From: an uncultured Flavobacteriales bacterium | GTDB taxonomy: Bacteria > Bacteroidota > Bacteroidia > Flavobacteriales_G > Salibacteraceae | Length of the DNA stretch: 64,000 nt | Direction: 5' to 3' | Assembly: GCA_937121175.1 (NCBI GenBank) | Contig: CAKZKD010000018.1 | Coordinates: 1 to 64,000 of the forward strand | Shown here: positions 1 through 64,000 of the stretch, in pieces | Layout of the letters: each line of letters starts with the position of its first letter | Numbering within the stretch: the stretch's first letter is position 1 | Position numbers and translations under genes: made by a program | Notes under the pieces: generated by a model | Told to the model about the DNA's origin: nothing | Database searches by the model: none | What the model saw: the letters and a program-made list of their open reading frames with translations, nothing else

Positions 1-477
1 AAATACGGACGCGCACTAGGAGCTGGTGACCGCGTGAACCGCCACGCAAAATCTCTCTTAGAAAATGCTAAGAAAAAGAACATCGAGGCGCTCAAAACAG
101 AATTATCAGCCACTCAAAAGGACGTTGAAAAAGAGCTCGTGCAGCTTAAGGATGCAGACCTTGCTCACCTCATCTCGCTCGGCGGATGGATCCGCGCTCT
201 CGAATGCGCCTCAGCTGCGGTGAACAAAAATTTCACTGAGGAACGCGCTAACCAACTATTCAGAGAAGACATAGCAGACTATTACGAGGGCTCCATCGGC
301 GGGCTCCATCCGCGCATTTCTGCGAAGCCTACCTTTGTCTCTATCAGAGAAATCTGCTCCGGTCTCAAAGTGGTGATGACTCTAGCACCTGATGAAGAGC
401 CATCAGAAGGGAAGGTGAAAGAAATCACCGCACAGGCTAAAAGACTTGCTCTCCTAGCTCTCACTCGTGAGAAATAA
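1..477 (+). CDS. Conserved hypothetical protein, 5'-truncated by the window edge
   Basis: Frame 1 is open from base 1 (KYGRALGAGDRVNRHAKSLLEN...) to the stop at 477, so the listed GTG start at 34 is probably internal. Confidence 0.6.
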   Translation, partial: KYGRALGAGDRVNRHAKSLLENAKKKNIEALKTELSATQKDVEKELVQLKDADLAHLISLGGWIRALECASAAVNKNFTEERANQLFREDIADYYEGSIGGLHPRISAKPTFVSIREICSGLKVVMTLAPDEEPSEGKVKEITAQAKRLALLALTREK

Positions 478-509
478 AACTTACCTCTAGCCTTCACATT
501 ATTCACACC

Positions 510-545
510 ACACCCCGCGTCATTCTGGCTCGGGGTGTTTTTTTG
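510..545 (+). terminator. Rho-independent terminator
   Basis: ACACCCCG...CGGGGTGT stem followed by a T-run, directly downstream of the first CDS. Confidence 0.75.
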
Positions 546-602
546 AGACAATTCTGAGCCACCAGTGCGCTAGAGGTGTAATAATCATAAAATTTTAACT
601 CC

Positions 603-2687
603 ATGAAAAACTTCATCAACAAACCACTACTTACAAGCCTCATGCTCGGAGCGATAGCGATACCTGTATCCGCACAGACCGAAGCTCCTACTCTGCCGAA
701 AGCAGAAATTCCCACTATCAGAGCAACCAGCAGCGCTGACCAAGCTAAGATAGACGCAGCCATCGCTAAAGTTTACCCCTCGCTAGTGCGTATCCACGTA
801 GTGGGTGAGAAGCCAAAGGATGGTAGAATGCAGAAGACAGGCGGCACTGGATCTGGCACCATCATTCATCCAGACGGATATGTCCTGACCAACCACCACG
901 TAGCCGGAGAAGGCACACGCATCTGGGTGAGACTCTCAAATAAACTCAAAGTAGATGCCACCCTCGTAGGCACTGACCCGCAGACTGATCTCTGCATTCT
1001 CAAGCTAAATTTAGACCAAATCCCAGCTGACATGAAGCCGCTTCCAGTGGCTAAATTCGGGGACTTCAAGACTCTCAATGTTGGCGACTCCGTTCTAGCG
1101 ATGGGCTCCCCTGCCGGAGTTTCCCAGTCTGTCACTCTCGGAGTGGTGGCTAACTTAGAAATGATCATCCCAGGTGGTCGCGGCACCAGACAGGCTGGCG
1201 AACGCGTGGGCGATCTCGTCCGCTGGATCGGTCACGATGCCGTCATTTATTTTGGAAATAGCGGTGGTCCGCTTGTGAATCTTAAAGGTGAAATCATCGG
1301 TATTAACGAGATCGGGCTTGGCTCACTCGGTGGTGCTATTCCCGCAGACATCGCCAAGTATGTTTCTAGCGAACTCATCAAGAACGGCACTGTCCGCCGC
1401 TCATGGACAGGTATTTTCACTCAGCCTATCCTCCTCTCTGGCAAGCAGAAAGCTGGCGTTCTCATCGCCTCAGTTTTAGATAAATCTCCGGCAGACAAAG
1501 CCGGGCTAAAACCAGGCGACATCATCACGGAGTTCGATGGAGTAAACGTCACCGCCACCGCTCCCGAGCACTTACCACTCTACAACAAAGTCGAACTCGG
1601 CACCGAAGTTGGCAAAGAAATCACCATCAAATACATCCGTGATGGCAAAGAAGCATCAACCAAACTCACCACCATTGAGCGATCCAAAGCACTCGGTGAA
1701 GACATCGCCATCCGCGAATGGGGCATCACCGCCAGAGACCTCACACCACGTAGCTCTATCAACCGCAAGGAAACCGAAACCCGCAGCAAGACCGACGGAG
1801 TCCTCGTTTCATCCGTGAGCAAGACTGGTCCATCTGCAGCTTCTAAGCCAGCGATCAACCCAGGCGACCTCATTCTTAAAGTCAATGGCGAGTCCATCAA
1901 GAACCTCGCACAACTCCAAAAACTTACCTCTAGCCTGATCCCTGATGGCAAATCTCAAGCTAAAGCGATCGTAGAATTCGAGCGGGGTAGCCAATTCCTC
2001 GCCACTGTGGTGGACATCAATAAACAACCTAGCACCTCTCAATCCTCTGCTGCTCAGAAAGCATGGATCGGCTTAGACACCCAAGTTTTGACCCGTGAAT
2101 TGGCAACTATTTTAGACCTCAAAGGCAAAAAAGGAGTGCGCGTCACTCAGGTCATCCCGGCATCAAATGCGGAGAAGGCAGGGATCAAGCAAGGCGACAT
2201 TATCCTCAAAATCGACGGAGCTATCATCCCAGTAGAACGCGAGCGAGATGCGAACATCTTCAACTCCATGATCCGTGAATACCCAGCTGATGAGAGCGTC
2301 ACATTCGACATTTACAGAGACAAGAAAATCATCCAGATAAAATGTGATCTAGAAACTGCTCCAAAGCCGGCTAAGGAATTTAAAAAGGTCACTAACGATG
2401 TGTTAGAGATCACCCTACGTGAGCTGTCTAAGGCAAATGCAAAGGAAGCAGAGCACCAGAAAGGAATCTTTGTTCACGCTGTGGAAAGCGCTGGCTGGGC
2501 ATCCCTCGCTGGACTCTACGCTGGAGACGTCATTCTCTCTATCAACAACAAGGAAGTCACCGACCTCGCGATGATAGAGAAAGAACTCGAACGCGTAGAA
2601 AAAGAGCAACAAGACTACGTAGTCCTCTTCGTGAAGCGCGGCAAGTTCACCCGCTTCCTAGAAATCCACCCTATCTGGAAAAAATAA
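603..2687 (+). CDS. HtrA/DegP-like secreted serine protease with several PDZ domains
   Basis: Signal peptide; catalytic motifs LTNHHVA (His), TDLCIL (Asp) and GNSGGPLV (Ser); repeated PDZ signatures (SPADKAGLKPGDIITEFDG, NAEKAGIKQGDIILKIDG, SLAGLYAGDVILSINNKEV). Confidence 0.9.
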   Translation: MKNFINKPLLTSLMLGAIAIPVSAQTEAPTLPKAEIPTIRATSSADQAKIDAAIAKVYPSLVRIHVVGEKPKDGRMQKTGGTGSGTIIHPDGYVLTNHHVAGEGTRIWVRLSNKLKVDATLVGTDPQTDLCILKLNLDQIPADMKPLPVAKFGDFKTLNVGDSVLAMGSPAGVSQSVTLGVVANLEMIIPGGRGTRQAGERVGDLVRWIGHDAVIYFGNSGGPLVNLKGEIIGINEIGLGSLGGAIPADIAKYVSSELIKNGTVRRSWTGIFTQPILLSGKQKAGVLIASVLDKSPADKAGLKPGDIITEFDGVNVTATAPEHLPLYNKVELGTEVGKEITIKYIRDGKEASTKLTTIERSKALGEDIAIREWGITARDLTPRSSINRKETETRSKTDGVLVSSVSKTGPSAASKPAINPGDLILKVNGESIKNLAQLQKLTSSLIPDGKSQAKAIVEFERGSQFLATVVDINKQPSTSQSSAAQKAWIGLDTQVLTRELATILDLKGKKGVRVTQVIPASNAEKAGIKQGDIILKIDGAIIPVERERDANIFNSMIREYPADESVTFDIYRDKKIIQIKCDLETAPKPAKEFKKVTNDVLEITLRELSKANAKEAEHQKGIFVHAVESAGWASLAGLYAGDVILSINNKEVTDLAMIEKELERVEKEQQDYVVLFVKRGKFTRFLEIHPIWKK

Positions 2688-2721
2688 TTCACACACCTAA
2701 CTTAAAATCACTAACTATATT

Positions 2722-3483
2722 ATGAAAACTACAAAATTAATCAAACTAATCGCCATCGCTGGTCTCAGTCTCAGCGCCATTTCACCTGCACTCGCAGTGG
2801 ACACCGCAGCTAAACGCGAGATCTACAACACCAATGAAGGCTCTGTCTTCGGTGTAAAAGGAATCCTCAAAATCACTGCCACCATACAAGGACAAGTCAA
2901 AAACCAAGAAGCACAGATCTGGTCAAATGCTACCTGCATTGGTGACGGCCTACTCGTTGCTGCATACGGCTCTATCAGCCCAAATGTAGGTGGCAACATG
3001 CCAAACATTGAGATCACTAAGGAGATAGAAGGTCTCAAGCTTATCAACTCAGCTGGTGAAGAATTTGATGCCAAACTCGTCCTCCATGATGAAGACCTTG
3101 GTCTCGCATACATCGCACTTGACCCTAGCGGAGAAAATGCTGCCAACTGGAAAAACCAGATTGTGGACATCTCAAAAGACTCTGACCTAAAACATCTCGA
3201 TAAGACCGTAAACATCTCACGCTACGCAGATCACTTCCGTTACCAGAGTGCCGTCACCGTTGGCACCGTCTCTGCCATACTTCAGAAGCCTCGCAAGCTC
3301 TACCAGATCATCGGTGCCTCAATGAGCGCTCCGTCATTTAATGAGGCAGGTCAGTTCGTAGGAATCACAGTGACCAAAGCAGCGACCAAGGGAAAGCAAT
3401 CCCCACCAGTCACCATCCCAGCTAAATACATCCGCAAGCTCGTAGAACAAGCAGCCGCCAAGCAAGCTGAGCTTAAAAAGTAA
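2722..3483 (+). CDS. Trypsin-like-fold protein, probably catalytically inactive
   Basis: Signal peptide; aligns by eye to the protease domain upstream but lacks the catalytic His (LLVAAYGSIS) and Ser (GASMSAPSF in place of GNSGGPLV). Confidence 0.6.
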   Translation: MKTTKLIKLIAIAGLSLSAISPALAVDTAAKREIYNTNEGSVFGVKGILKITATIQGQVKNQEAQIWSNATCIGDGLLVAAYGSISPNVGGNMPNIEITKEIEGLKLINSAGEEFDAKLVLHDEDLGLAYIALDPSGENAANWKNQIVDISKDSDLKHLDKTVNISRYADHFRYQSAVTVGTVSAILQKPRKLYQIIGASMSAPSFNEAGQFVGITVTKAATKGKQSPPVTIPAKYIRKLVEQAAAKQAELKK

Positions 3484-3520
3484 TCTTTACTGATCACTTC
3501 AATCACAAATCAATATAAGA

Positions 3521-3545
3521 GCCACTCAGTCCGCTGAGTGGCTTT
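3521..3545 (+). terminator. Rho-independent terminator
   Basis: GCCACTCAG-TCCG-CTGAGTGGC stem followed by a T-rich tail. Confidence 0.75.
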
Positions 3546-3755
3546 ATTAGTGCGTTTTAAATTAAAATGTAGTCATGGGTGCGAGGATTTTTTTGCTTAT
3601 TTCAAGGCACTGTGAAGGAGCAGATAAGCATCTGTGACTGAGCAGTAACGCAGAAATAAACAAAAAAAGACCGCACTTCTACTAAATCAGCTTTGCTGCA
3701 AATCCAAATACTTGAAACTCATCCAATGGCTATAGTTTCTTTTAATACGCACTAA
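3546..3755. mobile_element. MITE-like non-coding element with terminal inverted repeats
   Basis: ATTAGTGCGTTTTAAA at the left end versus the reverse complement of TTTAATACGCACTAAT at the right (one mismatch in about 16 bp). Interior holds a long imperfect palindrome (TTTTTTTGCTTATTTC...GCAGATAAGCATCTGT...GAAATAAACAAAAAAA). Confidence 0.55.
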
Positions 3756-3849
3756 TGTAAAAATCGCTAAAATTTCTGAAATATTTTGCATCTTCATCTC
3801 TCCTGTATAGTGTGAGAACAAATTTAATCATCATACAAAAAAACTAATC

Positions 3850-4254
3850 ATGGAAAACAACTCAGAAATATCAGAACTAAATAATGATGGAGCAGGAAAA
3901 TGCCCATTCAATCACGGTCAAGGACGCAGTGCAGGAAAAGGAACTACCAATTACCCGCAGTTTATGAACGGTAAGCATGGTTTGGCTGAGTATATCAAAA
4001 ATGAAATCAAATACCCCGAAGATGCTAAAAACCAAGGTATTACTGGAATTGCAATTGTTGAATACACCATTAATAAAAACGGTGAAGTTGTAGGCGTAAA
4101 AAAAGCGAAGAATAGCGTTGACAATGATCTACTGGTTGATGAGTTGATTCGAGTTGTAGAAAAAAGCAACCCTTGGTTACCGGGCACGGTTGAAGACAAA
4201 CCCGAAAAAATGACGTTGACAGTAAGTTATGAGTTTGTTTTGACTGGGAAATAA
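3850..4254 (+). CDS. Small soluble TonB C-terminal-domain protein with KatG-like N-terminal peptide
   Basis: C-terminal YPEDAKNQGITGIAIVEYTINKNGEV...NPWLPG is TonB_C-like; N-terminal GKCPFNHGQGRSAGKGTTN resembles the catalase-peroxidase N-terminus; no signal peptide or TM helix. Confidence 0.7.
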   Translation: MENNSEISELNNDGAGKCPFNHGQGRSAGKGTTNYPQFMNGKHGLAEYIKNEIKYPEDAKNQGITGIAIVEYTINKNGEVVGVKKAKNSVDNDLLVDELIRVVEKSNPWLPGTVEDKPEKMTLTVSYEFVLTGK

Positions 4255-4322
4255 TTAATTTGTTTTTTAATCGTGGTGCTTACAACCATGTCTCGAAATA
4301 ATAAAATGAATTCCAACTAATT

Positions 4323-5087
4323 ATGAAAAAACTATTTGGCTTCATCAAAATTGACGACCACCCAATTATTGAACGTGTGAAAACACCTTTTATATTTACA
4401 TATATCATCGTTTGGTGTTTATGGAATTGGAAGTTACTCATTTCTCTTGTGTTTTTACCAAGTAACGCTACAGGAAATAGTGTAATAGCGATTATTGAAG
4501 TGTACTATGATGTCAACAACTTTTGGTGTAACATGGGAAAAGTGCTGCTTCTAACCATAACTACTCTAATAATCAGTTATATAGGCATCAATATTGGCCG
4601 AATTATCACTGTGCTTTCTGAATACAACATACAACCAATTATTCTTGACAAGATTGCTTCAAAATTGACGGTCCCAGTTGAGCGATTTAATTATTTGAAT
4701 AATAAAAGTAGAGAATTTGAGACTAGGCTTGAAGAAGAAGTCAAATTGAGAAGAAAAATAGAATCAAAACGAGATGAGTTGGAAACAGAAAAAGGGGATA
4801 TTTCAATAGCCTACGAGAAACTTATTGCTCAAATGGAAAAGGAGATGCCAAATGTTCTAATTGCACTTGACAAGTTACGAGAACTCAACTTACAAGAAGA
4901 ATATCTCGAATTGATTGAAGGAAAGAGAAATAAAACTGGGAATATTCAACATTTTAAATCCCCCATACTATTGCTTTTAGAACGCAATAAAAAATTTCAT
5001 CCTACTGAGACTGGATTAGTACTTTATAGAATGTTAGGAGGAGAACATGTTGGCATTAGACCTGCAAAAGCGTCTTGGTATGACTAG
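4323..5087 (+). CDS. Membrane protein with C-terminal coiled coil, unknown function
   Basis: Two hydrophobic helices followed by a charged heptad-like region (REFETRLEEEVKLRRKIESKRDELETEK). Confidence 0.6.
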   Translation: MKKLFGFIKIDDHPIIERVKTPFIFTYIIVWCLWNWKLLISLVFLPSNATGNSVIAIIEVYYDVNNFWCNMGKVLLLTITTLIISYIGINIGRIITVLSEYNIQPIILDKIASKLTVPVERFNYLNNKSREFETRLEEEVKLRRKIESKRDELETEKGDISIAYEKLIAQMEKEMPNVLIALDKLRELNLQEEYLELIEGKRNKTGNIQHFKSPILLLLERNKKFHPTETGLVLYRMLGGEHVGIRPAKASWYD

Positions 5088-5136
5088 GTTAAATACTCTA
5101 GGTAACCCTAGTAATTCGAATAAATCACGATAAATC

Positions 5137-5170
5137 AACTTTCTTTATAACCAAAAAAAGAAAGTTTTTT
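5137..5170 (+). terminator. Putative terminator
   Basis: AACTTTCTTT...AAAGAAAGTT stem followed by a T-run. Confidence 0.5.
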
Positions 5171-5193
5171 CCAAATTCTTTTGAAATTGGAAT

Positions 5194-5646
5194 TCAGGAT
5201 TCAAACTTGGAGTAAAGCACACCAGATGAAGTATCAATATATTGCCTTCTTTTGACGAATTCTCCCGTTTTCAATTCGTCTGTTTTTAAATTACTAGGAA
5301 AATCAAAAACCAATTTTGATGGTCCGTAAGGTCTTCTTCTTTAAAATCTAAATAGTACATATTGCTTTTTTCCACGATATTCAATCATTATTTGGTAATG
5401 ATTCAAAGAGCTCAAAAAGTAACACTCTTGTTCTAAAAAACAGTTTAAATCATTGCTCGAAACATAAAAACTCTCATTGACCTTGTTTAATTGACATGAT
5501 AATATTGAAGCATTCTTCCATTTTGGCGACATTTCTACCACCCATCCCAAATATAAACCACTCTTAAAAATATATAGTACTTTGTTTTGCATAGTACCTG
5601 CTTTTATACATATCTTTGTTTCGCAAAACAGTAAAATATGATTCAA
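5194..5646 (-). pseudogene. Hypothetical protein gene interrupted by one in-frame TAA (5341-5343)
   Basis: The 101-aa ORF ends ...YVLFRF*; the same frame then continues RRRPYGPSKLVFDFPSNLKTDELKTGEFVKRRQYIDTSSGVLYSKFES to TGA at 5194. Confidence 0.45.
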
Positions 5647-6087
5647 ATAATTAAAACAACAGTACTAGCAAGCTCAATATTATTAATGAGCTTCACTCCA
5701 ATTCCTCAAGGTGATATTCATACTTCCTATTCTAGTAAATCGGGTACAACAGCATTTTCGTTCTCTAAGGAAATGATAGATGCACTAGATTTTGACATGG
5801 ATGTAAACGACACCAAACAGTATGTAAACGGTGATTTAAGCTCAATTAAATTTCTTGCCTTCAACGAAAGTTATGAAGAAGATTCTTCAGAACTTCTGAA
5901 AGACCTAAAAAAAGATGGCTACGAAAAAATTGACTGGGAAAGTGACGACGACGGCGATGAATTATTACTCTACGTTATGCGCAAAGGCAAACGACTAAGT
6001 GAAGTGCACTTCGTCACTCTTTCTAATGATAAACCTAAAGTAATGATCTCGTTTTACGGCGATATAACTGTAAAAGACCACAAATAA
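5638..6087 (+). CDS. Secreted protein, DUF4252-like
   Basis: Signal peptide and overall DUF4252-like composition; directly upstream of PadR and PspC genes. Confidence 0.5.
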   Translation: MIQIIKTTVLASSILLMSFTPIPQGDIHTSYSSKSGTTAFSFSKEMIDALDFDMDVNDTKQYVNGDLSSIKFLAFNESYEEDSSELLKDLKKDGYEKIDWESDDDGDELLLYVMRKGKRLSEVHFVTLSNDKPKVMISFYGDITVKDHK

Positions 6088-6089
6088 AC

Positions 6090-6419
6090 ATGAACATAGA
6101 AAACACAAAAGCGCAAATGCGCAAAGGAATTTTAGAGCTTTGCATTCTCTCTATTCTAGAGAAGAATGAGGCCTACCCTTCCGATATTCTCAATGAGCTA
6201 AAAGATTCGAAGCTCATTGTGGTGGAAGGAACTTTATACCCTTTACTAACAAGGCTTAAAAATGACGGATTGCTAACTTATCGTTGGGAGGAGTCAACCT
6301 CTGGGCCGCCGAGAAAGTACTTCCAATTAACAGAATTGGGAAAATCATTCAGCAACGAATTGGACAGCAGCTGGCAAGATTTGCAAAAAGCAGTTCAGAA
6401 AATAAGATCAAAAAAGTAG
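6090..6419 (+). CDS. PadR family transcriptional regulator
   Basis: Typical PadR winged helix: KGILELCILSILEKNEAYPSDILNELK...EGTLYPLLTRLKNDGLLTYRWEES. Confidence 0.92.
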   Translation: MNIENTKAQMRKGILELCILSILEKNEAYPSDILNELKDSKLIVVEGTLYPLLTRLKNDGLLTYRWEESTSGPPRKYFQLTELGKSFSNELDSSWQDLQKAVQKIRSKK

Positions 6420-6443
6420 ATTACAACTCTAGATATAATTACC

Positions 6444-8255
6444 ATGAATAAGACAGTTACAATAAATATAAGCGGCATTATTTTCAATATTGACGAAGGG
6501 GCTTATAGCACATTGAAGCAATACCTGGAATCAATTAAACAAAAGTTCGGAACTACTAAAGGTGGCGAAGAAATTCTTACCGACATTGAAGCTCGTATAG
6601 CCGAAATGTTTCACGAAAAAGTGAGCGACACTAAGCAAGTTATTTCTCAAGTTGATGTAAATGGAGTTATAGCTATCATGGGGCAACCCGAACAATTTGA
6701 AGACCCGGAAGCTGAGGCTAACACTTCGTACAACAATGACACTGCTCACGAAGAACCGCGAAGAGGTCCAAGACGTTTTTTCCGAGACCCTGATAGCAAA
6801 ATAATCGGTGGTGTTTGTTCAGGCGTTGGTCATTATTTTGGCATAGACCCAGTGATTATCCGTATAATATTTGTAGCGATTGTCTTTTTTGGCGGTTCTG
6901 GAGTAATAGCATATTTGGTGCTTTGGGCTATCACACCTGAGGCTAAAACCACTAGCGAAAAACTTCAAATGAAAGGTCAGCGTGTTGATATAGATAGTAT
7001 TCGACAATCGGTAAGTGATGAAGCCGGAAACCTAAAAAAAAAGTTCAATCATTTAGGCGAAAAGGCCGATGAATTCGGCAAACAAGTTGATAGCGGCAAA
7101 GTAGAAAACTTTTTTACTACACTGTTCAATTTCATTCTGAACATAGTTAAGCTTGTCCTCACATTCGTAGGGAAATTCTTTGGAATTCTTCTTATCATTT
7201 TCGGAGGGCTTTTTCTTCTTTCTCTGATTGGTTCTTTACTCGGATTGGGAACTATGAGCGGAATGATTAATATTGGCGATGCCAATGTATTTTCTTTAGC
7301 TGAAGTTTACGAATTTATATTCTCTAGTTCTTATCACAGGACAGCCATTACCATTGGTTTGGCAATTGTTTGCGGGATACCAGTGTTAGCCATGTTGTAT
7401 GGCGGAATTAAAATTTTATTTGGAGTAAAAATGCCGAGCAGTAAAATTGGGGCTGGAGTAACTTTGCTTTGGTTTGCTGGAATTGTGTTGATGTTACTTA
7501 CGGGCTTCCAAATCGGTAAAGAATTCTCTAAGCAGGATAAAGTGGTTTCCCAATTCAGTTTGCCGCCAAGCACTGCAGATACCATAATTATAGATGTTAA
7601 TGATGAATTGTACCCTGTAGATGCAGAACCTGAAATAAGTGATGACTATTTCGTACTAAAAAGTTACGAAGACGAATTATTCTTGACAACTGTAGAATTG
7701 GATGTAATTGAAAATCAAAACGATAGTATTTCTATTAAAATAATTCAAGAAGCAAGAGGAAACTCATTCGATGACGCTGCAAATCGCGCCGAGAATATTG
7801 TTTATAGTTACTCAATAACCAACAATCGATTAACTTTTGACCCATTTCTCATCGTTAAAAAAGAAGATTTATTTAGGAACCAGAAGGTGAAAATAAAGGT
7901 TGCTATTCCTCAAGGAAAAACAGTTTTTTTAGACAAAACCAGTGGCTGGATAATCTATGATATAAAAAATACCACGCGCACCAGAGATCGATATATGCTG
8001 AATAATTATTGGACCATGACTGAAGACGGATTAGACTGTTTGAATAAAGACATGAGTCGTAACGGAATACGTGCACGTAAAAAAGCCAGTAGAGAACGTG
8101 CTTCTAAAAAGCCTGTTGTTCCAAACTATAAAGCAAATCCAAATAGTACAGATTCAACTAAAATTGACACCTCAACTACTGCGGCATATGTGCAAAAATT
8201 TTCTTCTGTAAATACATATCCGCTCTTTCCAACACCATTTACCGTATTTGGATAG
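6444..8255 (+). CDS. PspC domain-containing membrane protein
   Basis: PspC signature KIIGGVCSGVGHYFGIDPVIIRIIFVAIVFFGGSGVIAYLVLWAITPEA. Confidence 0.9.
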   Translation: MNKTVTINISGIIFNIDEGAYSTLKQYLESIKQKFGTTKGGEEILTDIEARIAEMFHEKVSDTKQVISQVDVNGVIAIMGQPEQFEDPEAEANTSYNNDTAHEEPRRGPRRFFRDPDSKIIGGVCSGVGHYFGIDPVIIRIIFVAIVFFGGSGVIAYLVLWAITPEAKTTSEKLQMKGQRVDIDSIRQSVSDEAGNLKKKFNHLGEKADEFGKQVDSGKVENFFTTLFNFILNIVKLVLTFVGKFFGILLIIFGGLFLLSLIGSLLGLGTMSGMINIGDANVFSLAEVYEFIFSSSYHRTAITIGLAIVCGIPVLAMLYGGIKILFGVKMPSSKIGAGVTLLWFAGIVLMLLTGFQIGKEFSKQDKVVSQFSLPPSTADTIIIDVNDELYPVDAEPEISDDYFVLKSYEDELFLTTVELDVIENQNDSISIKIIQEARGNSFDDAANRAENIVYSYSITNNRLTFDPFLIVKKEDLFRNQKVKIKVAIPQGKTVFLDKTSGWIIYDIKNTTRTRDRYMLNNYWTMTEDGLDCLNKDMSRNGIRARKKASRERASKKPVVPNYKANPNSTDSTKIDTSTTAAYVQKFSSVNTYPLFPTPFTVFG

Positions 8256-8278
8256 AACTTAAACTTATTATCTGAATC

Positions 8279-8327
8279 AAAATCGGCATTCTTATGTAGG
8301 CTTACCCTATGTTGAGTGCCGATTTTT
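8279..8327 (+). terminator. Putative terminator
   Basis: AAAATCGGCA...TGCCGATTTTT inverted repeat. Confidence 0.6.
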
Positions 8328-8354
8328 GACTTTTATATCTCCTTTTTTTATACT

Positions 8355-8362
8355 TACTTTTG
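8355..8362 (+). promoter_or_regulatory. Candidate Bacteroidetes -7 element (TACTTTTG)
   Basis: Matches TAnnTTTG upstream of the E1 gene; the -33 element is not clear. Confidence 0.5.
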
Positions 8363-8415
8363 CAATCCGAAAAAGTTAATTATTCAAGGAACTTTTTTAT
8401 ACAAAACACTAGATT

Positions 8416-10833
8416 ATGGCAGAGCAAAAAGAAGCAGTGGAGACAACACCAGCAGCAATTCCTGACGAAGCTAGAAAGGAGCTATTAGACGATTTTAGAT
8501 TGGCGGTATTAAGCAGAGAAACAAGTTTGTTGGGCAGAAGAGAAGTACTTACCGGAAAGGCCAAATTTGGAATTTTTGGTGACGGTAAGGAAATTGCTCA
8601 AATTGCACTGGCTAAACAATGGAAAAACGGTGATTGGAGAAGTGGATATTACCGTGACCAAACCATGATGATGGCTGCCGATTTATTGAACGTTCAACAA
8701 TTTTTTGCTCAATTGTACGCTCACCCATCAGTAGAAGCTGAACCTGCGTCTGCAGGTCGCCAAATGAATGGACACTATGCCACAAGATTCATTGACGACG
8801 AGGGAAACTGGCTTCCTCAAACCGAAATGAAAAATGCCTCCGCTGATATTTCTCCTACCGCTTCGCAAATGCCAAGGCTGCTCGGTTTATCGTACGCCTC
8901 AAAATTTTACAGAAACTCACCAGAACTAAAAGACAAAAAGAATTTCTCGAATAACGGAAACGAAGTAGCTTTTGGAACTATTGGTGATGCAAGTACGTCA
9001 GAAGGTATGTTCTGGGAGGCATTGAATGCAGCCGGAGTCTTATCAGTACCAATGGTAATGTCGGTTTGGGATGACGGTCATGGAATTTCTGTTCCAAAAG
9101 AATATCAAACTACAAAAGCCTCAATATCTGAAGCCCTTTCTGGGTTCCAAAGACAAGAAGGAACCAATGGTTTTCAGATTTTCAAGGTAAAAGGTTGGGA
9201 TTATCGAAATCTGTGTTTGACTTACGACGAAGCAGTTCGAGTGGCTCGTGAAGAGCATGTTCCAGTTTTGGTGCATGTTGAAGAAGTAACGCAACCTCAA
9301 GGCCACTCTACCTCTGGCTCGCATGAGCGTTACAAATCGAAAGACCGTTTGGCTTGGGAGATTGAATACGATTGTATTGCCCAGTTCAGAAAATGGTTAC
9401 TAGAGATTGGTGCTTCGAATGACGACGAGTTAGATGGCATAGTAAAAGATTGTAAAAAAGAAGTTCGCGATGCGAAAAAAGCGGCCTGGGATGCTTTCTT
9501 AAGCGAAATTAAAGCCGAACAAAACACAACTGTTTCATTAATCGAAGCTGCTGGACAAGAAAGTGAGAATAAGAATTTTGTACTCAAACTTGCTTCTGAT
9601 TTAAAAGCAATTTCTGAACCTGAACGAAGAGACATTTTTGTGGCCACCAGAAAAGCCTTGCGTTATACTCGAAAAGATAACAACGCTGCAAAAACAAATC
9701 TGAGCAATTGGTACAACCAAGAATTAAGCAAAAATGAAGACCGCTACGATTCCTTTTTACACAACGATAGCAAAGGAAACGCATTAGAAGTATTACCAAT
9801 TGAACCACAATACTCTGGTGACGCAGTGGTTGATGGACGAGAAATTTTACGAGACAATTTCGACAAGCTCTTAGGTGAAAATCCGGAGCTGATTATTTTT
9901 GGAGAAGATGCTGGTCGAATTGGTGGAGTAAACCAAGGATTGGAAGGGCTGCAAGACAAATACGGCGTCCACCGAGTTTTTGATACTGGAATTAGAGAAT
10001 GCACCATCATAGGGCAAGCTATTGGACTGTCGATGAGAGGGTTACGACCTATTGCCGAAATTCAATATTTAGATTATTTGCATTATGCAATTCAGCTCAT
10101 CAGTGATGATTTAGCAACGGTACAATACCGTACAAAAGGTGGTCAACGTGCTCCAGTTATCATCAGAACTAGAGGTCATAGATTAGAAGGTGTTTGGCAC
10201 TCTGGCTCACCAATGGGAATGATTCTGGGAGCCGTTCGTGGTGTTCACGTTTGTGTACCTCGAAACATGACTCAAGCTGCAGGAATGTATAATACGTTGC
10301 TATCTGCCGAAGAACCTGCCATTGTTATTGAAAGCTTGAACGGGTATCGTTTAAAAGAAAGTTTGCCAACTAACCTTGGTGAATTTAAAACCCCACTTGG
10401 AATACCTGAGATTATGCGTGAAGGCTCAGATATTACTTTGGTGACCTATGGTTCTATGGTGAGAATGGTTGAAGCAGCGGCTAAAGAATTGGTTGAATTG
10501 GGAATTAACGCTGAAATCATTGACGTACAAACCCTATTGCCATTCGACATTGATGAAAGTATTGTTGAATCGTTGAAAAAAACCAATCGAATTCTATTTA
10601 TTGACGAAGATGTTCCTGGCGGAGGTTCTGCCTTTATGATGCAACAAGTAATTGAAAATCAAGGTGGTTACAAATACTTGGATGCACAACCTACTACACT
10701 TACTGCAAAGGCGCATCGTCCGGCTTACGGTTCGGATGGAGATTATTTCTCTAAACCAAGTATTGAAGATATTGTAGAATCTGTTTACAAAATAATGACA
10801 GAAGCAAATCCGACTACTTATCCTGCAATGTAA
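8416..10833 (+). CDS. 2-oxoacid (branched-chain type) dehydrogenase E1, fused alpha and beta subunits
   Basis: N-terminal thiamine-PP E1 alpha region (GDASTSEGMFWEALNAAGV) fused to an E1 beta transketolase-type region (FGEDAGRIGGVNQGLEGLQDKYG...). Confidence 0.9.
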   Translation: MAEQKEAVETTPAAIPDEARKELLDDFRLAVLSRETSLLGRREVLTGKAKFGIFGDGKEIAQIALAKQWKNGDWRSGYYRDQTMMMAADLLNVQQFFAQLYAHPSVEAEPASAGRQMNGHYATRFIDDEGNWLPQTEMKNASADISPTASQMPRLLGLSYASKFYRNSPELKDKKNFSNNGNEVAFGTIGDASTSEGMFWEALNAAGVLSVPMVMSVWDDGHGISVPKEYQTTKASISEALSGFQRQEGTNGFQIFKVKGWDYRNLCLTYDEAVRVAREEHVPVLVHVEEVTQPQGHSTSGSHERYKSKDRLAWEIEYDCIAQFRKWLLEIGASNDDELDGIVKDCKKEVRDAKKAAWDAFLSEIKAEQNTTVSLIEAAGQESENKNFVLKLASDLKAISEPERRDIFVATRKALRYTRKDNNAAKTNLSNWYNQELSKNEDRYDSFLHNDSKGNALEVLPIEPQYSGDAVVDGREILRDNFDKLLGENPELIIFGEDAGRIGGVNQGLEGLQDKYGVHRVFDTGIRECTIIGQAIGLSMRGLRPIAEIQYLDYLHYAIQLISDDLATVQYRTKGGQRAPVIIRTRGHRLEGVWHSGSPMGMILGAVRGVHVCVPRNMTQAAGMYNTLLSAEEPAIVIESLNGYRLKESLPTNLGEFKTPLGIPEIMREGSDITLVTYGSMVRMVEAAAKELVELGINAEIIDVQTLLPFDIDESIVESLKKTNRILFIDEDVPGGGSAFMMQQVIENQGGYKYLDAQPTTLTAKAHRPAYGSDGDYFSKPSIEDIVESVYKIMTEANPTTYPAM

Positions 10834-11315
10834 TGCAAGCACTTAATTCAGCACTGAAATTAATTGCCATAATTGGTGTTTTTGCTCTAAGCTCATGCGA
10901 ACACAAACCGACCTTAAACAACTACAATTGGATACTAGGGGAATGGGAAGTTCGCCAAGACCATTCTGAGATTTTTGAAGTGTGGAAACCTGTTTCTGAT
11001 GAACTTTATGAAGGGTTTAACTACACCGTTAAAGATAATGGTGACACAACTATCAACGAACATCTTTGGTTAGAAACCCGTGAAGGAAAAATCATTTTTT
11101 CAGCCTTGGTCTATGGTCAAAATAATGATGAACGAGTTTACTTCACACTCACCAAAAAGAATAAAAAAACGGCTCGGTTCGAAAACAAAAACCACGATTT
11201 TCCTACTGTTATTGAGTATAACAGAAGTGGCGCGAACTTTATGGAAGTTCGAGTAAAAAATGAAGACAAAGCTTTACCGCCTATTAAAATGCACAAAATT
11301 ATTCCGGAGAAATAG
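10833..11315 (+). CDS. DUF6265-like lipoprotein
   Basis: Lipobox ALSSCE; WILGEWEVRQDH..EVWKPVSDELYEG pattern; start overlaps the preceding stop (TAATG). Confidence 0.7.
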   Translation: MQALNSALKLIAIIGVFALSSCEHKPTLNNYNWILGEWEVRQDHSEIFEVWKPVSDELYEGFNYTVKDNGDTTINEHLWLETREGKIIFSALVYGQNNDERVYFTLTKKNKKTARFENKNHDFPTVIEYNRSGANFMEVRVKNEDKALPPIKMHKIIPEK

Positions 11316-11394
11316 TCAGCTTGGTTGAATTTAAGCTAATGTACCATCGGAAATTACATCACCATTTGATAAAAGATAGCTTCTTAAGCAAACT

Positions 11395-12387
11395 TTAGCC
11401 GTGTTTTACAACCACTCTGCCTTTGGTTTTGCCATCTAGTATTTTGAGGATGTAAGTATCCAATTCCTGTAATGAAATATCGGTGGTAATGTCCTCCAGA
11501 TTCTCCGGTTTCCAAATACTAGAAAGTTTATTCCAAAGCTCCAATCGAGTTTCCATTTTGGTTTCCGCAGATTCAACCCCAATTAGGTTCACACCATTCA
11601 ACAAAAACGGATAAACTGTAGCCTCTAACTTTGGCGAACCTACAAGACCGCAAACCCCTATTGAGCCATTTTTACCACATCCAGCCATGAGCGTCGTTAA
11701 TGTATTTCCGCCAACAGTATCAAGACCACCAGCCCATTTTGTGCTAGTAACGGGCCTTTTCTTTTCATCGTTGCAGAATTCTCTACCTTCACATCGTGTT
11801 GCGCCTAGCTTTTTTAAATAGTCATAAGCTTCCGTTTTTCCTGAGGATGCAATAACATCATAGCCTGCCTTTGAAAAAATAGAAACCGCCATACTACCAA
11901 CACCTCCTGTTGCACCAGTAACTACCAATTCGCCCATTTCAGGAGATTGACCAGCCATTTCCATTTTATATAAGGCCAATGCAGCGGTAAATCCAGCTGT
12001 TCCTAATATCATTGCGCTGCGCAAATCAAAAGTTGCAGGTAACGGAACTACCCAACCTTCAGGAACTCGAATGTACTCTCCGAAACCACCATCGGTGTTC
12101 ATTCCCAAATCATAACCCGTAACTAGGACTTCGTCCCCTGCTTTGAACTTAGCTGAATTTGACTCTGCAACTACCCCACTCGCATCTACCCCGGGTGTAT
12201 GCGGAAACTGCTTGGTAATCCCTTTATGCCCAGAACTAGACAAGGCATCTTTAAAATTCAAACCAGCATAGGCTACTTTTATAAGTATTTCACCTTCAGG
12301 TAATTCCGAAGTTTTTCGCTCAACAATTTTTCGCTCAAATCGCCCTTCTTCGGTTTCAAATATTCTGTATGCTTTGAAGTTTGTCAT
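11395..12387 (-). CDS. YhdH/YhfP family quinone oxidoreductase (zinc-free MDR)
   Basis: LPEGEILIKVAYAGLNFKDAL, HTPGVDASGVV, VTGATGGVGSMAVSI. Confidence 0.92.
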   Translation of the reverse strand: MTNFKAYRIFETEEGRFERKIVERKTSELPEGEILIKVAYAGLNFKDALSSSGHKGITKQFPHTPGVDASGVVAESNSAKFKAGDEVLVTGYDLGMNTDGGFGEYIRVPEGWVVPLPATFDLRSAMILGTAGFTAALALYKMEMAGQSPEMGELVVTGATGGVGSMAVSIFSKAGYDVIASSGKTEAYDYLKKLGATRCEGREFCNDEKKRPVTSTKWAGGLDTVGGNTLTTLMAGCGKNGSIGVCGLVGSPKLEATVYPFLLNGVNLIGVESAETKMETRLELWNKLSSIWKPENLEDITTDISLQELDTYILKILDGKTKGRVVVKHG

Positions 12388-12480
12388 TTTTGTATTTTCT
12401 TTCTGTTAATGTCTTACCAGGGGTTAAAAATGTTCTTTCTTATTTATTGAATATATATCACGTATAACGACTGAAAGTCT

Positions 12481-12520
12481 TACGTGATACGTGATACGTG
12501 ATACGTGATACGTGATACGT
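12481..12520. repeat. 7-bp tandem repeat (TACGTGA)x5 plus partial unit
   Basis: Direct reading; an opposite-orientation copy TATCACGTAT lies at 12456-12465. Confidence 0.95.
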
Positions 12521-12537
12521 AACACAAACAATAATAA

Positions 12538-14502
12538 CTACAATGCTCCGTCTTTAATTTCATCAACCACTTTTGGGTCTAGTAATGTACTAGTATCTCC
12601 TAGGTTCGAGGTATCTCCTTCCGCTACTTTTCTGAGAATTCTTCTCATTATTTTTCCAGACCTTGTTTTGGGTAATCCAGATGTAAATTGAATCTTTTCA
12701 GGTTTTGCAATTTTCCCAATTTCTTCTACAACGGTTTCAATTATTTCGGCTCGTAAAACGTCATCGTTTTCTATTCTATCCCGGAGAATAACATAAGCAT
12801 AAATTCCTTGCCCCTTGATCTCGTGAGGGTAACCAACAACAGCACTTTCAGCTACTTGCGGGTTTTTATTGATTGCATTTTCTATTTCTGCTGTTCCAAA
12901 TCGATGACCCGATACGTTAATTACATCATCCACTCTACCAATAATTCGAAACATTCCATTCTCATCTCTTCGTGCTCCATCACCGGTAAAGTAATATCCT
13001 TCGTAATTAGAGAAGTAGGTGTTTTTACAACGTTCGTGATCACCATAGGTTGTTCTAATAATTGATGGCCAAGGGTGTTTGATAGCTAAATAACCTTCTT
13101 GATTATTTTCAGTAATTTCTTTTCCGTCGGAATCTAATAAAACCGGTTGGATACCCGGCAATGGGTAACCGGCATACGTTGGTTTGTGTGGGCCATGATC
13201 TCCGAGAGCAGAAATCATAATTCCCCCAGTTTCGGTTTGCCACCATGTATCTACAACAGGGCAACGCTCCTTGCCTACATGCACATGATACCAGTACCAA
13301 GCTTCTTCATTAATCGGTTCTCCGACCGTTCCAATCACTTTCAAGGAATCTAAACTATAGGATAAAACATGGTCATCACCACAGGCCATTAAAGCACGAA
13401 TGGCTGTAGGCGCAGTGTAAAATTGATTCACACTAAACTTATCTACAATTTGCCAAAAACGACCTGGGTCGGGGTAAGTAGGTACTCCCTCAAACATCAT
13501 GGTTGTAGCACCTGCCAACAGCGGCCCATAAACTATATAAGTATGTCCCGTTATCCAACCCACATCGGCCGTACACCAATAAATATCCGATTCGTCGTAT
13601 TGGAATACATTTCTAAAACTAAAATCGGCATAGACCATATAACCGCCGCAAGTATGCACCACTCCTTTTGGTTTTCCGGTAGAACCAGACGTATAAAGAA
13701 TAAATAACGGATCTTCTGAATTCATTATTTCAGCAGGACAATCGGCATTCACTTTATCCATTTCTTCGTGGTACCAATAATCTCTTCCTTGCTTCATTTT
13801 TACCGCCCAATTCGTTCGCTGAACTACAACGACTTTCTGCACCGATTCGTTTTGCTGCAATGCTTCATCAACGACTCTTTTTACAGGAATTTCTTTTGCT
13901 CCACGATATAATCCATCTGAAGTAAGTACCAATTTAACTTCAGCATCATTCATTCTATCCGCCAACGCCTGGGCAGAAAAACCAGCAAAAACCACAGAAT
14001 GAATGGCCCCAATTCTAGCACACGCCAACACCGCCACAGTAAGTTCCGGAATCATAGGCATGTAAATGGCAACCCTATCCCCTTTTTTGCAACCGTTTTC
14101 TTTGAGGACGTTTGCAAAACGACAAACTTTCTCATGAAGTTCATGATATGTCCAACTAACGTATTTTTCTTTCGGGTCATTTGGTTCCCAAATCAAGGCT
14201 GGTTCATTCCCTCTTTGATCTAAATGTCGATCTAGGCAATTTTCGGTAATGTTTAGTTCTCCGTTCAAAAACCATTTAACGTTAGGCTCAGTAAAATTCC
14301 ATTCGCAGGTTTTATCCCAGCGTTTTCGCCAACGGAACGTTTCTGCAACTTTCCCCCAAAATTCTTCTGGGTTATCAGTGCTTTCTTTGTATAATTCTTT
14401 GTAATGCTGAAATGAATTTACTCGGTACCAAGGCGTTTGCATATTCTGAGATTTTAGGTTCTCAAAAATAACAGACCATTGGCTAAGTTGGTATGAACCC
14501 AA
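12538..14502 (-). CDS. acs: Acetyl-CoA synthetase
   Basis: AMP-binding motif LFILYTSGSTGKPKGVVHT; CTADVGWITGHTYIVYGPL; C-terminal GLPKTRSGKIMRRILRK. Confidence 0.95.
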   Translation of the reverse strand: MGSYQLSQWSVIFENLKSQNMQTPWYRVNSFQHYKELYKESTDNPEEFWGKVAETFRWRKRWDKTCEWNFTEPNVKWFLNGELNITENCLDRHLDQRGNEPALIWEPNDPKEKYVSWTYHELHEKVCRFANVLKENGCKKGDRVAIYMPMIPELTVAVLACARIGAIHSVVFAGFSAQALADRMNDAEVKLVLTSDGLYRGAKEIPVKRVVDEALQQNESVQKVVVVQRTNWAVKMKQGRDYWYHEEMDKVNADCPAEIMNSEDPLFILYTSGSTGKPKGVVHTCGGYMVYADFSFRNVFQYDESDIYWCTADVGWITGHTYIVYGPLLAGATTMMFEGVPTYPDPGRFWQIVDKFSVNQFYTAPTAIRALMACGDDHVLSYSLDSLKVIGTVGEPINEEAWYWYHVHVGKERCPVVDTWWQTETGGIMISALGDHGPHKPTYAGYPLPGIQPVLLDSDGKEITENNQEGYLAIKHPWPSIIRTTYGDHERCKNTYFSNYEGYYFTGDGARRDENGMFRIIGRVDDVINVSGHRFGTAEIENAINKNPQVAESAVVGYPHEIKGQGIYAYVILRDRIENDDVLRAEIIETVVEEIGKIAKPEKIQFTSGLPKTRSGKIMRRILRKVAEGDTSNLGDTSTLLDPKVVDEIKDGAL

Positions 14503-14538
14503 CTAAAGTAATTTCAAAGAACGTAAAGTTCCTATTTA

Positions 14539-15039
14539 TTAGATATTAAATAAAATGCAACCTGAATTGTAAGTTTCATTTTCTAAAGAGAAATTAAAAT
14601 CTCTAGTGGTGGTAAAAAAGTCATTTGCAAATTGGTCATAATAAGTATATTCAAGAACAGCTAAAAAAGATGGAGCTTCACTTCTATCAATTTCCAAAAT
14701 TAGTTTGTAATTGTCCGCAGAATAATCTGAACAAAGTAATTGATCCCGTTCTCCTACGCCTTTATTAACATCAATTTCACCATAATAGGTTCCATCACTA
14801 TTGTAGAGTAAAACTCGCTCAGCTGACTCATCTCCTGCCTCCCAATTACCTGATGAATAAAAAACGACGCGTTGCGATGTGATGGCGTTGCAACTACCAT
14901 CATCTTCTGTGGCTTCTGCAATGTAGTTCAAAGCAAGGGAGTCAGTGCACCCGAAAATAGTAACCTCTTCTTTTTCGGAAAGAACCACACAACTCGACAT
15001 GCAAACAGCCAAGGCAAATACTACCAGTAGCTTACTCAT
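14539..15039 (-). CDS. Lipoprotein with GCTDSLALNY...DDGSC motif
   Basis: Lipobox MSSCVV; FGCTDSLALNYIAEATEDDGSC. Confidence 0.7.
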   Translation of the reverse strand: MSKLLVVFALAVCMSSCVVLSEKEEVTIFGCTDSLALNYIAEATEDDGSCNAITSQRVVFYSSGNWEAGDESAERVLLYNSDGTYYGEIDVNKGVGERDQLLCSDYSADNYKLILEIDRSEAPSFLAVLEYTYYDQFANDFFTTTRDFNFSLENETYNSGCILFNI

Positions 15040-15071
15040 AGTTTTAAATTAGAATTCATTTATTAAAATAA

Positions 15072-15665
15072 CTAGAAAGTTAAGTTGTAGAAAGTACAGT
15101 ATCCTGGTTCGTTCGGGATTTTCAATGCGTATGCTCTTTCGTATTCTTCTTCAACAAAATTTCCATTATCGTCATAGTGGTAAAATACGTATTTCACCAG
15201 ATACTCTTCAGTCTTGTTCGGCTCAACTAACACCGCACCTAATAATCGACCACCTGTAGCTATGTCGGAGTAATTCTTGCAATTTTCATTTGAATAATCA
15301 CTATTTTCATTTGAAGAAATAGTTTGGAGTAAAACTCTACTTTGTTTCTCGAAAATTTGAATACGAGATTCATTGTGACCTAATGGTATCCAACTACCAT
15401 CAGAATAAAAAACTACATTAGAAGTATAGGTACAGGTGTTATCATCGGTAGTTGCACTTGAGTTGTAATTATCGGCGTTTTCATTAGTACAGCCTAATAT
15501 GTATTCGCAACTTCCATCGCTTACCGTGGCTTGTTCAATATAATTTAGCGCTGTCGAATCGCTACATCCATAAATTGTTATCGAGTCTTTTTCAGAAAGA
15601 ACTACACAGCTATTTAGGCCAAGCAGTATTAATAGAATTGCGGTAAGGTTTATTGCTTTATTCAT
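15072..15665 (-). CDS. Paralogous lipoprotein with GCxDSxALNY...DGSC motif
   Basis: Lipobox LNSCVV; YGCSDSTALNYIEQATVSDGSC followed by a second unit LGCTNENADNYNSSATTDDNTC. Confidence 0.7.
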   Translation of the reverse strand: MNKAINLTAILLILLGLNSCVVLSEKDSITIYGCSDSTALNYIEQATVSDGSCEYILGCTNENADNYNSSATTDDNTCTYTSNVVFYSDGSWIPLGHNESRIQIFEKQSRVLLQTISSNENSDYSNENCKNYSDIATGGRLLGAVLVEPNKTEEYLVKYVFYHYDDNGNFVEEEYERAYALKIPNEPGYCTFYNLTF

Positions 15666-15695
15666 CGCACAAATGTAAAAGCAATATGAATAAAT

Positions 15696-16823
15696 TTACG
15701 CTGCTTGCATCATTTTTGTTGGTGCAATTCCAAAGTGATTTTTGTACGCCCGACTGAATGCACTTAAATCTGAATAATTAAGATGATAAGCGATTTCACT
15801 TAGAGAGTGCTTTCCTTTCGAAATTTCGTTTTTAGCGAACTCCATAAGATGATGTTCTAATATTTCACGGAACGAAGTATCTTCATATTTCAAATGCCGT
15901 TGCATGGTTCGCACCGACATATTTAATTCTCTAGCAACAGCATCCGCAGTTGCTCTGTCTGGCAAATTGCGCATAATAATTCGACCTACTTGCTCTACCA
16001 CCGTGTCTCTTCTATTTAAATGGTTAATTCTTTCTTCCGCAAATACAATCAGATGCTGCAATAATTCATGGTCGGCAGATGTAATGGGAGAATCTAAATC
16101 TTTCTTTTTAAAAACAACACTATTTCTATTATCTCTAATAAAAACTGGAGCACGGTAGTACTTTTCTAATTCCTTGAAACTTACTCTCGGTGTATAATCC
16201 AACGTTATTTTAACTGGAGAAAATTTTTTGGACGTTAATGCCTCGTATTCCTTCAACAAGAAGTACAAGGAACCTTCCAACGTATGCTGAAATGTTTCTT
16301 CAGAATTTGACCGCCATGATCTATCGAAATTAAAAATGAGTTCGTAAGAATATTCGGTTTCCTCTAGTCGCATTGGCAAAGAATCACAGCCTAACATGGC
16401 ATAATTGCAAGCCATCAAAATTGCTTCTTTAAAGGTTTTACAGTTTTGAGCTATTTGCATCATTAGACCGGCAGCAGTTAAACTCATCGACTGGGTCATA
16501 TGAATACCTAGCAACGGGTCTTTAACTTGGTTCAATGCCTTTTCGAACGTTTGATTAAACGACCTATAGTCAATTTTGCAGTCGTTGTGTTTTAACTCTT
16601 CCTCAGGTCTTCCTGAAATGCCTAATAAAGTTGCCTTAGATGCTCCTCTTGAGGAAGCTTGTACAATTATGTTGTGTAAAAACCTACCGTTGAATGCCAT
16701 GCTGCTAAAGTATTTGCGATGGCGTGATGTGTCAAAATAATGGCACAAAATGAATAACAATAGATTGTTGATTACCAGATATTTGCTCAATCGTAAAGCA
16801 CTAAAAATCACCGTTATGAACAC
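15696..16823 (-). CDS. AraC family transcriptional regulator
   Basis: C-terminal HTH (ATADAVARELNMSVRTMQRHLKYEDTSFREIL...SLSEIAYHLNYSDLSAFSRAYKNHFGIAPTKM). Real start is probably MAFNGRF near 16700. Confidence 0.9.
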   Translation of the reverse strand: MFITVIFSALRLSKYLVINNLLLFILCHYFDTSRHRKYFSSMAFNGRFLHNIIVQASSRGASKATLLGISGRPEEELKHNDCKIDYRSFNQTFEKALNQVKDPLLGIHMTQSMSLTAAGLMMQIAQNCKTFKEAILMACNYAMLGCDSLPMRLEETEYSYELIFNFDRSWRSNSEETFQHTLEGSLYFLLKEYEALTSKKFSPVKITLDYTPRVSFKELEKYYRAPVFIRDNRNSVVFKKKDLDSPITSADHELLQHLIVFAEERINHLNRRDTVVEQVGRIIMRNLPDRATADAVARELNMSVRTMQRHLKYEDTSFREILEHHLMEFAKNEISKGKHSLSEIAYHLNYSDLSAFSRAYKNHFGIAPTKMMQAA

Positions 16824-17253
16824 AAATAAAATTTATACTGAAGTCATCATCAATGCTAGGATCCAAGATGTCTGGAGCGTGTTAATTGACACTGAAAAAT
16901 ATGCGAATTGGAACCCTTTAATTGTGCACTCGGAAGGCACCATAAAAATTGGAAAAAAAATTAAAAACACATTGAAAAGTGGTAAAAAAACGATGGTTTT
17001 TAAGCCAACGATTAAACAATTTGAACCAAATTCTTGCTTCGCATGGCTTGGTCATCTATGGTTTCCCGGAATTTTTGACGGTTATCATAGCTTTAGGTTG
17101 GAAAAAACAAGCGATAATTCCACTAAGTTGATTCATGAAGAACGGTTTACAGGTTTATTAGCTGGAATTATATTGAAATCTATAAAAGAAGATACCATAA
17201 AAGGATTTCAGGCTATGAATTTGGCGTTGAAGAAAAAAGTTGAGAGTAATTGA
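16816..17253 (+). CDS. SRPBCC (START/polyketide cyclase-like) protein
   Basis: EVIINARIQDVWSVLIDTEKYANWNPLI; in-frame ATG at 16816 preferred over the listed 16750 start. Confidence 0.85.
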   Translation: MNTNKIYTEVIINARIQDVWSVLIDTEKYANWNPLIVHSEGTIKIGKKIKNTLKSGKKTMVFKPTIKQFEPNSCFAWLGHLWFPGIFDGYHSFRLEKTSDNSTKLIHEERFTGLLAGIILKSIKEDTIKGFQAMNLALKKKVESN

Positions 17254-17864
17254 TGTGTATTATACTTGCGTTAATGAATTTCACACAAGGTTTATCTGCA
17301 TTAAAAACGGTAATCTACAACTCAACCTACCTTTGTGAGAATGATTGGGAGGAGTTCTCTAAACACTGGGAGTTCAAGAAATACAAACGAAAAGAAATAA
17401 TTACCAATTCGGCGGAAACCGAACAATATCTGTACTTTATTCTTGAAGGAATTCAGAGGGTATATTTTATATCGGAGCAAAACAAAGAAGCCACATTAGT
17501 CTTTACCCATTCGAATTCTTTTGGCGGGGTTCTAGATTCTTTCCTTTTACAGCAACCTTCCGACTATTATTACGAATCTCTTACAGCATCTTCTGTACTT
17601 CGTATTAAGCATGAACATTTCGATGCATCTGTTAAGAAGTATCCTGAAATTCAAGAATTTATGGAACAAGCTTCCTATTTTTCAATCAAGGGATTACTTA
17701 CTCGTATGGCCGAATTGCAGTGTTACAGTTCCGAAGAGAAGTTTAAATCCTTATTGCATCGAAGCCCACAAATTCTACAATTAGCCCCCCATAAATACAT
17801 TGCCAATTATCTTGGAATCGACCCCACAAACTTCAGTAAACTACTGAATACCATAAAAATATAA
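17250..17864 (+). CDS. Crp/Fnr family regulator (cNMP-binding domain)
   Basis: YLYFILEGIQRVYFISEQNKEATLVFTHSNSFGG...; C-terminal HTH HKYIANYLGIDPTNFSKLL. Confidence 0.85.
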   Translation: MMCIILALMNFTQGLSALKTVIYNSTYLCENDWEEFSKHWEFKKYKRKEIITNSAETEQYLYFILEGIQRVYFISEQNKEATLVFTHSNSFGGVLDSFLLQQPSDYYYESLTASSVLRIKHEHFDASVKKYPEIQEFMEQASYFSIKGLLTRMAELQCYSSEEKFKSLLHRSPQILQLAPHKYIANYLGIDPTNFSKLLNTIKI

Positions 17865-17937
17865 TCTTGGTAATTACCAAGACTCAGATTATACTCACAG
17901 CTCATCTTTGCCTTGTAAAATTTAAAAACAAGGTAAA

Positions 17938-18351
17938 ATGAACATGCAAAAATTAATACAAACAAGCGGAAAAGTATTCACTGGATTTTCAATTCTTAGT
18001 ATCGGATATGTAAGTATATTTTCACTCATTTCCCCGCAAGGAACAATGGATTTAGTGCAAACTACGTTGCCTAATACAGATGCCATCAGCTCAATTCGAG
18101 GTATATATGGCGGAGTTGGAATGGCCGTTTCTATAAGCTTAATATACTTAATGCTGAAAGAGAACGGAAAAGCACTAATATTTCTCAGCCTATTTTGGGG
18201 AGCCTATGCCTTCTCAAGAGTATTAACAATAATGATTGACGGTGAATTGGGGGCATTTGGTACCCAATGGTTGATGATTGAAGGAGTTCTATGTTTAATA
18301 GGCCTTTTATTAACCTGGGTTAACCAAAGAGAAAAAGTTGCTTTTTTATAA
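17938..18351 (+). CDS. DUF4345-like membrane protein
   Basis: Four TM helices; SSIRGIYGGVGMAVSISLIYL pattern. Confidence 0.65.
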   Translation: MNMQKLIQTSGKVFTGFSILSIGYVSIFSLISPQGTMDLVQTTLPNTDAISSIRGIYGGVGMAVSISLIYLMLKENGKALIFLSLFWGAYAFSRVLTIMIDGELGAFGTQWLMIEGVLCLIGLLLTWVNQREKVAFL

Positions 18352-18365
18352 AATGTAAAACTTCA

Positions 18366-18396
18366 AAAACAGTGTTGGTTATGCCAACACTGTTTT
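18366..18396. terminator. Bidirectional terminator between convergent genes
   Basis: AAAACAGTGTTGG-TTATG-CCAACACTGTTTT perfect inverted repeat. Confidence 0.85.
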
Positions 18397-18404
18397 AAAC
18401 ACAC

Positions 18405-19373
18405 CTATAACTCAATTAATACAGCATCTAATATCTTCAAATTATAATCATTCACCTTTTGGTGCGTTGGCATCCAACCCAGCAAAAACCTCGTAAAGTC
18501 TGCACATGCAAATGGATATAGTTGCCTCCACTCCTGCTCTAGTTCCTCAAAATCAATTAAGCTATTTGAGACTTTTAACGCAGAACCGAGCTTATCGAAA
18601 TAATAATCCAACAACTCCTCCTCGTGAACTAAACACTCTTCACCAGACAGACAACTTCCCAGAAAGTAAGCTACGTCTTTCATACCACACCCGCCACCAA
18701 CGTACTGAAAATCAACAGCAGCTACTTTGCTACCATCTTCCGAAAAACAGAAGTTTGCCAACTTGGCGTCTCCATGCACTATCGTTTGGTATTTGCATGA
18801 ATTCAGCTTATCGCCTATAACTGAAGCTTTGATTTTAAGTTCTTGATTTTTAAGCTTTTCCAATTCGTCGGGCCTTGTGGCCAAATGCCAATAGGTACCA
18901 ATTGGCCATAAACCATTGGGCTGTTTTCCTATGAAGTTGGCGTGAAAATTTGCTAGCCATTCCAAACACAGTTTCACCCCATCGAGGTCCAGGAAGTCTT
19001 TACGAACAGGAAATTCCAGATTCAAATCTTCAAGGACAATCCATTGTTGGTCACCTTCCGAAAAAGCACCAAGAAACTCAGGTAAACGACAAGAGTTATT
19101 ACACTGATTACTGTATTCCTTGTACCAGTGCGTTTCTATTTCGTACGACTTTACTTTTCGATTGTGCGAGTTATTCGTATTCCAACCTCTTGGATGGTTA
19201 GCTACAGGTTTTAATAAAATGTTTTTTACAACGACGGTCTGCCTTTTGGTTCCACTCAATCTTACCCTTGAAATCTTGCCATACCCGCTCCAAAGCGATT
19301 GAATTAGCTCAACTTCTTGAGCATGCTTCGCGTTTAGTTTTTGTAAAAGGAATTTTGAGAAAGATGTTTTCAA
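18405..19373 (-). CDS. Phosphotransferase / ecdysteroid-kinase-like protein
   Basis: [46 protein letters not shown]. Confidence 0.8.
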
Positions 19374-19523
19374 ATTGATACAAGCTTGTTTTCGAAAGTA
19401 TTAATACTTCACTAATCAAATTCGATTCGTCGAAAACTAAATTTGAGATAGGTTTTTTCGATTACTGATTTTTTTACTATTGAACCAACAGTCAAAGCTC
19501 AAGAATTGCTTCATAAATAGCAC

Positions 19524-21050
19524 ATGTATTATTTTAATCGATTAGTTGACCAATTTGGCGGTGGCGAAGATGTTTTTGTATGCATACTTCTCGGCTTTGC
19601 CCTGTTGCTCGCAAACTCGTTCATTAAAAACAACAAAAAACGGTTCGTAACCAGCACCATCTCCTCTTTATTTCTGACTGCAGAAGTATTTTCTCTGTAC
19701 CTAACCCAAACTTTTATAGGCTACCAATTCTATTTGCACACCAACTTGCGCGGTATAAAAGGCATGGAAAGCCTTTTTGTGCTTCAGATAGTAATTACAG
19801 TTCTATTGTTTATTGGGCTTGTGGTATTATTTCAAAGTGCCCATTTCTTATGGATTAAATTCAAGCAACGCATTAAGAAAAGCGATAAAATCTATCGAAA
19901 TCGTAAAATTCTTATGATTTCTCTCGTACTTATTCATGTAGTACACGGAAGGTTTATAAAAGATACGTCAACCTTGTTACCCATTTTAGCCGCGGATAAC
20001 TCTGGAAATTTCAATGATGTATTGGCCAAACATGGCATGTCGGATTACGTTACTCCGAAAAACTTAAAATGTACTGTCGGCAAAAACATAATTGCCATTT
20101 CGATGGAATCGTTGGAAAACGGATTTTTGCATGAAAAATATGCGGCGATTAACGGTAATCTTAGAAAACTAAAAGAGAATTGGAACTTTGTACAAATGAG
20201 CCAAAACGTAGGAAGCAATTGGACGAGCGGTTCGCTATATACCTCTCTTACAGGCTTTCCTGCATACTTTGGAGTGTATGGTAATAGTATTTTTCAGACT
20301 GCCTACCACTCCAATATTTCTAGTGTTTCTCACACTCTAAAAAAGGCAGGTTACCAATTAACGTACATTAATGGAAACGCAGATGGGGGCGGTGTAAAAG
20401 AGATGCTTGGTATTTTGCAATTTGACAAAATAATTGATAAAAAAAACGCGCCCAAAACAGAATTCGAAAGTAAATTCGGCCTGCGCGACAAGGAAGTTTT
20501 TAGTGCTGCTAAGGCTGAATTGAAAAGATTAAGTGAATCTAAACAGCCATTTGGTTTATTCATTTCTACGACTGACACTCATTTTCCAGATGGGTTTTAT
20601 GATGAACGAATGGAAGCCGTGATTTCCAAACAAAAAAGCAATTTTGAATTTACTATAGCTACACTCAATTATCTGGTTGGTGATTTCATGGATTTCATAG
20701 AGCAGAATAACTTAGAGGAAAATACTGTCCTATTTTTATATCCAGATCATCTTAAAATGGGCAATCCATCGCTTTTAGAAGGCACAGGAAATCGTTCCCT
20801 CTATGTTATTACAAATTCCAATAACATTAAATTGAACAACAAGTACAACTATCAAATTGATCTGCCAAAAATTTTACTTCAAGGTGCTGAAGTAGAGCAC
20901 AACATGAAGTTCCTCACCGACTATTTGCCTTCTGATAAGGATCAATACATTCGAGACAACACATTAAGCCTTACTGAAATTAATACCAACGGAATTGTGA
21001 ATTCGGAAATTGAACCTTTGACTGTTGTAGACTCAACTCAAAGCCATTAG
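19524..21050 (+). CDS. Membrane-anchored sulfatase / LTA-synthase-like phosphoglycerol transferase
   Basis: N-terminal TM helices; NIIAISMESLENGF, SNWTSGSLYTSLTGFPAYFG, LFLYPDHLKMG. Confidence 0.75.
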   Translation: MYYFNRLVDQFGGGEDVFVCILLGFALLLANSFIKNNKKRFVTSTISSLFLTAEVFSLYLTQTFIGYQFYLHTNLRGIKGMESLFVLQIVITVLLFIGLVVLFQSAHFLWIKFKQRIKKSDKIYRNRKILMISLVLIHVVHGRFIKDTSTLLPILAADNSGNFNDVLAKHGMSDYVTPKNLKCTVGKNIIAISMESLENGFLHEKYAAINGNLRKLKENWNFVQMSQNVGSNWTSGSLYTSLTGFPAYFGVYGNSIFQTAYHSNISSVSHTLKKAGYQLTYINGNADGGGVKEMLGILQFDKIIDKKNAPKTEFESKFGLRDKEVFSAAKAELKRLSESKQPFGLFISTTDTHFPDGFYDERMEAVISKQKSNFEFTIATLNYLVGDFMDFIEQNNLEENTVLFLYPDHLKMGNPSLLEGTGNRSLYVITNSNNIKLNNKYNYQIDLPKILLQGAEVEHNMKFLTDYLPSDKDQYIRDNTLSLTEINTNGIVNSEIEPLTVVDSTQSH

Positions 21051-21194
21051 AACTATCACTCCCGTTTTATTTGTGTTTATTAAATACATTGTGGAAGTAA
21101 AATTGGGGCAATCAGAAATTTAGAAAGTGTAAAACACTGCATTCATTCGGTTGATTGGGTAATTTCGACGTGATAAAAGAAACAAGTACTTCAA

Positions 21195-22064
21195 ATGAAA
21201 AATAAAGGCCTAGAAAAATACGACCTACTTAAAAACGAACCAACAAAAAGGCAGTTTAGCATTGACAATCTTTCTGATTACTGGATAATAAACTCAAAAC
21301 ATTCTGGTGTTCCACACTCACATAGCTTCTATCAAATAATTTGGTTCAAAAGTGATGAAGGCGCACACTATATAGATTTTGAAGGGTACGAAATAAAAAA
21401 GAATCGAATTTTTTTCGTTGCAAAAAATCAAGTACACTATTTTGTGCAACGTAAAGATTACAAAGGCTATTTGCTTCATTTTAATGAGTCCTTTTTATTG
21501 AACAACGAAACTGATGTCAACTTTTTTTTAACCTATTGTATTTTCAATAATCAAGCGAACCCCTACTTTCAAATTCCCAAAGCGTTAGAAAGTACACTTT
21601 CAAAATTTCTAGATTTAATGGTTGTTGAAATCGAGAATAATTCCAAATTCGGCAACAGCCTTATCCTTTCAAATCTCTTAAAATCAATGCTACTAATTAT
21701 TGAACGAGAAATGAAGAAAAACCAGTCGAATAGCCCATTAATTAACAATTCTAACTATCACAAATTCATTGACCTCCTTGAAAAAAATTACGCAAACAAC
21801 TGGTCGGTCTCTGATTATGCCAACGCTTTATCAATTTCTACTAAAACATTGAACTCCTTGGTAAAAGCGACTAACGGAACTAAAGTTTCCAAAACAATTT
21901 CAGCTAGAATTATTTTGGAGGCAAAACGAAAACTCACGCACTCAAAATTATATATCAATCAAATTGCAAACGATTTGGGCTTCAACGACCCTTATTATTT
22001 CTCTAAATATTTTCTTAAACACGTAAACTGTTCTCCGGCAGAGTTCAGAAAATCGATTTCCTAA
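21195..22064 (+). CDS. AraC family transcriptional regulator
   Basis: Cupin-like N-terminus plus HTH: INQIANDLGFNDPYYFSKYFLKHVNCSPAEFRKS. Confidence 0.9.
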   Translation: MKNKGLEKYDLLKNEPTKRQFSIDNLSDYWIINSKHSGVPHSHSFYQIIWFKSDEGAHYIDFEGYEIKKNRIFFVAKNQVHYFVQRKDYKGYLLHFNESFLLNNETDVNFFLTYCIFNNQANPYFQIPKALESTLSKFLDLMVVEIENNSKFGNSLILSNLLKSMLLIIEREMKKNQSNSPLINNSNYHKFIDLLEKNYANNWSVSDYANALSISTKTLNSLVKATNGTKVSKTISARIILEAKRKLTHSKLYINQIANDLGFNDPYYFSKYFLKHVNCSPAEFRKSIS

Positions 22065-22125
22065 ATTTACTGAACTAAGTCGTTTTTGTCCATTTTTTAA
22101 GATTCCAATTGCCTATAAAATTGCA

Positions 22126-22533
22126 TTGTATTTAAAACTAAAAACAATGAAAATGAGAAGCAAATTATCAATTGGAATCTTGTCTGCCTTTGCAGCCTTG
22201 ACATTATTAACGTTAACATCAATGAAAATGGAAGAAAACAAAACAAATGCCTATTTGGAAATTACCCTAGACATTAAATCAGAAAACAGAGCAAGCGCAG
22301 GTGGTGTTTATGTCAAATACAAATCACCATTTCTAACAACTGTAAAAGGAGCTACATCCAAAGAACTCTTGTTAAGAGGTGAAGATGTGCAAGTGCTGCA
22401 TGGCTTTGAGTCTGAAGAGGAAGCTAAAGCCTATTTATCATCAGAGCTATTTGAAAACGATGTGGTAAGAGAACTTAAACCTTATTTGGCAAGTAATCCA
22501 GAAATCAGAATCTACTCGGTGTTTAAAAATTAA
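22126..22533 (+). CDS. Hypothetical secreted protein (possible dimeric alpha/beta barrel)
   Basis: Signal peptide; VQVLHGFESEEEAKAYLSSELF pattern. Confidence 0.5.
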   Translation: MYLKLKTMKMRSKLSIGILSAFAALTLLTLTSMKMEENKTNAYLEITLDIKSENRASAGGVYVKYKSPFLTTVKGATSKELLLRGEDVQVLHGFESEEEAKAYLSSELFENDVVRELKPYLASNPEIRIYSVFKN

Positions 22534-22559
22534 GAACTCATTCTTTAAATGTAGATTAC

Positions 22560-22596
22560 AACAGCGCATTCCATGTAGTTTGCGCTGTTTTTTTTA
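22560..22596 (+). terminator. Rho-independent terminator
   Basis: AACAGCGCA...TGCGCTGTT followed by a T-run. Confidence 0.8.
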
Positions 22597-22605
22597 CCAA
22601 TCCTA

Positions 22606-22700
22606 ACCCTATCCGATTCTGTTTTACCCTATTTTGGAAAACCATTCTATTCAGCCTTACCGTCCCATTTTTACACTAGTATTTCCCATTTTCATACTCT
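22606..22700 (+). promoter_or_regulatory. Array of helically phased direct repeats, candidate AraC-type operator
   Basis: ACCCTAT at 22606 and 22626; CCCATTTT at 22664 and 22685; 20-21 bp spacings upstream of the O-methyltransferase gene. Confidence 0.35.
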
Positions 22701-22747
22701 CTTGCATGTAAGCTTGCCTCAACTTTGTTCTATAAAACAAACAGAAA

Positions 22748-23377
22748 ATGGCAACTATTCAACAAGAACAAATTTCAAGTACTATTAAAGACTTGTATCT
22801 CGATTCGAAATACGACGGGATAAAAATGATAAAAGGTGTAGCAAAAAGTCTAATAAGACCAATGCAGCCAAGCGACTTTAAGGAAGCATACTTGTCGATA
22901 TCTAAAGAACAAGGCGAAGACCTTAAAGAATTAATTATTGAAAACAAGCTGAAGCACATTGTAGAATTCGGAACTTCTTTCGGAATATCCACTTTGTTTA
23001 TGGCTCAAGCTGCAATTGAGATTGGTGGGAAAATTATAACTACCGAACTCATACAATCGAAAGCTCTAAAGGCTATCGAAAACTTTAAAATGGCCGGCGT
23101 AAACCACCTAATAGAAGTTTGGGTAGGAAATGCAGTGCAAACCTTAAAGCAATACAAAGAACCAGTGGACCTTTTGTTTCTAGACGGCTGGAAAGACCTG
23201 TATTTACCTGTTTTTGAACTGCTTGAGTCAAATTTTCATTCAAACACTTTGGTTTACGTAGATAACGCTAACATGACTGACACGCAGAAATTTCTTGCAG
23301 TAATAGGCAAAAACCCGAATTACAACATAGAATACAAGTACAACGGAAAGGCTGCAATTATTAGCCTAATTAAATAA
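22748..23377 (+). CDS. O-methyltransferase-like SAM-dependent methyltransferase
   Basis: HIVEFGTSFGISTLFMAQAA...GKIITTELIQSKALKAIENFKMAG...VDLLFLDGWKDLY. Confidence 0.85.
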   Translation: MATIQQEQISSTIKDLYLDSKYDGIKMIKGVAKSLIRPMQPSDFKEAYLSISKEQGEDLKELIIENKLKHIVEFGTSFGISTLFMAQAAIEIGGKIITTELIQSKALKAIENFKMAGVNHLIEVWVGNAVQTLKQYKEPVDLLFLDGWKDLYLPVFELLESNFHSNTLVYVDNANMTDTQKFLAVIGKNPNYNIEYKYNGKAAIISLIK

Positions 23378-23400
23378 TAAACACTTTAAAATCAGGAATT

Positions 23401-23835
23401 ATGAAAGAGAAAGAAATTATAAGAAAGGGAAAAGGTGATAACTACAATTACTCACAAGACCACTGCTTTGTCAAACTATCGTCAAGACACACCAACGGCG
23501 AATTGAGTTTTGTTGAAGATACGCTAAAACCAGGATTCTACTTGGCCAGGCATCACCATAAAATAATGACCGAAGTATTCTACATTTTGGAAGGTGTTGT
23601 GGAGTTAATTTTTGACGACGAAACGCTAATTTGCACAGCTGGAGACACCATTACGGTTCCACCAAATGTATGGCATGCAGCTAGTTGCGAAAAAGGCGGA
23701 AAAATGTTATCCATTTTCAAAAACGGTCAGTTCGATTTGTACCTAGAAACGCTTTCGAAAATGACAGATGCAGATTTTGCAGATGCAGAAAAAATGAAAG
23801 CAGTTTCTGCTGAATACGATATCTACGAAGGGTAG
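23401..23835 (+). CDS. Cupin domain protein
   Basis: LARHHHKIMTEVFYILEGVVELIFDDETLICTAGDTITVPPNVWHA. Confidence 0.9.
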   Translation: MKEKEIIRKGKGDNYNYSQDHCFVKLSSRHTNGELSFVEDTLKPGFYLARHHHKIMTEVFYILEGVVELIFDDETLICTAGDTITVPPNVWHAASCEKGGKMLSIFKNGQFDLYLETLSKMTDADFADAEKMKAVSAEYDIYEG

Positions 23836-23868
23836 CGGTACTTTTTAATTTGCACAACACCCCTCCTA

Positions 23869-23896
23869 GTCATGCTGAATTTATTTCAGCATCTCA
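23869..23896. repeat. GTCATGCTGAA-type dispersed palindromic repeat
   Basis: GTCATGCTGAATTTATTTCAGCATCTCA. Confidence 0.65.
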
Positions 23897-23945
23897 AATT
23901 TTACTATTTAATAGATTTTCAAATAGATTAGGGATCGTTATAAAT

Positions 23946-24542
23946 ATGGAAGTTATCAAAAAAAACTACGGATGGGTCATCGTTGCTATTTTGGCAACGT
24001 TGCCATTAATTCCGTTATCTAATGTTCTTAGTCAAAGCGGTTTATTGACCAGCTCCTTAGCGGACGAAGAAAGCCAAAAAGCAATTGGTATGCTGTATCA
24101 CATTACTGGTGAATTCTCGATACGCTGGATGACTGCAGTTCTTTCTTGCACTCCATTTTTTATACTCTTTGGCGTGACTAATTTGTTTGTTCGGCAAGCT
24201 ATGGGAATAGCAACAGCAGTATGGAGTTTATTGCATTTTTTGTTTTTTATTCTCGCAGAAGGTTTTTTAGAAACCTTTACTCAAGTAAATTTCATTCTTG
24301 GCTTTATTGCGACACTTATATTGATTCCATTACTCTTGACTTCCAACCGAAAAGCATTGAAACGCCTAAAATCAAATTGGAAGAAAATTCAGCGCTATGC
24401 CTATTTAGTGATACTACTGAGCCTTACCCACGTGGTGATTTTGGAAAAAACCTGGCTCATTTATACCATAATTGTTGGTTTAGGGTTCATTATTCGCATC
24501 CCCTTTGTAAAGCATAAATTTATGGCCAGAAGAATGACCTAA
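23946..24542 (+). CDS. Membrane protein with MsrQ/ferric-reductase-like TM pattern
   Basis: SNRKALKRLKSNWKKIQRYAYLVILLSLTHVVILEK; His in several TM helices. Start reassigned to MEVIKKNYGW because the upstream codons lie in a palindromic repeat. Confidence 0.6.
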   Translation: MEVIKKNYGWVIVAILATLPLIPLSNVLSQSGLLTSSLADEESQKAIGMLYHITGEFSIRWMTAVLSCTPFFILFGVTNLFVRQAMGIATAVWSLLHFLFFILAEGFLETFTQVNFILGFIATLILIPLLLTSNRKALKRLKSNWKKIQRYAYLVILLSLTHVVILEKTWLIYTIIVGLGFIIRIPFVKHKFMARRMT

Positions 24543-24566
24543 AACTGTTGCATTAAACGTAAATTA

Positions 24567-25442
24567 ATGACGCTAAAACATCCGAAAATAGAATTCGAAA
24601 ACAATCGTTTTCCATCGTCTTCTTTTGACTTGGTGGATATACAAAAAGTGTTGACTGCGAAATACGAGAACCACTCGCCTTTCGAATTGCATCGTATCGA
24701 CTTTTTCACCATTGTGCTTTATACGGCAGGAAATGAGCTACACACCATTGACTTTAATAACTATCCCTGTAAAAAAGGGACTGTACTTCTTCTACGAAAG
24801 GGACAGCTTCATAAATTCTCAGAGTCAACAGTAGAAGGAGTAATTTTAGTATTTACTTATGATTTTTTATCCAGTTATTTTACCAAATCTGAGGTTGAAA
24901 ATGCCCTGCTCATCTTTAACGAATTCCTAAAACAACCTGCAATTCAACTTACCGAGCAACAATTGGTTTCAATGCAAATAACAATAGAACAAATACAACA
25001 CGAATACCTGAACATGCAAGATGAGCAGTCGCCTAAAATAATTAGGAGTTTACTGCAGGTAATCATAAACACAGTTTACAGGGTAGTGCCATTAAAGCAT
25101 TCGACGGAGACTAATAAAAAATACTTATCGGATTTCATTTGCTTTCAAGGCATGATAGAAGCCGATTATAATCCAACAACTAAGGTAAATGACTATGCAC
25201 AACGGTTAGGTATCCACCCAAAAACATTAAACACGATTACACAACGTGTTGTGAGTAAATCGGCAAAAACGTTTATTGACGAAATCTTAATCAATAACAT
25301 AAAAAGACAACTGCTAAATGCTCCGCTTTCTATTAAGGAAATAGCCTACCAATGTGGATTTGCGGAAACCACTAATTTCAACAATTACTTCAAGAAACGA
25401 GTAGGGAAAACACCGCTAGAATTCAGAAAAAATAAAAACTAG
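24567..25442 (+). CDS. AraC family transcriptional regulator
   Basis: HTH region SIKEIAYQCGFAETTNFNNYFKKRVGKTPLEFRKNKN. Confidence 0.9.
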   Translation: MTLKHPKIEFENNRFPSSSFDLVDIQKVLTAKYENHSPFELHRIDFFTIVLYTAGNELHTIDFNNYPCKKGTVLLLRKGQLHKFSESTVEGVILVFTYDFLSSYFTKSEVENALLIFNEFLKQPAIQLTEQQLVSMQITIEQIQHEYLNMQDEQSPKIIRSLLQVIINTVYRVVPLKHSTETNKKYLSDFICFQGMIEADYNPTTKVNDYAQRLGIHPKTLNTITQRVVSKSAKTFIDEILINNIKRQLLNAPLSIKEIAYQCGFAETTNFNNYFKKRVGKTPLEFRKNKN

Positions 25443-25455
25443 AAAAACTCAAATC

Positions 25456-25872
25456 ATGGTCTCAAAAACAACTTTTGTTGCATTAATCTCTTTCTTATTA
25501 TTTGCGCATAATTCAATGGCTCAGGAGCCTACTTCCCAAAACGATTATTGGATTGGTCAAGAACTATGGTACAAATACACTGGCGGCATGGAGTTTCATG
25601 TGAAGTTCGAAAAAGAAGGAATGAGCTATCAGGCACTTTCGAAATCCAAACCGGATGTTTGGTGGGGGCCTTTTCCGTTTAATTCTCTACTTACAGACAA
25701 AGGCGAATACCTATTGGCTTGGTACGAAGAAGGCTATGGAGATTACGTAACCTTACTAATCGACCCAAAAAACAAAACCTTATACGGAAGTGCCATTATT
25801 GCATTGAAGGATGGACCAAAAACACACTTGCAGCCTGCGAAGATTTATAAAATGATTGGAGAGAAAGAGTAG
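25456..25872 (+). CDS. Hypothetical secreted protein
   Basis: Signal peptide (LLFAHNSMAQE) and a coherent ORF. Confidence 0.55.
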   Translation: MVSKTTFVALISFLLFAHNSMAQEPTSQNDYWIGQELWYKYTGGMEFHVKFEKEGMSYQALSKSKPDVWWGPFPFNSLLTDKGEYLLAWYEEGYGDYVTLLIDPKNKTLYGSAIIALKDGPKTHLQPAKIYKMIGEKE

Positions 25873-25954
25873 CGTAATTTTACATTTTCGGGTTCAATCT
25901 GTAAGAATTACATCTAATCAGTGCTTAATTAAGGAATTCTTATGCATAGATGGA

Positions 25955-27121
25955 GTGAATAGAGCTAAAATAATACTCCCAGTAATTGTACTCTCCCAGT
26001 TTTGCTGCACATCGCTTTGGTTTGCTGGTAACGGTGTAGTAAACGACCTTGTAACAAACTTCAATCTTCAAGAAAATGCACTTGGCCACCTAACCTCAGC
26101 AGTTCAATTCGGATTTATTGTAGGCACATTAGTTTTTGCTATTCTGACAATTTCTGACCGATTTTCACCCTCAAAGGTATTTTTAACCTGTGCTCTACTC
26201 GGCTCACTATTTAATGCTGGAATAATATGGGATGGTAATACCTTATTTACTCTATTGGCCTTCAGAATACTTACAGGATTTTTCCTTGCAGGAATTTACC
26301 CCGTGGGCATGAAAATAGCCGCGGACCATTTTGACAAAGGACTCGGAAAATCACTTGGGTTTTTAGTCGGAGCATTAGTTGTTGGAACGGCATTCCCTCA
26401 TTTACTTAAAGAATTAACCGGAGGTGGACTTTGGAAATATGTGCTCCTTTCTACCTCATCACTTGCCGTTTTTGGTGGTTTACTCATGTTTATAATTGTT
26501 CCCGACGGACCCTACCGCAAACAGTCGCAAAATGTAAACTTCATCGCTTGTTTTAGTGTTTTTCGCCAACAAAACTTCCGCTCTGCTGCTTTCGGATATT
26601 TTGGACACATGTGGGAATTGTATGCCTTTTGGGCTTTTGTTCCTTTACTGCTAAAAGCATACAGTCTGCAACAGTCTGGAGTAAACTTTAATATCCCCTT
26701 ACTTTCATTTTTAATAATAGGAGTTGGCGGACTAGCTTGTTTGCTTAGTGGATATATGGCACAGATTATAGGAGCCAAACGAACAGCATTTTTAGCTTTA
26801 CTTCTATCTGGTATTTGCTGCATTGTTTCGCCATTTATGTTTGCAATTGAAAACGAAGTCTTTTTCGTTGGTTTTCTTGTGTTCTGGGGTGTGGTTGTTA
26901 TTGCAGATTCTCCTCTTTTCTCAACACTAGTTGCTCAAAATGTCACTCCTGAATTAAAAGGAACAGCGCTTACCATTGTAAATTGCATAGGCTTTTCGGT
27001 CACCATCATCAGTATTCAACTCCTAACGAGTCTAAGTGCATTTACCGATTCAAATTATATCTATAGCATTCTGGCAATAGGTCCTGTTTTCGGTTTGATT
27101 GCGTTGAGTGTAAGGCGATAA
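25955..27121 (+). CDS. MFS transporter
   Basis: Multiple TM helices; GIYPVGMKIAADHFDKGLGKSLGFLVGALVVG. In-frame GTG at 25955 is preferred because the upstream translation looks non-coding. Confidence 0.85.
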   Translation: MNRAKIILPVIVLSQFCCTSLWFAGNGVVNDLVTNFNLQENALGHLTSAVQFGFIVGTLVFAILTISDRFSPSKVFLTCALLGSLFNAGIIWDGNTLFTLLAFRILTGFFLAGIYPVGMKIAADHFDKGLGKSLGFLVGALVVGTAFPHLLKELTGGGLWKYVLLSTSSLAVFGGLLMFIIVPDGPYRKQSQNVNFIACFSVFRQQNFRSAAFGYFGHMWELYAFWAFVPLLLKAYSLQQSGVNFNIPLLSFLIIGVGGLACLLSGYMAQIIGAKRTAFLALLLSGICCIVSPFMFAIENEVFFVGFLVFWGVVVIADSPLFSTLVAQNVTPELKGTALTIVNCIGFSVTIISIQLLTSLSAFTDSNYIYSILAIGPVFGLIALSVRR

Positions 27122-27153
27122 ACTCAATTAATCTGCAAAATTTGCGAATAACG

Positions 27154-27199
27154 TGTAACAACGTGTTACATTTGTATTGATATTTAACACGTTGTTACA
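27154..27199. promoter_or_regulatory. Paired palindromic operator-like sites upstream of fic
   Basis: TGTAACA-ACG-TGTTACA at 27154-27170; exact 15-bp inverted repeat TGTAACAACGTGTTA (27154-27168) / TAACACGTTGTTACA (27185-27199), reaching the start codon. Confidence 0.65.
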
Positions 27200-28479
27200 T
27201 GAAAATTGAGAAACCGCCATACTTCGAAGAACTTGAAATAGAAAACTATCTCGAATCTATCTTGGATAAAAACGTAAAACTATTCTTTCAAGAAGTTGAT
27301 AAACGGTATTTCTACTGGACAGAAATCAAACATCGACCAAACCAGCCGTACGCCTCACCACAACAAACATGGAAAATGCTAAAAGCTCACCGCTTAGTCC
27401 AAGCAAAGCAATTATTTCTTGGCAATCATCCATTTCACTTCTGCGTAACATCGTTCATTCAACAAGATCTACACAATTTTGACCTAAAGCTTATAGGCGG
27501 ATTGTATAAAGATTCCATTTCAACTCAAGAGCAACAGGAGTATTTAAAGAGTTCACTGCTTGAAGAAGCTATTGCATCTTCCCAAATAGAAGGTGCAGCA
27601 ACAACAACAGATGTCGCTAAAGAAATGATAAAATCGGGGCGAAAACCACGCAACGAATCCGAACAAATGATTATTAATAATTTCCGAGCAATACAAGAAA
27701 TTGAAAATCGATTGGATGAAGATATGTCTGTGAACCTTATTCTTGACATACACGAAATCATGACCGTAAAAACTGGTGCAGCGAAGTATGCTGGTGAGTT
27801 TCGCAATCACCCGATTTACGTAAAAGACCACATTGATGGAGAAATTGCGTTTACCGCTCCAGATTCTAGTGAGATAAATCCTTTAATAGAAGACCTGCTC
27901 AACTTTATCAACCGGGAAGATGAGTTTTATCACCCCATAATAAAGGCTTCTATTCTGCATTTTATGATAGGATACATCCACCCTTTTGGAGATGGAAACG
28001 GAAGAACAGCGCGGGCCTTGTTCTATTGGTATCTTATTAAAAAGGGTTATTCTCTCTTGAAACATATCTCTATTTCACGAGCCATATTAGATTCACGAAC
28101 CAGTTACGATAAAGCGTTTTTGAAAACCGAAAATGACAATAACGACCTCACCTACTTCATCATGTACTCCATGAAAAGCCTTCGTGTAGCGTTACAAAGC
28201 TTAGTAACTTACCGTGATAAAAAACGAGAAGAAAAGCAAAAAGCGGCTGAAATAAGTTACGAACTCACTCTAAAAGGCTTCAACAAACGACAAGCAGATT
28301 TATTGGGTTATTTATCAGTGAAACCGGAAGCTACCGTAACAGTTCCCATATACTCGGAACGAAATGGAATAGTTCGCCAAACTGCAACTCGAGATTTAGC
28401 GGAATTGGTAAAAAAGGGAATGTTGAGAAAGCAGAAAGTTGGAAAGACGGTGGTTTATGAGCTGGTTGATAACACTTGA
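27199..28479 (+). CDS. Fic family protein (class II) with C-terminal winged helix
   Basis: HPFGDGNGRTAR catalytic motif; N-terminal inhibitory motif SSQIEG; C-terminal VRQTATRDLAELVKKGMLRK. Confidence 0.93.
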   Translation: MKIEKPPYFEELEIENYLESILDKNVKLFFQEVDKRYFYWTEIKHRPNQPYASPQQTWKMLKAHRLVQAKQLFLGNHPFHFCVTSFIQQDLHNFDLKLIGGLYKDSISTQEQQEYLKSSLLEEAIASSQIEGAATTTDVAKEMIKSGRKPRNESEQMIINNFRAIQEIENRLDEDMSVNLILDIHEIMTVKTGAAKYAGEFRNHPIYVKDHIDGEIAFTAPDSSEINPLIEDLLNFINREDEFYHPIIKASILHFMIGYIHPFGDGNGRTARALFYWYLIKKGYSLLKHISISRAILDSRTSYDKAFLKTENDNNDLTYFIMYSMKSLRVALQSLVTYRDKKREEKQKAAEISYELTLKGFNKRQADLLGYLSVKPEATVTVPIYSERNGIVRQTATRDLAELVKKGMLRKQKVGKTVVYELVDNT

Positions 28480-28602
28480 GTAGTTGAATTTATTAAATAA
28501 ACAGAATATTGTAAGCCAGAGTTTAATAGCTTCGAAGTTAGTTGCAAAAAACCTTAGACATTTTGGTTTTAAATAATTTGATGTTTCAAAATCACATCGT
28601 TT

Positions 28603-29919
28603 CTACTTACAACTCATCAGTTTCTTGTAATTATTAACACCCAACAGTGATTTTATCCTTGAATTGGCTTGAGCAAGAAGACTATTCTCATGTTCTGATA
28701 GTCCTATTTTTTTTAATATCTCAATTCGCAAAACAAATTCAAGGGTTCGTCCATAAACCAATAAATCGAAATCATTTAAATGTTTTAAATGCTCTCCATT
28801 ATGAGCTATTTCATTTCGAGTCCTTTTGACCTTTATTAAAAAATCTTCAATTGAATAATCAATGACTTCTTTCAATATTACTTCAATTTGTGGGCTGAAA
28901 TCATTCAACCTTGTTATCAGATTCGGTTGTTTCCAAAAACTTGATTCTTTCCTGAACCATGCGAACAGCTCAGGGTCTTTTATCAATCCTTTAATCTTAT
29001 TGCGTTTCTCAACCCTTTCCGCATCAATTACCTGTTTTTTATAAAACCTATGAAAACTTTCAAGACCAACACATGCGTTAAGGAATCTAGCACGATTCGA
29101 TAGTCCCAAGTTATAGAGCTTTTCAAGAGATAAATCTATAATAACTGTCAACTTATCATCTTTGAACCATTCGTAAAAAACAGTTTTAATTTCCTTCTCA
29201 ATTTTATTGAATCTTATATCAAAATTTCTAGGAAAGAGTCTCTCGTCTAGGTTGTTTTTTAACCAGATGTAATCAAAATGGGTACTATGTAAATTGAAAA
29301 AAGTTATGTTTTCATGTTCAGAGTTTTGATTAGTTAAAAAAAGAATTAACCCCTTTAAAGCTTTGGAGATTTTTAAATAATCATCTAAAGGTTCCTGGTC
29401 TTCTGACTCTATTTCAATTTGTACTTGCCTCTCTACCAAAAGAGAATTAAAACTGGATTGTTTCACATAATTAATAATGATCGAGACGCTAAACACTCCA
29501 AGAGTAAAATCGACAATAGTTTCCTTTTCAGGAATGTCAACCGGTTTTCCTCTAGTGATATTTAAAAAATTCTTAGATGTAATCCAATTATCTAATGCCT
29601 TATTCGAGATAAGCATTTTTTTAAACCTAATCTCTTCAAGAGTTTTCGCTTGCAAGTACCTAATACATCTTTCTACCCTGATTTCACCGGAAAACCCTCC
29701 TTCTCCACTTGACCAAAATCAAATAGAACAATTTATAAATGTAACGTTACCGTAACCAGTAAAAATTCCGAATAATATCGGCCAATCTTCAATCAAACCT
29801 CTTTTATCTAGGCCCGTTTCTATATAAATTTCATCAGAATTGACCACAAGCCAAGCGCTTTCAAAGCACTTAGTTGTCTTTGGAATATATACTGTCCCAA
29901 AATAGCGATCGTTTCTCAT
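28603..29919 (-). pseudogene. ApeA-like HEPN-domain anti-phage protein, split by one in-frame TGA (29719-29721)
   Basis: The 66-aa ORF (MRNDRYFGTVYIP...GYGNVTFINCSI*) and the 350-aa ORF are in the same frame, separated by one TGA; C-terminal HEPN motif RNEIAH. Confidence 0.65.
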
Positions 29920-29925
29920 TAACTA

Positions 29926-30870
29926 TTACTTCAACCAACCCAACACATTCCCCTCAACCCTATTCTCAATACCCGAAATATCGCCCTTAACAAAAGGCTT
30001 ACCTGTAATATTCTCGAATAACTCGATATAACGGTCAGAAACGAGCGTTACAAACTCGTCTGGCATATAGGGCATAGTTTGCCCTTCAAGGCCCTGAAAA
30101 CCATTCTCCATGAGCCACTCGCGTACAAATTCTTTAGAGAGTTGCTTTTGCTTTTCACCTTTGGCTTGTCTTTCGGCATATCCATCCGCATAAAAATATC
30201 GACTAGAGTCTGGTGTATGAATCTCGTCAATCAACCGAATAGCACCCTCTGCATCTCGACCAAATTCGTATTTTGTATCTACCAAAATCAAATCGCGAGC
30301 TGCGGCTAGCTCTGTTCCCCGATGAAACAGCTTGCGGGTATAATCTTCTAATTGTACATAGTCCGATTCCGATATAATGCCTTGTTTTATAATCTCTTCT
30401 CGAGAAATATCCTCGTCATGCCCCTCTTCTGCTTTAGTGGCTGGTGTTATTATCGGTTCCGGGAACTTATCGTTCTCCTCCATTCCGTCTGGCATTGGCA
30501 CGCCACACAACATGCGCTTTCCGGTTTTGTATTCGCGCCATGCGTGTCCTGCCAAGTATCCACGAATCACCATTTCAATCGGAAATACTTTGCAGGTTTT
30601 TCCAACCGTAACGCTAGGGTCTGGCGTTGCTAATTTCCAATTCGGAACAATATCAGAAGTAGCATCCAGCATCAATTCGGCAATTTGGTTCAGTACCTGC
30701 CCTTTATAAGGAATCCCTTTTGGCAAAATGTAATCGAAGGCAGAAATACGGTCGCTGGCCACCATGACCACCAAATCGTTCTCTAGTGTGTACACTTCGC
30801 GTACCTTGCCTTTGTAGTGATTCAGCTGTCCTGGGAAATTAAAATTGGTAGTACCGAGTGTATTACTCAT
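29926..30870 (-). CDS. purC: Phosphoribosylaminoimidazole-succinocarboxamide synthase
   Basis: [66 protein letters not shown]. Confidence 0.95.
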
Positions 30871-30896
30871 TGTTGTTTGTTTTTGTAATTAACTAC

Positions 30897-31000
30897 CGTC
30901 ATTCCCAGCTTGACTGGGAATCTAAGTTCCGAAACTAGATTCCCGATTTCTCGGGAATGACGTTGAGAAATAATGAAACGTTGAAACAAGTTCAGCATGA
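30897..31000. repeat. Cluster of three GTCAT-type palindromic repeats
   Basis: CGTCATTCCCAGCTTGACTGGGAATCTA (30897-30924), reverse-oriented TAGATTCCCGATTTCTCGGGAATGACG (30936-30962), TGAAACAAGTTCAGCATGA (30982-31000). Confidence 0.7.
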
Positions 31001-31036
31001 GGACATCAGAACATGGGAGACGAATGGACATCCAGA

Positions 31037-32005
31037 TCATTTTTTCGCCGATTTATCTTCCGGTTTATCTTCAAATTTTTGGTAGCGGTCAATGATCTTG
31101 CGCACCAATCGGTGACGAATTACATCTGTACCTTTCATGTGGATGAATGCAATGCCTTCTACCCCTTCCAAATAATTCGTTGCCTGTATCAAACCACTCT
31201 TTTGTTTGGGTGGTAAATCCACTTGACTCATGTCTCCGGTAATCAGGAATTTAGCCGACTTACCCATTCGGGTTAAGAACATTTTCAACTGGCTTTCTGT
31301 AGCATTTTGAGCTTCATCCAGTATTACAAACGCTTTATCTAACGTACGGCCACGCATAAAAGCAAGTGGCGCAATTTGTATAACACCTTTATCTACAAAA
31401 TCATTCAATTTTTCGGATGGAATCATGTCTCGAAGCGCGTCATACAATGGCTGTAAGTACGGGTCCAGCTTCTCTTTCAAGTCTCCCGGAAGGAAGCCTA
31501 AATTTTCACCAGCCTCAACTGCAGGGCGGGTAAGGATTATCTTTTTTACTTCCCTATCTTTTAAAGCCCTTACCGCCAATGCAACCGCGGTGTAGGTTTT
31601 GCCAGTTCCGGCCGGCCCGAGAGCAAACATCATATCGTTGCTGGTGATTTGCTTCACCATTTCTAACTGATTTGGCGTTCTAGCTTTTATCTGCTCGCCG
31701 TGTACACCGTGCAGAATGACCGCATTGTCAAATTCATCAGGTTTTTGTCCGCCCTCTTCCGCAATCATCGCTTCAATGTCTTTGGGATGCAGTTGATTGT
31801 ATTTCTGGTAAAACTTATACATGTTGTGTACAATTAGTTCCAGACGATCCATTTCGGTATCGCTACCCATTACCTTGATGGAATTACCGCGTGCGATTAT
31901 TTTAAGCTTCGGAAAATAGGATTTCAGTAAATCTATATTGCTGTTCTCGGCCCCGAAAATCTCAACGGGATTTACAGCTTCAAATTCAATAACTCTTTCT
32001 TGCAA
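31037..32005 (-). CDS. phoH: PhoH family ATPase
   Basis: FALGPAGTGKTYTAVALAV; ILTRPAVEAGENLGFLPGDLKEKLDPYLQPLYDAL; FVILDEAQNAT. Confidence 0.95.
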   Translation of the reverse strand: MQERVIEFEAVNPVEIFGAENSNIDLLKSYFPKLKIIARGNSIKVMGSDTEMDRLELIVHNMYKFYQKYNQLHPKDIEAMIAEEGGQKPDEFDNAVILHGVHGEQIKARTPNQLEMVKQITSNDMMFALGPAGTGKTYTAVALAVRALKDREVKKIILTRPAVEAGENLGFLPGDLKEKLDPYLQPLYDALRDMIPSEKLNDFVDKGVIQIAPLAFMRGRTLDKAFVILDEAQNATESQLKMFLTRMGKSAKFLITGDMSQVDLPPKQKSGLIQATNYLEGVEGIAFIHMKGTDVIRHRLVRKIIDRYQKFEDKPEDKSAKK

Positions 32006-32091
32006 ATATTCTGATTATATGTATTTTACAATAATTACCTCAACAATCAATTAAACATTTAAAAACGTCAAAAAATGGCGAGGCAATTGTT

Positions 32092-32099
32092 TACTTTTG
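32092..32099 (+). promoter_or_regulatory. Candidate Bacteroidetes -7 element (TACTTTTG)
   Basis: Matches TAnnTTTG upstream of the gene at 32146. Confidence 0.5.
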
Positions 32100-32145
32100 C
32101 GCCCTAACAAAGATATTTAAACTTAAGGTATTTACCAGTAATTTC

Positions 32146-32961
32146 ATGGCAATCGTTACACTCACAACGGACTTTGGACACAAAGATTATTACACCGCCG
32201 CTGTTCGAGGAACACTCTTCTCCATGTTTCCAGAAATTCACATCGAAGACATTAGTCATGGAATCAGTAAATACAACATTCTCCAAGCTGCATTTGTAAT
32301 TAAAAACGCCTACCAACACTTCCCGAAAGGAAGTATCCACATTATTGGCGTTATGACCCATACTCGTGGTGAAATTTCTGAAGGCGACAAAGTTTTAGAC
32401 GCAATAGACCATGTAGCCTTAGAATACGACGGGCATTATTTTATAGGCGCTGACAACGGTATGTTTAGCTACTTACTTGATTTTGCTCCCGATAAAATAA
32501 TCACCCTTAAAATTCAAAAAGATACTGCACAAGAGTCTTTTCCTACAAAAGATGTATTCTGTAAAGCCGCTGCGCATCTAGCCCGAGGCGGAACGCTAGA
32601 GGTACTAGGCTCACCCAGGAATTCATTAAACCAAGGAGGCATAATTCAAGCATTTGCCGAGGGCGGAAACATTCGAGGAGAAGTAATTTACGTTGATGAT
32701 TACGGAAACGCAATTACCAACATAACCGAAACTCTATTCAACCAAACCAGCAAAAGCAGGAGTTTTACCATTTCAACAAAACTCAGTGGCTACAACATCC
32801 GCCGACTCACCGAAAATTACCATGAAACCAAAGAAGGTGAGCGACTTGCACTGTTTAACTCTTCTGGCTACCTGGAGATTGCAATGAACCTAGGTCACTC
32901 CTCTAACCTAATGGGACTAAAAGTAAACGATGTTGTACGTGTGGAATTCAAAGACGAATGA
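32146..32961 (+). CDS. SAM hydroxide adenosyltransferase family protein (DUF62)
   Basis: VTLTTDFGHKDYYTAAVRGTLFSMFPEIHIEDISHGI; YVDDYGNAITNI. Confidence 0.9.
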   Translation: MAIVTLTTDFGHKDYYTAAVRGTLFSMFPEIHIEDISHGISKYNILQAAFVIKNAYQHFPKGSIHIIGVMTHTRGEISEGDKVLDAIDHVALEYDGHYFIGADNGMFSYLLDFAPDKIITLKIQKDTAQESFPTKDVFCKAAAHLARGGTLEVLGSPRNSLNQGGIIQAFAEGGNIRGEVIYVDDYGNAITNITETLFNQTSKSRSFTISTKLSGYNIRRLTENYHETKEGERLALFNSSGYLEIAMNLGHSSNLMGLKVNDVVRVEFKDE

Positions 32962-33254
32962 TAACCCGAATTGTAAAAATGACTTTTCGTGAAGACGCGA
33001 TTGACAGCTTTAAAGCGCTCTTCCAAGAACACAAGGAGGCAATTGCTAACCAACCTGGATGCGAGAAATTATCTTTGTTACAAGATGTAAACAATCCCGC
33101 CATATTCATGACCTACAGCTGGTGGAACTCAACCGACGAACTCAACAATTACCGACACTCAGAAACCTTCGGAATAGTTTGGCCTGCAACAAAAAAACTC
33201 TTCGCCGAAAAACCGGAAGCTTGGAGCGTTAACGAAGTTGTTCAGGTGAAGTAA
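32958..33254 (+). CDS. Antibiotic biosynthesis monooxygenase (ABM) family protein
   Basis: ITRIVKMTFREDAIDSFKALFQEHKEAIANQPGCEKLSLLQD...TYSWWNS. Confidence 0.88.
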   Translation: MITRIVKMTFREDAIDSFKALFQEHKEAIANQPGCEKLSLLQDVNNPAIFMTYSWWNSTDELNNYRHSETFGIVWPATKKLFAEKPEAWSVNEVVQVK

Positions 33255-33429
33255 TAATTCAATGTTCAATGGGGCAATTACCAATTTTCAATGCTTTAAT
33301 TATCAATTAAGTACAGAAATAAACAGCACCCTAACGACCTTGAATCAAGCTTAAAACAATGAAATAATAACTAAAATCCACCTGTCCATAGAACTACCCA
33401 AATCTCAATTAAAAACTCAGCATTCAAAA

Positions 33430-33520
33430 TTGAGAATTGAGATTTGAGAATTGCGATTTGAGATTTGAGAATTGAGAATTGAGAATTGAGAATTGAGAAT
33501 TGAGAATTGAGAATTGAATT
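33430..33520. repeat. 7-bp tandem repeat (TTGAGAA/TTGAGAT), 12 units
   Basis: Direct reading; seven consecutive identical TTGAGAA units at 33465-33513. Confidence 0.95.
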
Positions 33521-33572
33521 AAAGTAATCCAGCTACCAAATTTCGAACAAAACATAAACTTACGTTTGCGAC

Positions 33573-34880
33573 ATGCTTAAAGAGCTACTCTCAGCTAAAA
33601 TATTATCTCAATTAATCCTTACTCTTGGCGGATATTTGCTATTAGCAGCAGTTATTCCTAGAACAGACTTCACCTCCTTTATTGCCATATACACACTCCT
33701 ATTTTTTGGATATTTACTACTCATTCGAGCAAAACTCAACCTTGCCAGCATTTTCACCATTGGATTAGCCTCTCGATTAATATTCCTTTCATGTACGCCC
33801 AGCCTGAGCGATGACGTGTATAGATTCCTTTGGGATGGGCGGCTTTGGACACAAGGCGTAAATCCCTTCCAATATATTCCACAATACTTTATAGACAACC
33901 CAAACAACCTAAAAGGCTTAGAAGAATTGTACCCTCACCTCAACTCAAAACAATACTTCGCCATTTACCCACCTATCAATCAATTTATCTTTGGAATCAC
34001 CGCCCTACTTGTCCCGGCAGGATTTTTTAAAGCACAACTAACCCTAAAGCTCATTTTGATTGCAGGTGAATTACTACTCTTTCGTTATGGAGTTAAATTA
34101 CTCAAAACCCATAATCTCAATCCAGGGCTCATAGGCCTTTATTTCCTGAATCCGCTTGTGATCATTGAAATAACAGGAAACCTACATTTTGAAGGACTTA
34201 TGTCAACATTCGTACTTGCTAGTTTTTATTATTTAAAAACCAATCGCTGGGCCTTATCCTCAATAGCATTTGCTTTCGCTATTTGCACGAAGCTCTTACC
34301 GATACTTTACCTACCGCTTTTACTTCCAATTTTAGGACTCTCAAAAACCATCAAATACAATGTACTTACATTAACCGTTTGCGCCCTTTTATTTCTTCCA
34401 TTCCTAAATCTGGAACTCGCCATGAACATGTTAAATAGCATCGACCTATACTACCAAAGCTTTAAATTTAACTCATTTATATACAGTGTATTGCTGGATT
34501 TACTTGGAGAAGAAAGTAAAGTCTGGATTGGACTTATTTTAGCCTTAATTCCTGCCCTTTTTATATTACGCTTAGCATTCAAAAAAGGAGACTACAAAAG
34601 CGTTATTGAACGAAGCTTTGGAGCGCACACCTTGTACTACATATTCTCAGCGGTAGTACACCCATGGTACCTAGTCACACTACTTGCACTAAACACTATC
34701 CTACAGCATAAATTCATAATCATTTGGAGTTACCTCATAGGACTCTCTTACTTCACGTATCGAACCTTACCGTACGAGGAAAGTTCTTTTGTAATTGCCA
34801 TTCAGTACTTAGTAGTGCTAATCTGGGCCGCGATAGAATACTCGAAACAGAAAAACCAATCAAAACTTGCTACTGCTTAA
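33573..34880 (+). CDS. Polytopic membrane protein, GT87/mannosyltransferase-like
   Basis: SDDVYRFLWDGRLWTQGVNPFQY pattern typical of lipid-dependent glycosyltransferases; many TM helices. Confidence 0.7.
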   Translation: MLKELLSAKILSQLILTLGGYLLLAAVIPRTDFTSFIAIYTLLFFGYLLLIRAKLNLASIFTIGLASRLIFLSCTPSLSDDVYRFLWDGRLWTQGVNPFQYIPQYFIDNPNNLKGLEELYPHLNSKQYFAIYPPINQFIFGITALLVPAGFFKAQLTLKLILIAGELLLFRYGVKLLKTHNLNPGLIGLYFLNPLVIIEITGNLHFEGLMSTFVLASFYYLKTNRWALSSIAFAFAICTKLLPILYLPLLLPILGLSKTIKYNVLTLTVCALLFLPFLNLELAMNMLNSIDLYYQSFKFNSFIYSVLLDLLGEESKVWIGLILALIPALFILRLAFKKGDYKSVIERSFGAHTLYYIFSAVVHPWYLVTLLALNTILQHKFIIIWSYLIGLSYFTYRTLPYEESSFVIAIQYLVVLIWAAIEYSKQKNQSKLATA

Positions 34881-34898
34881 CCTATATTTGAAGCAAGT

Positions 34899-36329
34899 AT
34901 GCAGCAACAAAAACCCATTAGTTTACCCCTCGCATTTGCACCAATAATTGTACTTATACCTTTACTTGCCGCTAATGTTTATTTCTTTGGAGACAACAGT
35001 CTTGGTGGGTCCAACCAACTAGCACTTCTGTTTGCGGCAGCTATAGCAAGCATTATCGGATTCAAACAAGGACTCTCATTCGACGAGATACTGGAACACA
35101 TCAAAAAAGCAATCAACTCCACCCTAGGAGCTATTATCATCCTACTTCTTATCGGAGCCTTAGCCGGCACTTGGCTGATTAGCGGAGTTATTCCAGCCCT
35201 GATTTATTACGGACTACAAATCGCCCATCCATCTTACTTTCTGGTAGCAGCTTCGGTGGTCTGTGCTATTATTTCTATTGCTTCAGGCAGCTCATGGAGC
35301 ACCATTGCAACAATTGGCATTGCGCTGCTTGGAATTGGAAAAGCACTAGGGTTTAGTGAGGCTGTAATTGGCGGAGCTATAATTACTGGAGCATATTTCG
35401 GAGACAAAATGAGTCCACTTAGTGACACTACCAATCTTGCAGCAGCAGTGAGTGGCGCCAAGCTTTTCGACCATATTCGTTATATGCTCTTAACAACAGT
35501 TCCTTCTTACACCATTAATCTGATTATCTTCTTTATTATTGGTTTAAATTACGCTCCAGAGGCCAGTAGCGTTGGACTAAACGAACTAAATAATGCATTA
35601 ATTGAAAGCTTCAACATTACACCTATACTTTTTATTGTTCCAGCTTTAGTGGTTGTACTTATCATTAAAAAAGTGGATCCTATTCCAGCGTTATTCGTCG
35701 GTATAATAAGCGCTGCATTATGTGCCGTGGTTTTTCAACCTGAACTTATCGAACAACTCGGACAAAAATCGAGTTACCTTAAAAACAGTTACTTCGTCAT
35801 ATTATCCGCAGCTGGCGCCGACACGGTTATTGAAACCGGAAACACCGCTTTAACGGATTTATTAAGTTCTGGCGGCATGGCAGGAATGCTAAACACTGTA
35901 TGGCTAATCATCTGTGCGATGGTGTTTGGAGGGTCAATGGAAGCTATCGGAGCATTGCAACGCATTGCACAATGGTTAATTAGCGGAGTTAAAAGTCTTG
36001 GAGGATTGCTCGCAACTACTGTCGGCTCCTGTTTATTCATCAACCTTACGGCCAGCGACCAGTACTTAGCTATAGTTGTTCCAGGCAGAATGTACAAAGA
36101 TGCATTTGATGCTAAAAAATTAGCTCCCGAAAACCTTAGCCGAACATTGGAAGATAGCGGCACGGTTACCTCTGTTTTAATACCGTGGAATACTTGTGGC
36201 GCTACCCAAAGCGCAGTGCTTGGAGTCGCTACGCTAACCTACTTACCTTTTTGCTTTTTCAACTACCTCAGCCCACTAATGTCCATTACTTTTGCGGTAT
36301 TAAAAATAAAAATTAAGCGATTAAAATAA
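34899..36329 (+). CDS. NhaC family Na+/H+ antiporter
   Basis: GSSWSTIATIGIALLGIGKALGFSEAVIGGAIITGAYFGDKMSPLSDTTNLAAAVSG. Confidence 0.93.
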   Translation: MQQQKPISLPLAFAPIIVLIPLLAANVYFFGDNSLGGSNQLALLFAAAIASIIGFKQGLSFDEILEHIKKAINSTLGAIIILLLIGALAGTWLISGVIPALIYYGLQIAHPSYFLVAASVVCAIISIASGSSWSTIATIGIALLGIGKALGFSEAVIGGAIITGAYFGDKMSPLSDTTNLAAAVSGAKLFDHIRYMLLTTVPSYTINLIIFFIIGLNYAPEASSVGLNELNNALIESFNITPILFIVPALVVVLIIKKVDPIPALFVGIISAALCAVVFQPELIEQLGQKSSYLKNSYFVILSAAGADTVIETGNTALTDLLSSGGMAGMLNTVWLIICAMVFGGSMEAIGALQRIAQWLISGVKSLGGLLATTVGSCLFINLTASDQYLAIVVPGRMYKDAFDAKKLAPENLSRTLEDSGTVTSVLIPWNTCGATQSAVLGVATLTYLPFCFFNYLSPLMSITFAVLKIKIKRLK

Positions 36330-36342
36330 ATCATATAAATGA

Positions 36343-37443
36343 TTGATTATGAAAAATATACTTCTATTTATATCAATAATAACATCACCATTCTTCAGTA
36401 ATGCACAATTGGACTCATTAACAGATGGATTCTCTCAAGAATTCTATGTTGATTTTTACTACAGCTACGATTTCAACCAACCTTTTGACCACGCACGACC
36501 CGACTTTTTGTACCAGTACAACAAACACGATCAAATGAGTATCAACATGGCAATGGCGGACTTCTCCTATGTTAAAGGAAAGATGTCTGCCAATTTGGGA
36601 ATGAACTTCGGTGATTTTCCTTCAGCAAACATGGCTCACGAAAGAAACCTGCTAAACGCACTCTACGAAGCCAACATCAATTACAGATTTACAGAAGATT
36701 TGGAGCTAACAGTAGGTATGTTCTCATCGCACATGGGCTTTGAGTCAGCATTATCCTTCGACAATTTACTAACCTCCCATTCATTGGCCAGCGAGTGGAC
36801 CCCGTATTATCTGGCTGGTGCAAAATTGGGTTACAAACCATTCAAAAAATGGTATTTCTCGTTGACGTTAGCTAATGGAAATCAAAACATTACAGAATCG
36901 GTTGCAAATACGAACAAAGCAATTGGAGCTCAAGCAACCTTTGAGCCTAACGAAAAGTTAGCCATCAACTACAGCAATCTGTATAGCAACGACGCGCCAG
37001 ATAGTGCAGGTCTATTTGTGTTTTACAACAATTTGTACGCAACCTACAGTCCTACAGAAAAACTTGACCTTGTAGCCGGATTCGATTACGCCATTGGCAA
37101 TAATGAAGTCACCAACCTACAATCGCAGTTGTTTGTGGCTAGCGTACTTGCACGATACTATGTTTATGACAAGTGGGCGCTTGCTGGTAGGTTTGAAATG
37201 TACAACGACCCAGATGGCATCTACATGAACCCGATAGTTGGCAATGTTGAAATGATGAGCTACTCTGGCGGAGTTGAATATTTTGCAACTGAGAATATCA
37301 AATTCAAATTGGAAGGTCGTGCATTTAGTAACACTTCTCCGATATTTCGCTATGACCAAGGCATTGACCAATCTCAGTTACCTGGAGTTGAATACATTGC
37401 CAGTAATTCTAACCTGTTATTTAGCGTTCAAGCCAAGTTTTAG
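36343..37443 (+). CDS. Outer-membrane beta-barrel protein (porin-like)
   Basis: Signal peptide; alternating barrel pattern ending SNLLFSVQAKF. Confidence 0.8.
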   Translation: MIMKNILLFISIITSPFFSNAQLDSLTDGFSQEFYVDFYYSYDFNQPFDHARPDFLYQYNKHDQMSINMAMADFSYVKGKMSANLGMNFGDFPSANMAHERNLLNALYEANINYRFTEDLELTVGMFSSHMGFESALSFDNLLTSHSLASEWTPYYLAGAKLGYKPFKKWYFSLTLANGNQNITESVANTNKAIGAQATFEPNEKLAINYSNLYSNDAPDSAGLFVFYNNLYATYSPTEKLDLVAGFDYAIGNNEVTNLQSQLFVASVLARYYVYDKWALAGRFEMYNDPDGIYMNPIVGNVEMMSYSGGVEYFATENIKFKLEGRAFSNTSPIFRYDQGIDQSQLPGVEYIASNSNLLFSVQAKF

Positions 37444-38729
37444 TGACTCCCTCTACCCCTTTAGCCGAGCGACTTCGCCCAAAATCGTTAGACAATTACA
37501 TAGGGCAACAACACCTTGTTGGAAAAGGTGCGGTATTGCGCAACTCCATTGACTCTGGGCTAATTCCGTCAATCATTCTTTGGGGACCTCCAGGAGTCGG
37601 TAAAACCACCTTGGCAAGTATTATTAGCCAAACACTAAAACGCCCGTTTTATATTTTATCAGCCATTAACTCTGGCGTTAAGGATGTTCGAGAAGCCATA
37701 CAAAAAGCTGAAAAATCACAGTTTTTCGGCACCAACAACCCAATTTTGTTTATTGATGAAATTCATCGGTTTTCAAAATCGCAACAAGACTCATTGTTGG
37801 GCGCAGTTGAAAAAGGAACGATTACGCTTATTGGTGCAACTACAGAGAACCCTTCTTTTGAAGTGATTTCAGCACTTTTGTCTCGTTGTCAGGTGTATGT
37901 GCTCAAATCGTTTGAAAAAGCAGATTTAGAGTACCTTCTTACGTCGGCATTAAAAAATGACGAGCATCTTGCTAAATTGAATATAAAAGTAAAGGAGCAA
38001 GAAGCTTTGTTCCGATTAAGCGGCGGAGATGCACGAAAAATGTTGAACACCCTAGAAATTGTAGTCAACAGCTTGAATGATGGCAAAAAGAAAATAGAAA
38101 TTGACAACGACAAGGTTGTCAATATTATCCAGCAAAACACGGTATTGTACGACAAGACCGGAGAAATGCATTACGATGTTATTTCGGCATTCATAAAGTC
38201 AATGCGTGGTTCCGACCCAAATGCTGCCGTTTACTACTTAGCCAGAATGGTTGAAGGTGGAGAAGACCCGAAGTTTATAGCGCGTCGTATGCTCATTTTT
38301 GCTTCTGAAGATATTGGACTAGCCAACCCCACCGCTCTTGTTATGGCAAACACCTGCTTTGAGGCTGTAGCTAAAATCGGCTACCCTGAATGTGATATTA
38401 TCTTGAGTCAGACGGTGATTTACTTAGCCACCTCAGCAAAAAGTAACTCTGCATACAAAGCCATAAGAGAAACTCGGAAATTTGTGCGTGATACCGGAAA
38501 TCTTTCTATTCCATTAAACATAAGAAACGCACCAACAGAGTTAATGAAAGAATTGGACTACGGAAAAGATTATGCCTATGCTCACAATTACGAAGGAAAC
38601 TTTGTGGAGCACGAGTTTTTACCAGAAGATATTAGCGGGAGACCGTTCTATATTCCAGGCACAAATAAAAGAGAACAAGCCATTCAACTCGACTTAAGAG
38701 AAAAATGGAAAACGAAATACGGATACTAA
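37443..38729 (+). CDS. rarA: Replication-associated recombination protein A
   Basis: PLAERLRPKSLDNYIGQQHLVGKGAVLR; WGPPGVGKTTLA; LFIDEIHRFSKSQQDSLL. Confidence 0.95.
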   Translation: MTPSTPLAERLRPKSLDNYIGQQHLVGKGAVLRNSIDSGLIPSIILWGPPGVGKTTLASIISQTLKRPFYILSAINSGVKDVREAIQKAEKSQFFGTNNPILFIDEIHRFSKSQQDSLLGAVEKGTITLIGATTENPSFEVISALLSRCQVYVLKSFEKADLEYLLTSALKNDEHLAKLNIKVKEQEALFRLSGGDARKMLNTLEIVVNSLNDGKKKIEIDNDKVVNIIQQNTVLYDKTGEMHYDVISAFIKSMRGSDPNAAVYYLARMVEGGEDPKFIARRMLIFASEDIGLANPTALVMANTCFEAVAKIGYPECDIILSQTVIYLATSAKSNSAYKAIRETRKFVRDTGNLSIPLNIRNAPTELMKELDYGKDYAYAHNYEGNFVEHEFLPEDISGRPFYIPGTNKREQAIQLDLREKWKTKYGY

Positions 38730-38730
38730 C

Positions 38731-39114
38731 ATGGGATTGACAAATAACGACATACTAAAGAAGATTCGCGTTGCGCTTAAACTAAGAGACGATGATATCG
38801 TTCGTATTCTAAAACACGTTGATTATGATATTACCAAAAGTGAACTAGGTGCATTTTTTAGAGCTGAAGAACACACTAAATACACGGAACTTAAAGACCA
38901 AATTTTACGAAACTTCTTGAACGGACTCGTGATTGAAAAACGAGGAAGAATGGAACGTAAAAAACCAGAAGAAAACTCTAAAGCAACAAAAAACAAGTCA
39001 ACTCCTACTCCACCTGCGGCTAAAGAAACTCCTGTAAAATCAAATCGAAAGCCCTTTGCCGGTGAGGCGGGAAAAACCATTCAACGAAAACGAAGACCCA
39101 GAATTGGGGAGTAA
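38731..39114 (+). CDS. DUF1456 (YehS-like) protein
   Basis: MGLTNNDILKKIRVALKLRDDDIVRILKHVDYDITKSELGAFFR; one domain plus a Lys/Arg-rich tail. Confidence 0.85.
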   Translation: MGLTNNDILKKIRVALKLRDDDIVRILKHVDYDITKSELGAFFRAEEHTKYTELKDQILRNFLNGLVIEKRGRMERKKPEENSKATKNKSTPTPPAAKETPVKSNRKPFAGEAGKTIQRKRRPRIGE

Positions 39115-39120
39115 ATGAAT

Positions 39121-40266
39121 TTAAGTGCTTGCGAGCCTATCAAACAGTCCTGTCACATAAAAAAACAATGCAAATCCGATGTATATAAAAAACATGTAAA
39201 CCACAGTTATTTTAAAGTGTTTTTTTAAGTCTACCCATTCGTAATAATCGTACCTGCGATTGTACCTAAGCGGAAGCAAAGCGGTTGAAATAAAAAATAG
39301 AAATAAAATTAAAAGTCTATCATATACTCGAAAATCCTTAAAGTATGGCTCCAGTAAAGAACCCTGAACAAATGCGTTGGGAGTTAATGCTACCGGAATT
39401 GAAAGTAAAAAAGTTACTAAGATTACATACATAATCAGCTCACATATCAGTTGGTATTTGCTTTTCAATGAGCGTTCATTCTTTTTCTTAAGGACATAAG
39501 AAAGATTCAGATTTAATATGTTTTGACCTCTAATAACAAACAGGTCACCTGGAATCTTTCTTACAATGGTTTGTGTATTATCCTCAAGCTTTACATATCG
39601 CTCTACATTTTTGAGATACAACTTATCCAGCTTCATTATATTTTCTTGATCCAAGTCATAGTCAACTAAATAGCCTGAATAAAGACAAGTACTACGTTCA
39701 TTTTGAACCTCTAAAACATCAACTTGAGTAAAAAGGTATTCATTCGTTTTCAAATCAACCCCTAGTTCTTTCTTGAATTTTGGAAACTGCAGTATTTCGG
39801 CACTAAACATATAGTACCATTGATTCCTATACCTTAAAATTTTATAAAACCTATCTAGTTTTAATTTCCGGAATAATCTTGCGGCGCCTGCTCCAGAAAA
39901 AGCAGCAATAACGTACACAATAAAAGTGTAGTACAAAAAAGTTCCAAAGAAAGAATTATTCAAATCTCCAGATTCACCAAATATGGTGCCCATAACTTTT
40001 TCACCCGCCAAGTTGTTAGTAAACAGATTAGAATGAAACTTAATTAAAGCCTCAATATTGACCGCCTCGAAAAACTCATTGTACAGCTTCAAAACAACTA
40101 ATTGCACTATTAAACCCGTAACAAGGGAATAAGTAAACGTTTTTAAGATGGGTTCATTAATTGAAAACTGTTTTGAGAATTCACCGAAAAAATAAAATCT
40201 CCTATACAGCATTCCTGGAATAATCAAAGAAATGACTAACGCAATAAACCCAACAGTAAGATTCAA
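39121..40266 (-). CDS. Membrane protein, DUF6338-like
   Basis: N-terminal LIIPGMLYRRFYFFGEFSKQF and several TM helices. Confidence 0.5.
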   Translation of the reverse strand: MNLTVGFIALVISLIIPGMLYRRFYFFGEFSKQFSINEPILKTFTYSLVTGLIVQLVVLKLYNEFFEAVNIEALIKFHSNLFTNNLAGEKVMGTIFGESGDLNNSFFGTFLYYTFIVYVIAAFSGAGAARLFRKLKLDRFYKILRYRNQWYYMFSAEILQFPKFKKELGVDLKTNEYLFTQVDVLEVQNERSTCLYSGYLVDYDLDQENIMKLDKLYLKNVERYVKLEDNTQTIVRKIPGDLFVIRGQNILNLNLSYVLKKKNERSLKSKYQLICELIMYVILVTFLLSIPVALTPNAFVQGSLLEPYFKDFRVYDRLLILFLFFISTALLPLRYNRRYDYYEWVDLKKHFKITVVYMFFIYIGFALFFYVTGLFDRLAST

Positions 40267-40277
40267 GTACTTAAATT

Positions 40278-40514
40278 TTAAATATCGACAATAATATTTT
40301 CTATACTGTCTTTTTGGTTGTTATCATGTAAAGATTCTATATTCACTTTAGTTTTATGAGAACGAACAGCTTCCTCTACTTTGGACATTAGCAAAGGATT
40401 TCCCAAAATCTCCTCACCTCGTTTGGAATTAATTCTTGTTTCCGAATCGGACAATATAGAAAGCATGGCTTCCGCCAAGGGGTTATGGAATATAATTTTA
40501 TAGAGTTCCCTCAT
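40278..40514 (-). CDS. Small hypothetical protein
   Basis: Coherent 78-aa ORF directly upstream of and codirectional with the membrane protein. Confidence 0.45.
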   Translation of the reverse strand: MRELYKIIFHNPLAEAMLSILSDSETRINSKRGEEILGNPLLMSKVEEAVRSHKTKVNIESLHDNNQKDSIENIIVDI

Positions 40515-40626
40515 AAATTCTGTCCTAAAGTACTATTTTCATCCTATGAAACAATATAAAATTCAGATTATTGCAAACTGACGGAAGTTATTCTTCTAAT
40601 CCTATAAAAAAATATTCAGTTCAAAC

Positions 40627-41133
40627 ATGCAAAACCCTACATTCCTACATCTTCTCACCTTCTTGTACATTGGATACGCGAAGCTTTCGAATAATGACAT
40701 TAAACTACCGCAAGAAATGTCCATCAAAAGAAAAATTGCTGAATGGATAGACTTGAGTTATCGAAACGTAGATAAATACGAAATGGTAATGCGCGAATCC
40801 TTACAATGGTTTAACAGTATTGCTAAAAATGAGCAAAAAGAACAAATACTTCTTATTGCTAATCAGATAGCGAATACAGATACCATTGACGAAATAGTAA
40901 TACGTAAAGTACTTTCAGAAATACGCGATATTGCGGTTTCAACGGGTGTTTTTGCGCAAGGCGAAAAAGTATTGCACGACGAATTAGCTGCAACTATGGG
41001 CATTAACATGAAAACCATAGACGACCACTGCGGTCCCCTTGAGAACTTACCCAAAAAGGTCGAGGAAATTCAAGAAGCTGTGGAGATAAAAAATAACGCG
41101 GTTGGTTTTAAGTACGGTCAAAAAGATAAATAA
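40627..41133 (+). CDS. Hypothetical protein, possibly TerB-like
   Basis: Helical N-terminus LLTFLYIGYAKLSNNDIKLPQEM...KIAEWI. Confidence 0.45.
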   Translation: MQNPTFLHLLTFLYIGYAKLSNNDIKLPQEMSIKRKIAEWIDLSYRNVDKYEMVMRESLQWFNSIAKNEQKEQILLIANQIANTDTIDEIVIRKVLSEIRDIAVSTGVFAQGEKVLHDELAATMGINMKTIDDHCGPLENLPKKVEEIQEAVEIKNNAVGFKYGQKDK

Positions 41134-41175
41134 ACCTCTTTCTCTAGGTGATATACTGGAACCTTTTGAAGGTAC

Positions 41176-41202
41176 CGTCATTCCTGAGCAGACAGGAATC
41201 TA
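41176..41202. repeat. GTCATTCC-type dispersed palindromic repeat
   Basis: CGTCATTCCTGAGCAGACAGGAATCTA. Confidence 0.65.
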
Positions 41203-41380
41203 TTGCCTTTAGACTCAAGTTTATTGAAATATCTACCAGAAGTAACACAAAATAATAATGCACTTCTAATAGTTCTATTAGCGGTTAGTTGATTAAAAGT
41301 CAATCTATTACACTTCGATGCTCATCATTTGGACAACCACTCAACTTTTACTTTCCGTAATTTAAACCATTTAAAACCTA

Positions 41381-41388
41381 CCTTTGCC
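41381..41388 (+). promoter_or_regulatory. Candidate -7 element (TACCTTTG) upstream of DEAD-box helicase
   Basis: Matches TAnnTTTG about 200 nt before the ATG. Confidence 0.4.
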
Positions 41389-41591
41389 CCATTATTAGCA
41401 ACAGCTAGTAATTTCCTTAAAGAACAGAAAATAGAAGTTCTATTAAAGGAAACCATGAGACGCTCAATAGCCTAGCGCAGTTAACGAAACGTTTCCTTAC
41501 AAAATCAAATTAAATTTTTATCGAATAGGTACAGCGCAGTATCTCTTCAAACAAACAAAGCTTCTGCCCTATTGGCGAAAGCAAACATTTT

Positions 41592-42869
41592 ATGGATACA
41601 ACAACAAGAAAAACCAAAAACAACCGATCAAATAATTCAAACAAGAACAAACCTTCGGGACAGCGATTCAAGAATTCGAGTAACAACAATGCCAAGCCGG
41701 GCTTTAAAAAAGACCGAAGAAATCGACCAAAAAAAGCAAAACAGGTTTCTAATCTCGACCCAAAACTACTGGTAAAAAAGGCAGTTCAAAAAGAAACTAA
41801 AGATTTCAGAGCTGAGAGAACCTTTGAAGAAATGCCAATTAATTTCAAGTTGAAAGATTTACTCGCTAAAAAGGGATTTGAGCGACCTTCAGAAATTCAA
41901 GACCGAACCCTAGAAACTTTATTGGCAGGAAAAGACCTACTCGGTATAGCACAAACAGGAACCGGCAAAACTGGTGCATTTTTAATTCCTATTATTGAGC
42001 AAATGCTCAGAAACCCGATTCAAAATAAGACCTACGCCTTGGTAATGGCACCAACCAGAGAATTGGCTACCCAAATTCAAGATGAGTTCAAGAGTATGAC
42101 GAAAGGTTTAAACCTTTATAGTTCATGTTTTATTGGGGGCACTAACATCAATACCGATTTCAGAAATCTACGAAGAACACCGCATGTAATTATTGCTACT
42201 CCTGGACGTCTATTAGACTTAGAAAACAGAAGAGCATTCAAGCTAAACAACATACACACCTTGGTATTAGATGAATTTGACCGTATGCTGGACATGGGTT
42301 TTATTAATGATGTAAAGAAAACCTTACAGCTCATGAAAAGCCGCAAGCACACCCTGCTCTTCTCGGCAACTTTAGATAAAAAGCAACAAGGATTTATCAA
42401 TGAAATATTGAACAACCCGGTCACCGTAAAAGTGAGTAACGGTGAGACTACTGGAGACCACATTGACCAAGAGGTGATTTACATGGAACAAGGCGAAAAC
42501 AAATTTGACACACTGTTGAGTTTGATGGATGAGCAGAACATGGACAAACTTCTAATTTTTGAAGAAGCTAAGTTTAAAGTGAAGAAACTCACTGCTATGC
42601 TGAACAAAAAAGGAATTAAAGCTGATGAAATCCACGGGAATAAAACTCAAAATGCCAGACAAAATGCACTCAACCGATTCAAACAGGGTAAAGTGCGCGT
42701 ATTGGTTGCCACAGATGTAGCAGCCCGTGGATTAGATGTTTCGGATGTAACTCATGTCATTAACTACCAATTACCCATGACTTTCGATAGTTACATTCAC
42801 AGAATTGGCAGAACAGGACGAGCAGGGAAAACTGGAAAAGCCTACACGTTTGTTGATGCAAAGACATAA
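41592..42869 (+). CDS. DEAD/DEAH-box RNA helicase with Asn/Lys/Arg-rich N-terminus
   Basis: AQTGTGKTGAFLIP, PTRELATQIQ, LDEFDRML (DEFD), SATLDKKQ, VATDVAARGLDV, HRIGRTGRAG. Confidence 0.95.
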   Translation: MDTTTRKTKNNRSNNSNKNKPSGQRFKNSSNNNAKPGFKKDRRNRPKKAKQVSNLDPKLLVKKAVQKETKDFRAERTFEEMPINFKLKDLLAKKGFERPSEIQDRTLETLLAGKDLLGIAQTGTGKTGAFLIPIIEQMLRNPIQNKTYALVMAPTRELATQIQDEFKSMTKGLNLYSSCFIGGTNINTDFRNLRRTPHVIIATPGRLLDLENRRAFKLNNIHTLVLDEFDRMLDMGFINDVKKTLQLMKSRKHTLLFSATLDKKQQGFINEILNNPVTVKVSNGETTGDHIDQEVIYMEQGENKFDTLLSLMDEQNMDKLLIFEEAKFKVKKLTAMLNKKGIKADEIHGNKTQNARQNALNRFKQGKVRVLVATDVAARGLDVSDVTHVINYQLPMTFDSYIHRIGRTGRAGKTGKAYTFVDAKT

Positions 42870-42920
42870 GTAAATAGATTGCACCGTTTCATGCAACTCG
42901 ATTTTCACTTAATTTGAGTC

Positions 42921-43838
42921 ATGGACGGTGCTGGTTTAATTAAAGGTTTCAAAAGGTACTTAACACTGGAAAGGTCTCTATCTTCCAATTCGGTTGAGGC
43001 TTATATTGCAGATGTCAATAAACTGTATCAGTTTTTAGGACAAGAAGGAAGTGATAAATCCATTCAAAAACTAACGATTGAGGACTTAAGGTCTTTTCTA
43101 TCTTGGCTTAATGAGTTTAACATCTCCTCTTCTTCGCAGGCTCGAATTGTAAGTGGCATTAAGTCGTTTTACATGTATTTGATGTTAGAAGAGATGATAG
43201 TTTCCGATCCCAGTGAATTACTAGACACACCTAAAATTGGTCGAAAACTCCCAGTTACGTTGAGCATTGATGAAATAGATTCTATTGAATCTGTAATAGA
43301 TTTGAGCAAACCCGACGGCACTCGAAACCTTGCTATAATTGAAGTATTGTACAGTTGTGGACTTAGAGTATCTGAGTTATTGGAACTTAAACTGACTAAT
43401 CTGTATGTCGATGAAGGGTTTGTGAAGGTAATTGGCAAAGGCGATAAAGAACGTTTGGTACCCATTGGAAAAAGTGCCTTAAAATACGTTTCGATTTACG
43501 TAAATGAAATTCGAGTGCACCTCAACATCAAACCTAAGAATGAAGATTTCGTTTTCTTAAACAAGCGTGGCACAAAATTGTCTAGAATAATGATTTTTAA
43601 TATTGTTAAAGCATTGGTTGAAAAAGCCGGAATAAACAAAGTGGTATCTCCACACACCTTCAGACATTCATTTGCCACACATTTGGTGGAAGGTGGTGCT
43701 GATTTACGTGCCGTTCAAGAAATGTTAGGGCATGAATCGATTACGACTACAGAAATTTACACTCATTTAGACAGGCAATATATACGAGCGACAATTAAAG
43801 ATTTTCACCCAAGACAAATTCAAGAGAGAAATGGCTAA
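42921..43838 (+). CDS. xerD: Tyrosine recombinase XerD
   Basis: LYSCGLRVSELLELKLTNL; SPHTFRHSFATHLVEGGADLRAVQEMLGHESITTTEIYTHLD. Confidence 0.93.
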   Translation: MDGAGLIKGFKRYLTLERSLSSNSVEAYIADVNKLYQFLGQEGSDKSIQKLTIEDLRSFLSWLNEFNISSSSQARIVSGIKSFYMYLMLEEMIVSDPSELLDTPKIGRKLPVTLSIDEIDSIESVIDLSKPDGTRNLAIIEVLYSCGLRVSELLELKLTNLYVDEGFVKVIGKGDKERLVPIGKSALKYVSIYVNEIRVHLNIKPKNEDFVFLNKRGTKLSRIMIFNIVKALVEKAGINKVVSPHTFRHSFATHLVEGGADLRAVQEMLGHESITTTEIYTHLDRQYIRATIKDFHPRQIQERNG

Positions 43839-44331
43839 ATATTTTATTACCTTCTTAATAATAGCTTGCCGTTTAACTAGCATAGCTCAAACGGTACAAG
43901 ACCGAGCGTATTCTGCCAAGCTTCAAAGCTTATTGAGTCATACCGTACCAGAAATAAGTGTAACAGAAATAGATACTAACTTGGACATTCTGTTCGTGGA
44001 TACTCGCGAAAAAAGTGAGTTCGAAGTTTCGCACATTCAAAATGCAACCTTTGTTGGATATAAGAAACTAGATTTATCGAAATTAAAAGACACACCAAAA
44101 AACCAAAAGATAATCGTTTATTGTTCAGTAGGTTATAGAAGTGAAAAAGTGTCGGAGAAATTAATCAAACAAGGATTTACAGATGTTTCTAACCTCTACG
44201 GTGGAATCTTTGAATGGAAAAATGCAGGTTATCCAGTTTACAATTCCGAGAAGAAAGCAACCGAAAATGTGCATGCTTACGATAAAAACTGGGGACAGTG
44301 GCTCAGGCGAGGTAAGAAGTGTTACAAGTAA
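43831..44331 (+). CDS. Rhodanese-like domain protein, exported
   Basis: LFVDTREKSEFEVSHIQNATFVG; IVYCSVGYRSEKVSEKLIKQGF. Confidence 0.9.
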   Translation: MAKYFITFLIIACRLTSIAQTVQDRAYSAKLQSLLSHTVPEISVTEIDTNLDILFVDTREKSEFEVSHIQNATFVGYKKLDLSKLKDTPKNQKIIVYCSVGYRSEKVSEKLIKQGFTDVSNLYGGIFEWKNAGYPVYNSEKKATENVHAYDKNWGQWLRRGKKCYK

Positions 44332-44742
44332 TTATTCTCCGGAATAGGAAACACAATTTCGTTCGGTCTCGAACAACGTAATTTTCAAGTCAAGCTTATT
44401 TTTAAGGTGTCTTCTGAGTCGATTGTATATTACATAGGCAATATGCTCTGCAGTCGGAATTAGTGTTTTAAACTCTTCAACTTGTTCATTCAGGTTTTTG
44501 TGGTCTAAGTATTTACAAACTTCTTTTTCTATAAGGTGCTTGAGTACCTTCATATCCACTACGTAACCTGTATCGGTATCAACTTCACCCGTTACTTCTA
44601 CCCAAAAATTATAATTGTGTCCATGAAAGTAAGGGTTATTGCACAGCCCAAATACTTCTTCATTTTTAGCGTCATCCCAGTCTTTTCTATAAAGCCGGTG
44701 CGCTGCATTGAAATGTGCTTTCCGTTTTACGGTTACCCTCAT
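44332..44742 (-). CDS. 6-carboxytetrahydropterin synthase-like protein (QueD/PTPS)
   Basis: AHFNAAHRLY; CNNPYFHGHNYNFWVEVTGEVD; LDHKNLN; PTAEHIA. Confidence 0.92.
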   Translation of the reverse strand: MRVTVKRKAHFNAAHRLYRKDWDDAKNEEVFGLCNNPYFHGHNYNFWVEVTGEVDTDTGYVVDMKVLKHLIEKEVCKYLDHKNLNEQVEEFKTLIPTAEHIAYVIYNRLRRHLKNKLDLKITLFETERNCVSYSGE

Positions 44743-44748
44743 CGTTTT

Positions 44749-45291
44749 TTAGGACAAATATTCTTTCACTTTAGGAAAGGCAATTTTAAACCATTCTGTG
44801 TACTTCTCGGGGTGTTTATTTATTCCTTCTTCAATTTCACTAATAGAAACGAAAGCCCACTCCTCTACTTCTTCCGGATTTGGGATGGCAACTCCATTGT
44901 ATTCACCAATTAAAACGTGGTCGTATTCGTGCTCTACCAATCCGTTATCAAATTCAGCACGGTAAGTAAACTCAAATGCAGCGCTCATTGGGCAATCAAT
45001 ACCCATTTCTTCTTTCATTCTTCTATGCGCGGCATCTCTTGTTTCTTCTCCCGCTCTCTGGTGAGAACAACACGTATTGGTCCATAAGCCTGGAGAGTGG
45101 TATTTGGTTAACGCTCTTCTTTGCAGCATTATCTCACCATAAGGATTGACAACAAAAACGGAAAACGCCCTGTGCAACAAGCCTTTTTGATGCGCTTCCA
45201 TTTTATCCATGACTCCTTGTTTTACGTCGTATTCGTTAACAAGTATTACTTCATCCAAATCTGTATTCACTGTAATGGTTTCCGCAATCAT
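44749..45291 (-). CDS. idi: Isopentenyl-diphosphate delta-isomerase
   Basis: HRAFSVFVVNPYGEIMLQRRALTKYHSPGLWTNTCCSHQRAGE. Confidence 0.93.
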   Translation of the reverse strand: MIAETITVNTDLDEVILVNEYDVKQGVMDKMEAHQKGLLHRAFSVFVVNPYGEIMLQRRALTKYHSPGLWTNTCCSHQRAGEETRDAAHRRMKEEMGIDCPMSAAFEFTYRAEFDNGLVEHEYDHVLIGEYNGVAIPNPEEVEEWAFVSISEIEEGINKHPEKYTEWFKIAFPKVKEYLS

Positions 45292-46130
45292 AACATTCCA
45301 ATATTATGAAGCACGTATGAACGCACGAATAAACCAAATTTCCCGCTATTGGGTATTCGAATTCGTTCATTTTTTATACGACTACTAGGAGTATTCTGAA
45401 TTTTCTTAAACAAACCGAAGTAATAGACATAAGCAAGGTAAACACCAAAACGAGCACGTTTTGGCAATTGCAGAATACCTTCGTATCCTGCTCTGAAATC
45501 GGCATTAATATCTTCTTCTATCTGTGCCTTTTCTTCATTTGACATGTTGGCGATGTTCACATTTGGAAAGTAATTTCTTCCTAAATCCTCAAAATCATCC
45601 TTTACATCACGCAAGAAATTAATTTTTTGAAATGCTGAACCTAACTTCATTGCATTTGGTTTCAACTTTTGATACAGTGCTTCATCTCCCAATACAAAAA
45701 CCTTTAAACACATTAAACCTACTACCTCTGCAGAACCTAAAATGTACTTTTCGTAATTTGCCTGAGTATATTTAATGTCGTGCAAGTCCATTTCCATACT
45801 ATCCAAAAAGGTATGGATTAACTCGTGGTCAATCTGATACTCATTTACAGCATGCTGGAAACTATTTAGAATCGGATTCAGACTAATTCCCCGTTCAATA
45901 GCTTTACATGTATCTGCTCTAAACTCTTCTAGTAGTTCTCTTTTATTGAAATCGTGGAACGTATCTACAATTTCATCTGCAAAACGCACAAATCCGTATA
46001 TCCCGTAGATCGGTTCTTTAATCGTTTTGTTCAAGCATTTTATTCCCAATGAAAAAGAAGTAGAATAGGCTTCGGTAGTTTGTTTTGAAGTTCGTTGCGA
46101 AACGTCGTCAAATAATTGTTTTGCATCCAT
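45288..46130 (-). CDS. crtB: Phytoene synthase
   Basis: IYGFVRFADEIVDTFHD; AFQKINFLRDVKDDFEDLGRNYFP. Confidence 0.92.
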   Translation of the reverse strand: MDAKQLFDDVSQRTSKQTTEAYSTSFSLGIKCLNKTIKEPIYGIYGFVRFADEIVDTFHDFNKRELLEEFRADTCKAIERGISLNPILNSFQHAVNEYQIDHELIHTFLDSMEMDLHDIKYTQANYEKYILGSAEVVGLMCLKVFVLGDEALYQKLKPNAMKLGSAFQKINFLRDVKDDFEDLGRNYFPNVNIANMSNEEKAQIEEDINADFRAGYEGILQLPKRARFGVYLAYVYYFGLFKKIQNTPSSRIKNERIRIPNSGKFGLFVRSYVLHNIGML

Positions 46131-46133
46131 GGA

Positions 46134-47606
46134 TTATATTTTTGAGTTTAACATGAAGTCAGCAGCCACCTGACCTGAGATTAATGATGGAGGAACGCCA
46201 GGACCTGGAGTAGTTAATTGTCCGGTGTAAAATAAATTGGGCAAATGTTTATTCTGAAGTTTTGGTTTTAAAAATGCCGTTTGAGTGAGAGTATTAGCCA
46301 AACCATAAGCATTTCCTTTATACGAATTGTAATCGGATTTAAAATCCTCAACGCAGTACGAACGTTTGTATGTAATGTGTTCTTTAATAGAATCTCCTGT
46401 AATTTCTTCCAAACGATTCAAGAGAATTTCAAAATATTCACTTCGTAACGAATCATTATCCTTTAAATCTGGAGCTATTGGCATTAATACAAATAGATTT
46501 TCATGACCTTCTGGTGCAACCGATTCATCGGTTTTTGAAGGAGCGCACACATAAAAGAGTGGGTTGCTTGGCCATTTTGGGTTGTCGTAAATTTCTTCGG
46601 CATGTTTAGTAAAGTCAGTATCAAAAAAAAGGTTGTGATGTTTCAAGTTCTTCACCTTTTTATTAACTCCTAAATAAAAAAGCAATGAAGATGGTGCTAG
46701 AACTCTATTGTCCCAGTACTTTTCTGAATACATTCTTTTGCTTTCAGGCAATAAAACTTTGTCAACGTGATGGTAATCTGCACCAGCGATAACTGCCTTG
46801 CTTCTTATTTGCTCGCCTTTAACCTGAATACCTTTAACCGATTTCCCGTTCAACCATAATTCTTCTACAGGCGAGTCGTAATGAAATTGAACTCCTTTTT
46901 CTTTGGCAAGGCTCACCATACCCTCAACGATTTTATGCATACCGCCCATTGGGTACCAAGTCCCTAATTCTAAGTCTGCATAATTCATTAAGCTGTAAAG
47001 TGCTGGAATATTTTCAGGTTTTGCTCCTAGAAATAATACTGGGAATTTTAGTATCTGGCGCAATTTCTCGTGTTTGAACTTTTTGTCGATCATTTTGGCA
47101 ATCGAAGAAAACAGGTTGAGTTTCAATGCGCCACCAATTACCTCGGAATTTGCAAATTCCAAGATTGACGTGGAAGGCTTGTAAACCAGTTTATTTACCC
47201 CTACTTCGTATTTATATGAGGCGTCTTTCAGAAATTCATCCAAATGCTTTGCACTGCCTTTTTCAATGGACTCAAAAAGTTCGAATAATTCAGGCTTATT
47301 TGCGGGAACATCAACAAAGTCTCCCTTTCCGAAATAAACCCTGTAGGAAGGAGATAAACGTACTAGGTTGTAATAATCAGAAACCGATTTACCAAAGCGA
47401 TTGAAATATTTTTCAAAAACCTCTGGCATCCAATACCAGCTTGGCCCCATATCAAATGTGTAACCGTCAGCTTCAAACTTTCGCGCTCTTCCGCCTGCTG
47501 TTGAATTTTTTTCATAAACATGCACCTCTTTTCCTCCATCTGCAAGAGAAGTAGCTGCTGCCAATGAGGCAAATCCAGAACCAATTACAGCAATCTTATT
47601 GGGCAT
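46134..47606 (-). CDS. crtI: Phytoene desaturase
   Basis: MPNKIAVIGSGFASLAAATSLADGGKEVHVYEKNSTAGGRARKFEADGYTFDMGPSWYWMPE; C-terminal LPNLFYTGQLTTPGPGVPPSLISGQ. Confidence 0.94.
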   Translation of the reverse strand: MPNKIAVIGSGFASLAAATSLADGGKEVHVYEKNSTAGGRARKFEADGYTFDMGPSWYWMPEVFEKYFNRFGKSVSDYYNLVRLSPSYRVYFGKGDFVDVPANKPELFELFESIEKGSAKHLDEFLKDASYKYEVGVNKLVYKPSTSILEFANSEVIGGALKLNLFSSIAKMIDKKFKHEKLRQILKFPVLFLGAKPENIPALYSLMNYADLELGTWYPMGGMHKIVEGMVSLAKEKGVQFHYDSPVEELWLNGKSVKGIQVKGEQIRSKAVIAGADYHHVDKVLLPESKRMYSEKYWDNRVLAPSSLLFYLGVNKKVKNLKHHNLFFDTDFTKHAEEIYDNPKWPSNPLFYVCAPSKTDESVAPEGHENLFVLMPIAPDLKDNDSLRSEYFEILLNRLEEITGDSIKEHITYKRSYCVEDFKSDYNSYKGNAYGLANTLTQTAFLKPKLQNKHLPNLFYTGQLTTPGPGVPPSLISGQVAADFMLNSKI

Positions 47607-48111
47607 TTCTGTTGAATTCTGGGAGTGCACTTGTAAGTTGTTTTCTAGCTAAGAAAATTCTGCTCTTCACCGTTCCGATAGGAATACCCATTTCATCTCC
47701 AATTTCCTTGTACTTGTAACCTTCAAGTTTCATTCTAAATGGAATTCTGTACTCGTCAGAAAGGCTATCAATAGCTTCTTCCATTTCTAGCACATTAATT
47801 TTTTTGTCTGGTGCAACAGAAACGTTTGAAGACGCAGTGCTCACATAAGATTGCGCTTGCATCTTATCCATAATCTGATTAAATTTTGAACCTCTTCTAT
47901 ACTGATTAATGAAGGTGTTTTTCATTATGGTATATAACCATCCTTTAATAGATGACTTAGTAAGCAATTTATCTCTATAAGTAATTGCTTTCAACATAGT
48001 TTCCTGCAGTAAATCCTTTGCCTCTTCCTCATCAGCAGTTAGCTTCAAAGCAAAAAATTGTAATGGACTTTTGTAACTTACCAATAACTCATTAAATTCA
48101 ATTGTGGACAT
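47596..48111 (-). CDS. ECF RNA polymerase sigma factor
   Basis: Region 2 (EEEAKDLLQETMLKA...GWLYTIMKNTFINQYRR) and region 4 (YKYKEIGDEMGIPIGTVKSRIFLARKQL). Confidence 0.92.
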   Translation of the reverse strand: MSTIEFNELLVSYKSPLQFFALKLTADEEEAKDLLQETMLKAITYRDKLLTKSSIKGWLYTIMKNTFINQYRRGSKFNQIMDKMQAQSYVSTASSNVSVAPDKKINVLEMEEAIDSLSDEYRIPFRMKLEGYKYKEIGDEMGIPIGTVKSRIFLARKQLTSALPEFNRNAQ

Positions 48112-48141
48112 ATTGTTTAACTTTTAATTGTTTTCGTTCAA

Positions 48142-48208
48142 CAAATATATAGCTACTTTTAAATAACAAGCAATTTTGTTTAGACTTTTTTACATTTAAT
48201 TAAACAAA
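48142..48208 (-). promoter_or_regulatory. Candidate promoter and operator of the sigma-crt operon
   Basis: TATATTTG (-7) at 48142-48149 on the minus strand; inverted repeat TTTGTTTA (48175-48182) / TAAACAAA (48201-48208) just upstream. Confidence 0.4.
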
Positions 48209-48232
48209 CCTTAATTCTATGAAATTCGGAAC

Positions 48233-48255
48233 AAAAAAAAGACCCCTAAAGGTCT
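48233..48255 (-). terminator. Rho-independent terminator of the MerR/CarH-like gene
   Basis: On the minus strand AGACC-TTTAGG-GGTCT followed by a T8 tract. Confidence 0.8.
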
Positions 48256-48282
48256 AATTAATAATGCTTTATTTCTTTTCGG

Positions 48283-49191
48283 TTAAATTGGCAATTTGTT
48301 TAGGTAATCAATAAATTCGCTTGCCCCGTTGATAATTTTAACATTTGAACCCGGGTTCCAGTCAATTTTGTTTAAATAATAGTCTAATCCGCTATACACA
48401 ATTCTAATGTCTGGAAAAGCTTCATCATAACTAGTCAATAACTGATGATATTCTAAGGGGGTTCTACTTGCCGTAAAAATGGTTAGTAAGTGAGTAGTAT
48501 CTGATGCGTCAACTACTTGCTGAATATCTGCCAGCGGCACATCTTGGCCTAAATACACCACTTTGTAACCATGGCTTCTCAGGATATAGTTGGCCAATAT
48601 CAATCCAATTTCATGTAATTCGCCTTCTGGTAAGAAAAGAACATAGCTGTATCCGTTCTTTGTTGGCGCCGAAATAGGCAAGTCGTTTATTCCTGTAAGA
48701 ATCTTTTGACGAATCAAGCAACTCACAAAATGCTCTTGACCAGGATTTACCTCGTCCATTCCCCACATCATTCCAACTTTAACTAAAAATGGGTAGATAA
48801 AATCTGTGATTGCGTTCAGAAAACCCTTTTCGTTAACTGCCCTACTGAACAGGTTATTAAATCGAGCCTCATCCAATTCTAGCATTGACACAACCAATGC
48901 CTGAATGTAAAATTCGGTCTGCGCAGAAATAGATTCACCTTGCTCCAGCAAAGTTGCAATGGTCAGTTTAAGCTCACTATCGGAGAATTCACTAATTTTT
49001 GAAATCCGCATGCCTTGCTCCAAAAGCATAGACACATTTAAAAGCTTTTTTAGGTCGGAATCCTTATAGTGTCGAATGTTTGTTTCAGTCCGAATTGGCT
49101 CCAACAAATCGTAGCGTTGCTCCCAGATACGTATGGTTCCTGCCTTTACACCAGAAAGTCGCTCCAAATCTTTTATTGAGTACTGTCTCAT
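48283..49191 (-). CDS. MerR family regulator with C-terminal B12-binding domain (CarH/LitR-like)
   Basis: MerR HTH (YSIKDLERLSGVKAGTIRIWEQRYDLLEPIRTETNIRHY); W-x9-EH (WGMDEVNPGQEH); E-x-H-x-x-G (ELHEIG). Confidence 0.9.
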   Translation of the reverse strand: MRQYSIKDLERLSGVKAGTIRIWEQRYDLLEPIRTETNIRHYKDSDLKKLLNVSMLLEQGMRISKISEFSDSELKLTIATLLEQGESISAQTEFYIQALVVSMLELDEARFNNLFSRAVNEKGFLNAITDFIYPFLVKVGMMWGMDEVNPGQEHFVSCLIRQKILTGINDLPISAPTKNGYSYVLFLPEGELHEIGLILANYILRSHGYKVVYLGQDVPLADIQQVVDASDTTHLLTIFTASRTPLEYHQLLTSYDEAFPDIRIVYSGLDYYLNKIDWNPGSNVKIINGASEFIDYLNKLPI

Positions 49192-49243
49192 TATTGCTGT
49201 TTGACGTTACAACAAATAGTTTAAACAAAAGTTCACTAAAATG

Positions 49244-49954
49244 TTACAATTCAACGGAAAAAGACCAGCCTTTGTCGATTTTCGACTTCGAACTTTGAAA
49301 CATCCCCTTTGAGCCTTTGAGCATAAAATGAGTACCGACCAAACCAACACCAGTACCTATAACGGTTCCAAATGCTCCCCAGATTACCCTTGGACTATCA
49401 GGGTCAATTTGATTAAATGAGAAAATGGCAATTCCCACCCCTACCGCGGCAATACCTGTTCCTAATGCAAATTGTGAAAGTCCGACAGTGCGCCACCCCA
49501 TAGTTTTAAAAAACTTCTTTTTAACCATGACAAGGTTTCTAACCTTTACATTTTTACCATCAATCTTTACGGACTCCTTTTCTATTTCCTCTATTATTCC
49601 TCGCATAACCTTCTTATCGGTTTTCGACAAATAAGCGACTTTTTCACCAACTTTAAATTGACGCTTTTTACCTTCCTTTTTGTGAGAAGCAACTAAATAG
49701 GGTCCTTTTTTCGAAAATTCACTTTGTTCCTTCTTAGATTTCTTACCTGACCTTCCAGAATTGCTCGCTGATTTTTTATTACTCGTATTTTCTTCAATAA
49801 TTACAGCATCATTTTTTGACTTTTCTTCTGGTGTTTTCTCCTCATATACGGATTCAATAACAGGACTCTCTTCAATAGGCTTACCCTCCTGTGCAATTAA
49901 ACCCAGACAACAAAATGATGTGATTACGAAAGTGATGGCAACAATTTTTCTCAT
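49244..49954 (-). CDS. Hypothetical exported protein
   Basis: Signal peptide, Lys/Ser-rich linker, two C-terminal hydrophobic segments. Confidence 0.6.
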   Translation of the reverse strand: MRKIVAITFVITSFCCLGLIAQEGKPIEESPVIESVYEEKTPEEKSKNDAVIIEENTSNKKSASNSGRSGKKSKKEQSEFSKKGPYLVASHKKEGKKRQFKVGEKVAYLSKTDKKVMRGIIEEIEKESVKIDGKNVKVRNLVMVKKKFFKTMGWRTVGLSQFALGTGIAAVGVGIAIFSFNQIDPDSPRVIWGAFGTVIGTGVGLVGTHFMLKGSKGMFQSSKSKIDKGWSFSVEL

Positions 49955-49956
49955 GA

Positions 49957-50718
49957 TTAGATATAACCTGATATTTTATAGGTTAATAAACCTAGCCATT
50001 CGTGAAATATTACGTTCCACAGTAATAAAACTCCAGCGTTTGGAATAAAGAGATGGTCAAAATAGAATTTTCGTTCTCCAGTAATTCCATCAACTAAGTA
50101 TTTATCATGCAGAATATTTTGCTTCTCAAAGCACAAAGCTGAACGTTGCATGTGAGTCGTTGAAGTTATAAGAAGCACAGGTTCTGTGATATTTAAACTA
50201 TCAAGTACTCGCTTTGCTTCAACAGCATTTTGATAAGTGTTTCTAGAGTTCGGTTCAACTATTATATCTTTTGGTTTCACCCCAATTTCTATTAAATAGT
50301 CAGCTGCGTATTCTGCTTCGGGCTTTGTAAAATCAAATAGATTTCCAGCACCACCAGAAAGCAATATTTTCTTGACCTTATGACTAAAGTAAAGTGGCAG
50401 CACGGCATTTAATCTATCGGAAGAATTACTAAAATTGATTTGGCCAGCGCGTGGAGCATAAGTAGAATATCCGCCAAGAACAATAGCTAGTTCATACTTT
50501 TTCCCGGGATCAACCTTGTTCATTTCAGGCTCCCATCTTCTCACAATTTCGTCAAATACAAAAGAATTAGAAAAAAAGTAGAACACCGCAAAACCTGTAA
50601 CAAGTAGTTTTCGCTTTAACTTTTTGTTTTTAAGAAATATGCCAAGTGCAAATAATACCGCAATCCAAAATATTGGGGTACTAAAAACAAACAACAACTT
50701 AGACATTGCATGGAACAT
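49957..50718 (-). CDS. YdcF/ElyC-like DUF218 family protein
   Basis: YELAIVLGGYS...KKILLSGGAG...DIIVEPNSRNTYQNAVEAKRVLD...LLITSTTHMQRS. Confidence 0.9.
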   Translation of the reverse strand: MFHAMSKLLFVFSTPIFWIAVLFALGIFLKNKKLKRKLLVTGFAVFYFFSNSFVFDEIVRRWEPEMNKVDPGKKYELAIVLGGYSTYAPRAGQINFSNSSDRLNAVLPLYFSHKVKKILLSGGAGNLFDFTKPEAEYAADYLIEIGVKPKDIIVEPNSRNTYQNAVEAKRVLDSLNITEPVLLITSTTHMQRSALCFEKQNILHDKYLVDGITGERKFYFDHLFIPNAGVLLLWNVIFHEWLGLLTYKISGYI

Positions 50719-50760
50719 GGAGCAAAAGTAATGCTGGTTTTAAAGATTTAGAACCTAAGT

Positions 50761-53613
50761 CTATTTATTTATTACAACTCTATTTGTAGAAGAGGTTTCA
50801 TCATTTGCCAATGTCAGATAATAAACACCTGCAGAAAGATGGCTAGCATCAATGTTTATTTCATTTTCAAATTCTGGAATTGTACCGTTCATTTTTTGCC
50901 TTCCTAATTCATCAAATAATCTAAAACTGTTGAACGCCGAATTTTGCCCATCAAAGCTCACCCTGAAAATCCCGGAGCTTGGGTTAGGGTATGTGTTTAT
51001 AGAAATATCCTGAACATCAAACTCACTAATTGATGTGGTGTCAATGGCTATACGTTTTGAGCTAGTGACTTCAGCACCAAAAACTCCACTTCCGTAGGTT
51101 GCTATTGCCAAATAATTATCCGAATCTCTTGAATCCATTTTCTCGACAATAGCATTACCAATTAAATCAGGTGATTGATGCGTCCACTTAGTATCAAGAC
51201 CCGCTAAAGAATCTGTACCGTACAACCCCGTGCTTGTTCCCACAAAATAACCATCGCCATCAGCTGTACTAATAATTGCAGCACAACGAACCGATGGTCC
51301 ATTTCCAACTCCTAGCGCAGTAGCTGGGAATCCATCAGGAAGTTCATCTTCAAGGTTACCCGCAATTGGTTGCCAAGAATCACCACCATCTTCAGAATAG
51401 AAAATACTGTATGCGTTATAATTCGAGAAGGTTACCATTATTTTATCGGCATCATCAGGGTGTATAGCAAAGTCGCTGACGTACCGACCAACTATAACTC
51501 CAGAAATAGCAGCTAACTCAGTAGTTACAGGTGAAGCTTCATTTGCTTTTTCAACGCGATACATTTTACCTAAGGTTGTACCAATATACAATCTATGCTC
51601 AGGGTTTTTTCGTGAACAAACCATGGCACTAATTCTTCCTGGGAAGGCAAAGGGAATAGTGGACCAATCAAAACGAGGAGAGTTTGAATTGTTTAATACC
51701 ACTCCATTCAAATTGGAAAATTTCCTGATTTTTGCAGGTCCATTGGCGGCATCCTTGTATTGCATGTACATAATATTGTTATTCGAATAATCAACAACAA
51801 AAGGGTTAATAAAGTCATAATTTACAGAGCGATTGGTTTGATCAGTAACCTGTTGTTCAAGCCTAGCGCTAGCAATATTTTCACCGCTTCCATTTATCGA
51901 GGCTTTTATAGTTCGTCCGAATTGGGAGGACATATAATAATACCCTACACCTGCAGAGGAAGTGTTATCTTCTACATAACAATATGACCCATCAGATAAC
52001 ATAGGGTCAGTCCAACCTTTGCTGACATTCGAACTGTTGGTAAACTGAGTACCATTATCTTGAAGTCCCCCTACAACCACATCATTTTTTGTAACGTGAT
52101 CAATTGCTACGGTGTAGAATTGCGAAGTGTAATATCCTTTATTTGCGAAAGTCCAATCTACTTTAGCCGCTCTAAGGTTTTGAGTTTTAGAAATTCCGCC
52201 GTCTGAAGCTGAAAATGCTTCACTAGGATTATTTAATTGAAAAACTAAATTGTGTTGATCAGGGTGATGATTGGGGTATCTGTATTCTCGGACACTAGGT
52301 AAAGGGTTAGCAGGATTATAACCCCCGATTTGAACCGTATTGTTAGAGTTTAAAAATCCATTTGATGAACGAAAGAGATTAGTTCCTCCGATATACACGT
52401 AATCCGCGTTAAAAGGATCAACTTTTATCATCATGTTATAATTTCCTTGCGAATCAAAGGTGTAATACGCATTATTGTCACTAGGAATATTGGAACTTAA
52501 GTTATTCCAAGTACCTCCAAGTCCAGAGCCATCTCCACTTCTGTAATTATACTTAAACAGGCTGTTATATTCTGTGGCGGCCGACCCAGGGTCAGAAGCT
52601 GCTCCACTCCCTGGAGTTCTTGCAAGGAAATAAATTTCATTTTCTCTTGATTGAGAAAAATCAAACACAATTCGCTCATAATTCGAAGGCCAAGTTTGGC
52701 CAGTAATATTAACCCAATTATCACCATCGGTTGAACGGTAAATACCAGGAGCAAGTTGGCCAAAGCTTTTGCCAATTGCTGCATACACTATGCCTGTAGA
52801 AGTAACTTTAACATCTGTGTAATGCACATTGGATGAATTTGTTGAACCCAATGTTTGCGTCCACGTATTTCCACCGTCAATGCTTTTCATAATAGCCCCA
52901 TTGGCTGCAACGTACACTTCATCTTGGGATAAATTGGAGGCGTCAACGGCTACATTCCATATCACTCCCCAATAATTAGGTTCTGCAACCTTTTCCAAAA
53001 CTGTTTCAGATAATTGAACCCATGTTTGCCCTTTATCTGTTGACTTAAACATTCCTTCTCCGTACATCTGAACTCCGTCAGAACCAACATTTATTGATCC
53101 TCTTCCCTCTCCAGTTCCTATGTACCATGTACTTTCTTTACCAGCTCTTACATCTTGCGCGATACATGTTACCGAAAGAGCTTGACTAGTTGAGGTGACT
53201 CTTTTCCATGTCCCTGCAAAATCCTCAGACTTCCATAAGCCACCACTAACTCCTCCAGCAAATAAACGGGCAGCGTTAGTTTTGTCAATAGCTAAGGCCC
53301 TAGTTCTACCACCTACATTATCAGGGCCTCTGCGCACAAAGTCTAGTGAGTCTCTGCCTTCATTTCGCGATGCTGAATTAATTGCAGAAGGAATAGTTTT
53401 GGCAAACGCAAGTTCTTTATTTCTTATTCCATGGGGAACTTCGCCAGTTGCAGGATCAACAATCCTCTCTTTTAACCAAGCTGTTCTTGCAGCTTTATTT
53501 GAAATTTTTAGCGTGTTTTCTTCTCTCGATTCGGGAGATTCAATCAAAAATATCCCCGTTACAGCAAAAGCTAGCAACGGTATTGTTATCCTTAAAGCTT
53601 TTAAATTATTCAT
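50761..53613 (-). CDS. Large secreted BNR/sortilin-like repeat protein with T9SS type A sorting domain
   Basis: Repeated STDKGQTWVQL / SIDGGNTWTQT / SEDGGDSWQP motifs; C-terminal INTYPNPSSGIFRVSF...GVYYLTLANDETSSTNRVVINK. Confidence 0.88.
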   Translation of the reverse strand: MNNLKALRITIPLLAFAVTGIFLIESPESREENTLKISNKAARTAWLKERIVDPATGEVPHGIRNKELAFAKTIPSAINSASRNEGRDSLDFVRRGPDNVGGRTRALAIDKTNAARLFAGGVSGGLWKSEDFAGTWKRVTSTSQALSVTCIAQDVRAGKESTWYIGTGEGRGSINVGSDGVQMYGEGMFKSTDKGQTWVQLSETVLEKVAEPNYWGVIWNVAVDASNLSQDEVYVAANGAIMKSIDGGNTWTQTLGSTNSSNVHYTDVKVTSTGIVYAAIGKSFGQLAPGIYRSTDGDNWVNITGQTWPSNYERIVFDFSQSRENEIYFLARTPGSGAASDPGSAATEYNSLFKYNYRSGDGSGLGGTWNNLSSNIPSDNNAYYTFDSQGNYNMMIKVDPFNADYVYIGGTNLFRSSNGFLNSNNTVQIGGYNPANPLPSVREYRYPNHHPDQHNLVFQLNNPSEAFSASDGGISKTQNLRAAKVDWTFANKGYYTSQFYTVAIDHVTKNDVVVGGLQDNGTQFTNSSNVSKGWTDPMLSDGSYCYVEDNTSSAGVGYYYMSSQFGRTIKASINGSGENIASARLEQQVTDQTNRSVNYDFINPFVVDYSNNNIMYMQYKDAANGPAKIRKFSNLNGVVLNNSNSPRFDWSTIPFAFPGRISAMVCSRKNPEHRLYIGTTLGKMYRVEKANEASPVTTELAAISGVIVGRYVSDFAIHPDDADKIMVTFSNYNAYSIFYSEDGGDSWQPIAGNLEDELPDGFPATALGVGNGPSVRCAAIISTADGDGYFVGTSTGLYGTDSLAGLDTKWTHQSPDLIGNAIVEKMDSRDSDNYLAIATYGSGVFGAEVTSSKRIAIDTTSISEFDVQDISINTYPNPSSGIFRVSFDGQNSAFNSFRLFDELGRQKMNGTIPEFENEINIDASHLSAGVYYLTLANDETSSTNRVVINK

Positions 53614-53620
53614 CTAATTT

Positions 53621-54049
53621 CTACAATTTAGTGTATAAACTTACCGTATAAACCATTTCGCCTTTCACTTCACCAGTAGGCTCAATAACTGCGCTGATTC
53701 GTGTTCCGGTTTTTAATTTTGGTAAATCATACATGAGACCAGTATGAGTTGTACTGTCCGCACCATTAGTACCAAATGAAAAGTAGGTCAAAATTTTATC
53801 ACCAACCTTTAAATCATTTTGGTACGACTGACCCAACTCCTTAACTTCACTTATTTTTAAATATGCCATGCAAGATGAAGAACCGCAACCCGTGTTGTTT
53901 TCGAGTTCTCCAACTTGAAGATCTACTTGAGCAACTACTACTGCTTCATTTCTAGAAGCTTTTATTTCTGGAAGGTTGGTAGATTTGGTAGATTCACACC
54001 CTAAAAAGGACAAAATAAGAGTAAGTACAATTGTTGTTTTTATCATCAC
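53621..54049 (-). CDS. Small lipoprotein
   Basis: Lipobox SFLGCE. Confidence 0.6.
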   Translation of the reverse strand: MMIKTTIVLTLILSFLGCESTKSTNLPEIKASRNEAVVVAQVDLQVGELENNTGCGSSSCMAYLKISEVKELGQSYQNDLKVGDKILTYFSFGTNGADSTTHTGLMYDLPKLKTGTRISAVIEPTGEVKGEMVYTVSLYTKL

Positions 54050-56763
54050 TAAAGCTTAATAATCTTTTTAGTCACCTGTTTGTTATCCGCAGAAACTTGA
54101 ATAAAATAAGTACCTGGAGCTATACCATCAAGGTTTACTTCAAAACTCCCGTTTATGTTTTCGTAACTAACAGGAATTAATTTACCGCGAAAATCAAATA
54201 CGTTAAGTTTTACTGCTTCTGGATAATCCGAATCAATTTTCACAAAATCTCTAACCGGGTTTGGAATTATGGTTACACTAAATTCTTTTTCAGAATCAAC
54301 TCCTGTGGGATCAGGAGCTTTCAACGATTCTACATTAGCCGAGAATACTCCTTGCCCATGCGTTGCAATTGCTAATCGCCCATCCGATTTTCGGAATTCA
54401 ATAGCGGTAACAACATTATTTGCAATAGAAGCCTCTCCAATTTTATCCCAAACCGTATTCATCGAATCAAGGTTAAGAGCACCATACAAACCTACGCTTG
54501 TGCCCACCAAAAGCCAGGTTCCTTCTTCAAGTTCCACAAATTTCGCCACTCTGCACGATGGACCATCATTTATTTGCATCAATTGTGGAGGCACGCCAGG
54601 TTGAATTTTCCCTTCTAAATTTCCGGAAACATTCTGCCAATCTTCTCCAGCATTTTCAGAGTAAAATACACTGTAAATGTTATAATTCGAAAACACAACA
54701 ACAACTCTATCTGCATTGGCAGGGTCTGCGGCAATTGAAGAAACAAATCCATTTCCACTTGGAATTTTTATACTCTTCGATGTGTAATTGCTGTTTGCGC
54801 TATCTATTCGGAACAAACCACCTGAATTTGTACCAATATATACTCTGTTGGCTGGTGAAACACTTGCTTCGATAGCGCTGACTGTTCCCGACAAACCTGA
54901 GATTGTCATTTTATCCCAGGTATTGGGAGGTTTTTTTGCAAATTGATTATTTATTGGAAACTGACCTATGTCTAAGCATCGATACAAATTTGAACCGTTT
55001 GGCAAATACAGAATTCGATCGTCATTAGGGTCAACAGTATAAGGATTAATAAACAAATAATCACTTGGGACCTCAGGGTCGATGCGTTCAAAACCAGTAC
55101 GAATTCCATTAGCATCTACTTCTACTTTCACAATTCCGTCTTGTTGTTTTGCTGCAACAAATTGGTTGGCATGATTCAAAAAATGACAGTATGCGCCGTC
55201 ATAATCCACCGGCATTGTCCAATCGTTTCCGGTAACGTCTGAACTATAAAGTGTACCGTTATCTTGCAATCCCCCAATAATTTCAGTTGAACCCGGAGCA
55301 TCCGGAATTGCCAATGTATAAAACTGGGTGGTTACGTAACCATTGTTCAATGATTCCCAGACAATAGCTGTATCGTATAGATTTCTTGTCAAATGAATTC
55401 CTCCATCAGATCCCGTCATCATAATATTACTGTCAGTTGGGTGAAAAACCAGAACTTGTACATCAGGATGGTGATTTGGATAAATTTGATACAACGGTGT
55501 ATCAATTTTATGGTAATAGCCACCAGCAAATTTTGAAGATTGGGTCGCAAAACCATCTTCACTGATGTTTAAGTTAATTCCAGCGAGGGCCACCAAATTA
55601 CTATCATAAGGCGAAACTTTAATATCCATACAATATCCTCCTTGCGCATAATAGTCATCAAACGGCCAAGGTCCATGCGGAAGCATGTTTGAAATATTCT
55701 CCCAGTTCCCGCCAACACCAGAACCATTGCCAGAAATGTAAGTGTATTTGTAAAGTGAATGGTAACTAGCCCTTCCTAAAAACTCGCTACGAAGTCCCTT
55801 TCCATCAGTATTATAAAGCACGTACATTGAATTTTCATTTTGAGGATTAAGGCCAATTATTCCACGACCTAAAACTGATTCTGGCTTCCCAATTAGGTTG
55901 AAAGTTATACCATCAACGCTTCTAAACAAACCGCCACTCCCTAAATTACCACCAAATGCAGCGTACCAAATTCCATCCGAAGTCTGCACTAGGTCAACTT
56001 CTTGACCCCCAAATCTATTTCCAGACACGTTTTTCCACGATGCGCCTTGGTCCTCACTTCTATAAATTCCTGAATGGCTAGCAAGCAATAAAATTGTTTG
56101 GGTGGATTGATTATCGACCAAAATTTTCCATGTTAAATCTAAACTATCGTTTCTCTGCGGAGAATCATTAATGAACGAACCTAGTCTATTCCATGTTTCT
56201 CCATTATCGTTTGATGCCAAAACACCATCGCCACCAAAATGCGCTGAGAAATTTGCAGCTCCTTGCGACGCTCCTGTTGGCTCACCCGTGCAGGCATACC
56301 AATTATTTTCTTCACCTTGCCTTGGGTCTTGATGCAACCAAGAAATTGAAATATTGTGCTCGGGAGTAGTTACAAGTTTCCAGGAATTGCCTTGGTCTGT
56401 AGATTTCCAGATCCCACCTGATGCAGCACCTGCAATTATAATATTCGAGTTTTTTCTATCGAAGGCTAGTGCTCTAGTTCGGCCTCCAATATTATTAGGA
56501 CCAACATTCTTCCATTCAACACCATCGCTCCTAGAACCAACCGGAAAAGTATTTCTGGCAAAGGCTAAATCTTTATGTCGAATATTGGCAGGAACCTCAC
56601 CGGTAGAGGGGTCTTGTAATTGCATTTTCCACCAGGTTGAACTTGGCTTTTCTGGAATAACGGATTGCCTTTTTATGAACTCGGTTCTTTTTTGTATTCC
56701 ATCGAATAACAGAAAAAACTGGAGCAAACTAAGCCCTAAAATAAGTCCCCTTTTAAAATTCAT
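54049..56763 (-). CDS. Paralogous secreted BNR/sortilin-like repeat protein with T9SS sorting domain
   Basis: STDQGNSWKLV / SEDQGASWKNV motifs; C-terminal IIPNPVRDFVKID...GTYFIQVSADNKQVTKKIIKL. Confidence 0.88.
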   Translation of the reverse strand: MNFKRGLILGLSLLQFFLLFDGIQKRTEFIKRQSVIPEKPSSTWWKMQLQDPSTGEVPANIRHKDLAFARNTFPVGSRSDGVEWKNVGPNNIGGRTRALAFDRKNSNIIIAGAASGGIWKSTDQGNSWKLVTTPEHNISISWLHQDPRQGEENNWYACTGEPTGASQGAANFSAHFGGDGVLASNDNGETWNRLGSFINDSPQRNDSLDLTWKILVDNQSTQTILLLASHSGIYRSEDQGASWKNVSGNRFGGQEVDLVQTSDGIWYAAFGGNLGSGGLFRSVDGITFNLIGKPESVLGRGIIGLNPQNENSMYVLYNTDGKGLRSEFLGRASYHSLYKYTYISGNGSGVGGNWENISNMLPHGPWPFDDYYAQGGYCMDIKVSPYDSNLVALAGINLNISEDGFATQSSKFAGGYYHKIDTPLYQIYPNHHPDVQVLVFHPTDSNIMMTGSDGGIHLTRNLYDTAIVWESLNNGYVTTQFYTLAIPDAPGSTEIIGGLQDNGTLYSSDVTGNDWTMPVDYDGAYCHFLNHANQFVAAKQQDGIVKVEVDANGIRTGFERIDPEVPSDYLFINPYTVDPNDDRILYLPNGSNLYRCLDIGQFPINNQFAKKPPNTWDKMTISGLSGTVSAIEASVSPANRVYIGTNSGGLFRIDSANSNYTSKSIKIPSGNGFVSSIAADPANADRVVVVFSNYNIYSVFYSENAGEDWQNVSGNLEGKIQPGVPPQLMQINDGPSCRVAKFVELEEGTWLLVGTSVGLYGALNLDSMNTVWDKIGEASIANNVVTAIEFRKSDGRLAIATHGQGVFSANVESLKAPDPTGVDSEKEFSVTIIPNPVRDFVKIDSDYPEAVKLNVFDFRGKLIPVSYENINGSFEVNLDGIAPGTYFIQVSADNKQVTKKIIKL

Positions 56764-56797
56764 TAAGCAACCAAATTTAAGGCTAATAACTTAAAGA

Positions 56798-57763
56798 TTA
56801 CGTTCGATTTTTTTGCTTCTCAAGAAAGTCCTGTAGGCGGGTTTCTAATTTTTCGTAATGATGAATATTTTTCACATTCAAATGAGTGGAACCATCCCGG
56901 TAAGTTGTGTATGCTGGTTTAAACTTAGCGTTAAAAACAATATCGTTTTTAGTGTATGAAAACCGAGAATGAACCACCTGACTAAATGAATCATCAAACC
57001 CTTTAAGTAAGACCAAAACCTCTGGGTTCAGTTTCATTATTTCCGTTGGCGATTTCCCATAAAATGGGCTTTCACTGTCAATCGGGTGGACAAGTGTCCA
57101 ATTCAATGGAAAAAAATCTATTGCAGAAATATCCAATTTCAACCTAGCGTAGGTTCTTCGGTATTCGCCATTAATCTCTTTTGTTGTAGCCAAAAGCAAT
57201 TTCGCTTCCATTTCCATTAATACATTATTTCGCATGTTCACCGCTCTAAACATTAGGCTATATCCATCATTAAAAGGACATAACAAAATATTTTTACTGT
57301 ACATAATAATAGCAGATGGCTTTGCAAATCGCCCGTACAAGACCCCCGTTGCAATAGAGAAGCTCATGAAACCTACCAAGGCTTGAAAAGATGCAATTAC
57401 ATTTACACCTATACCCACTGGTGCCAGTCCACCATAGCCAACAGTGGTAAAAGTTTGAAAACTAAAGAATAAGGCCGTTAAGAAATCACTACCAAATTTG
57501 TGAGTTCGATAGCCTTGAATTCCTTCAACTCCAATTGCCAAGTATGCAAAAGCGAACAATGCATTAGTTACCAAATAGGCAACAAGTAGTATGGAAATAA
57601 ATTGCGCCCAACTTATATTCAAAAAGAACTGATATAAGTGCCGAATCGCTGGCCCTAAACCTTTACGATAGATATTGAACGAACCGTCAGGATTAATTAT
57701 CCGTTGAGTTTGCTTATCGTATTTTTCTCCAAGACCTGGATCGCTTACGTGAGAATCAGCCAT
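56798..57763 (-). CDS. Inward-rectifier-type potassium channel (KirBac-like)
   Basis: Two TM helices around filter TFTTVGYGGLAPVG, followed by a beta-rich Kir-type cytoplasmic domain. Confidence 0.9.
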   Translation of the reverse strand: MADSHVSDPGLGEKYDKQTQRIINPDGSFNIYRKGLGPAIRHLYQFFLNISWAQFISILLVAYLVTNALFAFAYLAIGVEGIQGYRTHKFGSDFLTALFFSFQTFTTVGYGGLAPVGIGVNVIASFQALVGFMSFSIATGVLYGRFAKPSAIIMYSKNILLCPFNDGYSLMFRAVNMRNNVLMEMEAKLLLATTKEINGEYRRTYARLKLDISAIDFFPLNWTLVHPIDSESPFYGKSPTEIMKLNPEVLVLLKGFDDSFSQVVHSRFSYTKNDIVFNAKFKPAYTTYRDGSTHLNVKNIHHYEKLETRLQDFLEKQKNRT

Positions 57764-57808
57764 AAATCAAATATAGAAGAATAGAAATGCTAAACAAGCG
57801 TAGTACAA

Positions 57809-58513
57809 TTAACCCATCTTTTCGGTTAGCCGAAAACCTACTCCATGAACATTTTCAATTTGTATAGTTCTATCATGAGAAAGATATTTTCGCAAACGAC
57901 TGATAAAAACATCCATACTTCTACCTAGAAAATAATCGTTTTCCCCCCAAACTAATTTTAGAGCAACTTCTCGCTCAAGCACATTTTCTTTGTGAATAAA
58001 AAGCAACCTTAGTAGTTCTGCTTCCTTAATTGTAAGATCAGATTCGATAGTATTAGCGTTGAGCTTTAAATTTTTGTAATCAAATTTAGAATTACCCAAT
58101 TCGAAATGCTCTTTTCCCTTAACTTCATCAATCAAACGTTTGGTTGATCGCTTTAAAATTGCATTGATTCTGGCAACAAGCTCTTCAAATTCGAATGGTT
58201 TTGTGAGGTAATCATCGGCACCTGCGCAAAAACCTTCCACCTTATCGGCAATCATGCTTTTGGCTGTTAGGAATAAAATGGGTACATCGACATTAATCTT
58301 CCGTATGTCAGAAGCTAATGTAAAACCATCTTTTTTTGGCAGCATAACATCCAATACACAAATATCAAAATGACCATCGTAAAAAGACTCAAACCCCGCC
58401 AAACCATCTTTGCACAACGTGACTTTGGCACCGGCATCTACCAAATTATCTTTTATTACAAACCCTAGGCTTGCATCATCCTCCACTAGTAAAATAGACT
58501 TTCCTTCAATCAT
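57809..58513 (-). CDS. OmpR-family response regulator
   Basis: ILLVEDDASLGFVIKDNL, DICVLDVMLPKKDGF, winged-helix C-terminus. Confidence 0.94.
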   Translation of the reverse strand: MIEGKSILLVEDDASLGFVIKDNLVDAGAKVTLCKDGLAGFESFYDGHFDICVLDVMLPKKDGFTLASDIRKINVDVPILFLTAKSMIADKVEGFCAGADDYLTKPFEFEELVARINAILKRSTKRLIDEVKGKEHFELGNSKFDYKNLKLNANTIESDLTIKEAELLRLLFIHKENVLEREVALKLVWGENDYFLGRSMDVFISRLRKYLSHDRTIQIENVHGVGFRLTEKMG

Positions 58514-59786
58514 CGCTTTTCGGAATTTTTAAAATAAAGGTGCTTCCTCCTTCAGTATTTTTTTCAACACTAATATATCCGTTGTGCAGTTCCATAATGA
58601 CGTTCACATAGTACAAACCCAAACCAAATCCTTTTACATTGTGCAAGTTACCAGTGGGCACGCGGTAGAATTTGTCGAATACATATTTAATATCTGACGA
58701 TTTTAGCCCAATTCCATTATCGGATATTTCCACTTTGACATCAGATTTTGTCTCATCAACACGAATTTCAACCTTTGGTTGTTTTTCACAATACTTAATT
58801 GCGTTATCAATTATATTGCTGAATACGTTATACATGTGCACTCTATCTGCCCTAACCGAGACATTAGCTACCCTGTAATCTGTTGCAATAACTCCATTAT
58901 TCTCTTCTACAATAGTTCTAAAAGTGGAAACGTTATCGTCTATAATATCAATTAAATTACAAGACTCAAACTTCATTTCTACCCTATCCCTATCCAATGA
59001 TGCAATTTGCAGCACCTTCTCCACCTGCAATTGCAGGCGTTCGTTCTCTTTTTTAATAATTTCAGCATAGCTACGAATACGTTCGGGTTGATTTTCAATT
59101 CCGGGTTTTAATAGAACATTTGTAGATAAATTAATGGTTGAAATTGGAGTTTTCAACTCATGAGTCATGTTATTGATGAAATCATTCTTGGTATCTCCTA
59201 ACCTTTTTTGTTTAAGAATAATATTAATGGTGTAAGCGAAGAACGCAGCTAGCACTAGTAACAATAAAGAAGAAAAAATCCAAAAATTTAATCGAGCAAT
59301 AACCATGTCGGTTTTATTAGAAAAATAAACCGAAAAGTAGTGTCCATCGTCGCTACGCCAATTAATGACTGTGGATGGAGTTTCTTTTTCAACAGCGTTA
59401 CCTTGGTCAATTTTAACCGCTTTTGTAAACACAACGGAGTCATTAAAGCAATTGTACAGATTGTACTCAAAATCTAGGTTAACTTCTTTTTTTCTAAACT
59501 CCTGAGACAACAAAACTTCTACATAATCTGGGTCTGGATTCTCATTGGTTTTAACAATAAACGTCTGCTCTTCAACCTGTTTTACAGGGTCCAGCAAAAG
59601 AGTTTCATCTCCTTGGTGTTTTTGAATTGCCCTTGAAACCTGCACCAATGCTTGGGTAATATCATAGTTCAATTGCGTTACTTGAAGCTGGTAGGCTCGC
59701 TTAATCCAAATCAATTGTACCGACACGATGCCAATCAGTAAAATGGTAGCGATTACAATCACTAAACGTATCGTGGAATTTTTCAC
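58506..59786 (-). CDS. Sensor histidine kinase
   Basis: Two TM helices; H-box NNMTHELKTPISTI; DNAIKY; DNGIGLKSSD; GFGLGLYYV. Confidence 0.94.
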   Translation of the reverse strand: MKNSTIRLVIVIATILLIGIVSVQLIWIKRAYQLQVTQLNYDITQALVQVSRAIQKHQGDETLLLDPVKQVEEQTFIVKTNENPDPDYVEVLLSQEFRKKEVNLDFEYNLYNCFNDSVVFTKAVKIDQGNAVEKETPSTVINWRSDDGHYFSVYFSNKTDMVIARLNFWIFSSLLLLVLAAFFAYTINIILKQKRLGDTKNDFINNMTHELKTPISTINLSTNVLLKPGIENQPERIRSYAEIIKKENERLQLQVEKVLQIASLDRDRVEMKFESCNLIDIIDDNVSTFRTIVEENNGVIATDYRVANVSVRADRVHMYNVFSNIIDNAIKYCEKQPKVEIRVDETKSDVKVEISDNGIGLKSSDIKYVFDKFYRVPTGNLHNVKGFGLGLYYVNVIMELHNGYISVEKNTEGGSTFILKIPKSDD

Positions 59787-59914
59787 GGGATAAATCTAAT
59801 GCCAAATGTGTGGAAGGCTACGAAAGTTTAACATCGATTTATAAAAAAAACTTTTCGTGTGACAAGCATCATATATCTGCTAACCAAAGGAGCGTAAATT
59901 TGTTATAACAAAGA

Positions 59915-60295
59915 ATGTTAACACGAATAATTGCCATATCACTTTTATCATTTGGAGTTTTTTTCTCCGGAAAAAACGTTGCAATTATGGCTAATTATGC
60001 AATTGATTTTGAATACATCAGCGAAGTTTTATGTATCAACAAAAACAAACCAAAATCTAAGTGTAACGGGAAATGCCACCTTGCAAAACAACTAAAAGCG
60101 AACACTCCCATTTCCTCAAACGAACCGGTTAAAGCAATAAATGTAGAAGTTGAATTTTTATTTTACTTCTTTAGTGAGCAAAATATGGAAGAAAGTCCAT
60201 TTTGGACCACAAGTCAAAATACATTTCCAGATTTAAAAGAGAATGTTCTTTTTCGATGTGACAAAATACCCGTCCCTCCCCCACTCTATTCATAA
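59915..60295 (+). CDS. Small membrane protein with CxxxC (CNGKC) motif
   Basis: N-terminal hydrophobic segment, then LCINKNKPKSKCNGKCHLAKQLK. Confidence 0.6.
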   Translation: MLTRIIAISLLSFGVFFSGKNVAIMANYAIDFEYISEVLCINKNKPKSKCNGKCHLAKQLKANTPISSNEPVKAINVEVEFLFYFFSEQNMEESPFWTTSQNTFPDLKENVLFRCDKIPVPPPLYS

Positions 60296-60374
60296 GGTTA
60301 CGCCAACTTCCAGCCTATTTTTTTATTTAATCCGCACTTGATTCTGTATGAATCAATGCACATACCTTATTAAT

Positions 60375-61313
60375 ATGAAACGTATTGTAACATTACGCTA
60401 TGCCGCAATGGTATTAGCAACTGGACTTATATTTATTACATCTTCTTGCAAAAAAGAAGGTTGTATGGATTCAAAAGCAACAAACTTTGACGAAAAAGCT
60501 AAAAAGGACGACGGTTCTTGTGTTTACCCAAACCCAGTATCAACCCCCACTCCGGAGCCTGAAGCAGAGAAAGCCGAAACTACTGGCTTAGTAAAAATTG
60601 GAGAAGCCACATCGGCAGACGCAAAGGCAAATTTAGAATTGTATGCTATGGAAGATTTGTATCCTGGCATGAACAAACTTTATCTTGTGGTCTATGACTC
60701 TGAGAGCGGTAAATTAATTAAAGACGGGCATGTAGAATTTACTCCGATGATGAAAATGAATAGTGGAATGGATCACGGTGCTCCAGTTATGAATGACCAT
60801 GAAGGAGGAGCAGATGATAAAGGCCGTTTTTCAGGAAAAGTGTTTTTTGTGATGCCATCTACGGCAGGAAAATGGATGCTAAAAACAAAATTTCATAATC
60901 ACGCTAATGAAGCTATGGGAGAAGTAACTTTTGAGGTTGTTGTGACTGGAAATAGTAACCGAATGATGGCTTCTTTTGTTGATACTACCACTTCAGATTC
61001 GATGTCAATTTTCTTAAGTTATGTGGTAAAGGAAAAACCAGAAGTAGGTTCAAACGAGTTAACCATAGCCGCGTATTACAGAAAATCTATGATGGAATGG
61101 CCTGCGGCAGAAGACTTAACCATTGAATTTGAGCCTTCTATGCCCTCAATGGGACATGGCTCACCTAACAATGAAAATCCTACCCATACAAAAAAAGGCA
61201 TGTACGTAGGTAAAGTAAACTACACCATGACTGGTGAATGGAAGCTCGATGTTACTGTAAAGAGAGGAACTAAGGTGTTGACAAACGAAGCCTTTTTTGA
61301 ATACACACTGTAA
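60375..61313 (+). CDS. Lipoprotein with two YtkA/FixH-like domains and Met/His-rich segments
   Basis: Lipobox ITSSCK; MKMNSGMDHGAPVMNDH and MPSMGHGSPNNENPTH; GKVFFVMPSTAGKWMLKTKF. Start moved to MKRIVTLRYAA. Confidence 0.65.
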   Translation: MKRIVTLRYAAMVLATGLIFITSSCKKEGCMDSKATNFDEKAKKDDGSCVYPNPVSTPTPEPEAEKAETTGLVKIGEATSADAKANLELYAMEDLYPGMNKLYLVVYDSESGKLIKDGHVEFTPMMKMNSGMDHGAPVMNDHEGGADDKGRFSGKVFFVMPSTAGKWMLKTKFHNHANEAMGEVTFEVVVTGNSNRMMASFVDTTTSDSMSIFLSYVVKEKPEVGSNELTIAAYYRKSMMEWPAAEDLTIEFEPSMPSMGHGSPNNENPTHTKKGMYVGKVNYTMTGEWKLDVTVKRGTKVLTNEAFFEYTL

Positions 61314-61334
61314 TCTTGGTTTTATAATAAAGAA

Positions 61335-63362
61335 ATGAGAAAAATATTGATGTTGGTTTTAGCACTTCATATAAGTGCTAAAACCACATTTTCTCAAGAA
61401 AATCAGACAGATTCAGGCCTTTACTATCAGCCATTTCCTGAACTGTTGAATACGATTGTAATTGAGGAAATTGTAAGCAATAATGCCGCTACATTAGAGC
61501 ATAAATCGAGCGATAACCTTGACAATATTCTAGAGCGCAGCCCCAACATAACCATGATAAAACGTGGTGGCTACGCATTTGAACCCATTGTAAATGGATT
61601 GCGTGGTGGGCAAGCTACCATTACTATTGATGGGATGCGAATGTTTGGAGCCTGCACGGATAAGATGGATCCAGTTACTTCTTATGTTACGTCAAACAAT
61701 TTATCGGAAGTAGAAATTGGACATGGCGCAGGTGTAACTAAATACGGCAGTAATCTCAATGCAGGTTTAAACTTAAGCACCGCTAAGGCTCAATTTTCTG
61801 ACTCCCTCAAAACTCAGGGCGTACTGAATTTTGGTTTGGGTTCGGCAGCAAGGGAATACAATGCTGGATTTAACGTTAACGTGGGGTCTAGGAATTGGGC
61901 AGTTAAACTTAATGGAACAAAACGAAAAGCTAATTCTTACCGAGCAGGCAACGGAAAGCAAATAGATTTTACGCAATACCAAAAAGAAAACATCGGAACC
62001 AACCTAAGATTTAAAGCAGGTAAAAAAACCATACTTGAGGCTAAATACATCTACGATAATGCTTTTGACATTGGTTATGCGGCACTGCCCATGGATGTAT
62101 CCTCGGCTGAAAGCAATATTGCGCAGTTATCCGCTCATTTTTATGCGCTTCTTCCAATAGTAGAAAAGGTAACCATAAGTGGGTATGCAAATCGTATAAA
62201 CCATGTAATGGACGACACCAAACGTCCACCTGAAATGGTAACTATGCACATGGATATGCCTGGAAGTAGTGAAACGAAGGGATTATTCACCAACATCAGC
62301 TTACAACCAAATGAAAAAAATAGCATTGAGTTTAGAGCAGATTATTACCACAATTATTTGTTTGCTGAAATGATTATGTACCCAGAAAATGCTCCTTCGA
62401 TGTACATGGTTACGTGGCCTGGAATTAACCGAAATTCGTTTGGTTTTTTTGGTGCTTACACAAAAAATTTTGCAAGAGGAATTGACTTTAATGCTTCCTT
62501 TAGGTACGATGTAACTAATACACAGTTATTGGATTCCACGGGAATGAAGCAACTTCAGGTTTTTAATTGGGGCGACGAAATTTATTTTGAACATCGCCCG
62601 ATTTCAGGGCAAGTTGAATTGGGTAAAAAATGGTCTAAAAAACTATCATGTACAATTGGCAGCGGCTATGCAGAACGCGTACCTACCGCCAGTGAAATGT
62701 ATGGCTACTATTTGTTCAACCCGTTGGATGGATACGATTATGTGGGCACTCCAGATATTAAAAAAGAACGAGCATGGAACGTTTCATCCTCTTCCGAATA
62801 TTCAAACCACAAAACCCGAATAAATGTGACTGGAAATTATCAATACATCCAAGACTTCATTTACGGAGTAATTGAATCTAGTCTATGGCAAATGACCATT
62901 GATGCCAATGGAACGAAGCTTTATACAAACATCGAATTTGCTCACTTGGTTTCCTTAAACGGAAATTGGACAAATCAATGGACAAAAAAAATTCGCACCA
63001 ACATTTCTGCGACATACTTACATGGAACAAAACACAATGGCCTTCCACTTCCGCAAATAGCTCCGCTCACTTCTACTATTAATATTGAATACTTACATAA
63101 TGGATGGCAATTTCAATTGGATGTAAATAGCGCTCTGGCTCAAAACAGAATTGATACTGAATTTATTGAATTGCCCAGTCAAGGTTGGGCCGTTACCAAT
63201 GTAAGACTTGCTAAAACTGTCCTCCTAAAAAAAGAAAGAAAGTTGTCCATTCAAACTGGGATTGAAAATCTTTTTGATAACGCGTATTATCAGCACTTGG
63301 ATTGGGCTAAAATTCAACGGCCTGGAATCAACTTTTATGGTGCAGTAAATTATTCGTTTTAA
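61335..63362 (+). CDS. TonB-dependent outer-membrane receptor, OprC/NosA-like
   Basis: Plug-domain GQATITIDGMRMFGACTDKMDPVTSYV; barrel ending VNYSF; Met-rich TMHMDMPG. Confidence 0.85.
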   Translation: MRKILMLVLALHISAKTTFSQENQTDSGLYYQPFPELLNTIVIEEIVSNNAATLEHKSSDNLDNILERSPNITMIKRGGYAFEPIVNGLRGGQATITIDGMRMFGACTDKMDPVTSYVTSNNLSEVEIGHGAGVTKYGSNLNAGLNLSTAKAQFSDSLKTQGVLNFGLGSAAREYNAGFNVNVGSRNWAVKLNGTKRKANSYRAGNGKQIDFTQYQKENIGTNLRFKAGKKTILEAKYIYDNAFDIGYAALPMDVSSAESNIAQLSAHFYALLPIVEKVTISGYANRINHVMDDTKRPPEMVTMHMDMPGSSETKGLFTNISLQPNEKNSIEFRADYYHNYLFAEMIMYPENAPSMYMVTWPGINRNSFGFFGAYTKNFARGIDFNASFRYDVTNTQLLDSTGMKQLQVFNWGDEIYFEHRPISGQVELGKKWSKKLSCTIGSGYAERVPTASEMYGYYLFNPLDGYDYVGTPDIKKERAWNVSSSSEYSNHKTRINVTGNYQYIQDFIYGVIESSLWQMTIDANGTKLYTNIEFAHLVSLNGNWTNQWTKKIRTNISATYLHGTKHNGLPLPQIAPLTSTINIEYLHNGWQFQLDVNSALAQNRIDTEFIELPSQGWAVTNVRLAKTVLLKKERKLSIQTGIENLFDNAYYQHLDWAKIQRPGINFYGAVNYSF

Positions 63363-63403
63363 TATCAAATGAACAATTCTTCGATTCAAACTATCTTTGA
63401 ATT

Positions 63404-64000
63404 ATGGGAATGGTAAATAATTTCATCAACGAAGTTCGACACGAATTTAGCAATCAAAAACTAGACGAAAAATCTATAGAATCGACGCCAATCAAACAAG
63501 TCGAAAAATGGATAAAGGAGGCAGTTGAATCTCAAGTTCCGGAAGCAAACGCAATGAGTATTTGCACTGTAGATAAAGAAGGACGCCCTTCATCGCGAAT
63601 CGTGTACGCTCGTGGAATTTCTGAAGAAGGAATTAAACTCTACACCAATTACAGCAGTAATAAGGGAAGTGATTTGCAAGGCAACCGTTACGTTTCTTTG
63701 CTTTTTTTCTACCCCGAATTAGAAAGACAAATCCGTATTCAAGGTGTTATTGAAAAACTTCCAGCAACTGAATCGGATGCCTATTTTGATGCTAGACCTA
63801 CTGAAAGTAAACTCGGAGCATGGGCTAGCGAACAGAGTTCGAAAATAGAATCGCGCCAAACTTTAGAAGATCGTACAAAACACTTTCGCGAAAAATTCGG
63901 AGAAAATGTCCCACGTCCTCCGCACTGGGGTGGATACATTGTTAAGCCTACTAAGTTTGAATTTTGGCAAGGCAGGCCGGCTCGATTGCACGATAGATTA
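63404..64000 (+). CDS. pdxH: Pyridoxamine 5'-phosphate oxidase, 3'-truncated by the window edge
   Basis: Open frame from ATG 63404: AMSICTVDKEGRPSSRIVYARG...YTNYSSNKGSDLQGNRYVSLLFFYPELERQIRIQG...FWQGRPARLHDRL. Confidence 0.93.
   Translation, partial: MGMVNNFINEVRHEFSNQKLDEKSIESTPIKQVEKWIKEAVESQVPEANAMSICTVDKEGRPSSRIVYARGISEEGIKLYTNYSSNKGSDLQGNRYVSLLFFYPELERQIRIQGVIEKLPATESDAYFDARPTESKLGAWASEQSSKIESRQTLEDRTKHFREKFGENVPRPPHWGGYIVKPTKFEFWQGRPARLHDRL

Follow-up and report, generated by a model that had tools for sequence, protein, structure and literature searches.

An ApeA-like HEPN gene of an uncultured Flavobacteriales bacterium with a single premature TGA: most likely a recently broken accessory gene

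ApeA proteins are named in a study (PMC3710099) in which ApeA-NTD1 is described as mostly beta and as joined to a HEPN (Apea) domain, with Rx4-6H as the RNase active site, and ApeA has been treated as a HEPN defence system (PMC7699616, PMC10952713). To judge by the title of a reference cited in PMC13405049, deoxydinucleotides activate ApeA. By analogy with the family, an intact gene of this type would encode a protein in which the beta-rich domain senses infection and the HEPN domains dimerise and cut RNA, so that growth would halt before the phage spreads, i.e., abortive infection. Here we describe a gene of this kind in the genome of an uncultured Flavobacteriales bacterium (GenBank assembly GCA_937121175.1), located on the minus strand at 28603..29919 of the stretch of 64,000 nucleotides of contig CAKZKD010000018.1 that was analysed (hereafter the window). 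It comprises 438 codons plus a terminal stop and is interrupted by a premature in-frame TGA at codon 67 (29719..29721, context ATT TGA TTT), a site at which its relatives are open. We consider it probable that this is a horizontally acquired single-gene ApeA-like anti-phage gene that was recently inactivated by a nonsense point mutation at this codon.

One gene in two open reading frames

The ORF track contains two ORFs, of 66 and 350 amino acids. The first, codons 1–66 (29722..29919, minus strand), covers the start of the beta-rich ApeA_NTD1 domain and is what the normal code would yield from the gene's own start, while the second (28603..29655, minus strand) begins well past the stop, at an internal TTG at 29655. 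An earlier note had proposed that these two minus-strand ORFs share one frame and are split by the TGA at 29719-29721, and both the translation and the profile matches bear this out. The translation of 28603-29919 contains a single internal stop, ca. 15% into the gene, and no frameshift, and 371 codons are open from the TGA down to 28603. Base composition predicts ca. 38 stops per 438 codons, against the one seen (probability of one or fewer ca. 3e-16), and the other five frames of the same stretch carry 16–61. Codon-usage likelihood prefers the annotated frame in both pieces, by a slight margin for the piece of 66 codons. When the PADLOC PDC-S58 profile is compared with the pieces separately, its positions 17–78 match residues 4–66 (E 9e-11) and its positions 91–448 match the downstream piece (E 1.3e-36). 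The two pieces thus match consecutive stretches of one profile and are one gene with a nonsense codon, not two genes.

For profile searches only, the protein was read through the stop. The joined protein lies above the curated Pfam cut-offs of both families (25.5 bits for PF18862 and 24.4 bits for PF18739): ApeA_NTD1 (PF18862) matches residues 7–251 with 47–51.2 bits (29167..29901, minus strand), a match that spans the stop and has this one TGA inside, and HEPN_Apea (PF18739) matches residues 280–409 with 52.1–56 bits (28693..29082, minus strand) and has no stop inside. The catalytic HEPN motif Rx4-6H is intact despite the stop; it reads RNEIAH at residues 368–373 (28801..28818, minus strand), and R368 and H373 are invariant in 11 aligned sequences. 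The PDC-S58 model PDLC05044 aligns residues 4–433 of 438 with profile positions 17–448 of 451 (E 1.7e-51), and the Cas13-ApeA HEPN models of PADLOC match the joined protein at ca. 1e-18. The ApeA layout suggested earlier, i.e., a beta-rich N-terminus followed by a C-terminal HEPN domain with an RxxxxH motif, is therefore upheld by both Pfam families and by the PDC-S58 and Cas13-ApeA profiles, and the profile search of the joined protein that the earlier note had proposed as a check recovered the ApeA N-terminal as well as the HEPN family. No NCBIfam model matched the joined protein, and no relative was found by sequence among solved structures. The AlphaFold models were weak, with a mean pLDDT of 34 from the single sequence and of 53 from 11 sequences; in them strands precede helices, and Foldseek returned no meaningful fold match for the weak model with a pLDDT of 53. 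By homology, the gene at 28603-29919 is a member of the ApeA-like/PDC-S58 kind. Its two domains do not lie in one continuous frame, since the TGA stands at codon 67 where relatives have no stop, and we therefore class it with the members as a copy that is interrupted, not as a working member.

Relatives and genomic setting

Of 395 genomes sampled from the class, 10 contain ApeA_NTD1, and the genes of the nine other genomes all lack an internal stop; one further intact ApeA_NTD1 gene occurs within the same order. A scan with one of the relatives from the class yielded ten Flavobacteriaceae genes, from Flavobacterium, Olleya, Winogradskyella, Hyunsoonleella, Lutibacter, and Tamlana, none of which is interrupted in the N-terminus or the HEPN domain; the nine besides that of Flavobacterium represent six distinct sequences. 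The closest relatives found are 14–23% identical over their length. At the position of the stop, each of the ten relatives in the wider alignment carries an amino acid rather than a gap. Relatives that start at the downstream ORF and lack the N-terminus, an observation that would have spoken against the earlier interpretation, were not encountered: in both alignments 10 out of 10 relatives possess the N-terminal part. A direct scan of the genome and viral contigs gave no close relatives of the gene, tblastn of plasmids and phages gave no relatives, and no sibling strain carrying this gene was found. A five-sequence alignment tried as query for the locus scan was dropped, as it was too divergent. 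A literature search on interrupted HEPN defence genes produced nothing to the point.

Directly upstream of the ApeA-like gene lies purC (SAICAR synthetase; 29926..30870, minus strand), a conserved anchor whose stop is separated by 6 bases from the ApeA-like start. In three congeneric species purC and the genes preceding it occur in the same order and are followed by different genes, and the assemblies of these three congeners, one of which is 83% complete, contain no ApeA-like gene at any place. The G+C content of the gene is 31–32%, compared to 37–45% in its flanks, and it is single-copy in the genome, as searched in a draft of 39 contigs. Horizontal acquisition is the best reading of this gene. 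At both ends of it we observed a 14-base direct repeat (28596-28609 and 29908-29921; 12 of 14 bases identical), which is possibly a mark of its insertion; the repeat was picked post hoc, and 9 out of 3000 random site pairs in the window match as well.

On the other side, a gene for a SoFic-like Fic protein (27199..28479, plus strand; PDLC03963 SoFic, 2.4e-53; PF02661) converges on the ApeA-like gene, so that two single-gene defence candidates stand next to each other after purC. The Fic protein has the HPFGDGNGR motif, and the other Fic proteins of the genome are just 27–32% identical to it. Together, the two genes have the appearance of a small defence spot that was acquired. Further along the non-syntenic side of purC are two genes for AraC-type regulators (24567-25442 and 21195-22064), one confirmed with Pfam and the other recognized by eye. 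A REP-like palindrome, GTCATGCTGAATTTATTTCAGCATC, is present at 23869-23893; the genome holds 23 copies with at most two mismatches (reversed control: 0), and in two congeners copies lie between phoH and purC.

Possible causes of the premature stop

A nonsense point mutation at codon 67 would leave a 66-residue fragment of the sensor without a HEPN domain; the stop deletes most of the sensor and the entire RNase domain, and a functional product would probably no longer be made. Ca. 4.7% of random substitutions in the gene create a stop, and two or more stops would usually be expected after more than ca. 100 unconstrained substitutions (7.6%), which sets a ceiling of ca. 7–8% on unconstrained divergence. 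Since there is just one stop, the gene can have drifted little, and its loss, if real, should be recent. Among the options raised in the earlier note, inactivation is the one we favor, given the single stop, the absence of a frameshift, and the uninterrupted relatives. Against it speaks that all but one of the codons are intact, including those of the catalytic motif, and a working gene that is recoded or miscalled would look alike. Nevertheless, inactivation is more likely than an error of sequencing, a restart within the gene, or readthrough.

The TGA could be an error of sequencing or assembly, in which case the gene would be an ordinary intact ApeA-like defence gene. That the lesion is the only one in an otherwise intact frame, and that the genome is a draft in 39 contigs, are both consistent with this. 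However, the difference is of the substitution type and not a homopolymer indel, the surrounding ATT TGA TTT TGG containing no long homopolymer, and consensus assemblies seldom contain substitution errors. We therefore regard a miscalled base as unlikely.

Somewhat less probable still is an internal restart, at the TTG at 29655 or at a later ATG, which would produce a shortened HEPN protein that still works, either by itself or in combination with the piece of 66 residues. The 350-codon ORF is open and holds the whole HEPN domain, which scores equally well without the N-terminus. However, no relative with such a start was found, and promoter-like sites are no commoner than in shuffled sequences. 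Furthermore, the first 66 residues, with which the sensor domain begins, are the best-conserved stretch in comparison with the Flavobacteriaceae proteins (36–38% identity vs. 13–27% elsewhere), and a product starting past the stop would consequently lose the most constrained part of the protein. The restart at the TTG thus lacks support.

Readthrough or recoding of the TGA at a low level, which would cap the amount of a toxic RNase, appears quite improbable. The frame is intact for 371 codons past the TGA, and HEPN RNases of the ApeA type can be toxic, so that low expression might be of help. However, TGA is an ordinary terminator here: it ends 5 of the 35 long ORFs in the window, in three cases with the same T following, and no relative has a stop at the site of codon 67. 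A search of the genome for SelB gave nothing over the cut-off, the best match to the model being consistent, by its length of 397 codons, with elongation factor Tu, and the hits to the tRNA-Sec model were all below the gathering score and represent ordinary Ser, Leu, and Tyr tRNAs. A selenoprotein reading of the TGA was rejected, as both a SelB over the cut-off and a tRNA-Sec are absent from the genome, and readthrough as an option of the earlier note is left without dedicated machinery. A more elaborate version would make the stop a translational safety catch: the TGA would be retained and read through from time to time, which would hold a toxic HEPN RNase at very low levels until readthrough rises upon infection; we mention it as a speculation with little chance of being correct. 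That the stop is part of a phase-variable switch, the remaining option of the earlier note, has practically no probability: the stop does not lie in a repeat tract, the locus has neither an invertible segment nor an inverted repeat around the stop (just distant, short, imperfect repeats), and the genome contains no silent second copy for recombination. With neither SelB nor tRNA-Sec, with TGA as a normal stop, and without the anatomy of a switch, recoding and phase variation are thus unsupported.

Comparison with known ApeA-like systems

The interruption of this ApeA-like gene most likely reflects an ordinary, recently broken accessory gene. It would add to the examples of single-gene defence systems that are acquired at a variable site and later lost through a point mutation, the pattern of gain and loss that one would expect of abortive-infection genes, which are costly. 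The case is also a warning for annotation pipelines: one gene shows as two ORFs and may be reported as a hypothetical protein of 66 residues and a separate, truncated HEPN protein.

The gene resembles PDC-S58 (PDLC05044 and its sister models) in its near-full profile match, two-domain layout, and single-gene form but differs from it by the stop at codon 67. With the ApeA-like proteins of the Flavobacteriaceae it shares the same start, the G-x-x-TF-x-x-C segment, and the R and H of the HEPN motif, whereas their frames are open for at least 406–408 codons and their overall identity to it is 20–22%. With the ApeA anti-phage proteins, to which it is likened by Pfam domains and motif, it has in common both Pfam domains and the order of a beta-rich N-terminus followed by a HEPN domain with RxxxxH, although the gene described here is interrupted.
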